Below, one piece after another: positions 1 to 64,000 of a stretch of 64,000 nt of DNA (position 1 is the stretch's first letter; every line of letters begins with the position of its first letter). The stretch is from Flavobacteriales bacterium. GTDB taxonomy: Bacteria; Bacteroidota; Bacteroidia; Flavobacteriales; Flavobacteriaceae. Location of the stretch: contig JAMOUV010000002.1 in NCBI GenBank assembly GCA_027067965.1, forward strand, positions 1-64,000, read 5' to 3'. The translations under genes were made by a program, and so were the position numbers. The notes below the pieces were generated by a model that was not told where the DNA came from, ran no database searches, and was given only the letters and a program-made list of their open reading frames with translations.

Positions 1-322
1 TTTTTTATTGTGAATGGCATTCAAGTGGTCGTCCCTACGACTGTAGGGATCGGCTCCACCGTCCTCCCGGAGATTTCATCTTCGGGATTTTTTTATTGTG
101 AATGGCATTCAAGCGGTCGTCCCTACGACTGTAGGGATCGGCTCCACCGTCCTCCCGGAGATTTCATTTTCGGGATTTTTTTATTATGAATGGCATTCAA
201 GCGGTCGTCCCTACGACTGTAGGGATCGGCTCCACACCATCCCGGAGATTTTATTTTTGGGATTTTTTATTATGAATGGCATTCAAGCGGTCGTCCCTAC
301 GACTGTAGGGATCGGCTCCATT
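1..322. repeat. 88-bp tandem repeat array, truncated by the window edge
   Basis: Nearly four copies of one unit lie head to tail. The anchor TGAATGGCAT starts at 11, 99, 187 and 273, giving periods of 88, 88 and 86 bp. Each unit holds a small inverted repeat (CCCTAC-GACT-GTAGGG). The complete units also hold a second imperfect hairpin (CCCGGAGA...TTCGGGA) followed by a T-run, which resembles an intrinsic terminator. Copies differ by a few substitutions and one short deletion. The array probably continues upstream of the window. I see no protein-coding logic, because the period is not a multiple of three. Function unknown. Confidence 0.9.
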
Positions 323-775
323 GCATGAGGTGTCCTTTCGGTTTGCTTTTATTTAACAATGGTTTTAAAGTTATAATGCTATGGTTATTGGTCATGAACC
401 TTTGAAGAAATGGATATATTATTTCATAAAATAATTTTTCAATATACCCCTAATTTGTAAATATTTCCATTTTTACACTTTTATATAATTTGATTTTTCG
501 CATTTTTTTGAAATAAAAAATATTTTCTTTCCATTGTGTAAAAAATAGAAAATAACTGATGGTCGTCATATATGTGATAAAATTTATATATACTTAATAA
601 TCCCCCTGTATGATAAATGAACTTTGTCATTCTTTTTTGTTTTTTCAAAAAAAAATATTTTTGCTATGTTATTTACTAAGTTTTCTAAAAAGTAACATAT
701 ATGACAAATATCATTGATGATACTTACATTGGATGTTAATTTCATGGTGTAAAAAAATTAAAAAAAGTAAAACCC
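323..775. other. AT-rich intergenic region with a possible promoter
   Basis: This gene-free stretch separates the tandem repeats from the rhodanese lipoprotein gene. It is strongly AT-rich. A Bacteroidota-type promoter candidate is TTTG at 636-639 with TATTTTTG at 656-663, a 16-bp spacer, leaving a leader of about 110 nt before the ATG at 776. An 11-bp inverted repeat, GTCATATATGT at 565-575 and ACATATATGAC at 695-705, brackets this promoter and could be an operator pair. No RNA gene was recognised. Confidence 0.4.
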
Positions 776-1825
776 ATGAGAACAACATTCAAGGTATTCT
801 TAAGTTTAGTAGTACTTAGTTTTGTCATGTTTGCTTGTCGCAATGCGGCTAAAAACGAAAAAAAGCAAACGGTTAATGAAAAAGTCACCGAAACCAAAAA
901 AACGGAAAAGAAAGTCGATGAATTTAAACTGTTGGCCACTTATCTAAAGGAAAACGGTGATTTTATAAACAGTGCGTACTGTCCGGCCATGATAGGAGCC
1001 AAAGAAGTTCATGAAAATTTAAAAAATCCGGATTTTTTGATTATTGACGTGAGAAAACCCGAACATTACGCCGAAGGTCATATTCCCGGTGCCAAGAGTG
1101 TCCCTTATGCCAAAGTAGTGAATTATTTTAATAATGAAATTAATCCCGATGATTATGAAAGCATAGTTTTGGTTTGCTATTCCGGCCAATCGGCAAGTTA
1201 TCTAACAAGTCTTCTTCAGCATTTGGGACATGACAATGTATATGCCATGAAATTCGGAATGAGTTCTTGGAATAAAGAAAATGCGAAAAATTTCTGGTTA
1301 AAAAATATTTCGGATAAATATGTGGATAAACTTGAAAAAAAGGAAAATCCGAAAAATGCCCCCGGACCGTATCCGGTTTTATATACGGGTGAAACTACCC
1401 CCGAAAAAATTTTGAACAAAAGAGTAGAGATGATTACAAAAGATCCGTTTAAATCCATTTTGGTTAGTGCGGATGAAGTGTTTAATAATCCGGAAAAATA
1501 CTACGTAATAAATTATTGGCCTAAGGAAAAATATTTGGCCGGTCATATTCCGGGTGCGGTACAATATACACCCAAAAAAGATATTTCTTTGGATACCTAT
1601 TTAAATACATTGCCGGTGGATAAACCTATTGTAATTTATTGTTATACGGGACAACATGCTTCCCAATTGGCGGCATATTTGAATCTTTTGGGATATGATG
1701 CACGGGTTTTGAAATATGGTGCCAATAGTTTTATGCATAGCATTTTAAAGAAAAACAAATGGCATGCTTTTACACCTAAAAAGATATATAATTTCGAATT
1801 GGAAAAAGAAGCCGTCGCACAATAA
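776..1825 (+). CDS. Lipoprotein with two rhodanese domains
   Basis: This 349-residue protein begins with a lipoprotein signal ending in a lipobox with Cys21, so it should be anchored in the envelope. A Lys/Glu-rich linker follows, then two rhodanese-like domains. The first has the active-site loop CYSGQSAS with Cys134 and the upstream DVRKPEHYAEGHIPGA motif. The second has CYTGQHAS with Cys289 and YLAGHIPGA. Both catalytic cysteines are present, so sulfur transfer or persulfide carriage is plausible, but the substrate is unknown. The porin-like gene starts 30 nt downstream and is probably co-transcribed. The family call is firm; the role is inferred. Confidence 0.9.
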   Translation: MRTTFKVFLSLVVLSFVMFACRNAAKNEKKQTVNEKVTETKKTEKKVDEFKLLATYLKENGDFINSAYCPAMIGAKEVHENLKNPDFLIIDVRKPEHYAEGHIPGAKSVPYAKVVNYFNNEINPDDYESIVLVCYSGQSASYLTSLLQHLGHDNVYAMKFGMSSWNKENAKNFWLKNISDKYVDKLEKKENPKNAPGPYPVLYTGETTPEKILNKRVEMITKDPFKSILVSADEVFNNPEKYYVINYWPKEKYLAGHIPGAVQYTPKKDISLDTYLNTLPVDKPIVIYCYTGQHASQLAAYLNLLGYDARVLKYGANSFMHSILKKNKWHAFTPKKIYNFELEKEAVAQ

Positions 1826-1855
1826 TCCGGCAATAAATTTTTAAAAGAAATTCCC

Positions 1856-3214
1856 ATGAAAAAATATTTAATTTCCCTTATTGGAATCTTTTTATTTTCT
1901 TCGTATCTCACTGCACAATTACAATTGGATGCAGAATTCAGGATTCGCCCTCAATTATTACACGGTTATAAAAAACCCGTGGCCAAAAATACCGATCCCG
2001 CTTTTCATATCGGACAACGCACGCGTCTTAATTTGCGTTATGCAAAAAATCATCTTAAAACTTTAATATCCATTCAAGATGTAAGGGTATGGGGGGATGA
2101 AAATATCGTGAACCCTACCGGCGTAAAAGGAAAAAAAGATCGAACTTTGGATATATATGAAGCATGGGTGCAATTTGATGTAGGTAAAAACTCGACTTTA
2201 AAAATCGGGCGGCAGGAGATGAAATATGATGATCAAAGACATATTTCCTGGCGTAATTGGTGGAATAGGGGACAGACCTATGATGCCCTTACCTATAGTT
2301 ATAAAAATAAAAAAACGGGCTGGCAGTTTGATGTCAGTGCGTCATTTAATAGTAAAAAGGAAGATTTGACTGGAAATGATTATAGTGACGGAACCGGTTA
2401 TTTCGGCAAAGTAAATCCGATATTGACCCATGATTTCGTGTATTTAAGGAAAAATTTCAATCCTAAATCCTATGTGTCTTTGACGATAATTGGGGCCGGA
2501 TACCAAAAGGAAGGAACAAAAAATACCATCTATCTCACTATGACCGAAGGGGTACACGTGAATTATAATATGACCAAAAAAGCAACCGATGGTCTATTTG
2601 CCAAAGCGAATGCATTTGTTCAAAATGGTAGCAACATACAGGGTAAGCAAGTTAATGCACATATGTTTACATTATTGGCGGGATATCGAACTATGAAGAA
2701 GAAACTGGAATTTAATATCGGTTTTGAATACTTATCCGGAAATGATGCCTATAATTCCTCGGCCGATTATAAAAAAGTGGATCATACCTATAATTTATTA
2801 TACGGAGGCAGACATCCCTATTACGAAGGATATATGGATTGGTTTGTGGTCCCCAAATCAAGTTTATTCGGTGGATTGCGTACCGTTTCAGTGGGGATGA
2901 TGTACAAATTAAGCAAATCGGCTAAGTTGAAACTGGCTTATAATAATGTAGCATTAGCAAATAATGTAATAAAAAAGGATAACCACGGCCAAGTGGTATT
3001 GAAGGTGGATAAAGGTTCGAACCTGGCCCAAACTTTCGATATTTTATACATCAATAAATTTAATAAAATAGTCATGCTACATGCCGGTTTTTCTTATGGA
3101 ATTCCTTCGACGGATTTTAATAAAATGAAAGGAATTTCGAATCCCGGAAGTAATTATTTCGGCTTTATGATGCTCACGGTAAAACCGGTTTTGTATAAAT
3201 CCGTTTTGAAATAA
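1856..3214 (+). CDS. Alginate-export-like outer-membrane beta-barrel protein
   Basis: This 452-residue protein has an N-terminal signal peptide (MKKYLISLIGIFLF...TAQ). The rest is rich in alternating aromatic and polar residues, as expected for an outer-membrane barrel. The early part (EFRIRPQLLHGYKKP, TRLNLRYAKN, IGRQEMKYDDQRH) resembles the alginate-export/porin family of Bacteroidota. It probably forms a channel for a small solute; I cannot name the substrate. It follows the double-rhodanese lipoprotein by 30 nt, and a terminator follows its stop, so the two genes look like a two-gene unit. Confidence 0.75.
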   Translation: MKKYLISLIGIFLFSSYLTAQLQLDAEFRIRPQLLHGYKKPVAKNTDPAFHIGQRTRLNLRYAKNHLKTLISIQDVRVWGDENIVNPTGVKGKKDRTLDIYEAWVQFDVGKNSTLKIGRQEMKYDDQRHISWRNWWNRGQTYDALTYSYKNKKTGWQFDVSASFNSKKEDLTGNDYSDGTGYFGKVNPILTHDFVYLRKNFNPKSYVSLTIIGAGYQKEGTKNTIYLTMTEGVHVNYNMTKKATDGLFAKANAFVQNGSNIQGKQVNAHMFTLLAGYRTMKKKLEFNIGFEYLSGNDAYNSSADYKKVDHTYNLLYGGRHPYYEGYMDWFVVPKSSLFGGLRTVSVGMMYKLSKSAKLKLAYNNVALANNVIKKDNHGQVVLKVDKGSNLAQTFDILYINKFNKIVMLHAGFSYGIPSTDFNKMKGISNPGSNYFGFMMLTVKPVLYKSVLK

Positions 3215-3241
3215 AAATCCGGGGAAATCAATTTGTTTTAC

Positions 3242-3272
3242 AGGACTGTCCGATTTTTCGGGCGGTCCTTTT
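3242..3272 (+). terminator. Rho-independent terminator after the porin gene
   Basis: An 11-bp stem (AGGACTGTCCG with CGGGCGGTCCT, closed by two G-U pairs) around a short loop is followed by TTTT. It lies 28 nt after the porin stop codon and closes the rhodanese-porin unit. Confidence 0.8.
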
Positions 3273-3327
3273 ATTATATTTGTGAATAGATGATGTATTT
3301 TGTAATATTGCATTAACATTATTGTAT

Positions 3328-3969
3328 ATGAAAAGACTGATTCTGTTCATGTTGACTGCCCTAATGATGTGGTCATTTCAACAATCCGGAATTTCCGAAA
3401 CAAAAACAAAAATTATTTCGGGAAAAATTTATTGGAAATGCGATAAGCATTTCGGATACATTCCACTGGACTCCGTTATAATTAAATCCAATGAATACGA
3501 TATAAGCGAAGCTTTTTTTTATATTAATATCCGTCAATTAACGGTTTCCGATTTGGACAGCGCCCAATTTTCAACGGCCAAAATGATTCTGGAAAATACA
3601 TTGAAAAATGAATTTTTCGAAGTAGATTCTTTTCCACTTGCCTATTTTCATCTCCAGGAAATACACCCTTCGCAAAATAATAAATACCCTTATCGATTAA
3701 AAGGAGACATGCATATGCACGGGCAAACGGTGTGTATAGAGTTTCCCGCTATTTTGAGCAATGAGTCCGGAATCCTGAGAATAGAAAGCGATGTATTTAA
3801 AATAGATCGAACCGATTGGGGGATATACCGCTTGTCACCCAAACGCCCTTATCCCGATGATGAACATGGATGGACCGTTCCCGATACGGTTGAAATACAT
3901 ATGGAAATTGAATTAAAAATACCCGATCAATCTTCTTCCACGCTTAATTCGAATTCATCGCCGATTTGA
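3328..3969 (+). CDS. YceI-family protein
   Basis: This 213-residue protein has a signal peptide (MKRLILFMLTALMMW) and a YceI-like lipocalin-type domain. Visible hallmarks are KNEFFEVDSFPLAYF, the internal RLKGDMHMHG strand and FKIDRTDWGI near the end. YceI proteins bind isoprenoid-like or other amphipathic molecules in the periplasm; the ligand here is unknown. I chose the ATG at 3328 over an in-frame TTG six bases upstream because MKRLILF is a normal signal-peptide start. The 3' end overlaps the convergent UPF0173 gene by 43 nt. Confidence 0.85.
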   Translation: MKRLILFMLTALMMWSFQQSGISETKTKIISGKIYWKCDKHFGYIPLDSVIIKSNEYDISEAFFYINIRQLTVSDLDSAQFSTAKMILENTLKNEFFEVDSFPLAYFHLQEIHPSQNNKYPYRLKGDMHMHGQTVCIEFPAILSNESGILRIESDVFKIDRTDWGIYRLSPKRPYPDDEHGWTVPDTVEIHMEIELKIPDQSSSTLNSNSSPI

Positions 3970-4625
3970 GGTAAAATTAATTCCAATCCGGCTTTGTCAA
4001 ATGCTTTGGTAACTTTTTCGTGGTCTATTTTAATTAAGTCGAAAGTATCGAAATGATAGCCCATGATCAAGCCGACCTCTAAGTAATCGGCTGCTATAAT
4101 GGCACTTCGATAACCCATGGTAAAATTGTCCCCTATCGGTAACACGGCCAGGTCCAATTCGGTCATTTCCGGAATAATTTCCATATCCATGGTTAGGGCC
4201 GTATCACCGGCCACATAGATATTTCCTTCATTGGTTTCCAATACAAATCCGCCGGGTTGGCCGCCATAACTTCCGTCGGGAAAAGAACTGGTGTGAATAG
4301 CATTTACATATGTAAGCGTTCCGAAATCGAAATTCCAACTTCCGCCGTGATTCATCGGATGAAATTGAAATCCTTTTTTACCGTAATAACTCGCTATTTC
4401 AAAATTCGAAACAATAACCACCCCGGGATTGTTTTGTGCAATGCGTTCCACATCCAAAATATGGTCTTGATGCGCATGGGTAATGAGAATGTAGTCCGCT
4501 TTAATTTCATCTACATCGATTTTTCCGGCAGCCAGCGGGTTGCCCGTAATAAAAGGGTCGATTACAATGTTTTTTCCGGCTACTTCAATTAAAAGGGAAG
4601 CATGTCCTAAATATTTTATTTTCAT
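3927..4625 (-). CDS. UPF0173-type metallo-beta-lactamase-fold hydrolase
   Basis: This 232-residue cytoplasmic protein starts MKIKYLGHASLLIE and carries the metal-binding motif THAHQDHILD, then AGDTALTMDME, matching the UPF0173 subgroup of metallo-beta-lactamase-fold hydrolases. Such proteins bind two metal ions; the substrate of this subgroup is not established. Its final 14 codons overlap the 3' end of the YceI gene on the other strand, so both C-termini are encoded by the same DNA. Confidence 0.9.
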   Translation of the reverse strand: MKIKYLGHASLLIEVAGKNIVIDPFITGNPLAAGKIDVDEIKADYILITHAHQDHILDVERIAQNNPGVVIVSNFEIASYYGKKGFQFHPMNHGGSWNFDFGTLTYVNAIHTSSFPDGSYGGQPGGFVLETNEGNIYVAGDTALTMDMEIIPEMTELDLAVLPIGDNFTMGYRSAIIAADYLEVGLIMGYHFDTFDLIKIDHEKVTKAFDKAGLELILPQIGDEFELSVEED

Positions 4626-4729
4626 AGTATGATTTTTTTATTTTAAAGTTAAGAAAAAAAATCATTTTTCTAACTGTTTGGTATCACATATGACGATTAT
4701 GCTTATTTTTGAAAAAAATTATTAAAATC

Positions 4730-5050
4730 ATGTTTGGAGATTTATTTAATATCAAAGAGAAGATTGAGAAAGCCAAGCAAGAAGTTTTGGAAACCAAATC
4801 CCGGTTGGATAAAGTTTTTATCGATAAAGAATCGCCTTGCGGTGCCATATCGGTTCGCGTCACAGCCAATAAACAAATTCAAGAAATAGAAATAAAAAAT
4901 GCTTTCGACAATAATGATGAATTGGCTTCCATATTGAAGCAAACACTTAATGAAGCCCTGAAAGAAGCCGGTGAAATTCAGGAAATCGAACTGAAAAATG
5001 CGTTTACCAAGCATATGCCTTCCATTCCCGGCTTAGATAATTTATTCTGA
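4730..5050 (+). CDS. YbaB/EbfC nucleoid-associated protein
   Basis: This 106-residue protein belongs to the YbaB/EbfC family of small DNA-binding nucleoid proteins. The N-terminal half is a charged helix (KEKIEKAKQEVLETKSRL), followed by the family strands ISVRVTANKQIQEIEIKN and a helical end. I chose the ATG at 4730 (MFGDLFNIKEK), since the open frame extends to a TTG 21 bases upstream that only adds a lysine- and isoleucine-rich tail. A TATTTTTG box at 4704-4711 may be its -7 element. The role is inferred from the family. Confidence 0.85.
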   Translation: MFGDLFNIKEKIEKAKQEVLETKSRLDKVFIDKESPCGAISVRVTANKQIQEIEIKNAFDNNDELASILKQTLNEALKEAGEIQEIELKNAFTKHMPSIPGLDNLF

Positions 5051-5092
5051 TAAATTTTTTTTAAATTTACTCACATCACATTATGTTTGCCC

Positions 5093-5680
5093 ATGTATGA
5101 TTATTTAAGAGGTAAAATTGCGGAAATTACACCTGCCTATGTGGTAATCGACATAAACGGAATAGGATATTTTGTAAGAGTTTCCATGCATACTTATGAA
5201 AAAATCCAATCATTGGAAGACACCTTGCTTTATGTGGAATTTATCGTAAGAGAAGACGGCCATTTTTTATACGGATTCAGTGATAAAGAAGAACGTGAAC
5301 TCTTCCGTCAATTAATTTCGGTAAGCGGAATCGGAAGCAGTTCAGCCATGCTTGTTTTATCGGCAATGAGTCCGTCTCAATTTGCTGAGGCCATAGTTAA
5401 TGAAGACGTGGCCATGTTGAAATCCATAAAAGGAATCGGTCCTAAAACAGCCAAGCGTATGATTGTGGAATTGAAGGACAAAATACTCAAGAATTATCAA
5501 ACCGAATCGGTATCCGGTATATCTGGCCGGGAGAATCAAATTTTTAATGAAGCGTCCGTAGCTTTGGAAGTTTTGGGATATCCCCGCAAAATGACTTCCA
5601 AAGTAATCCGGCAATTAATCAAAGAAAATCCCTCTATTAATGTGGAACAAATAATAAAATTCGCTTTGAAACGTTTGTAA
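5093..5680 (+). CDS. ruvA: Holliday junction branch migration protein RuvA
   Basis: RuvA binds Holliday junctions and loads the RuvB motor during recombination. This 195-residue protein has the full domain order: N-terminal OB fold (MYDYLRGKIAEI...YVEFIVREDGHFLYGF), two helix-hairpin-helix motifs (SVSGIGSSSAMLVL and SIKGIGPKTAKRMIVELK) and a C-terminal three-helix domain (EVLGYPRKMTSKVIRQL). The ATG at 5093 gives the family-standard start. It lies 23 nt before sprA, a neighbourhood also found in other Bacteroidota genomes. Confidence 0.97.
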   Translation: MYDYLRGKIAEITPAYVVIDINGIGYFVRVSMHTYEKIQSLEDTLLYVEFIVREDGHFLYGFSDKEERELFRQLISVSGIGSSSAMLVLSAMSPSQFAEAIVNEDVAMLKSIKGIGPKTAKRMIVELKDKILKNYQTESVSGISGRENQIFNEASVALEVLGYPRKMTSKVIRQLIKENPSINVEQIIKFALKRL

Positions 5681-5703
5681 AAAGTCCGATAGTACGAGGA
5701 TTT

Positions 5704-8700
5704 ATGAGAAAAATTGCTTTAGCAATATCGCTTATTTATTTCTTTACAGCCCATGCTCAGCAGGATACAACGGCTGTGCATACGGACACTTTACAGCAAC
5801 AAGTTAAACTGGCGGTAAGTTTTCCGGACCCCCCTTCGGTTCGGGAAGTTTATGAATATGACCCCGAAAGAAATGTTTATATAAAGAAAAAAACCATAGT
5901 AGGGTATGATTTGGGATTTCCGATGGTTCTAACACCCAAAGAATTTTTCGAACGTTTGTTGCGCGAGCAAATCAATAAAAATTTCAAGGAAACCAACGAT
6001 GCCATTGCCGGAAAAAACAAAGATAAGCAGAAGGATTTATTGCCTCAATTTTATGTGAATAGTAAATTTTTCGAAACCGTTTTCGGAGGGAATGAAATTA
6101 AATTCGAACCAAGGGGAAATTTCGAAATAGACTTGGGAGTTCGTTATTCCAAGCGGAATAATCCGATGATTCCCGTAAGGAACCGTACGCAATTTGCTCC
6201 CGACTTTAATCAACGCATCAGTATGGGGCTTACCGGTCATATAGGTAAACGCTTGAATTTAAATTTGAATTATGATACCCAATCCATGTTTCAATTTAAT
6301 AATCAAGTGAAATTGGATTTTAATTTCGATGAAGATGCGATTTTGCAATCCCTGGAAGTCGGTAATGTGAGTATGCAAACCAATAATTCATTGGTCAGTG
6401 GCGTGCAAAGTTTAATGGGCTTGAAAACAGTAATGAAATTCGGTCATACTCAATTGACTTTAGTAGGAGCGGAACAAAAATCCAATATGCAAGTTATCAG
6501 TGCCAGAGGAGGCGAAGTATTGGAAGATTTTGAAATACCCGCATTGAATTATGATGAAAACCGGCATTTTTTCTTGGCACAATATTTTCGTGAACATTAT
6601 AACGAAGCCCTTGAAAATTATCCTTACATCAATTCGCCTATCCTAATCACACGAGTGGAAGTATGGATTACCAATCGCAATTCCAATCCCCGCGATGTCC
6701 GAAATATTGTAGCCATACAAGATTTGGGTGAAAGCGAAATCACGGGTTTGGATTCACCGCCCCCCGGTTTTATTGTCCAACCCGGCGCATACCCGGATAA
6801 TAATGTAAATCTATTCAATCCCGAAGCCATCGGAACGGGAGGGTCCGTATTAAATGCCAATATTCGAAATATTCCCACCGTGTCGGCCGGATTTAACGGT
6901 ATATCAGCTGTAAACGGAAAAGATTATGTGGCTTTGGAAAATGCCGTCAAATTGGATAGTACCCAATATAAACTCTTTCCCAAATTGGGATATATTAGTT
7001 TGAAAAGGAAACTTAATCCGGATGAAGTGCTGGCGGTGGCTTTTGAATATTCCGTAGGAGAGAAAGTTTATAAAGTGGGAGAATTTACAGCCGACGGGAT
7101 TGTCTATCCGCAGGCCATGGTTGTTAAATTGCTGAAAAGTAATATTGTCGATACCCGTGAACCCGCATGGAAGTTGATGATGAAAAACATCTATTCGCTT
7201 AATACATACAGTATTTCACCCGAAGATTTTATGTTACACATTCTATATGCCGATCCGACGCCGCTAAACTATATAAATCCGGTAGGGGGCACTCCTTTAC
7301 CGCCGGAGGTAAAAGAAAAGATTTTGCTTCATGTCTTTCATATGGATGAGTTGAATGCTTCCAAAGATCCGCAACCCGGCGGAGATGGCTTTTTTGATTT
7401 TATTCCCGAAATTACGGTCGATCAGGAAAATGCATTGATAAAGTTCACCAGCACCGAACCCTTCGGACAATTTTTATTCGAAAAATTACGTCTTTCACCG
7501 TCGGAAGATTATAACGATCCTGCTACTTGGAATAATAATCAACTTAAATATGTTTATAACGAATTATATGAAAAATCGCAATCATTAGCCCAACAATTTC
7601 CCGAGAAAAATAAATTTCAATTGCGAGGAAAATATAAATCCTCTATGGGTGGCGGCATTCATATCGGCGGATTTAACATTCCGCGTGGTTCGGTTCACGT
7701 TACCGCCGGAGGACGTGAATTAGTCGAAGGAGTAGATTATGTGGTTAATTATCAGGCGGGTAGAGTGGAAATTATCAATCCGGCATTAAAGGCGTCCAAC
7801 ATACCTATTCAAGTACGAGTCGAACAAAACGACTTGTTTCAACAAACCACCAAGATGTTTACCGGAGTGGATATCCAACATCAATTTAATGAGAATTTTT
7901 TGATTGGTGCTACTTATTTAAAATTAAAAGAAAAACCCATCACTTGGAAATCCGATTACGGCTACGAACCTTTAAATAATGCATTATTCGGGTTTAACGG
8001 CAATTATAGCGGAAAATTAAATTTCCTTACCAAATGGATTAATTATTTACCGAATGTGAAAACCGATGCCGAAAGCCGCATTTCTTTAAAATCCGAATTT
8101 GCTTACCTCAAACCGGGTTTGGCGGAAGTGTCCAATATCGAAGGAGAAACGGCCACCCTCATAGAAGATTTCGAATCGGCACAGTCTAATGTGGATTTGA
8201 TGTTACCGTATGTTTGGAAATTATCGCCCACGCCATTGAGATTTCCCGAAAGTATTTTGTCCGATAATTTGGATTACGGAAAAAACAGAGCCCGTTTGGC
8301 TTGGTACACCATTGATAATATATTCTATGAAAATCCTCCTCCGGGAATTGATAATCAAGAAATTAGCAAAGACGAGAACCGGCTGGTAAGAATCAATGAA
8401 ATATTCGATCGCGACGTGCAAATGGGAACCTACAATTTTATAAACACCTTGAATTTGGCTTACTTTCCCGATGAAAGAGGACCATATAATTTTGATCTGA
8501 ATATTGACCAAACGACAGGAAAACTTTTAAATCCCGAACAAAGATGGGCGGGTATTTTTAGACCTTTGACAATCACGGATTTCGAACAATCCAATGTGCA
8601 GTATATTTCGTTTTGGATCATGGATCCATATTATAATAATCCCGGTTTAACTTCAAGCGGAACCATATACCTAAATTTGGGATACATCAAGGAAGATATC

Positions 8701-11700
8701 TTATTCGACGGAAGAAAGCAATATGAAAACGGATTGCCCGGTGATGGCGGTACGGATAATACCGTTTATACCGCTTGGGGAAAATTACCACTGAATCAAA
8801 GTTTGACTTATACTTTTAGTGATGATGAGGATGAAAGAAAAAACCAAGATGTGGGATTGGACGGATTGCGAAACGACGAGGAACAAAAATTCTTTTCTTC
8901 CTATTTGGATGCGCTCCCTTCGAGTGTGAGAAATTTATTTTCGGAAGACCCCGCAAATGACGATTATGTACATTATCTGGATGCTTCGGGCGGTATTGTG
9001 GAACGTTACAAAAAATTTAATAACACCCAAGGAAATACACCTGTCAATGTACAATCCAATAACAACGGTTCCGAAATATATCCGGATACGGAAGATATCG
9101 ACCGGGATCAAACCATGAATAATATCGATGCTTATTTTGAATACGAAATACCCTTTCATCCTGGTCTTAATGTAGGAGACCGTTATGTGAAAGATGTCAA
9201 GGAAACAAGCTTTACCGATGCCACCGGCCGCCCCAGAACGGCCCGTTGGATTCAGTTCAAAATACCTATTTCCGAATTTACTTCGCGTGTCGGAAACATT
9301 GTCGATTTTCGTTCCGTAAAATTTATGCGACTTTATTTGACGGGATTTTCTCAACCGATGGTTTTGAGATTTGCCAAATTGGATTTGATACGGAGCGATT
9401 GGAGAATTTATATGCTTACGCTGGACCCTTCGGATCCCAATCCGAACGATGATATGACTTCTGTAGAAGTAACAAGTATTAGTAGCGAAGAAAATCAAAC
9501 CAGAACCGGTATTCGCTATGTAAGTCCGCCCGGTGTGGAAAGAGAAGAAGTCTATCAACATAACCAAATTGTTCGACAAAACGAACAAGCATTGTCCATG
9601 CGGGTTTGTGATTTGGAGCCCGAAGACGGAAGGGGCGCATTTAAATACCTTGCAGTGGATATGCGCCAATTTAAGCGATTAAAGATGTTTATCCATGCCG
9701 AAAGTATTCCCGGTCAATCTGTCTTGCAAGACAATGAAATGTATGGCTTTTTACGCTTCGGCACCGATTTATCCGAAAATTATTATGAAGTCCGGATACC
9801 TCTAAAAGTAACTCCGGAAGGAACTTCTGATCCCGAAGGTGTTTGGCCACTGGAAAATCGCGTGGATTTAAATTTGAATTTATTACAAAAATTAAAATTA
9901 CAATTAATTGCCGACCGGCAAATTAATCCGCAAGTCCCCGTATTTTATGAAGAAGACCGGTTAGATCCATCCGCTGCCAACAAACCGAATAAATTAATAA
10001 TCGGAATGAAAGGTAATCCCGATTTTTCCGATGTCCGGATAATTATGGTAGGTGTGCGCAACGCATCGTCTTCCTTGGCATGCGGGGAGGTATGGTTTAA
10101 TGAATTGCGCCTGTCGGAAATGAAAAATAGTGGTGGATGGGCCACCCAAGGTAGTGCCGATTTGACCTTGGCCGATTTGGCTACCTTCAATTTTGCAGGA
10201 GGCATTGCTACAAGTGGTTTCGGACCTTTGGAACAAGGCCCATTGGGACGCTCGGTTGAAAATAAATATCATTTTACTTTCAATACGGCTTTGAATGTAG
10301 GAAAATTTTTCCCGGAAAAATGGAATGTAACAATCCCGTTGAATTATACCGTAACCAAACAATTCGTGCAACCCGAATACGATCCCGTACATCGCGATAT
10401 TTTGCTTGAAGATAGATTGAAAATCGCTGATAATCAACAACAAAAAGACAGTATCCTTAATGTGGCTCGTGATTTGCAGTCTTATAAAAGTATTGCACTG
10501 GTGGGAGTAAAGAAAAATTACTCCAAAACAAAACCGTCTAATTCCGAAAAGAAATCTCGAAAAAATCATTTTTACGATATAGAGAACTTTACTTTTAATT
10601 TTACATACACCGAAGCCAATCACACCAACTACGAAGTAAAGGAAAATAAAGTCCAAACCGTTCAAGCGGGATTCCTGTATTCATATAATTTTAAAAACAA
10701 ACCTTGGCAACCCTTTGCCGGATTTAAAAACAGTATCTGGCGGAAACGTTATATGAAATTTATAAAAGAATTCAATTTTAACCCATGGCCCTCTTCCATA
10801 ACCTTCAGGACCAATTTCGATAGAAGATTCAATAATTTCCGCGTTCGTCAAATAGAAGATTACGGTCTGGATTTTCCGCCTATGCAAAACAGAGATTATA
10901 AATTCAATACCGATTATACAATAAATTATAATCCTTTTAAATCCTTACAATTAACCTTTGCAGCTAATTCATATCGTACGGTCAAAAACTTTATACTTCC
11001 CGACGGGACTTTAAATACCCAAGCGGGAATATGGGATGGATTTTTCGATCCGGGCCAAGCTTTTATTATGCAACAAACTCTCAACCTGACCTATAAATTT
11101 CCTTTCGACAAACTACCTTTATTGAATTTTATCGATGCCAATTATGTATATAACGGTAATTTTCAATGGCAACGCCGCCCCGAAATTATGAGTGATATTG
11201 ATGGTTTTGATTTAGGAAATACTATTCAAAATGCTAATACACAACAAATTAACGGAAATTTGGATTTGAAAAAGATCTATGACTTTGCCGGATTGACTTA
11301 TATCGAGAAAAAATGGTCCGGAAAAAAAGTTAAATCCAAACGAAAGAAAAAGAAGAAAAATAAGTCGAAGAATAAAGAAAAAACCGTATCAAAAGAGGCC
11401 CAATCTTCCAAAGAAAAAAATAAAGACGAAACTGAAAAGAGCAAGAGCCCGAAGATGCCGGGAGCTCCGGGACAGAAATCCGAAATAGCAAAAAAGAAAG
11501 CCGCTAGTAAAAGTAAAGAAGTAATTTTCATTCCGAATAAAGTCCAAAAAATTGTAGCATCGCTTATTCATGTAGTCACATCGGTAAAGAAAATTAGATT
11601 CAATTATAAACAAACAAACGGCCAATTTATTCCGGGCTATTTGCCATCCGTTGGACTTTTGGGAACCACCGATCCATCCATCCCTTTTGTAGTAGGATGG

Positions 11701-12882
11701 AACAATCCGGAAATTCGTTATGATTTGGCTCGTCGGGGATGGTTGACCGAATATCCCGGACTCAACGAACCTTACATTCAAATGTTTACCGAACAAATGG
11801 ATTTTTCGACTAACTTCCAACCGGTTAAAAATTTTCAAGTTGATGTTCGGGCAAATAAACAATATGCCCGCAATTTCCGCGAAACCTTTAAAATCGATCA
11901 ACAGGGTTATAAACCTTTAGTGCCCAATTTGGACGGAAATTTCACAATATCATGGTTTATGTTACAATCCGCTTGGGAAAAATTTGATGCGGATCAAGAC
12001 CCTGCTATAGACAGAATGAGGCAAAATTCACATGTGATTGCCGCCAGATTGGCCGGTGCAAGAGGTATTCCCGTTTCGCCGGGTGCCTATCCCGACGGTT
12101 ACGGATTTTTCCAAAGCGAGGTCTTGGTATATTCCTTTATTTCCGCATTTTCCATGAAAAATCCTGCCAAAATGACGTTGAATGCCTTTCCATCCATCCC
12201 TATTCCCAATTGGAAAATCAAATATACCGGTTTAAGCAAACTCAATTTTTTCAAAAAGTATTTCAAACGTTTTGTTCTGGAACATGCTTATAAATCCGAT
12301 TTGACATTCAATAGGTTTACCAATAACATGGAATTTTTCCAAGATCCTTATTCCCGTGATAATACCGGAAATTATTACGGCGAATTGAGTTTTGGCGATG
12401 TCGTATTAACCGAAGCATTCAATCCTTTATTAAAAATAAGCATGGAATTGAAAAATTCCTTGCAATTGGATATATCCTTGAAAAAAGATCGTTTGATCGG
12501 CTTGAATACCGAAAATTATACTTTGACCAGAATTGCGGGAGAGGAAATTACGGTTGGTTTGGGCTATCGTTTAAAAGATTTGTATTTACCCTTGCGAATC
12601 GGGGGAAATGCCTATGAATTTAAATCCGATTTGATTATTAAGGCCGATTTTTCATATCGCAAAAATTTGAATATTATCTACGGGCTGTCACAAAACAATA
12701 CTCAACCCGTGAGCGGTAAGTATCTTTATAATTTCCGTTTATCGGCCGATTATTCCTTCACCAAAAACTTATCTGCTATTTTGTTTTATGAACACAGTTA
12801 CTCGCGCTTTGCCGTTTCTACGGCCTATCCTTTAACCAATATTAGAGGCGGACTTACATTTAAATATACATTTGGCAATTAA
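5704..12882 (+). CDS. sprA: T9SS outer-membrane translocon SprA
   Basis: SprA (Sov in Porphyromonas) forms the very large outer-membrane barrel through which type IX secretion cargo leaves the cell. It is also needed for gliding motility in gliding species. This 2392-residue protein has a signal peptide (MRKIALAISLIYFFTAHAQ), the SprA N-terminal domains, and a long C-terminal region of amphipathic strands ending in GGLTFKYTFGN. The length matches known SprA proteins of about 2400 residues. A highly lysine-rich stretch lies around residues 1870-1940. Three proteins encoded in the same window carry T9SS sorting domains and are likely cargo. The stop codon overlaps the convergent PAP2 gene by four bases. 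Confidence 0.97.
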   Translation: MRKIALAISLIYFFTAHAQQDTTAVHTDTLQQQVKLAVSFPDPPSVREVYEYDPERNVYIKKKTIVGYDLGFPMVLTPKEFFERLLREQINKNFKETNDAIAGKNKDKQKDLLPQFYVNSKFFETVFGGNEIKFEPRGNFEIDLGVRYSKRNNPMIPVRNRTQFAPDFNQRISMGLTGHIGKRLNLNLNYDTQSMFQFNNQVKLDFNFDEDAILQSLEVGNVSMQTNNSLVSGVQSLMGLKTVMKFGHTQLTLVGAEQKSNMQVISARGGEVLEDFEIPALNYDENRHFFLAQYFREHYNEALENYPYINSPILITRVEVWITNRNSNPRDVRNIVAIQDLGESEITGLDSPPPGFIVQPGAYPDNNVNLFNPEAIGTGGSVLNANIRNIPTVSAGFNGISAVNGKDYVALENAVKLDSTQYKLFPKLGYISLKRKLNPDEVLAVAFEYSVGEKVYKVGEFTADGIVYPQAMVVKLLKSNIVDTREPAWKLMMKNIYSLNTYSISPEDFMLHILYADPTPLNYINPVGGTPLPPEVKEKILLHVFHMDELNASKDPQPGGDGFFDFIPEITVDQENALIKFTSTEPFGQFLFEKLRLSPSEDYNDPATWNNNQLKYVYNELYEKSQSLAQQFPEKNKFQLRGKYKSSMGGGIHIGGFNIPRGSVHVTAGGRELVEGVDYVVNYQAGRVEIINPALKASNIPIQVRVEQNDLFQQTTKMFTGVDIQHQFNENFLIGATYLKLKEKPITWKSDYGYEPLNNALFGFNGNYSGKLNFLTKWINYLPNVKTDAESRISLKSEFAYLKPGLAEVSNIEGETATLIEDFESAQSNVDLMLPYVWKLSPTPLRFPESILSDNLDYGKNRARLAWYTIDNIFYENPPPGIDNQEISKDENRLVRINEIFDRDVQMGTYNFINTLNLAYFPDERGPYNFDLNIDQTTGKLLNPEQRWAGIFRPLTITDFEQSNVQYISFWIMDPYYNNPGLTSSGTIYLNLGYIKEDILFDGRKQYENGLPGDGGTDNTVYTAWGKLPLNQSLTYTFSDDEDERKNQDVGLDGLRNDEEQKFFSSYLDALPSSVRNLFSEDPANDDYVHYLDASGGIVERYKKFNNTQGNTPVNVQSNNNGSEIYPDTEDIDRDQTMNNIDAYFEYEIPFHPGLNVGDRYVKDVKETSFTDATGRPRTARWIQFKIPISEFTSRVGNIVDFRSVKFMRLYLTGFSQPMVLRFAKLDLIRSDWRIYMLTLDPSDPNPNDDMTSVEVTSISSEENQTRTGIRYVSPPGVEREEVYQHNQIVRQNEQALSMRVCDLEPEDGRGAFKYLAVDMRQFKRLKMFIHAESIPGQSVLQDNEMYGFLRFGTDLSENYYEVRIPLKVTPEGTSDPEGVWPLENRVDLNLNLLQKLKLQLIADRQINPQVPVFYEEDRLDPSAANKPNKLIIGMKGNPDFSDVRIIMVGVRNASSSLACGEVWFNELRLSEMKNSGGWATQGSADLTLADLATFNFAGGIATSGFGPLEQGPLGRSVENKYHFTFNTALNVGKFFPEKWNVTIPLNYTVTKQFVQPEYDPVHRDILLEDRLKIADNQQQKDSILNVARDLQSYKSIALVGVKKNYSKTKPSNSEKKSRKNHFYDIENFTFNFTYTEANHTNYEVKENKVQTVQAGFLYSYNFKNKPWQPFAGFKNSIWRKRYMKFIKEFNFNPWPSSITFRTNFDRRFNNFRVRQIEDYGLDFPPMQNRDYKFNTDYTINYNPFKSLQLTFAANSYRTVKNFILPDGTLNTQAGIWDGFFDPGQAFIMQQTLNLTYKFPFDKLPLLNFIDANYVYNGNFQWQRRPEIMSDIDGFDLGNTIQNANTQQINGNLDLKKIYDFAGLTYIEKKWSGKKVKSKRKKKKKNKSKNKEKTVSKEAQSSKEKNKDETEKSKSPKMPGAPGQKSEIAKKKAASKSKEVIFIPNKVQKIVASLIHVVTSVKKIRFNYKQTNGQFIPGYLPSVGLLGTTDPSIPFVVGWNNPEIRYDLARRGWLTEYPGLNEPYIQMFTEQMDFSTNFQPVKNFQVDVRANKQYARNFRETFKIDQQGYKPLVPNLDGNFTISWFMLQSAWEKFDADQDPAIDRMRQNSHVIAARLAGARGIPVSPGAYPDGYGFFQSEVLVYSFISAFSMKNPAKMTLNAFPSIPIPNWKIKYTGLSKLNFFKKYFKRFVLEHAYKSDLTFNRFTNNMEFFQDPYSRDNTGNYYGELSFGDVVLTEAFNPLLKISMELKNSLQLDISLKKDRLIGLNTENYTLTRIAGEEITVGLGYRLKDLYLPLRIGGNAYEFKSDLIIKADFSYRKNLNIIYGLSQNNTQPVSGKYLYNFRLSADYSFTKNLSAILFYEHSYSRFAVSTAYPLTNIRGGLTFKYTFGN

Positions 12883-13448
12883 TCTTTATTGCCGAATCTT
12901 TTCTTAAATAAAAAAGCCAGTAGAAAACCCAGAATGCTTCCTTCTAACATGCCTATTACCACATCGGACGGATAATGAATACCGATGTAAATCCTGCTAT
13001 ATGCTAATAGAAAGGCCCATATAAATACCGATAATAAGAACCACCTCGGTATTTTGTTGCGCAGAAGAAAATAAAAATAGGAAGCAAAACTAAAAGAAAG
13101 TCCGGCGTGTCCGGAAAAAAAAGATTTTTGAGGCGTGCATTTGAGAATACGAAGTTTTTCCTGTAAATGGGCTACATTACATGGGCGTGAACGACCCGTT
13201 AATTCCTTGATAAAATTAATAAACTGATCATTGATGACAAGACCAAGAATGATTAAAATGATGGCAATTAATCCTCTACGCCAACCTAATTTAAAAATAA
13301 TAATTGCTGAAATCATTAAATAAAACCACCACCAGAAAAATTGATCCGTAACGGTGAGCCAAAATGAATCCCATGTTTCATTACCCAATGAATTTAAATA
13401 AATCAGTAAGTTTTCATCGATTTGTTGTAATGCGGAAAATACAGACAT
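12879..13448 (-). CDS. PAP2-family membrane phosphatase
   Basis: This 189-residue protein has several hydrophobic segments and the three-part PAP2 phosphatase signature: KELTGRSRP, then FSGHA with the catalytic His, then SRIYIGIHYPSDV. Such enzymes remove phosphates from lipids such as undecaprenyl pyrophosphate or phosphatidic acid; the substrate here is not decided by sequence. Its ATG shares one base with the tatA stop codon (TAATG), so the two genes are probably translationally coupled. The 3' end overlaps the sprA stop by four bases. Confidence 0.9.
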   Translation of the reverse strand: MSVFSALQQIDENLLIYLNSLGNETWDSFWLTVTDQFFWWWFYLMISAIIIFKLGWRRGLIAIILIILGLVINDQFINFIKELTGRSRPCNVAHLQEKLRILKCTPQKSFFSGHAGLSFSFASYFYFLLRNKIPRWFLLSVFIWAFLLAYSRIYIGIHYPSDVVIGMLEGSILGFLLAFLFKKRFGNKD

Positions 13449-13759
13449 TATTTGCGTTTAATTGGCCCCGTGATGTCTTTGATGTCTTTTGTAATATCCT
13501 CTATTTCTTCTTTGACATCCATTATTTTCTTAATTTGACCGAGTTCCTTATTGACGGTATGATCCAATTTCTTTTTGTCCAATCCGGCCTCGTATGCTTC
13601 CTTCATAATTTCTCGTTTAACATTGTTTGTAGTGTCTCGAAGCATTCGAATTCCTTTGCCTAAATTCTTGGCTATTTCTGGAATTTTTTCAGGTCCGAAA
13701 ATCAATAAAGCAATAATTAGAATAAAAATAATTTCGGGTGTCCCGATAAATAAAATCAT
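13448..13759 (-). CDS. tatA: Sec-independent translocase subunit TatA/TatB
   Basis: This 103-residue protein starts with a short hydrophobic helix followed by the hinge motif LLIFGPEKIPEIAKNLGKGIR, then an amphipathic helix and a charged, lysine-rich tail. That layout is the TatA/TatB family, which forms the twin-arginine pathway for export of folded proteins. Separating TatA from TatB by sequence alone is unsafe. No tatC lies in the window. It is the first gene of a two-gene unit with the PAP2 phosphatase. Confidence 0.92.
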   Translation of the reverse strand: MILFIGTPEIIFILIIALLIFGPEKIPEIAKNLGKGIRMLRDTTNNVKREIMKEAYEAGLDKKKLDHTVNKELGQIKKIMDVKEEIEDITKDIKDITGPIKRK

Positions 13760-13833
13760 AGTGATTTATAATTATAATACAAAAGTATGAAATTAATCAT
13801 AACTTGAGGTGACGGACAATTATTTTTATAAGT

Positions 13834-13953
13834 TTATATTGGACCGGTATCAAATTGATAACCGTCCTCCGGATACATGCAAGGATTTGTCCATAGAAAA
13901 AAATAGATGGTTTGTCTGCCCGGATTATAATGTAAAACGTTGAAAATAAACAT
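13834..13953 (-). CDS. Possible small protein of 39 residues
   Basis: Between tatA and the M1-like gene the minus strand holds an open frame of 39 codons starting ATG and ending TAA. The product begins MFIFNVLHYNPGRQ and ends YPEDGYQFDTGPI. Its composition, with Trp, Tyr, Pro, Gly and Cys, looks protein-like rather than random AT-rich DNA. I recognise no family. It could be a small gene, the degraded end of a larger one, or chance. Confidence 0.25.
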   Translation of the reverse strand: MFIFNVLHYNPGRQTIYFFLWTNPCMYPEDGYQFDTGPI

Positions 13954-13997
13954 TTTGGGTTTCAATTATTAAAATATTTGTAAGTTTTCTCTTAAGG

Positions 13998-16763
13998 TTA
14001 ATACCATGAACGTGTAAAGATTTTGGCCAGACCGGTCAAGTCGAAAACAAACATAATCCGGATGTGATTGAAATAGGTTTTGTCGGGCTTAAGGAATTTT
14101 CCGTCATACAAAACTGGAAAATAGAGTTCGAAGAAATCGGGAATAAAGTAATAACGGAAGCCCGCATCATAATGGAAAACAGCCGGCCGGCCTGAGTTTT
14201 TCATCCAACCGAAATCCACAAAAATATTGAGTCGCTTATAAAGTCCGATATACACATTATTGGTAAACATCCATTGATTGGCAAATTGGTCGGGAAAGAA
14301 AATTTTGAAGGCGCCTTCGGCATACACATATTGCTGATAAAAAATTCCTTTGGTTTCCGAGCGGCCGTAATAATTGTATTTGAAAAGATAATCGGTAGGG
14401 CGGGAGAGGGCAAAAGAAAAATAATCGCTCCCCGTTTGATTGACCGGCATCCATCCGGCAAATATCCGCCATTCGATTTGGCGGTATTTATCGATAAAGG
14501 TGCGGAAACGGAAATCACTCTGAAGTTTTACGAATTTTGGATGCCATTCCATAGAACCGGTCCAATGCATTCGGCGCAATAATCCGCGCGACATATATCT
14601 ATTTCGTAATATGGCAATACCATAGGAAGAAGTAATATCGGGATGATCGGTCTCCTTGTCTATTCTTAACCATTCCAAGGTCAAATCGTTTTCTTTGAAA
14701 AACTTTTCTTTCCGGTTTTTATGCGATAAAGTGGCATAAATACTATAGGTCAGGTAAGTTTTGGCCGGTGCATAATGAAATGATTTATAATATCCACCCA
14801 GGGAAAATCCATGCAAAAAAGGACGCATAAAATGTTTTTTATACCTAAAAGCCGCATAACCGCCTAAATATTTGCTTTTAAAGCCGTATTCGGGTATAAC
14901 TTCCCAAGTAAATTTCTTATCGAAAAAACTGCTGTTATTCAATCCGAGCCCCAAAATAAATCCGTCATATAAATTATAATCGAATTTCGGATTAATATAA
15001 AGTTGAATACTGTGCGAATCTTCCAAATCTTGAAAAAACCTGATTTTTAGCGGTTTGCGTGTAAAAGGAATGAAATTGTTTTTTTCGTTTATTTCAGCCA
15101 ACGGACTGAGCCCGTTTATTGTTACGTGATGAATCGGTTTGTCTGTAAGACGAATGAGCGTATCACCGTTAAATGCAGGTATAAAAAACTGTCGAACCCG
15201 TTTTTTTTGATATATTTCCACGGAAGCGGGAATGTCAAATCCGGTTATATTGGATAGCTTGATTGTCCGTTTCTTCGTTTTAACGCCCGGGTTGCGGATT
15301 TTAAAATCAATTTTTTTTGCCGTATGATAATAATCCGAAAACAAAAAATCCGCTTTATTTCCCGTATGTTTTTCGAACAAGGCGCGTAAGTTGTCTGTGC
15401 CGGCATAATTCTGCTTTGCCAGCGCAAACCATTCCCGAATAATTGTATCAATCTTATTTTGGTCTAAATATTTTGCTGCAAACTCCCATCCGAGTGCCGC
15501 TTTATAGGGATTGGTCACATTGCGATTGAACCGCGTCAAATTATCGGCGGGTAAATCCAATGCTTGATCGCGATTCATGCGAGCCATGTACAGATAAAGT
15601 TGCTTATACTTATCGGTATATGGAACCCTGAACATGTAATATCCGCGTAATACGGGAAATCTAACGGGAGTTCCTGTCAGGCGAATTTCCGGATAATAAA
15701 GCCGGATATATTTTTGAAGATAATATTGCCATAATCCGGTAAAAATGGCATGATCCTTTCTTCGATCCCAAAAAAGTTCCTTGCCGGATTTATAAAGGAT
15801 TTGTTTGAGCAAATTGGTTTCCAATTTAAATTCAGGCGGAAAGGGATTCAAAACGGGCAACCAATCGGCACCGTAAACCGGATTTTGTTCCAAATCACGC
15901 CGTGTAATCAGTATTTTCGACGGGACGGGAATTTTTTCCCGGTTTAAAAATGCCAATACCTTTTCTAACGAACCTGCAAATTCATGGGCGGGAGAATGAA
16001 ATATATTTTTCTCCATAATAATTTCATTATTTCCGGTTCGATATTTCTCAAATTCGGAAATGGAGCCGGTGATTTCAATCGATGTGTTCGGATGAGACAA
16101 TAGAATGTATCCCGGATGCCTTTCGATTTTTGCATTGGATTCCCACTTGTAGGTAGAATCGGGATGATAAAGCGAAATCCGGGTGGATACGGGTAAATGA
16201 GGCCGGTCATCCAAATTCTTGTTTTGATATAATAAACGTTTTCCGTTCAAATCCACCGCTTCCTGCAGAAAAAATTCCAATAAATGATATTTCTTTTTGC
16301 TATAACCCAATCCCGTAAATTTCCGGTGCGATAATTTAATTTCATACCCTATAATTAAAGAGTCCGTTTGAGAGGCGGGAAAGATTTTAATAAATCCGTC
16401 TACTACTTTAAAATCATAAGTGGATGACGGTTTGATATGAACATATCCGCGTTCTTTTTTTGAGGAAAAATGAAATTCCAATTTATATTGACCGGCTATG
16501 GATTTTCCCAATTCCGAATGAATATCGGCATAAGCACCGAGGTAATTATAAAACAATATCGTGTCTCCGGGATGTAATTTCCTTTGAAAATAAAGATGAT
16601 GGCGTACAATGGCACGATCGGGATGAATACTGTCGAAAAATACTTCAATATGTTGATTCTCAACAATTTGCGATATTCCTGTATAGGAAAATAGCAGGAG
16701 AAGTAATAGATTAAATTTTAATAAACTTTGCCGGAAGCCCCGTTTTATTTTCGTTATATACAT
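13998..16763 (-). CDS. Degenerate M1-peptidase-like protein with a beta-barrel-like C-terminus
   Basis: This 921-residue protein has a signal peptide (ending in FSYTGISQ). Its first 500 or so residues resemble the M1 (gluzincin) aminopeptidase layout: a beta-rich N-terminal domain, a helical middle, and a segment like FLFSDYYHTAKKIDFKI that matches the M1 region after the catalytic domain. No HEXXH zinc motif is visible where it should be, so it is probably not an active peptidase. The final 330 or so residues are aromatic, strand-like repeats typical of an outer-membrane barrel. It is the last gene of an overlapping operon; its start overlaps the previous gene by 53 nt and no other ATG fits. 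Confidence 0.6.
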   Translation of the reverse strand: MYITKIKRGFRQSLLKFNLLLLLLFSYTGISQIVENQHIEVFFDSIHPDRAIVRHHLYFQRKLHPGDTILFYNYLGAYADIHSELGKSIAGQYKLEFHFSSKKERGYVHIKPSSTYDFKVVDGFIKIFPASQTDSLIIGYEIKLSHRKFTGLGYSKKKYHLLEFFLQEAVDLNGKRLLYQNKNLDDRPHLPVSTRISLYHPDSTYKWESNAKIERHPGYILLSHPNTSIEITGSISEFEKYRTGNNEIIMEKNIFHSPAHEFAGSLEKVLAFLNREKIPVPSKILITRRDLEQNPVYGADWLPVLNPFPPEFKLETNLLKQILYKSGKELFWDRRKDHAIFTGLWQYYLQKYIRLYYPEIRLTGTPVRFPVLRGYYMFRVPYTDKYKQLYLYMARMNRDQALDLPADNLTRFNRNVTNPYKAALGWEFAAKYLDQNKIDTIIREWFALAKQNYAGTDNLRALFEKHTGNKADFLFSDYYHTAKKIDFKIRNPGVKTKKRTIKLSNITGFDIPASVEIYQKKRVRQFFIPAFNGDTLIRLTDKPIHHVTINGLSPLAEINEKNNFIPFTRKPLKIRFFQDLEDSHSIQLYINPKFDYNLYDGFILGLGLNNSSFFDKKFTWEVIPEYGFKSKYLGGYAAFRYKKHFMRPFLHGFSLGGYYKSFHYAPAKTYLTYSIYATLSHKNRKEKFFKENDLTLEWLRIDKETDHPDITSSYGIAILRNRYMSRGLLRRMHWTGSMEWHPKFVKLQSDFRFRTFIDKYRQIEWRIFAGWMPVNQTGSDYFSFALSRPTDYLFKYNYYGRSETKGIFYQQYVYAEGAFKIFFPDQFANQWMFTNNVYIGLYKRLNIFVDFGWMKNSGRPAVFHYDAGFRYYFIPDFFELYFPVLYDGKFLKPDKTYFNHIRIMFVFDLTGLAKIFTRSWY

Positions 16764-17958
16764 AATAAACGCCCGGTTTTAAGTCCCCAATATACCATTT
16801 TTCATCGTTACCGTCGAGGTGACTTTTAACAATTTTTCCGGCACTGTCGGTGATGAGGTAGAAAGCATGTTCGGCGGGAAGAATATATAAAAAATCTTGT
16901 ACCGGATTGGGAAAAATCGAAACTTTACGGCGTACAAATTCTTCTATACCGATAAAATTTTGTGTTGTTTCAAGTGTCATAACTACGGGAATATGGTCGC
17001 TCATTTCATATAGGTTGTCACGCAGGGTTTGTGAATAATTTCCTGAACAGGTAGTATTATTAATGTCATTGTTAAAACAGTTCCCGTTATTTCCGTAGGC
17101 CGAATATGTATCCGTCTTGTAATATAAATCATTTTGAGAATTCATTAAATTTTCCGATACCATAATAAAATCAAACCGGTCGTCCAAGCCACCGCCTACA
17201 AAATTGCCACCCTTATTTCGATTGGGCGATTGGGTATGCAGCGATGCATAAGAGGAATTATTATGCCAATAGCCCGGTGAATCAATCGGATCTTTTAAGA
17301 TCACCGCATTTGTGCTATCGGTTAGTTCCGTATAGGCCGGTTCGCTGGCGTAGTAAATATTAAAATCGCCTGTTACCAATACATATCTGTCATGGGGCGT
17401 ATGAGTTAAATCCTCGGTAAGCACACGTACCATGTCCAAGCGCTTGGTTTCGTTAGTAGTCCCCGCCGATGCTTTGAGATGCATGGCATACACATCGATA
17501 AAAAGGGTATCGCCCGATGCAAGGGAAGTGGTTTTCAGGTAGAGCGTATATTTATTGATATCACGGATATCGGTCGTGAGATAAGTTTGCGAGTGGAGTT
17601 CCAATTTTTCGGAATTGTAATACAATAATTGTTGTAAATTCACATTGGGATTGGAATGATTGCTTTCGAAACGGGCGGCCCGGTATGCCGGATTAATCGG
17701 TTGTAAAACGTCCGTCAACAAATCAGTGGCCGCTTGTGATGTTTCCATTTCACAAACAGTCAAAATGTCGGGTTTATATTCATTCAGAATATCGTGTAAA
17801 TATGTGTTTCGCGAGTAGGTAGTACCCGAAGGATACATCATGAGATTGTATGACATGACCCGTATGCTGTCGTTTTGCGAAAAAACGAGCATGGATACAA
17901 GTACGAAAAAAAGCGTCAATTTTGTATTAGAAATTCGGACGCAATTTATATTTTTCAT
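16711..17958 (-). CDS. Secreted endonuclease/exonuclease/phosphatase-family protein with T9SS sorting domain
   Basis: This roughly 415-residue protein has a signal peptide (LTLFFVLVSMLVFSQ) and an EEP-superfamily catalytic domain. Visible motifs are SYNLMMYP, CEMETSQ with the metal-binding Glu, YAMHLKAS, TGDFNIYY, DRFDFIMVS and the terminal SDHIPV. Members are metal-dependent DNases, sphingomyelinases or phosphatases, and the substrate is undecided. The last 75 residues (IFPNPVQDFLYILPAE... and PGVYYVYNEN) are a type A T9SS sorting domain, so export through SprA is expected. The start overlaps the LOG gene; an in-frame ATG at 17967 is an alternative. Confidence 0.85.
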   Translation of the reverse strand: MKNINCVRISNTKLTLFFVLVSMLVFSQNDSIRVMSYNLMMYPSGTTYSRNTYLHDILNEYKPDILTVCEMETSQAATDLLTDVLQPINPAYRAARFESNHSNPNVNLQQLLYYNSEKLELHSQTYLTTDIRDINKYTLYLKTTSLASGDTLFIDVYAMHLKASAGTTNETKRLDMVRVLTEDLTHTPHDRYVLVTGDFNIYYASEPAYTELTDSTNAVILKDPIDSPGYWHNNSSYASLHTQSPNRNKGGNFVGGGLDDRFDFIMVSENLMNSQNDLYYKTDTYSAYGNNGNCFNNDINNTTCSGNYSQTLRDNLYEMSDHIPVVMTLETTQNFIGIEEFVRRKVSIFPNPVQDFLYILPAEHAFYLITDSAGKIVKSHLDGNDEKWYIGDLKPGVYYVYNENKTGLPAKFIKI

Positions 17959-18619
17959 AGAAGTCATTGATAATTTTGACCACTTCGTCCACGCTGTCGG
18001 TTACGTGAATGATTTGCAGGTCTTCGGGACTTATATAGTGATGTTTTTCCAGTAATTCGGTTTTTATCCATTCCAATAATCCGTTCCAAAATTCGGAATC
18101 GAATAAAATAACCGGAAACACATCGATTTTTTTAGTTTGAATTAAGGTCAATGCTTCAAAAAGTTCATCCAGCGTGCCGAAACCGCCCGGCATTACTACA
18201 AATGCTTGGGCGTATTTGACAAACATAACTTTGCGCACAAAAAAATAGCGAAAATCAATAAGTTTATCCGAATCGATATAAGGATTGGCTTCCTGCTCGA
18301 ACGGCAAATCGATATTCAGCCCGATACTGTCGGTTCCCGCTTCCTTGGCCCCTTTGTTGGCCGCTTCCATAATACCGGGTCCGCCGCCCGTGATAATACC
18401 GAATCCTTCACGTGCAAGACGTTTGGCGATTTCAACGGCCGTTTCGTAATGTTTTGAGCCCGGTTTGGCTCTTGCCGAACCGAAAATGGTTACGGCGGGA
18501 CCCAATTTCGACATGGTTTCGAATCCTTCGACAAATTCACTCATAATCCGGAAGATTTGCCAGGTATCATTCGTCTTAATTTCGTTCCAATCTTTTTTTA
18601 TTTTTGTTTTATCTACCAT
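17927..18619 (-). CDS. LOG-family Rossmann-fold protein (TIGR00730 type)
   Basis: This 230-residue protein has the LOG-family signatures GSARAKPGSKHYE, GGGPGIMEAANKGA and VVMPGGFGTLDELFE. The last contains the PGGxGTxxE motif of cytokinin-riboside phosphohydrolases, which cleave nucleoside monophosphates to bases. Bacterial members of this subgroup are often only annotated as decarboxylase-like or phosphohydrolases, and the physiological substrate is unclear. I chose ATG 18619 over a GTG at 18643. It is the first gene of the LOG-EEP-M1-like overlapping operon, and a repeat array lies upstream. Confidence 0.88.
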   Translation of the reverse strand: MVDKTKIKKDWNEIKTNDTWQIFRIMSEFVEGFETMSKLGPAVTIFGSARAKPGSKHYETAVEIAKRLAREGFGIITGGGPGIMEAANKGAKEAGTDSIGLNIDLPFEQEANPYIDSDKLIDFRYFFVRKVMFVKYAQAFVVMPGGFGTLDELFEALTLIQTKKIDVFPVILFDSEFWNGLLEWIKTELLEKHHYISPEDLQIIHVTDSVDEVVKIINDFYEKYKLRPNF

Positions 18620-18721
18620 AGATTTAATTTTTTGAAAAAACACAGCAAGTTACGAAAACTTTATTTAATCTAAGGTGTTCTTCTGGTATTATTTCATCTG
18701 GGGTGTATTGAACGGCTATTT

Positions 18722-19697
18722 ATAAACGCCGGTGGTTCGGCGGGCTCACCAGCCGGCGTTTATAGAACCGCACATGGCTTTTACCGGTTGGTAAGCGTGA
18801 ACATGAGTTTTAACGGTTGGTGAGCATGTACACCCTGAGGAAATCGAAGGGTCGAACCAACCGACTGATACTTTATAGAAACTGACATCACTTTTAACGG
18901 TTGGTGAGCTCGTCGAACCAACCGCATTTCTTGCGTATATTCGAATAATTGAAGGACCCCTTCTTATCTAAAGGACTCTTTTGGGGTAATGAGGGCTTGG
19001 ATTGCATCACTAACGCCGGTGGTTCGGCGGGCTCACCAGCCGGCGTTTATAGAACCGCACATGGCTTTTAGCGGTTGGAGAGCTTGAACACCCTGAGAAA
19101 ATCGAAGAGTAGAACCAACCGCAGTTCTTGCGTATATTCGAATAATTGAAGGACCACTCCTTATCTAAAGGACTCTTTTGTGGAAATGAGGGCTTGGATT
19201 GTTTCACATCACTAACGCCGGTGGTTCGGCGGGCTCACCAGCCGGCGTTTATAGAACCGCACATGGCTTTTACCGGTTGGTGAGCTTGAATACCCTGAGG
19301 AAATCGAAGGGTCGAACCAACCGACTGATACTTTATAGAAACTGACATCACTTTTAACGGTTGGTGAGCATGTACACCCTGAGGAAATCGAAGGGTAGAA
19401 CCAACCGCATTTCTTGCGTATATTCGAATAATTGAAGGACCACTCCTTATCTAAAGGACTTTTTTGGGGAAATGAGGGCTTGAATTGTTTCACATCACTA
19501 ACGCCGGTGGTTCGGCGGGCTCACCAGCCGGCGTTTATAGAACGGGATATGGCTTATAGCGGTTGGTGAGGTGAACATGAGTTTTAACGGTTGGTGAGCT
19601 TGAATACCCCGAGGAAATCGAAGGGTCGAACCAAATGGCTTGGATTGTATTGCATCACTAACGCCGGTGGTTCGGCGGGCTCACCAGCCGGCTTATA
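18722..19697. repeat. Mosaic array of palindromic intergenic repeats
   Basis: About 1 kb of non-coding DNA is built from three or four reused modules. Module A is a palindrome of about 41 bp (arms ATAAACGCCGG and CCGGCGTTTAT) at about 18722, 19012, 19214, 19500 and 19660, the last truncated. Module B is bounded by CGGTTGGT and ACCAACCG and contains CCCT...AGGG; it occurs near 18812, 18895, 19071, 19271, 19355 and 19582, some copies shortened. Module C holds TATTCGAATA and a small AAGGA/TCCTT hairpin. The A-B-D-B-C order repeats at 18725-19011 and 19214-19499. Frames open by chance through the copies are not genes. Confidence 0.92.
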
Positions 19698-19741
19698 CTT
19701 CAGCATACTTATTTTGAACATATCGAATAGTCGAATGAAAA

Positions 19742-19951
19742 TTATTTTTTTCTGTTCAAATGATAGCGGCTTAAATCCCTGTCTTTTAGTCGCCAATATA
19801 GGAATAGGGGTATGACAATGATAAATAAAATTAAGGTAAAAGAACCCAGAAACAAATCGGCGCGGGATTGATTGCCGGTGATTTCGAAATAACCGCCCAC
19901 GGCTAATAGAATTATTTCAAAAATAACGAGGAAAATAAGTAGATATTTCAT
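19742..19951 (-). CDS. Small two-helix membrane protein of unknown function
   Basis: This 69-residue protein has two hydrophobic segments (about residues 3-24 and 33-52) joined by a polar loop, and a basic tail ending KDRDLSRYHLNRKK. I do not recognise a family. It lies 12 nt after the deoxynucleoside kinase gene on the same strand, so it is probably the last gene of the apt-kinase operon. The 3' end sits at the edge of the repeat array. Confidence 0.6.
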   Translation of the reverse strand: MKYLLIFLVIFEIILLAVGGYFEITGNQSRADLFLGSFTLILFIIVIPLFLYWRLKDRDLSRYHLNRKK

Positions 19952-19963
19952 GACTTCCGGTGC

Positions 19964-20578
19964 TTAAAACAACCCGTGAATATGGGCATCCACTTTTTCA
20001 ATCACATAACCCAAATCTTCTTCATTATTTACAATATCGAGGTCGTCCATGTTGATAATCAACAATTTGCCTTTATCATAACCGGCTATCCAATCTTCAT
20101 AACGTTCATTTAGTTTGCTTAAATATTCGATATTAATGGATTTTTCATAATCCCGTCCTCGGGTATGAATTTGTTGAACCAGGGTGGGAATGGATGCACG
20201 CAAATAAATCAATAAATCCGGTGGGGTAACCAAGAGTTCCATCAAGTCGAAAAGGGAAGTATAATTATCATAATCCCGTTTGGACATCAATCCCATTTCA
20301 TACAGATTGGCGGCAAAAATAAAGCGGTCTTCGTAAATGGTTCGGTCTTGAATGATGTCTTTTCCGGTTTTTCGAATTTCCAAAATCTGTCGAAACCGGC
20401 TATTAAGAAAATATACTTGCAAATGGAAAGACCACCGCAACATGTCTTTATAAAAATCTTCCAAATACGGGTTTTCGTCCACTACTTCGAAATGCGGTTC
20501 GAATTTAAAATGTTTGGCTAATAATTTGGTAAGGGTAGTTTTTCCTGCTCCGATGTTTCCTGCGATGGCTATATGCAT
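19964..20578 (-). CDS. Deoxynucleoside kinase
   Basis: This 204-residue enzyme phosphorylates deoxynucleosides in nucleotide salvage. It has the P-loop AGNIGAGKTTLTK at residues 6-18, the DENPYLEDFYKD segment, the catalytic Asp-Arg motif QDRTIYEDRFIFA, and the lid motif RGRDYEKSINIEYL. This pattern fits the dNK/dGK/dAK family; which deoxynucleoside is preferred cannot be read from sequence. It starts five bases after the apt stop codon, so both nucleotide-salvage genes are likely co-transcribed. Confidence 0.93.
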   Translation of the reverse strand: MHIAIAGNIGAGKTTLTKLLAKHFKFEPHFEVVDENPYLEDFYKDMLRWSFHLQVYFLNSRFRQILEIRKTGKDIIQDRTIYEDRFIFAANLYEMGLMSKRDYDNYTSLFDLMELLVTPPDLLIYLRASIPTLVQQIHTRGRDYEKSINIEYLSKLNERYEDWIAGYDKGKLLIINMDDLDIVNNEEDLGYVIEKVDAHIHGLF

Positions 20579-20583
20579 GACAA

Positions 20584-21099
20584 TTAGTATTTAATAAGAG
20601 AAGTAACGGGATAATCTTTAATCTTTTCGCGTCCTTTTAAAAAACTCAATTCCAATAGAAAATTAATCATTACTACTTTTCCTCCGGCTTTTTCCACTAA
20701 TTTTGCCGCTGCGAGGGCCGTACCGCCGGTTGCCAACACATCGTCGTGTATCAATACGCGTTCACCTTCTTTGATGGCATCCACATGCATGGTCAGTAAG
20801 TCGGTACCGTATTCCAATTCATAAGGTTCTTCATAGGTATCATAAGGCAATTTTCCGGGCTTCCGGATGGGCACAAAACCCGCATTCAGCCGGTCGGCCA
20901 ATAAACTTCCGAAAATAAAACCCCGCGCTTCAATACCGACCACTTTATCGATATCCTTGGGCACCAAAAGCAGCAATTCCTGGGTGGTTAATTTAAAAAC
21001 TTTGGGTTCGGCCAATAGGGGAGTAATATCTTTGAAAACGATACCGGGTTTGGGAAAATCGACTACATCGCGAATATATTGTTCTATGATATCTTTCAT
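20584..21099 (-). CDS. apt: Adenine phosphoribosyltransferase
   Basis: Apt converts adenine and PRPP to AMP in purine salvage. The 171-residue protein shows the family order: FPKPGIVFKDITPLL near the N-terminus, GIEARGFIFG in the middle, the KPGKLPYDTYEEPYELEYG flexible loop, and the PRPP-binding motif VLIHDDVLATGGTA near residues 118-131. Length and motifs are typical. It is the first gene of a salvage operon with the deoxynucleoside kinase, divergent from the AmmeMemoRadiSam operon across about 200 bp of AT-rich DNA. Confidence 0.96.
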   Translation of the reverse strand: MKDIIEQYIRDVVDFPKPGIVFKDITPLLAEPKVFKLTTQELLLLVPKDIDKVVGIEARGFIFGSLLADRLNAGFVPIRKPGKLPYDTYEEPYELEYGTDLLTMHVDAIKEGERVLIHDDVLATGGTALAAAKLVEKAGGKVVMINFLLELSFLKGREKIKDYPVTSLIKY

Positions 21100-21303
21100 T
21101 TAAATGAATTTTTTGTGACATGTAAAAATATAAAAAAGTTTTCTAATCCAAAGTGTAAAAAAACAAATGTTGAATACTATATCAAACAAAAAATTGTCAT
21201 TTTTTCAGGTATTTTCGTCATCCGTCATGTCATTTTATCTTTTTTTCGATTCGGCGTAATTATTGATACATAAATAATTGAAAATTAGTTAAGAACTATT
21301 GTC

Positions 21304-21888
21304 ATGAAAAGTTTAGAAAAAGTTATGTTGGAAATTGCCAAATTGGCTATAATGGAAGAATTTACCGGTAAGTCTTTAATAAATAAGACCTATTATTTGA
21401 CATTATATCCCGAATTGGCTAAGGAGGGAGCGGTATTTGTAACTTTGAATAAAATAATAGACGGTGAGCGCATATTGCGTGGCTGTATAGGATCTATCAT
21501 TCCGCGACGTCCTTTGATTGACGACATTATTTATAATGCCAGGGCGGCAGCATTCATGGACCCGAGATTTCCTCCGTTAAGACCAGATGAAGTGGACAAT
21601 TTGGAAATAGAAATTTCCATTTTAAGTTATCCGAAAAGAGTGGAATATACTACTATTGACGAATTGCGTCGAATAATAATTCCTCATAAACACGGTGTCA
21701 TATTGAAATACAATGGTCATCAAGCCACGTTTTTGCCTCAAGTTTGGGAAAAATTGCCGTATTTCGATTTATTTTTCGAACATCTCTGCCAAAAAGCCGG
21801 ATTGCCCGGAAATTGCTTGATTTTTCATCCTGAAATATACATCTACGAAGTAGAAGAAATAAAAGAACTATGGAACAAACTAAAATAA
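21304..21888 (+). CDS. AmmeMemoRadiSam system protein A (AMMECR1 domain)
   Basis: This 194-residue protein is an AMMECR1-domain protein. Diagnostic segments are GERILRGCIGSI, ARAAAFMDPRFPPL and LEIEISILSYPKRVEY. The conserved cysteine in LRGCIG is present. The bacterial family is found with a Memo protein and a radical SAM enzyme, as here, and its biochemical role is not settled. The stop codon overlaps the radical SAM start by 19 nt, which suggests translational coupling. It is the first gene of the three-gene operon. Confidence 0.93.
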   Translation: MKSLEKVMLEIAKLAIMEEFTGKSLINKTYYLTLYPELAKEGAVFVTLNKIIDGERILRGCIGSIIPRRPLIDDIIYNARAAAFMDPRFPPLRPDEVDNLEIEISILSYPKRVEYTTIDELRRIIIPHKHGVILKYNGHQATFLPQVWEKLPYFDLFFEHLCQKAGLPGNCLIFHPEIYIYEVEEIKELWNKLK

Positions 21889-22889
21889 CCGGCAAAGAGG
21901 TATTGCCTAAATTTTATGAGAAAAAAGGAAATAGGATTGTATGTAAATTGTGCAGTCATTACTGTCAATTAAAAGACGGGCAAGTAGGGGTTTGCGGAGT
22001 CAACAAGAATGAAGGAGGAAAATTGGTCAATTTGGTATATGGAAAAATTGCGGCTTTACATATCGATCCGATAGAAAAAAAACCTTTATACCATTTCTTG
22101 CCCGGCACAACGGCGTTGTCCATCGGGACGGTGGGTTGTAACATGCAATGTTCATTCTGTCAGAATTGGCAGATTTCACAAATCCGTAAAGTGGAACAAC
22201 AAGATTATGTATCGCCGGAAGAATTGGTTGCTTTGGCACTGAAATATAAAGCCAAAAGTATCGCCTATACATATAACGAGCCCACGATTTTTTATCCTTA
22301 TGCACGTGATGTGGCAATAGAGGCCAAGAAATACGGAATAAGAAGTGTATTCGTAACCAATGGTATAGAGAGTAAAGAAGTGGTGGAAGATATGAAGGGA
22401 ATAATTGATGCGGCCAATGTGGATTTTAAGGCATATGACGAAAAATATTATAGAAGAGAACTCAAGGCCCCTTTCACGGTACGTGAAACGATTAAAAGGA
22501 TGAAAAAATCGGGATTATGGGTTGAAGTAACTACTTTGATCATTCCCGGAATTAATGACGATCCCGAACATTTGAAAAAAATAGCGGATTTTATAGCAAA
22601 CGAGGCCGGGACGGATACCCCATGGCATTTGAGTGCCTTCCATCCCGATTACAAGATGTTGGACAAACCTTCCACGCCTTTGACTACATTGGAACAAGCA
22701 TACGAAATCGGACAAAAAGCCGGTTTAAAATTCATATATATCGGCAATGTGGGTATGAAAAACGTAACCCGTTGTCCGAATTGTCAAGCCGCCTTGATTG
22801 AACGGGTGGGTTATCTGTTATTATCATACAAAATTGTGGACGGTAAATGTTATAATTGTCAAACCAAAATACCCGGTGTATGGAACTAA
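21870..22889 (+). CDS. AmmeMemoRadiSam system radical SAM enzyme
   Basis: This 339-residue enzyme is PflA-like. The radical SAM cluster motif CNMQCSFC places cysteines at about 90, 94 and 97, coordinating a 4Fe-4S cluster used to cleave S-adenosylmethionine. An N-terminal cysteine set (Cys25, 28, 32, 42) and a C-terminal CPNC...CYNC pair (302-330) look like extra metal or cluster sites. The sequences CPNCQAALIERVGY and GKCYNCQTKIPGVW are typical of this subfamily. It lies between the AMMECR1 and Memo genes with both ends overlapping. Its substrate is unknown; its partners are the obvious candidates. Confidence 0.95.
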   Translation: MEQTKITGKEVLPKFYEKKGNRIVCKLCSHYCQLKDGQVGVCGVNKNEGGKLVNLVYGKIAALHIDPIEKKPLYHFLPGTTALSIGTVGCNMQCSFCQNWQISQIRKVEQQDYVSPEELVALALKYKAKSIAYTYNEPTIFYPYARDVAIEAKKYGIRSVFVTNGIESKEVVEDMKGIIDAANVDFKAYDEKYYRRELKAPFTVRETIKRMKKSGLWVEVTTLIIPGINDDPEHLKKIADFIANEAGTDTPWHLSAFHPDYKMLDKPSTPLTTLEQAYEIGQKAGLKFIYIGNVGMKNVTRCPNCQAALIERVGYLLLSYKIVDGKCYNCQTKIPGVWN

Positions 22890-23683
22890 TAATCAGAAAA
22901 GCTGGAAACAGAGGTAAATTTTATCCTGTTACGGCCGCCGAAATTGAAAAAATGATCGGCCGGTGGAATAAAATTATCGTACAATACGATTTGGAGTACA
23001 AACATATTGTGCCCGAAGCCATTATTTCACCCCATGCGGGTTATATCTACAGCGGTTTTACGGCTAATGTAGCACATCGTATTATGCCAAGAAAAAAACC
23101 GGAACGTATTTTAGTCGTAGGGCCGTCACATCATGTGTACATAGACGGGATGAGTATGGGCGATTTCGATGGTTATGAAACGCCATTCGGTATATTGGAG
23201 GCGGATAAGGAAGGGATGGCAATATTGCAGGAAAAATTTCCATTTGTTTTTGCCGAACGGGCGCATTTTCTGGAACATAGCACGGAAACGCAATTTCCAT
23301 TTATCAAATATTATAATCCCGGGGTGAAAATTATCGAATTAATTTACGGAAATGTAAGTTATGATGATTTAAGTTCCGTTTTGGATTATTATAAGCAATT
23401 GCCCGGTAGTGCCATTGTAATTTCGTCGGATTTAAGCCATTTTTATCCGCAGGAACAAGCCAACAGATTGGATAATTATTGTTTGGAAGCCGTAAAAACC
23501 AAAGATATGTTTATGCTTGACCGGGCATGTGAAGCATGCGGAAAAACGGGAATTGGTGCCATTATTGAAACCGCCTTGAAATTTAATTGGCGTTCCGAAG
23601 TTTTGGACTATCGTACGAGTGGCGATATTACAGGTGAATATTCATCCGTAGTAGGTTATATGAGCGCAGCGTTTTATAAATGA
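22880..23683 (+). CDS. AmmeMemoRadiSam system protein B (Memo family)
   Basis: This 267-residue protein is a Memo-family protein, related to extradiol dioxygenase folds. All four metal-site residues known in human Memo have counterparts: His52 in SPHAGYIYSG, His84 in GPSHHVY, the His of SSDLSHF, and the Cys of ACGKTGIGA. I chose ATG 22880; a TTG at 22856 is a less likely start. It overlaps the radical SAM stop by 10 nt. It completes the conserved three-protein set. The reaction is not established. Confidence 0.93.
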   Translation: MELIIRKAGNRGKFYPVTAAEIEKMIGRWNKIIVQYDLEYKHIVPEAIISPHAGYIYSGFTANVAHRIMPRKKPERILVVGPSHHVYIDGMSMGDFDGYETPFGILEADKEGMAILQEKFPFVFAERAHFLEHSTETQFPFIKYYNPGVKIIELIYGNVSYDDLSSVLDYYKQLPGSAIVISSDLSHFYPQEQANRLDNYCLEAVKTKDMFMLDRACEACGKTGIGAIIETALKFNWRSEVLDYRTSGDITGEYSSVVGYMSAAFYK

Positions 23684-23727
23684 TAAATACCGGAGATTTA
23701 ATATAAGTCATTAATGAATATAATAAA

Positions 23728-23757
23728 AAACCGCTTCAATCGGAAGCGGTTTTTTTT
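23728..23757. terminator. Bidirectional terminator between memo and gapA
   Basis: A perfect nine-bp stem (AAACCGCTT with AAGCGGTTT) around a seven-base loop is preceded by an A-run and followed by eight T residues. It can stop the Memo operon on the plus strand and gapA on the minus strand. Confidence 0.85.
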
Positions 23758-23773
23758 GGAAGTGTTTTTTTAT

Positions 23774-24787
<1,014 letters not shown>

Positions 24788-25777
24788 TTAGGTGGTTAAT
24801 ATTTCAATGATATCAATTAATTCTTGATTGACGGGTTTTTGTTTTTTAATTGCCGTTTCCAATGGATAAACGGTGATGCGATTGTTTTTATATCCTACTA
24901 CTTTTTGCGATTGTCCGTCCAATAACGCTTCCACGGCTTTTACCCCCAAACGACTGGCTAAAACCCGGTCGAATGTGGTGGGGCATCCGCCTCGCTGAAT
25001 ATGACCGATAATCACCACTCGCACTTCGTATTCCTTCAGATGTTTTTCTACATATTTTGCTAAATCGAATACATTTTTTCCCGTTGTGTCCCCTTCGGCT
25101 ACAATAACAATACTACTGGTTTTTCCCGATCGTTTGCTTCGTTTGAGTGAATTAAGTAATTCATTAATACCTCTGTCTTCTTCCGGGATGAGTATATCTT
25201 CGGCACCACCTGCAATACCGCTGTATAGTGCCAAAAAACCGGCATTACGTCCCATCACTTCAATAAAAAACAAACGATTATGCGAACTTGCCGTATCGCG
25301 AATTTTGTCAATGGCTTCTACCGCCGTATTGGAGGCGGTGTCAAAACCGATGGAAAAATCCGTGCCGTTTATATCGTTATCAATTGTAGCGGGAATTCCG
25401 ATAACGGGAAAATCAAATTCTTCGGAAAATATTTTCATTCCCCTGAAAGAACCGTCTCCGCCAATCACAACCAATGCGTCAATATTATTTTGTTTTAAAT
25501 TCTGATAGGCCTTTTTTCGTCCTTGCGGGGTTCTGAATTCTTCGGAACGGGCTGTTTTTAAAATGGTTCCGCCCCGGTTGATGATATTACTTACCTTTCT
25601 TGCCGTAAAGCGTTCTATATCTCCTTCGATTAATCCTTCGTAGCCGCGATAAATGCCGTATATGTCTTTTTTGTAAAAAACACTGGAGCGTACTACTGCG
25701 CGTATAGCGGCATTCATTCCCGGCGCATCGCCTCCCGATGTCATAACCGCTATGTTTTGAATATCAATTCTTGTCAT
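24788..25777 (-). CDS. pfkA: 6-phosphofructokinase
   Basis: PfkA phosphorylates fructose 6-phosphate to the 1,6-bisphosphate. The 329-residue protein has the ATP site VMTSGGDAPGMNAAIRA, VIGGDGSFRG, the catalytic IPATIDNDINGTDF loop and GHIQRGGCPTTFDRVLASRLG. A Gly-rich ATP-type enzyme is expected rather than a pyrophosphate type, from the GGDGS segment. The ATG at 25777 gives MTRIDIQN; a longer open frame to 25861 overlaps the upstream gene and is unlikely. It sits between the nagB-like fusion and gapA with gaps of 22 and 12 nt. Confidence 0.96.
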   Translation of the reverse strand: MTRIDIQNIAVMTSGGDAPGMNAAIRAVVRSSVFYKKDIYGIYRGYEGLIEGDIERFTARKVSNIINRGGTILKTARSEEFRTPQGRKKAYQNLKQNNIDALVVIGGDGSFRGMKIFSEEFDFPVIGIPATIDNDINGTDFSIGFDTASNTAVEAIDKIRDTASSHNRLFFIEVMGRNAGFLALYSGIAGGAEDILIPEEDRGINELLNSLKRSKRSGKTSSIVIVAEGDTTGKNVFDLAKYVEKHLKEYEVRVVIIGHIQRGGCPTTFDRVLASRLGVKAVEALLDGQSQKVVGYKNNRITVYPLETAIKKQKPVNQELIDIIEILTT

Positions 25778-25799
25778 ATATTTCTTGTTTAATTTTTCG

Positions 25800-27704
25800 T
25801 TAATAATAATATCTTTTAAATGCTTCCATGGCTTCGTATTCGGCCAAACCGAGTTTGTCATATTTCGCGGCCAATTCTTTGTTTCTTTCTTCGGCTCTCA
25901 TCCAAAATTCACGAATATCGTCGCCACGGTATAATACAATATCCTTCTGTGATTGATGATAAAAGATGGCATGTCGTTTTTTCAGAACTTGATCCGGACT
26001 CATCGGAACGGTCATGTCTATTTCCGGAATGTCGTATTCGTCCCAAGCACCGCGATATAACCATATCCATAGGTCTTTGGCATAAGGTTTTTTCTTAATT
26101 TGTTCTAGGGCTTTGTTTAGAATTTCGAATGATAGTTGATGCGTTCCGTGGGGGTCGGCAAAATCGCTCGCTGCAAAAATTTGATGGGGTTTAATCAAAT
26201 CGATAAGATGATATACAATTTCTACGTCTCGCATTGAAATTTTTCTTTTGTGTATTTCGGGAGCATCATAAAACGGTAAATCGAGAAAATGTATATTTCT
26301 TAGGGGCACGCCTAAATATCTTAGTGCTGCAATGGCTTCGGCCCTTCGAATGGCGGCTTTCAGTTTTTTTAATTTTTCGGAATCGGAAACGCGATTTTTT
26401 TCTTGGAGTTCGCGGATAAGTTTTTGTGTTTCTTCCGGATTGAATCCTTGAAACATATTAACTTCCAAGAATTTTAATGCCTCTTCGTCCGAAACGGCAC
26501 TATATCCCGCCACTTGATAGGCCACATGCACCTCATGCCCCTGTTCGACCAGCCGATCCAGAGTGCCTCCCATGGAAATAACGTCGTCGTCGGGATGCGG
26601 ACTAAAAACGATAACCCGTTTTCTGGGCGGTTCAGCCCGTTCGGGTCTGTTGGTATCGTCGGCATTCGGTTTGCCGCCCGGCCATCCCGTAATGGTATGC
26701 TGGATTTTATTGAAAATTTCAATGTTCAAATCGTAAGCCGAACCGTAATGTGCAATTAAGTCCGAAAGATAATTTTGATTGTAATCGTTATCGGTAAGTT
26801 TCAAGATGGGTCGTTCGGTTTTTTCGCTTAACCATACCACCGCTTTTTTGGTCATAAAATCATCCCAATCCACATCTTTGACTATCCAAGGCGTATTGAT
26901 TCTGGTCAATTTGGACGCGGCTTCCATATCCAAAACAAAGGTGGTATTGCTATGTTTTTGAAGGTAAGTGGCCGGAATATCCGCACTGATTTCTCCTTCT
27001 ACTGTTTTACGGATGATTTCGGATTTCTTATTCGACCAGGCCAATAAAACAATTCTTTTGGCTTGCATAATGGTGGCTACCCCCATTGTAATGGCTTTTC
27101 TGGGCACATTATTCAAACCGTGAAAAGCAGGGGCGGCATCAACCCGCGTGATGTGTGATAGGGTAATGAGTCGTGTACGTGAATTGATATGCGAACCGGG
27201 TTCATTGAAACCGATATGCCCCGAACGTCCGATGCCCAATAACTGAAAATCCAATCCGCCCGCATCCTTGATTTTTTGTTCGTATTCCAAACAATATTGT
27301 CGCACTTTATCAAGGGGGACGGTTCCGTCGGGAATGTGAATATTATCGCGGTCGATATCAATGTGATTAAATAAATATTGATCCATGAAATAATGATAGG
27401 AATTGGGATCATGGGGTTCCATGGGATAGTATTCGTCCAAATTGAAGGTGATTACATTTTTGAAACTCAATCCTTCTTCCTGATGCATTCTCACCAACTC
27501 GTCATAAACTTTAATGGGGGAGGAACCGGTGGCCAATCCCAACACGGCGAACTCTCCTTTGTTTTGTTTTTCCCGAATCAAGTCCGCTATTTCTCTTGCT
27601 ACGGCAATGCTGCCGTCCTTGTTCGATGAAAAAACTACATTATGAATTTTCTCATATCTGGTCTCTTCAAATTGCCCCGGTTTTTGGTATGTTATTTTAG
27701 TCAT
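25800..27704 (-). CDS. nagB: Glucosamine-6-phosphate deaminase-like protein fused to a LmbE/PIG-L deacetylase domain
   Basis: This 634-residue protein joins two domains. Residues about 1-280 resemble NagB, which turns glucosamine 6-phosphate into fructose 6-phosphate and ammonia: LGLATGSSP, FNLDEYYPM (Asp90, E. coli Asp72) and GIGRSGHIGFNEPGS with His163 and Glu168. The residue matching E. coli Asp141 is Ser161, so normal deaminase activity is doubtful. Residues from about 370 form a LmbE/PIG-L domain with the metal motif SPHPDDDVISMGG, typical of N-acetylglucosamine-type deacetylases. This fused family is known in Bacteroidota. A promoter precedes it and pfkA follows at 22 nt. Confidence 0.88.
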   Translation of the reverse strand: MTKITYQKPGQFEETRYEKIHNVVFSSNKDGSIAVAREIADLIREKQNKGEFAVLGLATGSSPIKVYDELVRMHQEEGLSFKNVITFNLDEYYPMEPHDPNSYHYFMDQYLFNHIDIDRDNIHIPDGTVPLDKVRQYCLEYEQKIKDAGGLDFQLLGIGRSGHIGFNEPGSHINSRTRLITLSHITRVDAAPAFHGLNNVPRKAITMGVATIMQAKRIVLLAWSNKKSEIIRKTVEGEISADIPATYLQKHSNTTFVLDMEAASKLTRINTPWIVKDVDWDDFMTKKAVVWLSEKTERPILKLTDNDYNQNYLSDLIAHYGSAYDLNIEIFNKIQHTITGWPGGKPNADDTNRPERAEPPRKRVIVFSPHPDDDVISMGGTLDRLVEQGHEVHVAYQVAGYSAVSDEEALKFLEVNMFQGFNPEETQKLIRELQEKNRVSDSEKLKKLKAAIRRAEAIAALRYLGVPLRNIHFLDLPFYDAPEIHKRKISMRDVEIVYHLIDLIKPHQIFAASDFADPHGTHQLSFEILNKALEQIKKKPYAKDLWIWLYRGAWDEYDIPEIDMTVPMSPDQVLKKRHAIFYHQSQKDIVLYRGDDIREFWMRAEERNKELAAKYDKLGLAEYEAMEAFKRYYY

Positions 27705-27721
27705 GATTTTTCGTTGAATTA

Positions 27722-27752
27722 CAAATATAATTATATATGAAGCGAATTACAA
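27722..27752 (-). promoter_or_regulatory. Bacteroidota-type promoter of the nagB-pfkA-gapA operon
   Basis: Read on the minus strand, TTG at 27752-27750 is followed after 20 bp by TATATTTG at 27729-27722. This fits the -33 TTTG/TTG and -7 TAnnTTTG pattern of Bacteroidota. It sits just upstream of the nagB ATG at 27704. Confidence 0.6.
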
Positions 27753-27779
27753 TGCGTGCCGGCATGATTTTGATAAAGT

Positions 27780-30428
27780 TCAGTGTTTTTTTCGTTTTTC
27801 AATGTGTTCTTTTAATATTTTTTCCGCTTTGGCGAATGCATTGGCAATACCACCGGGATTTTTTCCGCCTGCCGTGGCAAAGAATTTTTGCCCGCCACCG
27901 CCTCCGTGAATTTGTTTGGCAATTTCTCTGATAATTTGTCCGGCATCCAAATCATATTTGTCTATAAGATTTTTCGAAATATACATGGTCAAAAAGGCCT
28001 TGTTTTTTTCTTTATCTTCCGTGCCGAGCAATACAATATAATTGTCTTCTCCTCCAAAATGTCTGAATATCAGGTTTTTGATGCTTGCAGGATCCAAATC
28101 CGTTTTTCTTATGATTAATTTTACTTCGCCAAGTGTTTGAAATTCTTTTTTCAAAAAATCCAAAAGCATGGATGCTTTTTCCGCTTTAAGTTTTTCGTTT
28201 TCTTTTTTTGTCTTTTTCAATTCTGTCAATAACTCATTTACGGCTTTTGCAGGTTCGGGCGGATTTTTTAATGATTTTTTTATTTGTCCGTATTCTTTAT
28301 CGATTTGTTGATAGTATTCTTTCAAAGCGTCGGACGCGATGGCTTCAATCCGTCTGATGCCTGCCGCTACGGCACTTTCCGAAAGAATTTTAAAATGCCA
28401 AATGTCTTTTGTGTTTTCCACATGTGTTCCTCCGCATAATTCGGCATGATCGCCAAAGCGTATAACTCGAACCGTATCGCCATATTTTTCTCCGAAAAAG
28501 GCCATGGCTTTTTCTTTTTCGAGAGCTTCTTTGAGGGGAATGTGGCGTTTTTCGTTTAAAGGCAAGCCCTCGGCGATTTTGGTATTTACAAAATCTTCCA
28601 CGCGTTGCAATTCTTCGTCGGTCATTTTGGAAAAATGTGAAAAATCGAATCGCAATTTATCCGGTCCGACGTAGGAACCTTTTTGTTGCACATGTTCGCC
28701 CAATATGGTTCGTAATGCTTGATGAAGAAGATGGGTGGCACTATGATGGGCCATGCTACGTTTCCGGCGTGTTGTATCTACATTGGCTTTAAACGTGGCA
28801 TGCAGGTCAGAAGGAAGGTTTTTAACGAAATGTACAATTAAATCATTCTCTTTCTTGGTGTCGAAAATATGTGTGACTTCGCCCGAAGGAGAAATTATCA
28901 CGCCGGTATCGCCGGTTTGACCGCCGCCTTCGGGATAAAACGGGGTGAGATTAAAAACCAATTGAAAAATTTTTCCGTCCTTGGTTTCCAACGGGCGATA
29001 TTTGGTGATTTTGACATCCGCTTCCGTATAATCGTAGCCGATAAATTCTTCTTCATCATCTTCGCGAATTACGACCCAATCGCCGGTTTTTACCTCGCTT
29101 GCTTTCTTGGACCGTTCTTTTTGCTTGGCCATTTCCCGGTCGAATCCTTCTTTATCCACGGTAAATCCGTGTTCTTCGGCAATAAGAGAAGTCAAGTCAA
29201 AAGGGAAACCGTAGGTGTCGTATAGTTCAAATGCTTTTTCGCCCGGAAGGACTTTGTTTTTACTGCGTTTCATCATTTGTTCCAATAGATACAGCCCTTG
29301 TTCCAAGGTGCGTAAAAAAGATTGTTCCTCTTCTTTGATCACCGATTGAATAAGTTGTTGTTGGTGTTTGAGTTCGGGAAATTGTTCGCCCATTTGTTTG
29401 ACCAGAATAGGCACCAGCATAAAAATAAACGGTTTTTTCATATCCAAAAACGTATAACCGTAGCGAATAGCCCGGCGTAAAATTCGCCGAATCACGTAAC
29501 CCGCGCCCGTATTGGAAGGTAGTTGACCGTCGGCAATGCTAAAAGCCACGGCTCGTAAATGATCGGCAATCACCCGGAAAGCCACATCGGTTGCTTCGTC
29601 ATTGCCGTATTTCTTTCCGGTAATAATTTCCAACTCTTTGATGAGCGGTTGGAATAAATCGGTATCGTAATTGGATTTTTTTCCTTGAATCACCCGTACC
29701 AGGCGTTCCAAACCCATACCCGTGTCCACGTGCTTTTGGGGCAATTGTTCCAACGAACCGTCTTCCTTCCGGTTATTTTGAATAAAAACAAGATTCCATA
29801 ATTCGATTACTTCGGGATGATCTTTATTGACCAATTCGCGTCCGGGAATTTTTTGACGCTCTTCGTCCGAACGTAAGTCGATGTGTATTTCGGAAGAAGG
29901 CCCGCAGGGTCCCGTATTGCCCATTTCCCAAAAATTATCTTTTTTATTGCCGTATAAAATACGCTCTTCGGGTAAATGTTTTTTCCAATATTCATACGCT
30001 TCGTGATCCGGCTCCAGGTTTTCGTCCCGGTCGCCTTCGAATACGGTGGCATATAAACGTTCTTTGTCCAAGCCGTAAACTTCCGTGAGCAGTTCCCATG
30101 CCCAGTCGATGGCTTCCTTTTTAAAATAATCTCCGAACGACCAATTGCCTAGCATTTCAAACATGGTGTGATGATAAGTATCTTTACCAACTTCTTCCAG
30201 GTCGTTATGCTTGCCCGATACACGAAGACATTTTTGGGTATCGGCCACTCTTTTATGCGGCGGTTTTTTGTAACCTAAAAAATACTCTTTGAATTGGTTC
30301 ATGCCCGCATTGGTAAACATAAGAGTAGGGTCGTTTTTCAACACAATGGGGGCCGATGGAACAATCACATGATCTTTCGATTTAAAAAAATCCAAAAATT
30401 GTTTCCTAATCGTATTGGAGTCGGACAT
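27780..30428 (-). CDS. alaS: Alanyl-tRNA synthetase
   Basis: AlaS charges tRNA-Ala. The 882-residue protein has the class II aminoacylation domain ([43 protein letters not shown]), the editing domain zinc motifs [11 protein letters not shown] and CGGTHVENT, and the C-terminal glycine-rich domain with GGGGGQKFF. Length is standard. The 3' end is 75 nt before the nagB start; the 5' end faces the M23 peptidase gene with a shared promoter region. Confidence 0.98.
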
Positions 30429-30442
30429 AATGATATTTTTTC

Positions 30443-30462
30443 TAACTTTGCATGCAAAGATA
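30443..30462. promoter_or_regulatory. Face-to-face -7 elements of alaS and the M23 gene
   Basis: A palindrome, CTTTGCATGCAAAG (30446-30459), carries TAACTTTG at 30443-30450 on the plus strand and TATCTTTG at 30462-30455 on the minus strand. Both fit TAnnTTTG, so divergent transcription starts may overlap here. I found no clear -33 box for either. Confidence 0.4.
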
Positions 30463-30492
30463 ATTCTCTTTTTTCATTTTCACCTTATTCGC

Positions 30493-31452
30493 ATGAGCAA
30501 GCAGAAATATATTTTCGATCCGGTTAGATTGGAATACGTTCCGGTCAAGAGGAATCGGCTAAAAGAAATTATCGTTTTTACGCTTGCTGCGATATTATTT
30601 ATGATTTTGGGTTTTATCATTTTTCCGCAATATTTTGATACACCGGACGAAAAAGCATTGAAGCGCGAGAAAGAAGAGTTATTGATGCATATCAACTATT
30701 TGGATAGCAAGTATAACCAAATTGAAGAAGTACTGGCAAACATCAGGCAGCGCGATAAAAATTTATATCGTCTTTTATTCGAAGCGGAGCCCATTCCCGA
30801 TGAAGTCAGACAAGCGGGTTTCGGAGGCGGTGATTTTTATGAGGATGTTAAAAATCTAAATGAAAGCGAAATAGTAGAAAAATTATACCGCAAATCGGAT
30901 ATTATTTCCAAACAATTGGTGGTGCAGTCCAAATCCTTTGACGAATTAATTGCATTGGCCAAAGAAAAGGAAAAATTCTTGGCTCATGTGCCTGCTATTC
31001 AGCCCATTAAAAATAAAGATTTAAAACGATTGGCTTCGGGATTCGGCCAACGCTTTCATCCGATTTTGAAAATTTGGCGCCCGCATAACGGAATTGATTT
31101 TACGGCAAAAGTCGGAACGCCGGTTTATGCGACGGGTGACGGAAAAGTCGTATTTGCCGGAAGGGGAAGCGGATTCGGGATTCATATTAAAATCGATCAT
31201 GGTTTCGGCTATAAGACCGTTTATGCGCATTTGAGTAAATTGGCGGTAAAGCAAGGTGATAAAATTAAACGAGGTCAAATTATCGGCTATACCGGCAATA
31301 CGGGTCTTTCGGCCGGTCCGCATTTACATTATGAAGTGCATTATAAAGGAAAGCCGGTCAATCCGATTTATTATTTCTATCGCGATTTGAATGCCGACGA
31401 CTATGTCAAACTAATGGAAATTGCCGAACAAGCCAAGCAATCCCTAGACTAA
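30493..31452 (+). CDS. M23-family metallopeptidase, membrane-anchored
   Basis: This 319-residue protein has one membrane helix near residues 22-43 (IIVFTLAAILFMILGFIIF), a coiled-coil-like region rich in Glu, Lys and Asn, and a C-terminal LytM/M23 domain. Zinc-binding residues are visible: HNGIDF, and the HLHYEV motif of GPHLHYEVHY. It should cut peptidoglycan cross-bridges or regulate other hydrolases in the periplasm. I chose ATG 30493 (MSKQKYIFDP). The stop shares a base with the MerR start (TAATG). Confidence 0.9.
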   Translation: MSKQKYIFDPVRLEYVPVKRNRLKEIIVFTLAAILFMILGFIIFPQYFDTPDEKALKREKEELLMHINYLDSKYNQIEEVLANIRQRDKNLYRLLFEAEPIPDEVRQAGFGGGDFYEDVKNLNESEIVEKLYRKSDIISKQLVVQSKSFDELIALAKEKEKFLAHVPAIQPIKNKDLKRLASGFGQRFHPILKIWRPHNGIDFTAKVGTPVYATGDGKVVFAGRGSGFGIHIKIDHGFGYKTVYAHLSKLAVKQGDKIKRGQIIGYTGNTGLSAGPHLHYEVHYKGKPVNPIYYFYRDLNADDYVKLMEIAEQAKQSLD

Positions 31453-31781
31453 TGTCCCGCAAATCTTTACCAGACAAATTATATTACCGTATCGGTGAAG
31501 TCGCCGATTATTTGGGTGTGGAACCTTCCGCACTGCGTTTTTGGGAAAAGGAATTCAAACAAATCAAACCCAAGCGAAGCGGAAAAGAAAGATTATATAC
31601 CAAAGAAGATATAGACCTTTTCGAATTAATTTATTACCTGCTAAAGGAAGAAAAATATACCATTGAGGGAGCCAAGCAAAAACTAAAACTTCATCGCAAA
31701 TTAATTCGTGACAACCGGGAAATGATTAACACACTTGAAGAATTTAAAAAAATACTCCTTGATATTAAAAGGCGGCTCTAA
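31452..31781 (+). CDS. MerR-family transcriptional regulator
   Basis: This 109-residue protein has a MerR-type helix-turn-helix at the N-terminus: YYRIGEVADYLGVEPSALRFWEKEF, then RSGKERLYTKEDIDLFELI. It lacks a long effector-binding domain, so it resembles the small MerR proteins found beside an M23 gene in many Bacteroidota genomes. It is translationally coupled to the M23 gene by a TAATG overlap. The signal it senses is unknown. Confidence 0.9.
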   Translation: MSRKSLPDKLYYRIGEVADYLGVEPSALRFWEKEFKQIKPKRSGKERLYTKEDIDLFELIYYLLKEEKYTIEGAKQKLKLHRKLIRDNREMINTLEEFKKILLDIKRRL

Positions 31782-31812
31782 TAAGGAGCAGGCAGGAGAA
31801 AATTAAAGTAAT

Positions 31813-31840
31813 AAAGCCCGGCCACGGCCGGGCTTTTGTT
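31813..31840. terminator. Bidirectional terminator between merR and the surface-protein gene
   Basis: A perfect 11-bp stem (AAAGCCCGGCC with GGCCGGGCTTT) with a minimal loop is followed by a short T-run. It lies in a convergent gap and can serve both neighbouring genes. Confidence 0.85.
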
Positions 31841-31860
31841 AGAAAAAACCTTAAAAATTA

Positions 31861-33327
31861 TCAGGTTTCTTGCCAATTTGTACCGTCGTAAACCTTTAAT
31901 TTGGGTTTGCCGTTGGTCGTGTGGCTTCCGTCATCCATATACATGTCGCCCGTAGCGGGATTTGAAGGAGGCGTAGAAAGCGGTTCGAGTCTTATCACGG
32001 CATTACCGCTGATGTGCAATTTGCGTGCGGGAGTGGCCGTGCCTATTCCCACTTTAATCGGAACACCTACGGGACCTATGAGGAATGCATGCGGCGTATT
32101 GATTGTAATAGGAGTGGTAGAATTATCAAATCCCCATACAAAAGTAGCGCTTGCATTATTGCTAAGTTTCATTTTACGGCCGCCTGCCCAGGAATAGTCT
32201 CCCATTGCTTCATTTTCCCTTCCGCCGCTTACCGTACTCGAATTGCCACCTGCTTTGTTTGATGTTCCTCCACTTACAGTGCTCCATTTTCCACTCGCCA
32301 CATTGCTTTCTCCGCCGCCGATGGTGCTGATATTGCCGCTTGCCGAATTTTCCTTTCCTCCTGTAACCGTACTTCGTTTTCCACTTGCCATATTGTTAAA
32401 TCCGAATGCAACCGAAGTAAGGCCTACATTTGCCCAATCCCATTGGTTACTATCTGCATAGCCGGCCCGGATAGCCGCTTTTCGCGGATTCCAAATAAAA
32501 GCCCGGTGCGGTCCGTTGGGGATGGTTTGTCCTTGCGATGTCCCTTGGGCATAAATCATCCCGTCATTGCTAAGATGAAGCCGGCAAATAGGTTCAGTCG
32601 CACCGATGCCCACATTTCCGTTGTGTTTGATAACCATTTTTGGATCGTTATTGGGAGCGTCCAAATCGGTGGTTCTGAATTCTATACGTGAAGGGATATA
32701 GGAGGACGAAGTGGTAACGGGTTCATCCACCACAAAATCCATATGAGCGCCCCATTTATAGGCGGCTCCATTGTATCCTTGTGAATCATATGCGCCCAAT
32801 ATATCGTCCACCTGTACGGCTTGCAGGTTGTTCAATGTGCCGCGGGCACGCCGGGTGACAATATTGGATTTGTCCACCGGATTATCGGTAACTGTTTCAA
32901 AAACCGCATCGGCTTTATTCCAACCCGGTCCGTCGGAAGCCAGATGGAGCATCATGTAGGGATTGGTCGTGCCGATTCCCACTCTTCCGTTATTCTTAAT
33001 AGTTACCAACACATTGCCATTACGAATAAAATCGGAACCGTCCCAATAATCGGCGGTAGGATCTTTACCGAAAGATATCCATTGACTATTTTCATAGAAA
33101 TAAAAACCGGGCGAATTATCGGTTTGGTAAATCAAAAGTCCTTGGACAGGATTGGAAATGGCATTGCGTTGTGATTGCGTCATTCTTGGAATTAACAGAC
33201 CTTTGTCTGTACTTTTAATATCCAGCATGGCTGAATTATCGGGTGCACTACCGTCTGTGTTAATGCTGATTTGGGCATGGATTAAGAAGGGTAGCCAAAA
33301 GAAAATAAAAAACCAATTTTTTTTCAT
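31861..33327 (-). CDS. Secreted surface protein with YadA-head-like repeats
   Basis: This 488-residue protein has a signal peptide ([15 protein letters not shown]). It then holds segments repeated in tail-fibre-like proteins of Bacteroidota: [28 protein letters not shown] and [16 protein letters not shown]. Residues about 310-400 contain short tandem repeats of the form ASGxxSTxxGGxxN, as in YadA-type adhesin heads, which form trimeric beta-rolls. The end, [16 protein letters not shown], matches the same fibre class. No T9SS domain or lipobox is visible, so its anchoring is unclear. I chose ATG 33327 over 33354. Confidence 0.7.
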
Positions 33328-33614
33328 GACTTTATAAATTTTAATGTAAGTCAAAGAACAATAAATACTTATTAATTAATAATTTGCTTTAATGAAATGC
33401 GACTTTGGTTTATTTAAATGAGGATATTAATCTAAGAAATTCTATTATCGAAAGAAATTTTAGAGGGATAATTGGTCGTGAAGGAAGAATTATTGCATAA
33501 ATTTAAAATTTAATTTTATCTAATTTCTTTTTGTTTTATGGAAAAATAAATGATTTTCATTTTACAAAAAAAAGACCTACATTTGCAAACCGAATTGATT
33601 GAAAATAAGTAGTA

Positions 33615-33773
33615 ATGAAGAGAACATATCAACCGTCAAAACGTAAAAGAAAAAACACCCACGGTTTTCGAAAAAGAATGGAAACCAGATGGGGGAGGGC
33701 AGTATTGTCTCGCCGTAGAAAAAAAGGAAGAAAACGATTAACCGTTTCATCCGAAATTTTTAACAAAAGATAA
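33615..33773 (+). CDS. rpmH: 50S ribosomal protein L34
   Basis: The 52-residue product starts [20 protein letters not shown] and is highly basic, with the invariant L34 order through GRKRLTVSS. It is a little longer than the usual 44-46 residues because of the C-terminal SEIFNKR. L34 is part of the large ribosomal subunit. A TACATTTG box at 33578-33585 may be its -7 promoter element. In many bacteria rpmH sits beside rnpA and yidD; here yidD is 10 kb away. A terminator follows the stop directly. Confidence 0.97.
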
Positions 33774-33799
33774 AAGCCGGTTAACGACCGGCTTTTTTT
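33773..33799 (+). terminator. Terminator after rpmH
   Basis: A nine-bp stem (AAAGCCGGT with ACCGGCTTT) around TAACG, then seven T residues, starts immediately at the rpmH stop. Confidence 0.88.
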
Positions 33800-33942
33800 A
33801 TGTCGTTATTTTTCCAGTTGGGATTATGACTTCTTTTTGTCGTATTATTAGTTTTTTTTATATTGCATAAAGAGAATTTATAAATAATAGAATCGCTTAA
33901 ATTAATTTATGGATATTTTTGTTTTGAATCGACAAAACCGAT

Positions 33943-34725
33943 ATGATGAAAAGCATAGTTAAATTTATTATAGCCATTCCGTTTTTGATATTCTTTTTTT
34001 TACTCTTCGTATTTAATGTAAGCGGCCCGCCTGCGGGTTATACGGGTTCACCCGGTGATGCGAATAATTGTACGGCATGTCACCGTTCTGCCAATAGTTA
34101 TAACACCACGGTGAGTTTGTCTCATAATATACCGGCTTCCGGTTATGTACCGGGAACCACCTATCAACTGACATTGACAGCTACATCCAATTCCAATAAA
34201 CTCGGTTTCCAAATGACGGCGGAAAGTAATAATAATCAACGTCAAGGAAGTTTTTCTTCTTCTGATAGTTATACTCAAACCATAGGAAATAATCAATACA
34301 TAGAACATACAAGTCAAGGCACTACGCAATCTTCATGGAATTTTAATTGGACGGCTCCTTCGCAAAATGTAGGGACCATAACTTTTTATGTGGCGGTAAA
34401 TGCAACAAACGGAAACGGTCAATTGACAGGAGACACACCGGTGATGGCTTCGTTTTCGGTTTCGGCCAATACCGCAATTGGCACTTCTGTCATTCCTGGT
34501 ATTAAATTATATCCCAATCCTGTCGAAAATTTGTTGTTTATAGATTACATTTCGGGACGCTCTCTCGATATGATTAGAATTTTCGATATCACCGGAAAAA
34601 TGATTTATCGTATTGAAAACCCGGCTCGAAGGATTGATTTTTCCGGACTGGATGCCGGCAAATACATAATTGAAATAAAGGCGGATTCGAAAGAAGGAAC
34701 GTATTTAATTGAAAAAATAAAATAA
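33943..34725 (+). CDS. Secreted Reeler-like (choice-of-anchor V) protein with T9SS sorting domain
   Basis: This 260-residue protein has an N-terminal hydrophobic signal, then SGPPAGYTGSPGDANNCTACHRSA, the start of the Reeler/choice-of-anchor V type domain. The stretch CTACH is a CxxCH heme-c attachment motif. An immunoglobulin-like domain follows and the last 75 residues (IKLYPNPVENLLFIDY... GKYIIEIKADS) form a T9SS type A sorting domain. It should therefore be secreted by SprA. If the CTACH site is used, heme would have to be attached in the periplasm before T9SS export. The role is unknown. Confidence 0.85.
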   Translation: MMKSIVKFIIAIPFLIFFFLLFVFNVSGPPAGYTGSPGDANNCTACHRSANSYNTTVSLSHNIPASGYVPGTTYQLTLTATSNSNKLGFQMTAESNNNQRQGSFSSSDSYTQTIGNNQYIEHTSQGTTQSSWNFNWTAPSQNVGTITFYVAVNATNGNGQLTGDTPVMASFSVSANTAIGTSVIPGIKLYPNPVENLLFIDYISGRSLDMIRIFDITGKMIYRIENPARRIDFSGLDAGKYIIEIKADSKEGTYLIEKIK

Positions 34726-34726
34726 G

Positions 34727-35221
34727 TTGTCATCTAAAATTTTATTACTTTCCGATACGCATGGCACGTATGATGATTTTATTAACAAATATATAAGCGA
34801 TGTAGATGAAATCTGGCATGCAGGCGATATCGGCTCGATGGATGTGATCAAAAAACTCGAAGCAAAAGCACCTTTAAGGGCCGTTTATGGAAATATAGAC
34901 GATTATAGAATCCGCAAGTCCTTTCCCGAATATTATTTTTTTGAGAAAGAAGGGGTAAAAGTTTTAATGCTTCATATCGGCGGTTATCCGGGGCGTTATA
35001 GTCCCCGGGCCAAAGAATTAATTCGGCAATTTAATCCCGATATATTTATCTCGGGCCATTCTCATATTTTAAAAGTCATGCAAGACCCCGTTAATAACCT
35101 GCTTCATATGAATCCGGGTGCGGCCGGCAAATCGGGATTTCATCGGGTCAGGACGATGTTGCGTTTTGAATTGGAAGAAGGAAAAATTAATAATCTTCAA
35201 GTCATTGAAAGAAAAAGATAA
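34727..35221 (+). CDS. Metallophosphoesterase, YfcE-like
   Basis: This 164-residue protein is a small calcineurin-like phosphoesterase with SDTHGTYDD, HAGDIGSMD, GNIDDYRI, HIGGYPG and the GHSHIL metal motif. YfcE-type enzymes hydrolyse phosphodiesters such as cyclic nucleotides or simple model compounds; the true substrate is undecided. It has no ATG before the first strand, so a TTG at 34727, one base after the previous stop, is the likely start. It is probably co-transcribed with the gene upstream. Confidence 0.85.
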   Translation: MSSKILLLSDTHGTYDDFINKYISDVDEIWHAGDIGSMDVIKKLEAKAPLRAVYGNIDDYRIRKSFPEYYFFEKEGVKVLMLHIGGYPGRYSPRAKELIRQFNPDIFISGHSHILKVMQDPVNNLLHMNPGAAGKSGFHRVRTMLRFELEEGKINNLQVIERKR

Positions 35222-35334
35222 ATTGAAATTTTAGGTTACAACTTTATTTAAATGGAGGCCTGAATAGAAAAAAATAATCACCGCTCGTCCGTAAAATTGA
35301 CTAATTCATTATATTTACAAAAAAATTGACCAAG

Positions 35335-37134
35335 ATGAATTTTCGTGAATTTGTAAAATATGTTTTAATTGTGGTTATCAGTACAATTGCCACATTGGGG
35401 ACTATCGTTTTTTTATTTTTTCTTTCCATGTCAGCCGTGTTTATGAGTATGGAAAAATCATTGGATAAAGATGACTCCAAAGCCAAAATTTCTCATAATT
35501 CGATATTGGAATTGAGATTGGATTATCCGATAAAGGAAAAAATGGACAATCCGTTTGAAAATTTCGATTTGAGTTCATTTAAATTCCGTCCTGCTCTTAC
35601 TTTGCATCAAATTATTCAAGTTATTGAAAAAGCGGCTGAAGATTCAAAAATTAAAGGATTGCTCATTCATCCCGGCATGATTCAAGCGGGATATGCTTCG
35701 ACCGAAGAAATCAGACAAGCCATCGAACGATTCAAAGAGAGCGAAAAACCCGTATGGTCATATAGCGAAATGTACGGCCAAAAGGCCTATTATTTGGCCA
35801 CTGAAGGAAATGATATTATGTTGGACAAAATGGGTTTTATGGAATGGAAAGGTCTTGCGGCCACATTATTATTTTATAAAAATTTATTAGATAAATTAGG
35901 AATTAAAATGCAAGTTTTGCGCCATGGAAAATTCAAAAGTGCGGTGGAACCCTTTATTCAAGATCGCATGAGCGAAGAAAACCGGCATCAACTGAAGGAA
36001 CTATTATTCGATATTTGGCAGGAAGTTATCAGTAAGGTGCAGAAAGTGGATGAATCCACGCTACAAAATGTGGCCAATGAATTACCTTATTCCGTGCCCG
36101 AAGAATGGAAAGAAGGAGGTTTTGTGGATAAAGTGATTGATAATTTCGATCAATTGAAAGAAATGCTTGCCGAAGAAACGGGTATGGAAGCAAAAGAATT
36201 ACGTTTTATAAATGAAACGGATTATTATTATAAGACCAAAATTCAAAAACTTTTTGAAGCGCCTTTTAAAAATGATATTATAGCCGTATTGGTAGCCGAA
36301 GGAGAAATAATCGACGGAGAGGGGGAAGAAAATCAAATAGGAGGAGACAAGATGGCCCGGCTGATTAATAAATTAAGAAAAGACGACGATATTAAAGCGG
36401 TAGTGTTGCGAATTAATTCGCCCGGAGGTAGTGCCATGGCGTCTGAAAAAATATGGCGGGAATTAAAAAAATTAACCCAGGAAAAGCCCTTGGTAGTCAG
36501 TATGGGAGACGTGGCGGCTTCGGGCGGGTATTATATTGCGAGTCCTGCTAAGAAAATTGTGGTTTCTCCTTATACCATTACAGGTAGCATCGGCGTGTTC
36601 GGCTTGATTCCGGATATTAGCGATTTGATGGAAGAAAAATTGCATATCAACATGGACACGGTAAAAACGAATCCCCATGCCGATATGGGCATTTTACGCC
36701 CGATGGACGAAAAAGAACGCGAATATTTGCAAAAAACCGTTGAACATGTTTATGCTATCTTTCTCGAACGGGTTTCGGAAGGTAGAAATATGACACCGGC
36801 CGAAGTGGACAGTATCGGGCAGGGACGGGTATGGTCGGGTAAACGCGCCGTGGAATTGGGTCTTGCCGATTATGAAGGAACCGTAAAAGATGCAATTGAG
36901 TTGGCTGCCGATATGGCCGATATGGAAGATTATGACATAAGATATTATCCTAAAACGGATAATCCCTTAGCCGAACTTTTTGCATTAAAATCTTCCGATA
37001 TGGAATCCAAACTTAAATCACGGATTTTAAAACAATTAACCGGAATAGACTTTAATGTTAATTATCAACAATTTAAGAATAGAAAAAATCGTATCATGGC
37101 TCGTATGCCCTATGATATTAAAATTTCTAATTAG
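35335..37134 (+). CDS. sppA: Signal peptide peptidase SppA, 67-kDa type
   Basis: SppA degrades cleaved signal peptides in the inner membrane. The 599-residue protein has one N-terminal membrane helix, then two tandem S49 domains. The catalytic pair is visible: Lys in [11 protein letters not shown] in the first half and Ser in [14 protein letters not shown] in the second. [17 protein letters not shown] and [11 protein letters not shown] support the fold. The ATG at 35335 is preferred over an upstream TTG. lolD follows after two bases. Confidence 0.95.
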
Positions 37135-37136
37135 AA

Positions 37137-37811
37137 ATGATTAGCGCCCGGAATATTCACAAACATTTTAACAACCTGCATGTTTTAAAAGGGGTGGATA
37201 TTGACATTGAACGTGGAGAAATTGTAAGTATTGTGGGGCCTTCCGGAGCGGGAAAGACCACATTGCTGCAAATTATAGGTACGCTATTGCAACCGGACCA
37301 AGGAAATTATAGTTTGAAAATCGATGGGACGGATATTTCGCTACTTAAAGCCAAGAAATTAGCATCGTTTCGCAATCGTCATATCGGTTTTGTTTTTCAA
37401 TTTCATAATCTTTTGCCCGAATTTACGGCGGTAGAAAATGTAGCCATTCCTGCATACATTGCCGGTATGGATAAGCAAACGGCCGACCGAAAAGCCATGG
37501 ATCTACTCCGGCAATTCGGTTTACAAAACCGCCTTCTCCATAAACCTTCCGAACTTTCGGGCGGTGAACAGCAACGGGTGGCCGTAGCCCGCGCTTTAAT
37601 CAATGACCCGGCTATTATCCTGGCCGATGAGCCAAGTGGAAACCTTGATAGTGTCAATGCGCGAAAATTACATGAACTTTTCCTCGATTTTCAGAATAAA
37701 TTCAATCAAACCTTTCTTATTGTCACGCATAATGAAGAATTAGCGGCCATGTCCGATAGAATTTTATACATGCAAGACGGCGTGATCGTTAATGAAAAAC
37801 ATAACGGCTAA
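37137..37811 (+). CDS. lolD: ABC transporter ATP-binding protein, LolD-like
   Basis: This 224-residue ATPase has Walker [10 protein letters not shown], the Q-loop [11 protein letters not shown], the signature [15 protein letters not shown], Walker [13 protein letters not shown] and a switch His in VTHNEE. Its sequence fits the LolD/MacB-type group, which powers lipoprotein release from the inner membrane (LolCDE) or related exports. The permease partners are not in this window, so the exact assignment is provisional. A lolA-like gene lies at 57 kb. Confidence 0.85.
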
Positions 37812-37933
37812 GCATCCGTTCTTCTCAATTATCTATTTTTTTCGATTTGATGTCCCTGTCATTTAAAAATTATTGACAATAGGCATATTTTTTCAAACGA
37901 AAAGCATTTAAATTTGATTAAAAAAGAAGTCAT

Positions 37934-39328
37934 ATGAAATACAGAATAGAACACGATACCTTAGGCGAAGTTAAAGTTCCCGCCGATAAGTATTGGGGTG
38001 CCCAAACCGAACGTTCTCGTCAAAATTTTAAAATAGGACCGCCGGCATCCATGCCTCGTGAGATTATCGATGCCTATGCCATACTGAAAAAAGCCGCGGC
38101 CTATACCAATTATGATGCGGGTATTTTGCCTGAAAAAAAGAAAGATTTAATTGTCCGTGTGGCAGATGAAATTTTAGCGGGAAAATTATACGATCATTTT
38201 CCGTTGGTGGTTTGGCAAACCGGTTCCGGTACGCAAACTAATATGAATGTGAATGAAGTTATTGCCAATAGGGCGCATGTATTGGAAGGAAATAAATTGG
38301 GCGAGGGGAAACGCTTGCTTCATCCGAATGATGATGTAAATAAATCGCAATCTTCCAATGACACTTTCCCAACGGCCATGCATATTGCTTTATACAAGAA
38401 AATTGTAGAAAAAACCATTCCGGCACTTGAAAAATTGCGCGATGCATTGAAAGAAAAGTCGGAGGAATTTATGAAGGTGGTAAAAATCGGACGGACCCAT
38501 TTCATGGATGCAACACCTTTAACGCTGGGCCAAGAATTTTCGGGCTACGTGTCGCAATTGGATCATGGCATACGGGCGCTCAAAAACACATTGGACCATT
38601 TAAGTGAATTGGCTTTAGGCGGAACGGCGGTAGGCACGGGAATCAATACGCCCGAAGGATATGCCGAAAATGTGGCTAGATATATTGCCGAATTAACCGG
38701 ATTGCCTTTCAAAACGGCCGAAAACAAATTCGAAGCCCTGGCAGCACACGACGCGATTGTGGAAACGCACGGCGCGCTCAAACAAATTGCCGTAAGTATC
38801 AATAAAATTGCGAATGACATCCGGATGTTGGCATCCGGTCCGCGTTCCGGAATAGGAGAAATTATTATTCCCGCCAATGAACCCGGTAGTTCCATTATGC
38901 CCGGAAAAGTAAATCCTACGCAAGTGGAAGCCATTACAATGGTGGCCGCTCAAATTATAGGCAATGATGTAGCCATTACCACCGGCGGCATGCAAGGTCA
39001 TTTCGAATTGAATGTATTTAAACCGATGATGATAAAAAATGCCCTTGAAAGTGCCGATTTATTGGCCGATGCGGCAATTTCATTTACCGAAAAGCTCGTT
39101 AAGGGCATAAAACCCAATTATAAACGAATCAAAGAATTACTCGAAAATTCCTTGATGCTTGTCACGGCCTTGAATCCCATAATCGGTTATGAAAAAGCGG
39201 CTGAAATTGCAAAAAAAGCATACAAAGAAGATAAAACATTAAAACAGGCCGCCCTGGAATTGGGCTACTTGACCGAAGAAGAATTCGATAAATATGTCCG
39301 GCCGGAAAAAATGGTTGGAAAAATTTAA
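37934..39328 (+). CDS. fumC: Fumarate hydratase, class II
   Basis: FumC interconverts fumarate and malate in the citric-acid cycle. The 464-residue protein starts [20 protein letters not shown] and has the substrate motifs [32 protein letters not shown] and [16 protein letters not shown]. No iron-sulfur cluster is needed in this class. It stands alone with a terminator behind it. Confidence 0.97.
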
Positions 39329-39355
39329 TCATTCGGTTAATAATCAAACGGTTAC

Positions 39356-39389
39356 AAAAGGAGATTCCGGAAACGGACATCTCCTTTTT
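39356..39389 (+). terminator. Terminator after fumC
   Basis: A ten-bp stem (AAAAGGAGAT with ATCTCCTTTT) encloses a 13-base loop and ends in a T-run, 28 nt after the fumC stop. Confidence 0.8.
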
Positions 39390-39474
39390 CTATATTGGTT
39401 TTTGATAAGAATATAATTGGGATAAGCAGACCATGTAATTGAAATTTTATATCTTGCAGACAAATTCATCCGTT

Positions 39475-40428
39475 ATGGAATATCTCGATTTTGAAAAGCC
39501 CATTGAAATTCTCGATAAACATTATAGAGAATGTATTGAAGTGTCTGAAAAAACGGGCGTAGATGTAAAATCGGCCTGTGAAAAAATCCGTAAGGAAATA
39601 GAAAAGAAATTAAAAGAAATACATAAGAAATTAACGCCATGGCAACGGGTCCAATTATCCCGGCATCCCAATAGACCTTATACATTGGATTATATTAAAG
39701 CCATTGCCGGCGATACTTTTTTCGAATTGCACGGCGACCGAAATTTTGCCGACGATAAAGCCATGGTAGGGGGATTGGGAAAAATAGATAACCAAACCTT
39801 TATGTTTATAGGCATGCAGAAAGGACGCAATACCAAGGAACGCCAATACAGACGTTTCGGTATGCCAAATCCCGAAGGATACCGAAAAGCCCTCCGGTTG
39901 ATGAAATTGGCCGAACGATTTCAAATTCCCATAGTTACTTTGATTGATACACCCGGCGCCTTTCCCGGTATTGAAGCCGAAGAAAGAGGGCAAGGCGAAG
40001 CCATTGCCCGAAACATTAAGGAAATGAGTCAATTGCGAACACCTACTATCGTGACCATTATAGGCGAGGGGGCTTCCGGAGGAGCATTGGGAATCGGAGT
40101 GGGTGACAAAGTGATGATGATGGAAAACACTTGGTATTCCGTGATTGCGCCCGAATCATGTTCGAGTATCCTATGGCGAAGTTGGGAATTTAAGGAAAAA
40201 GCCGCCGAACAACTCAAATTGACCGCCAACGATATGAAAAAACTAAAATTAATTGACGAAATTATCAAGGAACCGGTCGGCGGTGCTCACAGAAATTGGG
40301 ACGAAGCATTTGACAAATGGAAGGAAGCGGTGGTCAAATCGTATGATAAATTAAAAAAACTTCATCCCGACGAATTAGTGAAAAAAAGAATTGAGAAATT
40401 TAATGCAATGGGCGTTTGGTCCGAATAA
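39475..40428 (+). CDS. accA: Acetyl-CoA carboxylase carboxyltransferase subunit alpha
   Basis: AccA with AccD transfers carboxyl groups from biotin to acetyl-CoA, the first step of fatty-acid synthesis. The 317-residue protein has the N-terminal coiled helix (YREC...KIRKEIEKK), [50 protein letters not shown] and the oxyanion-type [12 protein letters not shown]. These are the classic AccA blocks. I chose ATG 39475 ([11 protein letters not shown]). The mnmE start overlaps the stop by direct adjacency. Confidence 0.96.
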
Positions 40429-41865
40429 ATGTCCTTTGTTTTCATGAATAAATATTCCGATAACATTATTGCAATGGCCACACCGCCGGGGATTGGGGCT
40501 ATTAGTGTTTTTCGCCTGTCCGGACCCGATGTGATAGAGATTACCGATAAGTTTTTCCATCCTGCCGGTAAAAAGAATACCAAATTGACCGCTGTGGCCG
40601 GGCATACCCTACATTTCGGTGAATTACGCGAAAACGACGAACTGATCGACGAAGTGCTCGTGTCGGTATTTAAAGCCCCGAAATCTTATACGGGAGAAAA
40701 TTCAGTCGAAATTTCGGTCCATGCTTCTCCATATATCCGCCAACGGGTAATGAATCTGTTTTTACAAAACGGAGTGCGTTTAGCGGAGCCGGGTGAATTT
40801 ACTTTGAGGGCTTTTTTGCATGGCAAAATGGATTTGGCTCAGGCCGAAGCGGTGGCCGATTTAATAGCTGCCGAAACCGAATTGCAACACAAGGCCGCAC
40901 TTCATCAACTCCGTGGTGGTTTCTCGGCCGAATTGAAAGCATTGCGCCAACAACTGCTGGAATTCGCCTCGCTTATGGAATTGGAATTGGATTTTGCGGA
41001 AGAAGATGTGGAATTTGCCGATAGGGAAGCATTTAAAAATTTATTGTCGAAAATTAAATCGACCTTGCTGAAACTTATTGAAGGATTCCGCTTGGGAAAC
41101 GTGGTTAAATCCGGCGTTCCCGTGGCCATTATAGGTGAACCCAATACCGGAAAATCCACTTTATTGAATACTTTGCTCAATGAAGAAAAGGCTATCGTGA
41201 CGGAAATACCCGGAACAACGCGAGACGTGATCGAGGACAGTATCGTGATTGACGGTATAAAATTTCGGTTTATTGACACGGCCGGCATACGCAAAGCCAA
41301 AGATAAAGTGGAGCAAATCGGCATTGAACGTACTTTTGAAAAAATTAAAGAAGCCCGGATCGTATTATTCTTGACCGATGCGGAACTTCTGCACAAGGAT
41401 ACGACCTATTTCCATAAAAATTTCGAACGGCTAACCGCTTGGAAAAGAGATTTCTCAGATAAAACTATCGTGCTTTTAATCAACAAAATAGACAGGTTGT
41501 CTAAAGAAGAACTCGAAGAATTGAAATTAAAAATCGATGCTATGCGGCAAACACCTGTTTTCTATGTTTCGGCCAAACAACGCCAAGGAGTGGATGCTTT
41601 AAAATCATTTTTGTCCGAACAGATTCAGACCGGAAAAATCATTCAACAAGATATTTTGATTACGAATGTCCGGCACTATGATGCCTTAAGAGGTGCGCTC
41701 GAAAGTATCGAGGCGGTGGAAGAGGGATTGTTTTCCGGATTGACAACCGATCTATTGGCTGTGGATATCAGGGATGCATTGAACAAATTGGGCGAAATAA
41801 CCGGCGAAATTACTACCGATGATTTATTGGATCATATTTTTAAAAATTTCTGTATCGGAAAGTAA
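40429..41865 (+). CDS. mnmE: tRNA modification GTPase MnmE
   Basis: MnmE, with MnmG, modifies the wobble uridine of certain tRNAs. This 478-residue protein has an N-terminal tetrahydrofolate-binding domain (IIAMATPPGIGAISVFRLSG), a helical domain, and a GTPase domain with GEPNTGKSTLLN, DTAGIRKAKDKVE and NKID. It ends with the characteristic Cys motif FCIGK. An internal ATG at 40444 (MNKYSDN) is an alternative start. The first ATG lies immediately after the accA stop. Confidence 0.97.
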   Translation: MSFVFMNKYSDNIIAMATPPGIGAISVFRLSGPDVIEITDKFFHPAGKKNTKLTAVAGHTLHFGELRENDELIDEVLVSVFKAPKSYTGENSVEISVHASPYIRQRVMNLFLQNGVRLAEPGEFTLRAFLHGKMDLAQAEAVADLIAAETELQHKAALHQLRGGFSAELKALRQQLLEFASLMELELDFAEEDVEFADREAFKNLLSKIKSTLLKLIEGFRLGNVVKSGVPVAIIGEPNTGKSTLLNTLLNEEKAIVTEIPGTTRDVIEDSIVIDGIKFRFIDTAGIRKAKDKVEQIGIERTFEKIKEARIVLFLTDAELLHKDTTYFHKNFERLTAWKRDFSDKTIVLLINKIDRLSKEELEELKLKIDAMRQTPVFYVSAKQRQGVDALKSFLSEQIQTGKIIQQDILITNVRHYDALRGALESIEAVEEGLFSGLTTDLLAVDIRDALNKLGEITGEITTDDLLDHIFKNFCIGK

Positions 41866-41971
41866 TTTTTTTTAAAGAAGGATTAATTTTATATGTTTTT
41901 TCTTTTTGTTGTCTAAAAAAACTTGGCGCTCACTAAATAGAATTTGAAATTTAAAGACATTATTTTGCCTT

Positions 41972-43099
41972 TTAAGGATTTTTACCGGACAGGATATAAG
42001 AAGTAACCGGTATTTTTTTGGAAGTCACCTGCAAGCCCAATTCTTGAGTAAGTTGTTCTATCAAATCGTGAATATTTGAAAATTGAATGTTCCAATCGTA
42101 TATTTCCGTATTGCTTCCTTCGTAAACGAATATTTCGCCCGTTTGTTGAGATAGCCAAGCCAGCAATTGTTCGATGGTGGCGTTATCCAACATGATACCG
42201 GTTTCGTCTAATAGCGGCACGTTGTTTCCTTTTTCAAAATCGTACATTTCCGGGGAGAAAAAATTGGTATTTTCCATTTCCGTGACCACATATACGTCCT
42301 TTTCGGATTGTTTTTCGGTGACGGAAACATTCGTATGGCTGTCCAAAAATGAATCGATCAACCGGAAAAAATTATCTTTATCTGTCGTTTGAGAAGAAAA
42401 AGTATAATAGGGTAGGTCGGCCGTATGACTTTCCACCAATGCCGGCGGCACATTTTTAATGACCGATACAATATAATCCAAACGTCCGGATAAATAAAAA
42501 TTTCCCGGTTCGGAAATGTATTCGTTGGCGGTATTATTTTCTTTGATAAACCGAAGCGTTTGTCCGTTATGCTTGAAAATTTTTGTTTTTAATTCGTTCT
42601 CTTGCAATTTCTTTAAAATAATGCGGTTGTCTTTTCCTTTTTTTCGGCCGTAATCACTCACCAATTGCCCGAGAATGTCTTCATTTAATTTAAGCGGGTT
42701 TCCTTCCCAAAGCAGTTCGCCTCCGGGTCCCAGAATAACGGCTTGCGGAATAGACCGGATATGATAGGATTGCAAAGTATTTCCTTCTATATCCGAGGCG
42801 GCGAGGAAATGTTTATTATATTTTTCCATAAATTTTTTAATGCGTCCTTCCGGTTCGTCTGACAGATAAACGAACAAAACCCGGTCGCCGAATTTTGTTT
42901 CCAAATTTCGGGTATGAGGCATGGCGCTTATGCATGGCGCACACCAAGTAGCCCAGAAATCCACATATATCAAAGGATAATTTTCATAATTCTCCGGCGG
43001 AGATGTCACCCAAATGTTAATTATTATGGGTTTAGTGATTTGTGCATGTAGAGAAAAAGTTAATGAAATAAAAATTATGTTAATAATACGAATAATCAT
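41972..43099 (-). CDS. Thioredoxin-fold protein with a C-terminal DUF3738-like domain
   Basis: This 375-residue protein has a signal peptide, then a TlpA-like thioredoxin domain with the redox motif WCAPC in VDFWATWCAPCISAM, and the cis-Pro-like IRSIPQAVILG. The last 150 residues (PLLDETGIMLDNATIEQLLAWL...) resemble the DUF3738/TIGR03435 domain. It should act as a periplasmic thiol oxidoreductase; the tail may bind a partner. It converges on mnmE and diverges from the OmpA gene. Function of the combination is unknown. Confidence 0.72.
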   Translation of the reverse strand: MIIRIINIIFISLTFSLHAQITKPIIINIWVTSPPENYENYPLIYVDFWATWCAPCISAMPHTRNLETKFGDRVLFVYLSDEPEGRIKKFMEKYNKHFLAASDIEGNTLQSYHIRSIPQAVILGPGGELLWEGNPLKLNEDILGQLVSDYGRKKGKDNRIILKKLQENELKTKIFKHNGQTLRFIKENNTANEYISEPGNFYLSGRLDYIVSVIKNVPPALVESHTADLPYYTFSSQTTDKDNFFRLIDSFLDSHTNVSVTEKQSEKDVYVVTEMENTNFFSPEMYDFEKGNNVPLLDETGIMLDNATIEQLLAWLSQQTGEIFVYEGSNTEIYDWNIQFSNIHDLIEQLTQELGLQVTSKKIPVTSYILSGKNP

Positions 43100-43101
43100 C
43101 T

Positions 43102-43130
43102 TTTGTTTTCCTTAAAATGGATTATATTTG
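43102..43130 (+). promoter_or_regulatory. Bacteroidota-type promoter of the OmpA gene
   Basis: TTTG at 43102-43105, a 17-bp spacer, and TATATTTG at 43123-43130 fit the TTTG/TAnnTTTG consensus. It gives a leader of about 30 nt before the ATG at 43162. The same stretch is the divergent upstream of the thioredoxin-like gene. Confidence 0.65.
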
Positions 43131-43161
43131 CAAATGTAATAAAAACAAAAACCAGACCAGT

Positions 43162-44271
43162 ATGAAAAAGTACTTAACGCTTTTAGTAGGGTTGCTTATT
43201 TCGTCGATTTATGCCCAAGTTGACGGATTGCCCCAAAACCCCGAGCCCGGTAAATGTTATGTAAAATGTGTTACCGAGGACGAATTCAAAACCGAACCGG
43301 TTCAAATAAAGGTAAGAGATGCTTACAAAGTTTTGACCGTTATTCCCGCTAAATTCAAGTGGGTGGAAGAAAAAGTAATGATCAAGGAGCCCAGTAAGAA
43401 ATTTATTGTACACCCGGCCGTATACAAATGGGTTGATGTGCCTTACGTAAAAAAAGAAGCCGAACCGGTATTAACCGTAATTCCGGCCAAACTCGGTTCT
43501 TCCAGCGAAACCGTGGTGGTTTTTCCAAAAACGGCTCAATGGGAATATACCACATATGCCGATTGTAAATCTTCCGATCCTGAAGATTGTCGAGTATTAT
43601 GTTATGTGGAAAAACCCGAAGTAACCGTGACGGTTCCTACCAAACCATTGATCAGTGATGCCCGTGTGGAAGAAAGCAAAAAGCCCGAAAAAACAGCCAC
43701 ATACCGTAAGCAAGTGTTGGTAAAAGATGCATGGGTAGAAGAAGTGCCCGTACCGGCCGAATATGCGACCATCAAGCGTTTGGTAATCGATGTGCCGCCC
43801 AAAGTGGAAGAAAAAATTATTCCCGCCGAATACAAAACTGTCGAAAAGAAAGTTTTGGTTAAAAAAGGCGGCGTAACTTCTTGGAAAGAAATCGATTGCG
43901 GATTGGTAAAACCGACACGTTTGAATATTTATTGGAACTTGAACAGCGCTACGCTTACACCTGCCGCAAAACGCGAAATCGATACGAAACTTTTGACTTT
44001 CTTGCGTGAAAATCCTAACGTTGTGGTGGAAATTGCATCACATACCGATTCACGCGGATCCAAAGCGTACAACCGTGCATTGTCTCAAAGACGTGCCGAT
44101 GCGGTTAAAAATTACTTGATTTCCAAAGGAATCAGCCCTAAACGTATCATTTCCAAAGGTTACGGTGAAGATCGATTGCTTAATAATTGCTCGGACGGTG
44201 TGAAATGTACCGAAGCACAACATCAACAAAACCGTCGTACGGAATTCCGCGTAGTGCAAGTACGCGAATAA
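43162..44271 (+). CDS. OmpA-family protein with repeated N-terminal segments
   Basis: This 369-residue protein has a signal peptide (MKKYLTLLVGLLISSIYAQ) and a C-terminal OmpA-like peptidoglycan-binding domain: IYWNLNSATLTPAAKREI, ASHTDSRGSKAYNRALSQRRA and AQHQQNRRTEF. The N-terminal 240 residues repeat the pattern VxPAxxxWVE (VIPAKFKWVEE, VHPAVYKW, VIPAKL, VPAEYATI, IPAEYKTVE) and probably form an extended periplasmic arm. It should link the outer membrane and peptidoglycan. A strong promoter precedes it and a terminator follows. Confidence 0.88.
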   Translation: MKKYLTLLVGLLISSIYAQVDGLPQNPEPGKCYVKCVTEDEFKTEPVQIKVRDAYKVLTVIPAKFKWVEEKVMIKEPSKKFIVHPAVYKWVDVPYVKKEAEPVLTVIPAKLGSSSETVVVFPKTAQWEYTTYADCKSSDPEDCRVLCYVEKPEVTVTVPTKPLISDARVEESKKPEKTATYRKQVLVKDAWVEEVPVPAEYATIKRLVIDVPPKVEEKIIPAEYKTVEKKVLVKKGGVTSWKEIDCGLVKPTRLNIYWNLNSATLTPAAKREIDTKLLTFLRENPNVVVEIASHTDSRGSKAYNRALSQRRADAVKNYLISKGISPKRIISKGYGEDRLLNNCSDGVKCTEAQHQQNRRTEFRVVQVRE

Positions 44272-44301
44272 TAAAATGATGTAAATAACATTTAATTTTC
44301 A

Positions 44302-44330
44302 AGCGCCCGGCATTTCCGGGCGCTTTTTTT
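44302..44330 (+). terminator. Terminator after the OmpA gene
   Basis: A perfect nine-bp GC-rich stem (AGCGCCCGG with CCGGGCGCT) and a five-base loop are followed by eight T residues. Confidence 0.9.
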
Positions 44331-44386
44331 ATGATAATGAAACGAGATAAAATCCTTATTTTTACCGAAAAAATACGGTGCGAAAA

Positions 44387-44674
44387 ATGTCTCGTTTGAT
44401 TGTCTATCCTTTTGTCTGGGCGATTAGATTTTATCAGGCCGCCATTTCGCCGTATTTGGGAAGTAGTTGCCGTTATACGCCGACCTGTTCCCAGTATACT
44501 ATCGAGGCACTTCAAACTCACGGATTGATAACGGGCGGATGGCTTGCTATTAGGCGTATCACATCATGTCATCCCTGGGGCGGTTCGGGTTATGACCCCG
44601 TTCCCACCAAAGAAGAATTGAAAAAGCGAATTAAATTTAAAAAAATTAATTACGGAAAAAATAAAAAATTATGA
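44387..44674 (+). CDS. yidD: Membrane protein insertion efficiency factor YidD
   Basis: YidD is a small amphipathic protein that aids YidC-mediated membrane insertion. The 95-residue product shows the invariant [15 protein letters not shown], and [14 protein letters not shown] chose the ATG at 44387; a GTG three codons upstream is possible. It overlaps the lgt start by four bases (ATGA), so it opens the yidD-lgt-DUF192-ribF operon. Confidence 0.95.
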
Positions 44675-45516
44675 TATCAGCAATTGTTTGGAATCCCGAT
44701 TTGGGCTTGGATTTGGGCTTTTTTACCATCAGGTATTACAGTTTGATGTATGTCATCGGCTTTTTGTTCGGCTATTGGATTATCAAAAAAGTTTTTGAAA
44801 GGGAAGGGGAGAATACCGAATTATTGGATCCTTTGTTGATGTATATTTTTATCGGCGTGATTTTAGGCGGCCGGCTGGGGCATGTATTTTTTTACGATTG
44901 GCCCTATTTTAAGCATCATTTAAGCGAAATTCTATTGCCTTTTCGCTTTGAACCCGAATTTCAATTTACCGGTTTTCAAGGCATGGCCAGTCACGGCGCC
45001 ACCATCGGTATTGCCGTTATGGCTTTCTTGTTCTGGCGAAAATACAAAGATAAAATTGTCCATAAAGATTTTATTTGGTGGGCCGACCGGTTGATTTTAG
45101 CCATCCCATTGGGAGGAGCGGCCATTCGCATCGGTAATTTGATCAATTCGGAAATTGTAGGAAAACCCACAGGAAGCGATTACGGATTTATATTTGTTCA
45201 ATTGGGAGAAAAATTTCCCCGTCATCCGGTTCAAATTTATGAAGCCATTGCCTACTTGATTTTATTATTTATTGTACTGTATTTATATTTCAAAACCGAC
45301 ATGACACAAAAATATCCGGGCATGCTGTTCGGTATTTTCTTTACTTATTTATGGGCAGTGAGGTTTATTATTGAATTTTGGAAACGCCAGCAAAAAGAAA
45401 TACCGAACTGGTTGATGGAAGCAACGGGATTGACTATGGGGCAATTGTTGAGTATTCCCGGTTTGTTGATCGGTTTGTATTTTATTTATTACGGATATAA
45501 ACACAGAACTGCATGA
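44671..45516 (+). CDS. lgt: Prolipoprotein diacylglyceryl transferase
   Basis: Lgt adds a diacylglyceryl group to the lipobox cysteine of prolipoproteins. The 281-residue protein has several membrane segments, the family signature [32 protein letters not shown], and the SHGATIGIA motif with the conserved His. Length is normal. It overlaps both neighbours by four bases. Several lipoproteins in this window would be substrates. Confidence 0.96.
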
Positions 45517-46004
45517 GAAACAGATGGTTATATATCGTTTTGATAATCTTTTTCAGCGGTTGTGCCCAACAAGGAAAAGGAAACAAACATTCGAAACGGT
45601 CGCATGAAAAGGAAATTGAATTTCAATATGATACCGATGTGTATGTCACGGACGGAAACGATACCCTTATTTCTTTCCGGACCGAATTAGCCGATACACC
45701 GTATAAAAGACAAACCGGATTGATGTATCGCAAACAAATGGCGGATAATCAAGCCATGCTTTTCATATTTCCCGATGAACAGGTGCGATATTTTTATATG
45801 AAAAATACCTTGATCCCCTTGGATATTATTTATATCGACGGTAACAAGGAGATTGTTTCCATTGTGCATCATGCCGTGCCTTTGGACGAAACTTCATTGC
45901 CGTCCGGTTCACCCGCCAAATATGTGTTGGAAATCAAAGGCGGGATTGCTCGTCGTGCGGGAATAAAAAAAGGCATGAAAATTCATTGGAATGACAAAAA
46001 ATAA
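45513..46004 (+). CDS. DUF192-family lipoprotein
   Basis: This 163-residue protein has a lipoprotein signal (YIVLIIFFSGC, Cys17) and a DUF192 domain: YKRQTGLMYRKQMADNQAMLF, the strand FYMKNTLIPLDIIYID, and ALEIKGG-like VLEIKGGIARRAGIKKG. Function of DUF192 is unknown. It overlaps lgt by four bases and ribF by 14. Confidence 0.88.
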   Translation: MRNRWLYIVLIIFFSGCAQQGKGNKHSKRSHEKEIEFQYDTDVYVTDGNDTLISFRTELADTPYKRQTGLMYRKQMADNQAMLFIFPDEQVRYFYMKNTLIPLDIIYIDGNKEIVSIVHHAVPLDETSLPSGSPAKYVLEIKGGIARRAGIKKGMKIHWNDKK

Positions 46005-46935
46005 ACCGCAAATAATCGAAAATCCCGAATGGAAGCCCCGAGAAGACAGCATAATTACGGTGGGTGCATTTGACGGCATTCATGCGGGGCACAGGATGAT
46101 TTTGGAGCGGTTAATATCGGAGGGCCGAACACAAAACCTGAAAAGTATTTTATTTACCTTCGAGCCCCATCCCAAAAAAGTTTTATTTCCCGAAAAAAAA
46201 CATAAGTTATTGACTATTAAAGAAGAAAAAATTCATCTTTTAAAAGATTTCGCATTGGATTATGTGGTTTTTTACCCTTTTACTCCCGGTTTTTCTCGCA
46301 TGACCGGCGAAGAATTTCTTGTTTTTTTGAAAGAAAAATACCGGTTAAAAAAACTTTTGCTCGGTTATAACCACAGTTTCGGAAGCGACCGTTTGCAAGA
46401 CGATAAATTTATTAAACAATTGGGGAATAAACTCGGTTTTGCGGTGGAAAGGTTGCCCCGGGTAACGGTGGACGGTATTCCGGTAAGTTCCACTATCATC
46501 AAGCAACGAATAGAAGCATATGATATATTGACCGCTAATAAATTACTTGCTCATCCGTATCTTTTATTCGGGCGTGTGGTGGAAGGCAGTAAATTCGGAC
46601 GAAAAATAGGTTTTCCTACGGCCAATCTGGCGGTCTTGTCCGAAGACAAATTAATTCCGCCCGAAGGCGTGTATTTGGTGGAAGTAGAATGGGGTACAAA
46701 ACGTAAATTCGGGGTGATGAACATCGGACGGCGGCCGACCGTCGATGGGAGAAAACGCACATTGGAAGTGCATATTTTGGATTTTTCGGGTGATATTTAC
46801 GGTGAAATTATTCATGTCTATTTTCTTTCGTTCCTACGGAAGGAAAAGAATTTTCAAGATGTGGAAAATTTAAAAAAACAAATAGAGAAGGATGTCTTGC
46901 ATGCGCGTCGTATTATCCTGAATTTCTCAAAATAA
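45991..46935 (+). CDS. ribF: Bifunctional riboflavin kinase / FAD synthetase
   Basis: RibF phosphorylates riboflavin to FMN and adenylates FMN to FAD. The 314-residue protein has the N-terminal FAD synthetase nucleotidyltransferase motif VGAFDGIHAGHRMIL and the C-terminal kinase block FGRVVEGSKFGRKIGFPTANL, GVMNIGRRPTVDG. Both domains are complete. It is the last gene of the yidD operon; a new promoter follows it. Confidence 0.97.
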   Translation: MTKNKPQIIENPEWKPREDSIITVGAFDGIHAGHRMILERLISEGRTQNLKSILFTFEPHPKKVLFPEKKHKLLTIKEEKIHLLKDFALDYVVFYPFTPGFSRMTGEEFLVFLKEKYRLKKLLLGYNHSFGSDRLQDDKFIKQLGNKLGFAVERLPRVTVDGIPVSSTIIKQRIEAYDILTANKLLAHPYLLFGRVVEGSKFGRKIGFPTANLAVLSEDKLIPPEGVYLVEVEWGTKRKFGVMNIGRRPTVDGRKRTLEVHILDFSGDIYGEIIHVYFLSFLRKEKNFQDVENLKKQIEKDVLHARRIILNFSK

Positions 46936-46939
46936 TATT

Positions 46940-46971
46940 TTTGGTGGATTCTGTCTATTTTAATATATTTG
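46940..46971 (+). promoter_or_regulatory. Bacteroidota-type promoter upstream of the copper locus
   Basis: TTTG at 46940-46943, a 20-bp spacer and TATATTTG at 46964-46971 fit the consensus. The likely TTG start of the first gene is at 46995. This suggests that the putative copper locus has its own promoter. Confidence 0.6.
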
Positions 46972-46994
46972 CTTGAAGCAAAAAAAATAATTTT

Positions 46995-47381
46995 TTGAAA
47001 CGAATTTTGTCCATATTTTTTATTTTTATTATGACGGCTGGAATTGTAATGCCCGAATTAATTCTTATAAAATACTGGATAAATGAACAACATCACGCAG
47101 AGATCTGCCATGAAATCAGTGAACGAAATGAATATGATTCGATGAAAAATAACGGAGATAAATATCTTCTTTCATTATTGAAACGAACATGCGAAAATAA
47201 TAATAAACAACAATCTAAAGTACCTGTTTGGCATGCGCCTGTTTTTGTAAAAATTTATCCGAGTAATTCTCCCGTAAATCATATTGAATTAACTTCCGAA
47301 TTTCATAAACGTATTTTCTTTTATCAAAATCCGTATTCCTATTTACATATATCGGATATCTTTCATCCTCCATCCGTGTAA
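46995..47381 (+). CDS. Small secreted or membrane-anchored protein ahead of the TonB receptor
   Basis: This 128-residue protein starts with a hydrophobic helix (RILSIFFIFIMTAGIVM) and ends in DIFHPPSV. Short proteins with an FHPP/FRPP end often precede TonB-dependent receptors in Bacteroidota, and a role with metal uptake is possible. The start is a TTG at 46995, since the first ATG, at residue 13, would cut into the signal. Three cysteines or histidine-rich stretches might bind metal. I do not recognise a named family. Confidence 0.5.
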   Translation: MKRILSIFFIFIMTAGIVMPELILIKYWINEQHHAEICHEISERNEYDSMKNNGDKYLLSLLKRTCENNNKQQSKVPVWHAPVFVKIYPSNSPVNHIELTSEFHKRIFFYQNPYSYLHISDIFHPPSV

Positions 47382-47833
47382 AATCCTTTGCATATAAATT
47401 ATCCTTCGATCCGGGATATAAAATCGCATCCATGAATGCGAAGAATAAACGTGTTGATAATTAACCTTTTACGGGAACTATAACACACCGATTCATGCCA
47501 TATTTTGGCAAAAAACCAGGGTCAACCGATATTTTAAACAGTTTAACTTAAATAAGGCCGGATGTCCTGCAAACGACTGCTCCGGCATAAACCGACAGAC
47601 GGTATGAACAAGTATAATTGTTCACCAACGGTTTGTTCACATGGCATTAGGGTAAATATGCTTTGCACTTGTCATACCGTTTGTCGGTTTTTAAAAAATT
47701 CGGAAATATTTATATGACAGGATGATTTCTAGTAATAATGAGTTTGAAAAATCGGGAAAGTGTTTGTTCCTTATGTTCAAAAAATGTTTTTCTACATGAT
47801 TTGAATAAAACATTCTTAAAAAAACAAAAGCAT
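47382..47833 (+). promoter_or_regulatory. Structured 5' leader of the TonB receptor gene
   Basis: This 452-nt gene-free stretch holds several RNA-like structures: a TGCCA/TGGCA hairpin near 47500, a GCCGGA/TCCGGC hairpin at 47557-47586, a 7-bp inverted repeat TGAACAA/TTGTTCA at 47605-47624, and a near-perfect 24-bp inverted repeat with arms at 47589-47613 and 47667-47690, ending in a short T-run. The 47556-47571 segment matches the cobalamin riboswitch B12 box at about 10 of 16 positions, but the rest of that riboswitch is not visible. It may be a leader that controls the receptor gene. Confidence 0.4.
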
Positions 47834-50125
47834 ATGAAGAAATTTTTATATACATTGATATTTACATTATTAGGCACGTATTTGCAAGCCCAACATCATA
47901 TAAGCATTACGATCATAGATGCAAGAAATGCGATGCCTGTCGACGGCGCATATATTATTAAAGACGACGGAAATATAATCCGCACCGATGAAAATGGAAA
48001 GTGTAACTTACCTGTAGAACCGGGGGAAAAAATACGTATAAGTGCCCCGGATTACGAGCCGGTGGAAATTGTTTATCATGCCGGCACGTCGGATACTTTA
48101 ATTGTAAAACTAAAACCGGCTGTCATTGAATTGGATCAAGTTGTTATTACATCGGATCCGTTAAGGACGCCGGTTCATGCAGTGACCTCAACCGATTTGG
48201 AAAAAAAGTACAGTCAACCCCGCAACACGGCCGAATTATTCAAAGATTTGCCCGGCGTCAGTTTGCAAAAAAGAAGCGCCATGAGTGTGGAGCCCGCTTT
48301 ACGGTCTTTTAAATACGAAGAAATGAATTTAATTTACGACGGAGGGTTTAAAATGGTCAATGCATGTCCGAATAGAATGGATCCTGCATCGGCGCATGTA
48401 ATACCCGAAGAAGTGGAAAAAATAGAAATAATAAAAGGCCCGTTTAATGTACGTTTCGGTCAGACTTTCGGTGCCATAGTCAATATGCAAACCCGAGATC
48501 TAAATCCCGATAAAGTCGGATTAAGCGGTTTGGTTCAAGCCGGTTATGAAACCAACGGTCAAAATAAAGTAGGATTGGCGGCATTAACTTATACAGCAAA
48601 TAAATTTCATATCAATACCAATTTATCTTACAGAAATTTCGGAGATTATACGGACGGAAAGGGAGATACGGTACCCGCCGGTTTTAGAAGTTTGGAATAT
48701 TCGATAAAATCCGGATTTATACCCGCAAAAAATCAACGTTTACTTATAGATTGGAGACAAAATTTTACGCGCAATGTCAAACATGCCGGTTTACCGATGG
48801 ATTCTCCCAAAGACGATAGTTATTTGATTGGTATGGATTATGTGATTTCAAATGTTTCATCGAAAATAAAAGGCATTTCCGCCAAAATGTATTATTCATA
48901 TGTCAATCATTTAATGACTAATGGTTATTTGATGGATAAACCCCGGCCGAATTATCCAACATTTGATGCGCGAACGCCCGTATGGTCTCGTACAGCCGGC
49001 GGAAAAATAGAAATGGAATATCGTCCCGCCGGAAATATGTTGGTTTACATCGGTGCAGATGCCGATATCATTGCCCGGGACGGAATCAAAACGGTTTTCA
49101 TTACGAGGAATCCGAATACAGGCGCACCATGGCCGGTAAAGAAAAAGGTATTAAATGTATGGCAAGATGGCCGAATTAATGATATAGGCATATACGCGCA
49201 AAGTTCATGGAGCCAATCCAAAAGCCGGATTATAGGTGCCGGCTTGCGAGCGGATTATGTATGGGCTTTGGCTAAGCGTCCCGCTAAAGGGATGATAGAT
49301 ATTTATGGCGAGTTCGGACGAAAAACCGATGTGGTGCTTAGCGCCAATTTATCGTATACCTACAAAGGTCCTGATTTTAGAATAGAAACGGCAATCGGAC
49401 GAGGGACAAGAACACCGAGCATGATTGAACGATATATTTACCGCTTTATAATCGGTGAAGACTCGCGGGAATATATAGGAAATCCTTTTCTTAAACCCGA
49501 AATAAATAACCAAATAGAAGCTTCGGCTGTTAAAAAATGGGGTGATTTTCAAGCCGGCATGGATTTATTTGCTTCATATTTCCAAAATTATATAACGGCC
49601 CGGTTAAATTCGGCCTATACTCCTGCAACAGGTTCTTGTGGTCAACCTCCCAGGGCACCGAAACAATTTGTCAATGTGGATGCTTATCAATATGGTTTCG
49701 ATATTTTTGCTACATACCGCTTGACGCCTCATTGGAAAATATCCGTCGATTATTCCTACATCAAGGGCTATAATATGAGTTTTAAAGAACCCTTGGCACA
49801 AGTAAATCCGCCGGGTGGACATGTTAAATTTAAATATAACCGTTCGAATTATTGGTTGGATTATCGAATTGAATGGCGGGAACCGAAAAAAGATGTGGCA
49901 AAAAGTTTTGGAGAAACTCCGACTCCCGGGTACGCCGTTCATGATTTGATGGCCGGTTATAAGCCGGATAATCATTTCAGTTTGGGACTTTCGATAACAA
50001 ATATTTTTAATAAGCCATATTATTATCATACCACTTTTGTATTTAGAAATGCCGGAAAACGTTCCGGAGCGCATATTTACGAACCGGGCAGAAATATCAG
50101 TTTTATGCTAACTTATAAATTTTAA
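47834..50125 (+). CDS. TonB-dependent receptor, OprC/NosA copper type
   Basis: This 763-residue receptor has a signal peptide (FLYTLIFTLLGTYLQAQ), a carboxypeptidase-regulatory-like domain, a plug and a 22-strand-type barrel ending RNISFMLTYKF. The plug carries ACPNRMDPASAHV; in Pseudomonas OprC the same CPNRM motif (Cys143, Met147) binds copper. Here it is Cys178 and Met182. It therefore most likely imports copper, although the ligand has not been tested. I chose ATG 47834 over upstream frames. A lipoprotein and cytochrome-like genes follow. Confidence 0.82.
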   Translation: MKKFLYTLIFTLLGTYLQAQHHISITIIDARNAMPVDGAYIIKDDGNIIRTDENGKCNLPVEPGEKIRISAPDYEPVEIVYHAGTSDTLIVKLKPAVIELDQVVITSDPLRTPVHAVTSTDLEKKYSQPRNTAELFKDLPGVSLQKRSAMSVEPALRSFKYEEMNLIYDGGFKMVNACPNRMDPASAHVIPEEVEKIEIIKGPFNVRFGQTFGAIVNMQTRDLNPDKVGLSGLVQAGYETNGQNKVGLAALTYTANKFHINTNLSYRNFGDYTDGKGDTVPAGFRSLEYSIKSGFIPAKNQRLLIDWRQNFTRNVKHAGLPMDSPKDDSYLIGMDYVISNVSSKIKGISAKMYYSYVNHLMTNGYLMDKPRPNYPTFDARTPVWSRTAGGKIEMEYRPAGNMLVYIGADADIIARDGIKTVFITRNPNTGAPWPVKKKVLNVWQDGRINDIGIYAQSSWSQSKSRIIGAGLRADYVWALAKRPAKGMIDIYGEFGRKTDVVLSANLSYTYKGPDFRIETAIGRGTRTPSMIERYIYRFIIGEDSREYIGNPFLKPEINNQIEASAVKKWGDFQAGMDLFASYFQNYITARLNSAYTPATGSCGQPPRAPKQFVNVDAYQYGFDIFATYRLTPHWKISVDYSYIKGYNMSFKEPLAQVNPPGGHVKFKYNRSNYWLDYRIEWREPKKDVAKSFGETPTPGYAVHDLMAGYKPDNHFSLGLSITNIFNKPYYYHTTFVFRNAGKRSGAHIYEPGRNISFMLTYKF

Positions 50126-50176
50126 TAAACACATTATTTACAATCTTAATTACAATAACAAAAAAAAATTACAACT

Positions 50177-50917
50177 ATGAAAAAAATAATTTTATCACAA
50201 ACTACCTTTATAACAATCATTTCGATGCTTTTCTTATTCTCATCATGCACTAAAAACGAAGAACCTATAATCAATACCCATCAAGATGCTTATGGCGATG
50301 TCATATTAAAGAAAATGTTCATGATGGGTAATGTGAAATATTTGCCTGTTTTTTTCGCGGGCGGTGAAGGAATTGTAGGCGGGGAAAGTACGGTTACGGC
50401 ACCCGACGGAAATGAATATGCCTTGAATGAATTTTGGGCCGGACCGGGAATTTTAACCAATAAAGGTCAAGCTAAAAATGTTTTTGATTTTGCAGGAGAA
50501 TATACTTTTCATTTGAAATTTGCCGACGGCTATGAAAAAGAAGTAACCGACGTATTGGAAAATGTGGAAATTCCTCTTCCGCAAATCAATGTGGTATTCG
50601 ATGCCTCCAGTCAAACCATTACAGTAAACTGGACGGAAGTTCCCGGGGCGGATTTGTACTGTATTAAATTAACTGAATTGGATGTGGCTCATACGAAACC
50701 TTTGTTCAAAAAACCGCAATTGCCCGTTAATACAACTTCATACACCATTCATTTGGATGGCGGTGACGGTTGGTTAAGACCCGTTTCCGATATGCAGCAA
50801 GGAACGGAATATTTCGTTGTAGTTGCCGCAAAAAAAGTTGAACAAGGAGCGGAAGTGTCCGGAATGAGTCATGATTTCCAAACAAGTTCATGCAATAAGA
50901 GAAAATTTACGTATTGA
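50177..50917 (+). CDS. Lipoprotein beside the copper receptor
   Basis: This 246-residue protein has a lipobox ending at Cys24 (MLFLFSSC). The body has a PKD/Fn3-like part: FDFAGEYTFHLKFADGYE, and INVVFDASSQTITVNWTEVPGADLY. It ends with CNKRKFTY. It lies 51 nt after the receptor gene and may act as a surface-exposed partner or metal-binding lipoprotein. I do not recognise a family by name. Confidence 0.6.
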   Translation: MKKIILSQTTFITIISMLFLFSSCTKNEEPIINTHQDAYGDVILKKMFMMGNVKYLPVFFAGGEGIVGGESTVTAPDGNEYALNEFWAGPGILTNKGQAKNVFDFAGEYTFHLKFADGYEKEVTDVLENVEIPLPQINVVFDASSQTITVNWTEVPGADLYCIKLTELDVAHTKPLFKKPQLPVNTTSYTIHLDGGDGWLRPVSDMQQGTEYFVVVAAKKVEQGAEVSGMSHDFQTSSCNKRKFTY

Positions 50918-51007
50918 TTGGATGATGAAATCTTAACGAATTATTTATCATTACGTCATATTATTTTTTGTATCTTGCTTGCATTCATTAAAAAATCATA
51001 GTATAAT

Positions 51008-52273
51008 ATGACTAAATACTTATTTGCGATTATTTTTTTATGTTTTTATACGCTTGGAGAAGCCCAAACATGGAAAGCACCCGCAGAAGCGAACCAATTA
51101 ATAAATCCCTTGAAGAAAGACAAGGAAAGTATCACAAAAGGAGAAAAAATTTTTCAATCCCTTTGTACTGCTTGTCATGGAAAAACGGGACGAGGTGACG
51201 TGCCTTCTATGCAGAACCTTCATCCTAAACCTGCAGATCTTACTTCGGAACAAGTGCAAAATCAATCCGACGGCGCTCTCTTCTGGAAAATATCCGAAGG
51301 ACGCGGATTGATGGCGTCTTATAAGAATATGCTTAGTGAAGAAGAAAGATGGGCATTGGTTAATTTTATTAGAACCCTGGCAAAACCTGAAGAAACAATA
51401 GAAAAAACCGAAGAAGATCTTGCGCAAAATATAAACAACAATGCCGTTTCTTCCACCAAAAAAGAATTAATTACTTCAGGTCAGACGGTGGAAGCATTTC
51501 CTTTTACGGTATTAATCAATGCCAAAACCACTCACATTATGAATCCCAAAGGATTCGGATTAAATATTCAACATCGATTCGGGGCCACAAAATTCGATGA
51601 AGGATTAATTACCAATTTTTTAGGCCTCGACCTTGCGGCCAATATGCGCTTTGCCTTTGAAATTCCTTATAACGAACGGCTTATGTTTGAAATAGGCCGT
51701 ACACGTTACGGAAAATTTTACGATGCAGGATTCAAATATCTGATACTCAAACAGACAGCCGATGACAAAATTCCGGTAAGTGTTGCCGTATATGAAAATA
51801 TTGCCGTTACCACTGAAAAGAAACCCCAATATTCCGACCAAGCCACCTTTGAAAACGGAACGCCATTTGAATATAAATTTCATCATAGGTTATCCTATGA
51901 TAATCAATTAATCATAGCGCGGAAATTTTCTGAACGTTTATCTGGGCAAATTACATTTCAATTGGTTTGGCGAAATCTAATGCCTTATTCCGAAAAAAAC
52001 CGGCTGAAAAATACGGTTATTGCCGTTCCTCTCGCCTTGCGGTACAGAATGGGTATTATGCAAGCCGTTAGCGTGGAAATCATGCCTAATAACCAACCGA
52101 AAAACTTTCCCGTATCATTTGCATATGAGGTGGCCAGCAGTGGCAATCACGTATTTCAAATTACTATTACCAATTCTGCCAGGTTACTATCTCAGAATTT
52201 ATATACCGTTCCAACCGCCGATTATTCCCGCGACGGTTTAATGTTGGGATTTAATTTGATCCGATATTTTTAA
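51008..52273 (+). CDS. Cytochrome c domain fused to a DUF5777-type beta-barrel
   Basis: This 421-residue protein has a signal peptide, then a cytochrome-c-like domain with the heme motif CTACHG (about residues 54-59) and the downstream methionine-containing region RGLMASYKNMLSEEERWALVNFI. After a Glu/Asn-rich linker, residues from about 170 look like an outer-membrane barrel of the DUF5777 type. The fusion would place a heme at the periplasmic face of a barrel. It follows the copper-receptor lipoprotein by about 90 nt. The role is inferred. Confidence 0.72.
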   Translation: MTKYLFAIIFLCFYTLGEAQTWKAPAEANQLINPLKKDKESITKGEKIFQSLCTACHGKTGRGDVPSMQNLHPKPADLTSEQVQNQSDGALFWKISEGRGLMASYKNMLSEEERWALVNFIRTLAKPEETIEKTEEDLAQNINNNAVSSTKKELITSGQTVEAFPFTVLINAKTTHIMNPKGFGLNIQHRFGATKFDEGLITNFLGLDLAANMRFAFEIPYNERLMFEIGRTRYGKFYDAGFKYLILKQTADDKIPVSVAVYENIAVTTEKKPQYSDQATFENGTPFEYKFHHRLSYDNQLIIARKFSERLSGQITFQLVWRNLMPYSEKNRLKNTVIAVPLALRYRMGIMQAVSVEIMPNNQPKNFPVSFAYEVASSGNHVFQITITNSARLLSQNLYTVPTADYSRDGLMLGFNLIRYF

Positions 52274-52292
52274 AAAAATAAAATTTAAGCAT

Positions 52293-52694
52293 ATGAAAAA
52301 GCAATTATCTGTTATTTTATTCATTTTATTAATGATTCTGCAATCCTGCAGTAAAGATGTGGGGCCCGTTGAACCGGATTCGGATTCGAACAATCAAGTA
52401 AGTTTTAAAAACGATGTCCAACCGATTTTTAATAATCATTGTATTTCATGTCATCCTTCCTCCGGAGATTTGGATTTGCGTGAAGGGCACAGTTACAACG
52501 AAATAGTAGGCGTTTCCGCTTCCGGTTACAGCGGCACTTTGGTTGTGCCGGGCAATGCCGAAGCATCCGTTTTATATAAAAAAATAGACGGTTCGGGTGC
52601 CTTCGGAAGTAATATGCCATTGGGAGGTTCTCTTTCCGCCAATCAAATTAAAATTATCAGGGATTGGATTAATCAGGGAGCCAAAAACAATTGA
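52293..52694 (+). CDS. c-type cytochrome lipoprotein
   Basis: This 133-residue protein has a lipobox ending at Cys19 (ILLMILQSC) and a heme-c motif CISCH in NHCISCHPSSGDLDLREG. A likely axial methionine is in SNMPLGG. The sequence FKNDVQPIFNNHC is typical of Bacteroidota planctomycete-type cytochrome c domains. It starts 19 nt after the fusion gene, so both are probably in one operon and may exchange electrons. Confidence 0.78.
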   Translation: MKKQLSVILFILLMILQSCSKDVGPVEPDSDSNNQVSFKNDVQPIFNNHCISCHPSSGDLDLREGHSYNEIVGVSASGYSGTLVVPGNAEASVLYKKIDGSGAFGSNMPLGGSLSANQIKIIRDWINQGAKNN

Positions 52695-52730
52695 TTTTTA
52701 ATAAGTTTTCAAATTATTTCTTTTAAGTTC

Positions 52731-53366
52731 ATGTCCGGATGGTATGATAAAATATCGGTGTTTTATGATACATTGACTGTATTTTTTTATCGACAAAAAC
52801 GGAAGGATTTGTTAGATAATCTCCAAATAAAATCCGGCGAGAGGTTTTTGGTTATTGCATGTGGAACGGGACAAAGTTTCGAAATGATTGAAAACCGTAT
52901 CGGGGAGGCGGGCGAGATAATAGGTATAGACAGTTCAGAAGGCATGCTCAGACGCGCCTTTAAAAGAATAGAGAAACACGGTTGGAAAAATATTACGCTC
53001 CTCAAAGCGGATGCAAGAAATATTTCCCGGGAATTTTTTGAACAACGACATATCAAAACAAATTTTGATGTGGTGTTGGGAGAATTGGCATTTACCGTAA
53101 TTCCCGAATGGAAAAAAGTGATGCGAAACAGTGTGGAATTATTGCACGAAAACGGCAAATTGGGCATTTTGGATTGGTACAGACCGAAGAACGATTTATT
53201 GGGACGGTTGGTAAATTTTTTTGCCCATTCCGATTTAACACGTAACGTAGCCGGTTATGCCGGAAAATTAACCGATTTCCGGATAATAAAAACTTATTTT
53301 TTCGGGAATATTTTTATAGGGGCCGGCAGGAAAAAACCGGTTGACCCGCAATGGAATAAAAACTAA
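52731..53366 (+). CDS. Class I SAM-dependent methyltransferase
   Basis: This 211-residue protein has the SAM motif FLVIACGTGQSFEMIENRI, an acidic post-motif GIDSSEGMLRRA, and LLKADARNI, VVLGELAFTVIPEW and LGILDWYRPKNDL. The fold is that of UbiE-like methyltransferases. The substrate is unknown. It follows the cytochrome gene by 36 nt and may belong to the same operon; a terminator follows. Confidence 0.8.
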   Translation: MSGWYDKISVFYDTLTVFFYRQKRKDLLDNLQIKSGERFLVIACGTGQSFEMIENRIGEAGEIIGIDSSEGMLRRAFKRIEKHGWKNITLLKADARNISREFFEQRHIKTNFDVVLGELAFTVIPEWKKVMRNSVELLHENGKLGILDWYRPKNDLLGRLVNFFAHSDLTRNVAGYAGKLTDFRIIKTYFFGNIFIGAGRKKPVDPQWNKN

Positions 53367-53372
53367 ACAGAA

Positions 53373-53406
53373 AAAGCCGGAATTTTTAAACCCCGGCTTT
53401 TTTTTC
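53373..53406. terminator. Terminator overlapping the 3' end of pepT
   Basis: An eight-bp stem (AAAGCCGG with CCGGCTTT) around a 12-base loop ends in a T-run. The right arm and the loop also code for the last residues and stop codon of pepT on the other strand. Confidence 0.8.
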
Positions 53407-54624
53407 GGCTGTTTTTTCAGCGATTTTTACAATTAATTCGGTAGCTTTTTGCATCGATTCCAAGGGCACATATTCATAGGGGCCGTGAAAATTCAATCCG
53501 CCGGCAAATATATTGGGGCATGGCAATCCTTTGAAAGATAATTGCGCGCCGTCCGTTCCACCGCGAATCGGTTTTATTTTCGGTTTGATGCCCAATTCTT
53601 CCATGGCTTCACGCGCAATGTCAATAATGTGCATATTGGGTTCGATTTTTTCGCGCATATTATAATATTGATCGTTCATTTCCACTTTTACTACCGGTTC
53701 GTCGAAGCGTTTGTTTATTTTCTCGGCCACTTCGAGAAAGAATTTTTTTCGTTTTTCGAAATTTTCCCGGTCAAAATCGCGAATAATATAATACATTTCG
53801 GTCCGTTCGACGGTGCCGTTAATAGAGATGATATGGTAAAATCCCTCGTATCCTTCGGTTCGTTCGGGCACTTCGTCTTTCGGGAAAGCCGACATGAATT
53901 CATTAGCCAACAGAATGGAATTAATCATTTTGTCTTTGGCGTATCCCGGATGCACGCTTTTTCCGGTTATAATTACTTTGGCACCGGCTGCATTAAAATT
54001 TTCGAATTCCAATTCGCCCACATCCGATCCGTCCATGGTATAGGCCCACCGGGCACCGAATTTTTCCACATCGAATTTGTGTGCCCCTCTTCCTATTTCT
54101 TCATCGGGATTAAAGCCCACTCTTATTTTTCCGTGCTTAATTTCCGGGTGGTTAATCAAATATTCCATGGCCGTCATAATTTCGGCCACACCGGCCTTAT
54201 CATCGGCGCCCAGCAGGGTATTTCCATCGGTGGTGATGAGCGTTTGGCCCTTGAATTTCTTAAGTTCGGGGAAATAATCGGGCGAGAGTACCAAACCTTT
54301 TTCCTTATTGAGCACGATTTCTCCGCCGTCATAATTTTCGTGAATTTGCGGATTGACATTTGTTCCACTATAATCGGGAGTGGTATCGTAATGAGCGATA
54401 AATCCGATAACCGGTACGTCTTCGTCCGTATTCGAAGGCAGAGTGGCATATACATAAGCATTTTCATCGATTTCGACTTCCTGCATGCCGATATCTTCCA
54501 ATTCTTTTTTTAATAAACGGGCTATTTCCCATTGTTTTTCCGTACTGGGAGTCGTCTTGGATTCCGGGTCCGATTGCGAATCTATTTTGACATAACGTAG
54601 GAAGCGTTCCAATAATTTGTCCAT
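53386..54624 (-). CDS. pepT: Peptidase T (tripeptide aminopeptidase)
   Basis: PepT is an M20 zinc enzyme that removes the N-terminal residue of tripeptides. The 412-residue protein shows [17 protein letters not shown], the [14 protein letters not shown] zinc block, [33 protein letters not shown] and [23 protein letters not shown]. All are standard. It is on the minus strand, convergent with the methyltransferase and divergent from ftsK. Confidence 0.97.
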
Positions 54625-54793
54625 AATTTCAATTTTTCATCAAATGTAAAATTTTTCGATGAAACATACTATGGTAAATGTGATTTTTCTGTTTGATAAA
54701 TCGGCTTTTTTTAAATGTAAATTTTCTCATGACGGTTATAAAACGAAGATGTGACATCCTTTTCGTATCTTTGAAAAATGAATTGTTTTCCCC

Positions 54794-57157
54794 ATGAAAA
54801 ATTCCAAGAAAAAATTAAAAAAGAAAACCAAAACTACGCGGGCACATTGGCGTAGCATTATTTCATTAATATTAATTTTTTCAGGGGCATTTTTATTGCT
54901 GTCCCAAATATCCTATATGTATAATTGGAAAAAAGATTTTAATACCTTGGATTGGGACCCTTCATCGGAACCGGCAGCCAATATTTTCGGTAAATTGGGT
55001 GCCTTTTTGGGCCATATTACTATTTATCAAGGATTTGGTGTGGCAACCGTTTTATTGGCTTTAATGCTATTATTTACCGGTATATGGATTTTACAAAAAA
55101 AACATTGGTTGCGTATTATTGTAAATTGGATTTGGACGTTGTTTTTAACCGTATTTATTTCTTGGTTTTTTGCTTTGATTAAACCGGATCACTTGCTTTT
55201 ATCGGGAATAGGTGGTTTGGAGGCAGGAAAAATTTCGATGTTTTATATCGGAAAATGGGGCGCTTTGGCCTTATGGTTTTTAATAGCCGTTTTATTTTTG
55301 ATTTATAAATTTAAATTGGAGCCCGAGTTTTTAAATAAAATGATCGGGAAGATTACGGCTCCGGCGGCCAAAATAAAATCGCCTGATGCTTTTTTCAAAA
55401 GAAAAAGCAAATCTCACACGACGTCTGATCATCCGGAAGAACAGAATCTTCAAATGCAAATTAATCGTTCGGAAGAGGAAATTGAAGTTGAAGAAAAAAT
55501 TCTTGACTCAGAGCCGAAACCGATTCCTGAAAAAGAAGAAATTAACCGGAGCGAAAACAAACAAAATGTTGACAATCAACAAGATGATGATTTTGAAATT
55601 ATAGTAACCGAAGAAGAATTGGTAGATAAACCTAATGAAATTTTGGAAGAATTCGGCGAGTTTGATCCCACTTTGGAATTAAGCGACTATCAATACCCGC
55701 ATTTTGATTTATTAAAGGATTATTCCAATGTGGAGGTCGCATTGGACGAACGGGAATTGGTTGAAAATAAAGATAAAATCGTTAAAACACTGAAAGATTT
55801 CGGGATTGGAATAACCAAAATAGAAGCCACTGTCGGCCCTTCGGTAACTTTATATGAAATTGTACAAGAACCCGGTATTCGCATAAGTAAAATCAAGAAT
55901 TTGGCCGATGACATAGCGATGTCATTGGAGGCCTTGGGTATCAGGATGATCGCGCCCATGCCCGGACGGGGAACCATCGGAATAGAGGTGCCCAATAAAA
56001 ATCCGGTATTGGTACCTTTGAAAAGGGTTTTAATGACCAAAAAATTTCAGCAATCCAAAATGGAATTGCCTATTGCCATCGGAAAAACCATTTCTAACGA
56101 AACATTTGTATTCGATTTGGTCAAAATGCCGCATTTATTAATTGCCGGGGCTACGGGGCAAGGAAAATCCGTCGGATTAAATGTGATTATTAATTCCATG
56201 CTATTCAAAAAACATCCTGCCGAATTAAAATTTGTCATGGTGGATCCCAAACGCGTGGAATTGTCGTTATATAATGCCATCGAAAAACATTTTTTGGCCA
56301 AATTACCCGGCGAAGCCGATGCCATTATCAATGATGTAACCAAAGTAAAAGAAACACTGAATTCTTTGGTAAAAGAAATGGAAAGCCGGTACCGTTTAAT
56401 GGAAAAGGCCAAGGTAAGAAATATCGTGGAATACAACCAAAAATTTAAGCAGCGCCGGCTAAATCCGCAAAATGGACACCGGTTTTTGCCTTATATTGTT
56501 TTGGTAATCGATGAATTCGGTGATTTTATTATGACGGCCGGCAAAGAGGTGGAAATGCCCATTGCATTATTAGCCCAAAAAGCCCGGGCCGTGGGCATTC
56601 ATCTAATTATTGCTACGCAGCGACCTTCAGTGAATATTATTACCGGAACGATCAAGGCCAATTTTCCGGCTCGTATTGCTTTCCGGGTAGCATCTCAAAT
56701 CGATTCAAGGACCATTCTCGACCAATCGGGAGCCGAAAAATTAATAGGAAAAGGAGATATGTTAATTCGAACACCGGGAAGTGACCTCATTCGCTTGCAA
56801 TGTGCATTTATAGATACCGACGAAGTGGAAAATGTCACTGAATTTATCGGCGCTCAACGCGGCTATCCGGAAGCATACCGTTTGCCCGAACCCGATACGA
56901 CGGACAGTATTCTCGATGACGACGATGAGGCCGAACGCGATGCCTTATTTAAAGAAGCCGCCTATATTATTGTGAGCGCACAACAAGGTTCGGCATCATT
57001 ATTGCAACGTAAACTGAAGATTGGTTATAATCGTGCGGGAAGATTGATCGATCAAATGGAAAAAGCCGGAATTGTCGGGCCTTCTCAAGGAAGCAAACCC
57101 CGCGATGTATATATAACCAGTATCACCGAATTGGAAAAATTTTTTGACGGTATATAA
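54794..57157 (+). CDS. ftsK: FtsK/SpoIIIE-type DNA translocase
   Basis: FtsK moves chromosomal DNA through the division septum. The 787-residue protein has four membrane helices in the first 180 residues, an acidic linker to about 290, the alpha-beta motor with Walker A GATGQGKSVGLN and Walker B LVIDEFGDF, then a C-terminal gamma winged-helix domain (LLQRKLKIGYNRAGRLIDQME). A TATCTTTG box at 54766-54773 may be its promoter. It heads an apparent operon with lolA and lptF/G. Confidence 0.96.
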   Translation: MKNSKKKLKKKTKTTRAHWRSIISLILIFSGAFLLLSQISYMYNWKKDFNTLDWDPSSEPAANIFGKLGAFLGHITIYQGFGVATVLLALMLLFTGIWILQKKHWLRIIVNWIWTLFLTVFISWFFALIKPDHLLLSGIGGLEAGKISMFYIGKWGALALWFLIAVLFLIYKFKLEPEFLNKMIGKITAPAAKIKSPDAFFKRKSKSHTTSDHPEEQNLQMQINRSEEEIEVEEKILDSEPKPIPEKEEINRSENKQNVDNQQDDDFEIIVTEEELVDKPNEILEEFGEFDPTLELSDYQYPHFDLLKDYSNVEVALDERELVENKDKIVKTLKDFGIGITKIEATVGPSVTLYEIVQEPGIRISKIKNLADDIAMSLEALGIRMIAPMPGRGTIGIEVPNKNPVLVPLKRVLMTKKFQQSKMELPIAIGKTISNETFVFDLVKMPHLLIAGATGQGKSVGLNVIINSMLFKKHPAELKFVMVDPKRVELSLYNAIEKHFLAKLPGEADAIINDVTKVKETLNSLVKEMESRYRLMEKAKVRNIVEYNQKFKQRRLNPQNGHRFLPYIVLVIDEFGDFIMTAGKEVEMPIALLAQKARAVGIHLIIATQRPSVNIITGTIKANFPARIAFRVASQIDSRTILDQSGAEKLIGKGDMLIRTPGSDLIRLQCAFIDTDEVENVTEFIGAQRGYPEAYRLPEPDTTDSILDDDDEAERDALFKEAAYIIVSAQQGSASLLQRKLKIGYNRAGRLIDQMEKAGIVGPSQGSKPRDVYITSITELEKFFDGI

Positions 57158-57163
57158 AAACTA

Positions 57164-57805
57164 ATGAAAATGAAAATAAATTTTTTGATAGTCGTATTTT
57201 TAAGTTTAGCCATGACCTCCGTTTCACAAAACGACCCGGCTGCTGAAAAATTACTCAAAGAAGTTTCGGATAAATTCGAATCTTATGATAATGTTACCGT
57301 CGATTTTGTTTATGAACTTAACAATCCGGACGCAGGCGTAAAACAAGAAACCAACGGCAAAGTTATAATTAACGGTAATAAATACCGCGCCGAATATATG
57401 GGCATTATTGATATTTTTGATGGCAAAAAGAGGTTTGTCATCGTGCCGGAAAATCAGGAAGTGAATGTCATGACCTATGCCGAGGACGACGAACTGACGC
57501 CCGCCGAAATTTTTGATTTCTATAAAAAAGGATACCGTTACAAAATGGACATTAAACAATCCTTAGGGGGACGTTCCATTCAATATATCAAATTATTTCC
57601 CATTAAGGATAACGAAGTGAGTTACGTATTAATCGGCGTGGATCGAAAGACAAAACATATATATAAAGTAATTATTGTCCAAAAGAATAAGACACGTATT
57701 ACCATAAGTATCAGAAAATTTACGGTTAACAAACCGCTTAGTGACAAGCTCTTTATTTTTGACAAAAACAAATATCCCGATTATTTTATCAACGAATTGG
57801 ATTAA
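57164..57805 (+). CDS. lolA: Outer-membrane lipoprotein carrier LolA-like
   Basis: LolA carries lipoproteins across the periplasm to the outer membrane. The 213-residue protein has a signal peptide (NFLIVVFLSLAMTSVSQ) and the LolA-like fold: SDKFESYDNVTVDFVYEL, GKVIINGNKYRAEYMGI, IIDIFDGKKRFVIVPENQEV. It lies six bases after ftsK and seven before the LptF/G gene. A lolD-like ATPase is at 37 kb. Confidence 0.88.
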   Translation: MKMKINFLIVVFLSLAMTSVSQNDPAAEKLLKEVSDKFESYDNVTVDFVYELNNPDAGVKQETNGKVIINGNKYRAEYMGIIDIFDGKKRFVIVPENQEVNVMTYAEDDELTPAEIFDFYKKGYRYKMDIKQSLGGRSIQYIKLFPIKDNEVSYVLIGVDRKTKHIYKVIIVQKNKTRITISIRKFTVNKPLSDKLFIFDKNKYPDYFINELD

Positions 57806-57811
57806 TGATTT

Positions 57812-59623
57812 ATGAACCACCCCTTGACCATCCAGAAATATGTTTTTAAAGAATTTCTGAAGCGTTTTATTCCGGCTCTCATCATTTTATTCTTTATTTT
57901 CGTATTGCAGACCTTTTGGGTATATTTCGATGAATTGGCCGGAAAGGGCTTGTCCATGTGGGTGATTTTTAAATTCTTCTATTATTTTTCGCCTAATATT
58001 CTTATTTATTCTCTTCCGCTTGCCATTCTTTTGGCCGGGATTATGACTTACGGAAGTTTGGGGGAGAATTATGAATTGGCCGCCATAAAATCATCCGGCG
58101 TATCGGTTTTTCGTTCTATGCGTATATTGTTGATATTCAACATTTTTCTTGCAATATTCATTTTGTTTTTTGTCAATTCGGTTCAACCAAAAGGTAATTT
58201 AAAATTTACCCGGTTGCGTGCTGCCATTGCCAGGAAAATGCCCGCTGCAGTTATTCAACAAGGAATTTTTTCGGAAATAGGAGATTTTAGCATCAAAGTT
58301 CAGCGTAAGTACGGCAAAGACGATCATAAACTGCAAAACGTGATTATTCATCAGGAAGTAACCGGCATACCGGATAAAGTGATTATAGCCGAACGCGGTG
58401 AATTTTTTTCGGATCCGTTAACCGATATATTGAGTTTAAAACTTTATGAGGGGGAATATTTTGAGGAATTAACACGCCAGCAAAAAAAATCAAAAGATAG
58501 AGAACAATTACCCGCCCTTTATTCGAAATTCGATGAATACACGATCAATATCGACCTTTCGAAAATGAATAAACTCAAAGAGGATGATTCGGATATGAAA
58601 CTATATCATATGCTCAATGTCTTTGAGTTAAAATCCACTATCGATTCGATGAAACAGGTGATAAGCCAAAAGAAACAAAATTATTTTAAGGAATTTATCG
58701 ATCGACATGGAGTAAAAGGACAAGGATCGGCGAATATAAAAATAGTCCCTTATGATTCGCTCATTTCGGCACTCAAATTGACTCCTTCCCAGTTGAATAG
58801 CATTTATTCCAGATTGTATTCCAAAGCGCAAACCAATATCAGTTATATTAAAAGAAAAAAAAATGACTTTAAGCGAAGAGAGCGATATTTGAATAAATAC
58901 ATCTTTGCATACAATGAAAAATTTGCCACTCCTTTTTATATTTTTCTTTTATTTCTTGTCGGTATTCCTTTGGGCGCCATGATTCGAAAAGGCGGTTTCG
59001 GATTGCCATTTGTCTTGGGAATTATAATTTATGCCGCTTTCTATATGCTCAATATGCTTGGGGCCGGTATGTCCGAAGAAGGACTTATTCCGGACTGGCT
59101 CGGAGCTTGGCTTCCTGTCATTGTTTTGCTTCCACTGGTTATATATATGCTTTATAATATTCAGTTTGTCAAAGAATCCGTTTTTGTGAAATTAATAAAC
59201 GATATATCGGCCTTTGTTTCTAAAATATTCAGGCGAAAAGAAATTCAAACCGATGCCATATATATACCTGTCAGCCATATTGATGAAAATATATTAAAAG
59301 ATTCCATATATAATTATCAGTTAAAAAAAGGAAATCTTTTATATCGAAAACACGAAAATAATTTTGATAAATTATTGACTTATTTAGAAAATCTTCGCCG
59401 GCAAACTAAAGCCGATTATATATTGGGCTACTGGAAACCACCCGATAAATTTTCGCGAAAATATAATATCCTAGGAGAAGTTCTTATGATAAAAATAATG
59501 CCCGAAGGCCGTCATATAATTACCACCAATTTGGACGTGAATTACCGTTATAACGGGGAGAAATTTGAAATATTAAAAAATCTTGATGAAAAATTTGTTC
59601 ATTATAAGATTTTTAAGGGATAA
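57812..59623 (+). CDS. LptF/LptG-family permease
   Basis: This 603-residue protein has the YjgP/YjgQ-type layout: three N-terminal membrane helices (start HPLTIQKYVFKEFLKRFIP), a large periplasmic domain, and three more helices near residues 370-450. LptF and LptG form the permease that draws lipopolysaccharide from the inner membrane. Which of the two it is cannot be decided. A cytoplasmic C-terminal extension of about 130 residues after the last helix is longer than in E. coli. Confidence 0.9.
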   Translation: MNHPLTIQKYVFKEFLKRFIPALIILFFIFVLQTFWVYFDELAGKGLSMWVIFKFFYYFSPNILIYSLPLAILLAGIMTYGSLGENYELAAIKSSGVSVFRSMRILLIFNIFLAIFILFFVNSVQPKGNLKFTRLRAAIARKMPAAVIQQGIFSEIGDFSIKVQRKYGKDDHKLQNVIIHQEVTGIPDKVIIAERGEFFSDPLTDILSLKLYEGEYFEELTRQQKKSKDREQLPALYSKFDEYTINIDLSKMNKLKEDDSDMKLYHMLNVFELKSTIDSMKQVISQKKQNYFKEFIDRHGVKGQGSANIKIVPYDSLISALKLTPSQLNSIYSRLYSKAQTNISYIKRKKNDFKRRERYLNKYIFAYNEKFATPFYIFLLFLVGIPLGAMIRKGGFGLPFVLGIIIYAAFYMLNMLGAGMSEEGLIPDWLGAWLPVIVLLPLVIYMLYNIQFVKESVFVKLINDISAFVSKIFRRKEIQTDAIYIPVSHIDENILKDSIYNYQLKKGNLLYRKHENNFDKLLTYLENLRRQTKADYILGYWKPPDKFSRKYNILGEVLMIKIMPEGRHIITTNLDVNYRYNGEKFEILKNLDEKFVHYKIFKG

Positions 59624-59690
59624 TTGTTTTCTGTTTTTAGTTTTTTCATAAGTAAAAAAATACATATTTTTGATAAAAGTAAATTGAATA

Positions 59691-62600
59691 ATGATGAATC
59701 GTTTTGTTCTGTTTTTTACCCTTTTATTTGTAATAAATATAAATGCCCAAAACAGCCCTTTTGACGTCCCGGATCTCGCCGGAAAAAATTCCGGAGAGAG
59801 CGTAATTAGTCGAAAACTGGATTTAATTTTTTCGAATGAAGAAAATTATTGGCGTTCGATAGATAAATTCGCTAAAGGAAGCGGATATAAACCCTATAAC
59901 CGGTTCAAATACTTTTGGAAAGATTATGCCCGTTCGGGTGATGACCCCGCCGAAACATTTTGGCAGGCGTATGTTCATAATTCCTTGGCCGGACGTCCTT
60001 CTTCTGATGACAGCAATTGGTCCTTGGTAGGAGATACGAAATACACATTGACCGGAGGTACCGAAGGAAAAGGACGAATTAATGTAATAGCAGTCGATCC
60101 GAATAATCATGATATTATTTATATAGGAGCGCCCGCCGGCGGGTTATGGAAAACGACGGATGGCGGACAGAATTGGACGCCGCTAACCGACCATTTACCC
60201 AGTTTGGGCGTATCCGGTATTGCCATTCATCCCAATGATTCGAATATCATTTTAATAGGAACGGGAGACGACGATGCCTATATGACACCGGCCAAAGGTA
60301 TTTTCAAAAGTACCGACGGCGGGCAGACTTGGACTTTATTGGGCACCGGTCTCCAAAACGGATTGGATTATATTTCGGATATTATCATTCATCCTTCTCA
60401 CCCTGATACCATTGTAGCCGCAACCGGATCGGGAATTATTCGATCTAATGACGGCGGATTAAATTGGCAAAAAGTCTTAAATGGCCGTTCGCGTTCATTA
60501 AGGATACATCCGACTAATCCGGATATATTTTATACAACGGCAAATAGCGGGGAATTTTGGCGTTCGACCGATGCGGGTGCCAATTGGACTAAAATTACAA
60601 GCGGATTGCCCGCATCCAACCAAGTAAGCCGGATGGTTATCGATGTGACACCCGCTGCACCGAATAAAGTATATTTATATGCTAATAACGGCACTTCTTT
60701 TGTGGGATTTTATGTGTCAAATGATTCGGGACAAAGCTTTCAAAAAACCGCCGAAAATGATAATCTCACCGAAAGCAGGCAAACATGGTACGATTTGGAA
60801 ATCGGTATTTCGGATTCCGATCCCAATTTGATTATAAAGGGAGAAGTAAATCTTATGCGTTCCGAGGACGGAGGAAATGATTTTTCGCTCGTGAATGACT
60901 GGTCGGTTATGAATGACCAATATACCCATGCGGATATCCATTTCATTAAATTTATCAACGGGATACTGTATATCGGTTCAGATGGAGGAATATACAGAAG
61001 TACCGATAATGGCAATCATTTCGAAAATTTAAATGATAAATTGGCCATATCTCAATTTTACAAGATTTCCATTGTAAAAAATGCGGATAATCCCCTTATA
61101 CTAGGCGGATTACAAGATAATGGCGGAATTGCCAAAATAATAGACACATGGAATATTTATCACGGTGGCGACGGTATGGATAATGCCCTTGATTTATACA
61201 ACCCCAGAGTGGGTTATAGCATGTTATATTTCGGTATGATGACGGCAAAAACCACGGATGGCGGTGTAACCTCAATCAGTTTGGGAGCCCTCCCCGAACG
61301 AGGTAATTGGGTTACTCCCTTGGAAATGAGCCCTGATAATGAATTATTTGCTGCGGCAAAACATCTTTACAAATTAGATAACGATTCATGGCAACAAGTT
61401 ACTTCCACACCTTTTTTAAGGGCTGCTAATGTGTTAAAATTCCATCCTTCCGATGCGCGAAAGGTATATGTGGCAGTAGGCGACGATTTGTTTAAAAGCA
61501 CCGACGGCGGCCAAAATTTTACTCAACTTGCATCCATACCGTATAGCGGCAATATTACTTCGATTGCCATCAATCCGGACGGACGTGATATATGGGTTTC
61601 CATCTATGACAGGGTATATCATACTACAAACGACGGTTCTACTTGGACCGATGTTTCGGCCGGACTCTCGCCGGGTGTAAGAATAAATGATTTGCAATAT
61701 CATAGATTTAGTTCACCAACCGTATTATATGCGGCAACGGATTTGGATGTCTATCGTAAAACCGGGGATTCACATTGGCAACGATTTGACAATGGATTGC
61801 CCAATACTCTTATATATGATTTGGAATTGGATGAAATTAAAGGATTTTTATACGCCGCCACTTTTGGCCGAAGTGTATGGAAAACACCCGTAGATGTGTA
61901 TTCTCCAAGTTGGGATGCGGCTGTTGTAGCCAGTGACTTGCCCCGTGATCATTTATCTTGTTCTGATATTAATCAAATTCGATATGCAATTGTGAATAGG
62001 GGTGTGAATACAATTAATAATTTTTCATATTCATGGGAAGTGAACGGCCAAAACGGTTCGGGAAATTGGACCGGAAGTTTGAATCAAGGCGACACGACTT
62101 ATGTGGAAATTAACTTAAATACACCCATTGCGGCTCCCGTACGCACCGAAGCGGATTTTAGTGTGAGTATGGCTAATGATCAGGTGGGAATAAATAATAT
62201 TCTCAAACAAAAAATTTTGATTAATCGTCCGGCGTCCCTCGATATTGATTATGATTTTGAATCGGCTTCACATGAATTGTTGAGTGATGAGTATAATGGT
62301 CATGAAAGCATTTGGGAACGTGCCACCCCAGCGGATTCGATCTTACATGCCGCCGCTTCAGGAAGTTATGCATATTGTACAAATCCCACGGGCGATTACA
62401 ATAACAATAGTAGAGAATTTCTTTATTTGCCATGTTTGGATTTTTCTAATTATACGGATGCTGTTATCAGTTTTGATCTGGCCTTTGATATTGAACACGA
62501 ATGGGATGCCTTATATATGGAATATTCAACCGATGGTGTAAATTGGCAAGTTTTAGGCACTGCATCCGATCCGAATTGGTATAACAGTTCTTATGTGCAA

Positions 62601-63032
62601 GGTGTTTGTCATGGTGCCCAATGGACCGGTACGGAACGAAATTTCCGGACTTATTCACATCATTTGAATATGTTGGCCGGCGAACCTCATGTATATTTAA
62701 GATTCGTAATGGCCTCCGACATGTATGTCACGGCCGAAGGGGCGGTAATCGATAATCTGCAGATTACGGGTAATATGGGAATTGATAAGAATGATAAATT
62801 GGCGCATATTCAATTATATCCCAACCCGGCTACAGATTTGTTACATGTCATTTCTTCCCGGTATATCGATGAGATTGAAATCATGGATATGAGCGGAAAA
62901 ATTATTGCGGAAATACCTTTTAATCATTTGAGTACAGTGGATATAAAGGTAAGGGCATTGGTGCCCGGCACTTATGTATTACGCATTCATGCCGGAGGAG
63001 TTGTATTTAATAAACATTTTATCAAAAAATAA
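59691..63032 (+). CDS. Secreted VPS10/sialidase-like propeller protein with T9SS sorting domain
   Basis: This 1113-residue protein has a signal peptide and many Asp-box repeats (TTDGGQNWT, STDGGQTWT, SNDGGLNWQ, STDAGANWT, SNDSGQSFQ), as in VPS10/sortilin and sialidase beta-propellers. A CARDB/Ig-like domain follows near residues 740-840, then a jelly-roll-like segment, and a T9SS sorting domain (IQLYPNPATDLLHV). It has no clear catalytic triad, so it may bind glycans, polysaccharides or proteins at the surface. SprA should export it. Confidence 0.85.
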   Translation: MMNRFVLFFTLLFVININAQNSPFDVPDLAGKNSGESVISRKLDLIFSNEENYWRSIDKFAKGSGYKPYNRFKYFWKDYARSGDDPAETFWQAYVHNSLAGRPSSDDSNWSLVGDTKYTLTGGTEGKGRINVIAVDPNNHDIIYIGAPAGGLWKTTDGGQNWTPLTDHLPSLGVSGIAIHPNDSNIILIGTGDDDAYMTPAKGIFKSTDGGQTWTLLGTGLQNGLDYISDIIIHPSHPDTIVAATGSGIIRSNDGGLNWQKVLNGRSRSLRIHPTNPDIFYTTANSGEFWRSTDAGANWTKITSGLPASNQVSRMVIDVTPAAPNKVYLYANNGTSFVGFYVSNDSGQSFQKTAENDNLTESRQTWYDLEIGISDSDPNLIIKGEVNLMRSEDGGNDFSLVNDWSVMNDQYTHADIHFIKFINGILYIGSDGGIYRSTDNGNHFENLNDKLAISQFYKISIVKNADNPLILGGLQDNGGIAKIIDTWNIYHGGDGMDNALDLYNPRVGYSMLYFGMMTAKTTDGGVTSISLGALPERGNWVTPLEMSPDNELFAAAKHLYKLDNDSWQQVTSTPFLRAANVLKFHPSDARKVYVAVGDDLFKSTDGGQNFTQLASIPYSGNITSIAINPDGRDIWVSIYDRVYHTTNDGSTWTDVSAGLSPGVRINDLQYHRFSSPTVLYAATDLDVYRKTGDSHWQRFDNGLPNTLIYDLELDEIKGFLYAATFGRSVWKTPVDVYSPSWDAAVVASDLPRDHLSCSDINQIRYAIVNRGVNTINNFSYSWEVNGQNGSGNWTGSLNQGDTTYVEINLNTPIAAPVRTEADFSVSMANDQVGINNILKQKILINRPASLDIDYDFESASHELLSDEYNGHESIWERATPADSILHAAASGSYAYCTNPTGDYNNNSREFLYLPCLDFSNYTDAVISFDLAFDIEHEWDALYMEYSTDGVNWQVLGTASDPNWYNSSYVQGVCHGAQWTGTERNFRTYSHHLNMLAGEPHVYLRFVMASDMYVTAEGAVIDNLQITGNMGIDKNDKLAHIQLYPNPATDLLHVISSRYIDEIEIMDMSGKIIAEIPFNHLSTVDIKVRALVPGTYVLRIHAGGVVFNKHFIKK

Positions 63033-63072
63033 ATTCGTTGCCCGATAATTTAGAGATTTTATTTCCGATCTT

Positions 63073-63948
63073 TTACAAGATATGTTTGTGCGCATGGTAG
63101 GAAGATCGCACAAGCGGTCCGCTTTCCACATGACGAAAGCCCATGCGCCGTGCAACTTTTTCGAAATAAGCAAATTTGTCGGGATGTACGTATTCCTTAA
63201 CCGGAAGCAAGTCGGGATTGGGTTGCAAATATTGACCGATGGTTACAATGTCGGTTTTTACCCGGCGGAGGTCTTCCAAAGTTTCCAGCACATCTTCATC
63301 GGTTTCGCCCAATCCGAGCATAATTCCCGATTTGGTGCGCCGGATACCGTTTTCTTTCAAGTACTGTAATACAAATAAACTCCGGTCGTATTTGGCTTGA
63401 ATACGGACTTTTTTCGTGAGCCGGCGAACGGTTTCCAAATTATGCGAAACCACTTCCGGTGCCGCTTCGATAATGCGATCTAAAATTTCCGTTTTGGCTT
63501 GAAAATCCGGAATAAGGGTTTCCATGGTGATGCCGGGATTCAACTCACGGACTTGATGGATGGTTTCCACCCAAATACCTACGCCCAAATCGGGCAAATC
63601 GTCTCTGTCCACCGAAGTAATAACGGCATGTTTAACGCCCATAAGTTTAATCGATTCGGCTACCCGAAGGGGTTCGTCGGGATCGGGAGGCAGGGGACGT
63701 CCCGTGGCGACGTTACAAAATTTACATGAACGTGTACAGATATTCCCTAAAATCATAAAGGTAGCCGTACCTTCTACCCAACATTCACCCATATTCGGGC
63801 ATGCTCCGCTGGTGCAAATGGTATGCAAGTGTTTTTCTCTAACAATATGGCGGATTTTTTGAAAATTATTCCCCGAAGGAAGTTTTACCTTTAACCAATG
63901 GGGCTTTCTGGTGATATGTTTTTTATCGGTGTGTGGCATCGTTGTCAT
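63073..63948 (-). CDS. lipA: Lipoyl synthase
   Basis: LipA inserts sulfur into octanoyl chains to make lipoyl cofactors for 2-oxoacid dehydrogenases. The 291-residue protein has the auxiliary-cluster motif CTSGACPNMGEC, the radical SAM motif CTRSCKFC, and the RSSYHA end near GPLVRSSYHAHK. These are the family's two clusters and the conserved serine. Its 5' end overlaps the sigma-factor gene by about 26 nt; an alternative ATG at 63939 would shorten it by three residues. Confidence 0.97.
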   Translation of the reverse strand: MTTMPHTDKKHITRKPHWLKVKLPSGNNFQKIRHIVREKHLHTICTSGACPNMGECWVEGTATFMILGNICTRSCKFCNVATGRPLPPDPDEPLRVAESIKLMGVKHAVITSVDRDDLPDLGVGIWVETIHQVRELNPGITMETLIPDFQAKTEILDRIIEAAPEVVSHNLETVRRLTKKVRIQAKYDRSLFVLQYLKENGIRRTKSGIMLGLGETDEDVLETLEDLRRVKTDIVTIGQYLQPNPDLLPVKEYVHPDKFAYFEKVARRMGFRHVESGPLVRSSYHAHKHIL

Positions 63949-64000
63949 TTTTGATTTGTTGCGTAAGTAATTTTTTTGCCCGCATGAGTCGCACTTTGAC
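63923..64000 (-). CDS. C-terminal end of a sigma-70 family sigma factor (partial)
   Basis: The window end cuts a minus-strand gene of which 25 codons and the stop are present. The residues VKVRLMRAKKLLTQQ match the end of region 4 in ECF-type sigma factors (typically SxVRLxRARxxL). The rest lies outside the window. It is followed by lipA with overlap, so the two genes are coupled. Confidence 0.65.
   Translation of the reverse strand, partial: VKVRLMRAKKLLTQQIKNDNDATHR

Follow-up and report, generated by a model that had tools for sequence, protein, structure and literature searches.

AmmeMemoRadiSam, represented in NCBIfam by TIGR04335, TIGR04336 and TIGR04337, is an already known system of an AMMECR1-family protein (here A), a radical SAM enzyme (rS) and a Memo-family protein (B), the reaction of which is unexplained; the models of all three families are typed 'hypoth_equivalog'. 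To our knowledge, human MEMO1 and AMMECR1 have disease links and no known chemistry. Eukaryotes, as far as we know, possess Memo and AMMECR1 and lack such a radical SAM enzyme, which speaks against a single pathway for the three proteins. The abstract of the 2019 work of Burroughs et al. on the PCAD-Memo superfamily is said to link Memo to the modification of nucleotide bases and isoprenoids. The accessible part of PMC7159879 names 'Memo-Ammecr1 systems', with reference to Burroughs et al. (2019), and it places a related radical SAM domain within FtsH-ternary conflict systems, genes of which were not found among the annotated neighbours of the operon described here. According to the available text of PMC11081632, the iron of MEMO1 is held by H49, H81 and C244, and H131 and H192 are not ligands. 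A sequence-only reading of the present locus held that the reaction is still not established, and the open-licence literature bears this out in the portions available, including those of PMC7159879, PMC11081632, PMC10924467, PMC11528403 and PMC8683613, none of which assigns a reaction to AmmeMemoRadiSam.

An overlapping operon

The window, by which we mean the whole 64-kb stretch of DNA that was analysed, encodes A (194 aa; 21304..21888), rS (339 aa; 21870..22889) and B (267 aa; 22880..23683) on the + strand in the overlapping order that had been read from the sequence, with 19 nt shared by A and rS (21870-21888) and 10 nt by rS and B (22880-22889). We start Memo at the ATG at 22880, which agrees with the family match; the TTG at 22856 in the ORF list marks the longest ORF only. 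Each protein exceeds the curated cut-off of its family, A with 178.8 bits against 99 (TIGR04335), rS with 360.9 bits against 220 (TIGR04337) and B with 211.3 bits against 26 (TIGR04336), and the corresponding broader matches reach 143.5 bits (PF01871), 90.8 bits (PF04055) and 156.8 bits (PF01875). The E-values of the three family matches, 6e-53 to 5e-108, exclude chance. In the genome to which the window belongs, one match was found per family, and all lie inside this single operon. The identification as AmmeMemoRadiSam stands, and the overlaps make joint expression of the three genes very likely. Downstream, a hairpin of 13 pairs at 23725..23755, found by a consensus scan and unstranded (listed as -), may be a shared terminator of the convergent B and gapA genes; it belongs to a class of terminator-like sites that does not exceed a shuffled background, with four found and 3.6 expected.

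The radical SAM enzyme

The core of rS (residues ~54-291) resembles pyruvate formate-lyase activase and is flanked at each end by a block of four cysteines. The extra cysteine sets previously noted at both ends are indeed present, as C25, C28, C32 and C42 (21942..21995, + strand) and as C302, C305, C327 and C330 of a CxxC...CxxC block (22773..22859, + strand), besides C90, C94 and C97 of the CxxxCxxC radical SAM motif (22137..22160, + strand), and all 11 cysteines are identical in 123/123 aligned relatives. The AlphaFold2 model of rS (pLDDT 96.4) matched 3cb8 with a Z of 22.2 (VIA-align; 224 of 244 residues aligned), the next family being NifB with a Z of 16.9; the predicted fold is thus that of pyruvate formate-lyase activating enzyme (PFL-AE), with its CxxxCxxC. 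The best weaker family matches are to glycyl-radical activases and NrdG2, and the rS sequence scored far below cut-off with every curated activase model listed, TIGR02493, TIGR02494, TIGR02495 and TIGR04041 among them. The closest named relatives come from Bacteroidales MAGs, followed by Campylobacterota. Residue, signal and tree counts based on alignments exclude loci L032-L042, which contain other radical SAM genes; duplicate genes under two locus ids were dropped from the rS tree (L027, L030, L123 and L133) and, together with L242, from the signal and Memo counts.

Memo, its metal site and AMMECR1

Among the best-ranked fold matches of the AlphaFold2 model of B (pLDDT 97.7), MEMO1 (7kq8) came first with a Z of 33.0, and extradiol dioxygenases came next, with Z values of 13.8-17.4 across 201-214 residues. 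In a profile alignment, H49 and H81 of MEMO1 fall on H52 and H84 of B and the cysteine of the CG pair falls on C220, and these three residues are the predicted iron ligands. The His3-Cys site previously attributed to this Memo must therefore be corrected to two histidines and one cysteine, as follows from the MEMO1-iron structure described in the available text of PMC11081632; H133 and H187 of B are also conserved, as neighbours of the metal site. Equivalents of H52, H84 and C220 are present in 51 of the 54 distinct strong B proteins (57 rows, some still duplicated), the other three being incomplete sequences.

A carries the conserved motifs LRGCIG (58-63), D86-P-R88-F89 and L144-P145-Q-V147. 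The A proteins kept by 12 archaeal genomes without rS and B are changed in 12/12 cases at T47, I62, R88, F89, L107 and L144 alike, and each of these residues is kept in 47-49 of the 49 other A rows (46 distinct); among the separate A proteins some duplicates were left (49 rows, 47 distinct). R88, F89, I62 and L144 are accordingly the residues of AMMECR1 to test for dependence on Memo and rS.

Joint occurrence and gene arrangement

Across a phylum sample of 158 genomes, counted without regard to kinship and with a Memo called strong above 150 bits, a threshold that we set ourselves, A occurs only alongside rS (28/28) and strong Memo (28/28). The same sample holds 35 genomes with rS and strong Memo, seven with rS and no strong Memo, and four with strong Memo and no rS. 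Four of its 42 rS-positive genomes, all nearly complete and of one genus (G003, G008, G050 and G058), lack A and any Memo match, and in three further ones the sole Memo match is weak, at 72.8-77.5 bits; both groups argue against a single pathway. An archaeal phylum (110 genomes, including a Methanosarcinales archaeon) has rS in 94 genomes and Memo in 93, and all 13 genomes without an rS match also lack B, probably through a single loss; 12 of these keep a diverged A, which in six falls below the A cut-off. Archaeal genomes with an rS match that lack A (6) or B (4) likewise weigh against one pathway; all ten are 0.8-1.7 Mb in size, with completeness not given. Of 78 rS-positive genomes taken together, 43 drawn from the samples of the phylum and the family and 35 from the 80 named loci (mostly ones that had no adjacent A and B), 59 contain A and 71 contain B, with weak matches counted for B. 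Memo and AMMECR1 are fused as a single protein in 22 distinct genes, and in 24 loci the tree distances of A, rS and B are correlated (r 0.56-0.65, with 0/2000 permutations as high), a pattern that can arise from shared descent alone.

The order A-rS-B occurs in 7/80 named loci, alongside other arrangements, and neither A nor B lies near rS in 60 of the 80 within the sequence stretch covered. The plain form of rS is rare in the host's family (2/149 genomes), where the only other rS genome, the sister genome G281, has A on another contig, apart from rS-B. The earlier argument that overlapping order implies joint action therefore holds for a subset. Given the rS genomes without A and Memo and the separate A of G281, the link of rS to A and B is not a strict one. 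As G281 holds rS, A and B at 76, 69 and 58% identity, we rejected acquisition by the window's host alone; these identities fall inside or exceed the range of 30-74% seen for the six further reciprocal best matches (19 stretches of G281, about 0.33 of 2.2 Mb, compared with the 64-kb window), so that one common acquisition of the operon genes may underlie both. Clustering of the neighbours of 111 rS loci yielded, as a clue to the substrate, no gene common to many genomes besides A and B. Pyruvate kinase (15 loci, all from the phylum sample), an uncharacterised gene (10), a small protein (6) and endonuclease III (5) recur in a few loci, pyruvate kinase and endonuclease III being named by eye. Elsewhere the contexts of A and B are mixed and include glutamyl-tRNA synthetase, ribosomal protein S2 and a QueE-like gene (by eye, with no family search).

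A candidate exported branch

One rS clade, drawn from several phyla and delimited by hand from one midpoint-rooted FastTree tree, has Tat-like or hydrophobic N-termini in 16/17 members, against 0/115 outside it, under thresholds that were fixed after the sequences had been viewed and a Tat rule that accepts KR besides RR (L223 and L226 have KR). Only 2/10 of the Tat signals were confirmed by curated Tat models. The rS of this clade often lies beside signal-bearing Memo-AMMECR1 fusions, and in 12 of the 13 loci with a fusion and rS the export signals agree, ten having them on both proteins (four of the fusion signals judged by eye) and two on neither; the remaining locus was unreadable. By the same rule rS, A and B of the window bear no export signal and represent the plain form. 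From one clade, and from matching signals on two different proteins per locus, we propose this rS clade and its Memo-AMMECR1 fusions as a candidate extracytoplasmic branch of AmmeMemoRadiSam. A system working outside the cytoplasm would be surprising, because neither SAM nor strong reductants would be expected there. No exported form of the system is reported in the available portions of the open-licence literature.

Proposed mechanism and alternatives

We favour, at about even chances, a reading in which rS and the Memo-AMMECR1 pair share one target in the same compartment, to which the gene overlaps, single copies, fusions, co-occurrence, agreeing export signals, correlated tree distances and the folds of rS and B all point. 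The operon would then encode one cytoplasmic pathway, in which rS, as an enzyme of the PFL-activase type, would cleave SAM and abstract a hydrogen atom from its target, which would be either bound by the AMMECR1-Memo pair or part of it. The Memo iron, held by H52, H84 and C220, would perform a neighbouring step on the same target together with LRGCIG, DPRF and LPQV of AMMECR1. These catalytic steps we infer; what we observed directly are the three families, the conservation of the metal-site residues and the cysteines, and the joint occurrence, and the folds as predictions. The target is likelier to be a small molecule or a nucleic acid, separate from both proteins, than Memo or AMMECR1 themselves.

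If the target were nevertheless one of the two partners, rS could modify, or place an alpha-carbon radical on, the VVGY of Memo or the LRGCIG of AMMECR1, and the modified protein would be the catalyst. We regard this activase-target pairing as possible but rather unlikely. It draws on the PFL-AE fold of rS, on the weaker matches to glycyl-radical activases and NrdG2, and on a V-[GST]-Y motif near the end of Memo, which has Gly in 58 and Ser or Thr in four of the 62 Memo domains that come from rS-containing genomes (L198 and L199 coming from genomes in which rS is below cut-off; 5/76 rows gapped at the motif, L167, L188 and L193-L195, were dropped). The glycyl-radical fingerprint RVXG[FWY] is exact in 23/62 of these, and the available text of PMC11528403, which gives that fingerprint, also describes radical enzymes that have Ala, Ser or Thr at the Gly position. 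Co-export of rS with signal-bearing fusions would, moreover, suit a modifier that is needed outside if its partner is exported unfolded. Against this, the C-terminal segment of the window's Memo is SVVGY (256-260) and not RVVGY, which does not match the fingerprint; a confident model places G259 in a beta strand (257-266) and not in a loop; 4/4 strong Memo proteins whose genomes lack rS keep the Gly; the fold of Memo is extradiol-dioxygenase-like; and four genomes have rS and neither A nor Memo. A glycyl radical on Memo was rejected as the main explanation on the grounds of the strand, the retained Gly and the Ser or Thr in 4/62.

Slightly less probable, in our judgement, is a loose association, in which rS would have its own substrate, AMMECR1-Memo would be a separate unit and the operon would reflect only co-expression under low oxygen. 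The many named loci with rS and no nearby A or B, the four genomes with rS alone, the detached A of G281 and the 15 phylum-sample loci with rS near pyruvate kinase are consistent with this. However, A is never found without rS and strong Memo in the 158 genomes, rS and B are jointly missing in 13/13 archaeal genomes, and the export signals of rS and the fusions agree in 12/13 loci. We consider it distinctly doubtful that the system combines an activase-target mechanism, with an alpha-carbon radical, or a modification derived from it, on V-[Gly/Ser/Thr]-Tyr at the C-terminus of a Memo that then works with AMMECR1, with a branch outside the cytoplasm in which rS is Tat-exported or N-terminally anchored beside an exported fusion; if true, its activase-target nature would have escaped notice because Memo differs from the classical glycyl-radical enzymes, and the rS of that branch would be a radical SAM enzyme at work outside the cytoplasm. 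Finally, it is very improbable that Memo is an iron-dependent, ring-opening extradiol-class dioxygenase acting on an aromatic substrate made by rS: the fold matches that class and the host has a cbb3 oxidase and so meets some O2, but Cys (C220) replaces the Glu ligand of the class in B, MEMO1 is reported to have shown no dioxygenase activity with gallate, protocatechuate, L-DOPA and others (available text of PMC11081632), and most of the 110 genomes of the archaeal phylum in which rS and Memo are widespread are taken as anaerobes, which makes O2 chemistry unlikely.

Comparison with known systems

What is new here is the predicted fold of rS with its invariant cysteines, the dependence pattern of A, rS and B, and the candidate extracytoplasmic clade. 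A host in which Memo and AMMECR1 are single-copy and overlap with rS is a clean setting in which to find the chemistry of MEMO1 and AMMECR1, and our comparisons lead to specific tests, namely of the residue dependence of AMMECR1, of modification of Memo or AMMECR1 by rS, and of a second branch outside the cytoplasm.

Set against other AmmeMemoRadiSam loci, the window has all three parts of the system with no protein-level difference seen, and differs in its overlapping A-rS-B order, itself one of several. With pyruvate formate-lyase activating enzyme (3cb8, 3c8f), rS shares the predicted fold and CxxxCxxC; in contrast, it has an added 4-Cys block at each end (25-42 and 302-330), and its operon contains no canonical glycyl-radical enzyme. 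Class III extradiol dioxygenases have a LigB-like fold in common with B, but their Glu ligand is replaced by Cys220, so that the site of B is not a 2-His-1-carboxylate one (ligand equivalence from the available text of PMC11081632). Human MEMO1 (7kq8, 7l5c, 3bcz) agrees with B in fold and in its iron ligands, H49, H81 and C244 corresponding to H52, H84 and C220, and differs at the C-terminus, with VSY where B has VGY. The solved relatives of A, the archaeal AMMECR1 proteins ST0229, PH0010 and MM0484 (1wsc, 1vaj and 1zq7, molecules named 'hypothetical protein'), were compared by sequence only; they belong to the same family, and the LRGCIG and DPRF of A recur in its alignments to 1wsc and 1vaj.

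Results

The AMMECR1-family gene A (21304-21888), the radical SAM gene rS (21870-22889) and the Memo gene B (22880-23683) all lie on the forward strand and carry the NCBIfam names AmmeMemoRadiSam system protein A, rS and B. Each product exceeds its curated NCBIfam cut-off, with Pfam in agreement, and the genes overlap by 19 nt (A-rS) and 10 nt (rS-B), confirming the complete operon of overlapping genes described in the sequence-only reading. Its immediate neighbours, all encoded on the opposite strand, are of ordinary kinds: upstream lie apt and a kinase-like gene, downstream gapA, pfkA and a nagB-like gene. When B is taken to start at its first ATG, the 10-nt rS-B overlap is also present at L031, L043, L044, L045 and L048; the overlap is 8 nt at L046 and 4 nt at L047, L050 and L051. 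Elsewhere in the window, where Rfam gave no match at any position, 18725-19738 lacks a clear gene and holds five copies of a 79-nt repeat, beginning AACGCCGGTGGTTCGGCGGG, plus longer nested repeats; the contig start (1-320) is an 88-nt unit in tandem (3.7 copies, 95% matches); and 31864-33354 on the reverse strand encodes a protein of 497 aa that matches the UspA1 adhesin repeat at 33 bits against a cut-off of 27.

The three genes occur together at 16 of the 80 named loci compared (ARRANGEMENTS), seven of them ordered A-rS-B like the window; four loci have one of A and B besides rS, and at 60 rS has neither within the stretch covered, the flanks varying in length. At 15 loci of the phylum sample (e.g. 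L008, L013, L016) rS has a same-strand pyruvate kinase gene, identified by eye, nearby and follows it immediately in 13, in some after a gap of a few bases. The rS and B trees both group the window copy with that of G281, another genome of the family, and then with two Bacteroidales MAGs, in a clade that also includes Campylobacterota. Because the two trees place the window copy alike, operons of this type look to have been inherited or moved as a unit; across the 24 loci with all three genes, the A, rS and B trees are correlated in their pairwise distances. The 22 distinct Memo-AMMECR1 fusions are scattered over several places in the B tree, which implies more than one origin or exchange of the fusion.

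The host genome is 2.05 Mb and 98% complete. SprA and sorting tails of the T9SS type, both encoded in the window, together with the great size of the family, indicate Bacteroidota and probably Flavobacteriaceae. In the family, which is very large and was sampled as 149 genomes, one per genus, rS exceeds its cut-off in only two, the host and G281, where rS and B are adjacent and A lies on a separate contig. The host encodes a cbb3-type oxidase (a CcoNO fusion of 723 aa) adjoining butyrate kinase, which at L247 (G000:C32) immediately precedes it, and a second, shorter COX1-family protein of 444 aa. No reading frame of about 600 aa in the host matched COX1, while four of the six relatives compared have such a match (574 aa in G281). 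From this we infer a microaerobic or anaerobic lifestyle.

The AlphaFold2 model of B (pLDDT 97.7) matches MEMO1 best among solved structures (Z 33.0), followed by archaeal TK2203 (Z 17.8) and extradiol dioxygenases (Z 13.8-17.4). According to PMC11081632, the iron ligands of MEMO1 are H49, H81 and C244, and H131 and H192 form no bond to the metal. By alignment the ligands correspond to H52, H84 and C220 of the window's B, the predicted ligands here, and this trio is kept in 51 of 54 distinct strong Memo rows (>150 bits), the other three being incomplete sequences. Nine distant Memo proteins come from genomes where rS does not exceed the cut-off; three of them keep the trio (L187, L190, L191) and six do not. 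Strong Memo proteins in four such genomes (L183-L186) read CS for CG, with Ser after the ligand Cys, and are possibly paralogues.

For rS, the AlphaFold2 model (66 sequences, pLDDT 96.4) finds its best solved match in PFL-activating enzyme (PFL-AE; Z 22.2 over 224 residues, 2.1 A), followed by NifB (Z 16.9), and Foldseek is concordant. The aligned part comprises residues 54-291, which places both 4-Cys blocks outside the PFL-AE core. The extra Cys sets proposed earlier for the two ends of rS are thus borne out: the blocks flank the core, and none of the 11 Cys varies among the relatives aligned (123/123).

One set of 158 genomes from the phylum was searched for every part: rS exceeds its cut-off in 42, A in 28 and strong Memo (>150 bits) occurs in 39. 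All 28 A-positive genomes have both rS and strong Memo, although they are spread over only 8 families, so that the independent observations are far fewer than 28 and the Fisher values computed from these counts overstate the association. Strong Memo occurs without rS in four genomes, and rS without A in 14 and without strong Memo in seven. In the archaeal phylum (110 genomes) rS exceeds its cut-off in 94, and 13 genomes, spanning 2.5-4.1 Mb, have no rS match whatever; B is absent from all 13 and A is retained in 12, in six of them below its cut-off. Since the named control Haloferax volcanii also has A only, the same pattern, we take these 13 to be haloarchaea, and the absence of rS and B is probably one loss. 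Among the archaeal genomes that do have an rS match, the counter-cases are four without B and six without A; these ten span 0.8-1.7 Mb and may be incomplete. The 12 haloarchaeal-type A proteins (L203-L214) keep the LRGC-G motif and each carry T47R, I62A, R88C, F89G, L107V and L144Y (12/12), all at positions conserved in 47-49 of the 49 remaining A rows (46 distinct).

The most surprising finding lies among the relatives. In a tree of 132 distinct rS, one clade of 17 (FastTree support 0.967) includes all export-like N-termini: by our own rule, with thresholds set after viewing the sequences, 16 of 17 pass (L231, L236, L224, L226, L223, L237, L117, L122, L100, L115, L110, L111, L104, L097, L094, L093) versus 0 of 115 outside. 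In ten of these (e.g. L231, L236, L224, L122) a twin-arginine-like motif, which reads KR in two, precedes a hydrophobic stretch; the other six (e.g. L104, L110, L111) have a strongly hydrophobic N-terminal segment. Of ten N-termini tested, two exceed the cut-off of NCBIfam TIGR01409 (L236, L122) and none that of Pfam TAT_signal, L100 falling just under. Twelve of the 22 fusions pass the export rule; five more (L100, L111, L224, L235, L236) have signal or lipoprotein-like N-termini by eye, two (L115, L125) are unreadable at the N-terminus, and in three (L006, L086, L238) a signal is absent. None of 57 B rows or 49 A rows from separate proteins passes. Predicted export status of fusion and rS agrees at 12 of the 13 loci with both, the other being unreadable. 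Two genomes (G039, G120) each have an exported-type and a plain rS gene, with a fusion and separate A and B; G078 and G097 also combine fusion and separate A and B, with more than one rS match each, the one rS examined over its full length being exported-type in G078 and plain in G097. All exported-type proteins scanned (7 of 16 rS, 3 of 22 fusions) exceed the system's cut-offs. We therefore put forward this rS clade, often found beside signal-bearing Memo-AMMECR1 fusions, as a candidate exported AmmeMemoRadiSam system, judged from sequence.

Discussion

We favour a model in which rS and Memo-AMMECR1 work on one shared target. As the PFL-AE fold suggests, rS would abstract hydrogen to initiate radical chemistry, and the Memo iron with AMMECR1 would perform the neighbouring step. 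The simplest reading of the six A positions is that they serve the joint function with Memo and rS, since they are replaced in A of genomes that lack both.

Alternatively, Memo itself could be modified by rS, as might be expected from the PFL-AE fold, the candidate co-export of rS with Memo-AMMECR1 and the C-terminal V-[GST]-Y of Memo, which in 23 of 62 relatives is an exact match to the glycyl-radical fingerprint (PMC11528403). However, the Gly of this motif sits in a strand position and is retained in genomes without rS, and the window's Memo has SVVGY. A shared target remains our preferred reading. Four genomes in which rS is an orphan speak for its ability to act on some other target. These genomes, of one genus (L002-L005), contain neither A nor any Memo match beside their rS, which is adjoined on the opposite strand by a gene that by eye resembles a ribonucleotide reductase.

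The operon in the window is a typical representative of a system that is known but functionally orphan. It deserves notice as a compact version, present in single copy in what is likely a microaerobic host, and its comparison with relatives yields testable statements on MEMO1 and AMMECR1.
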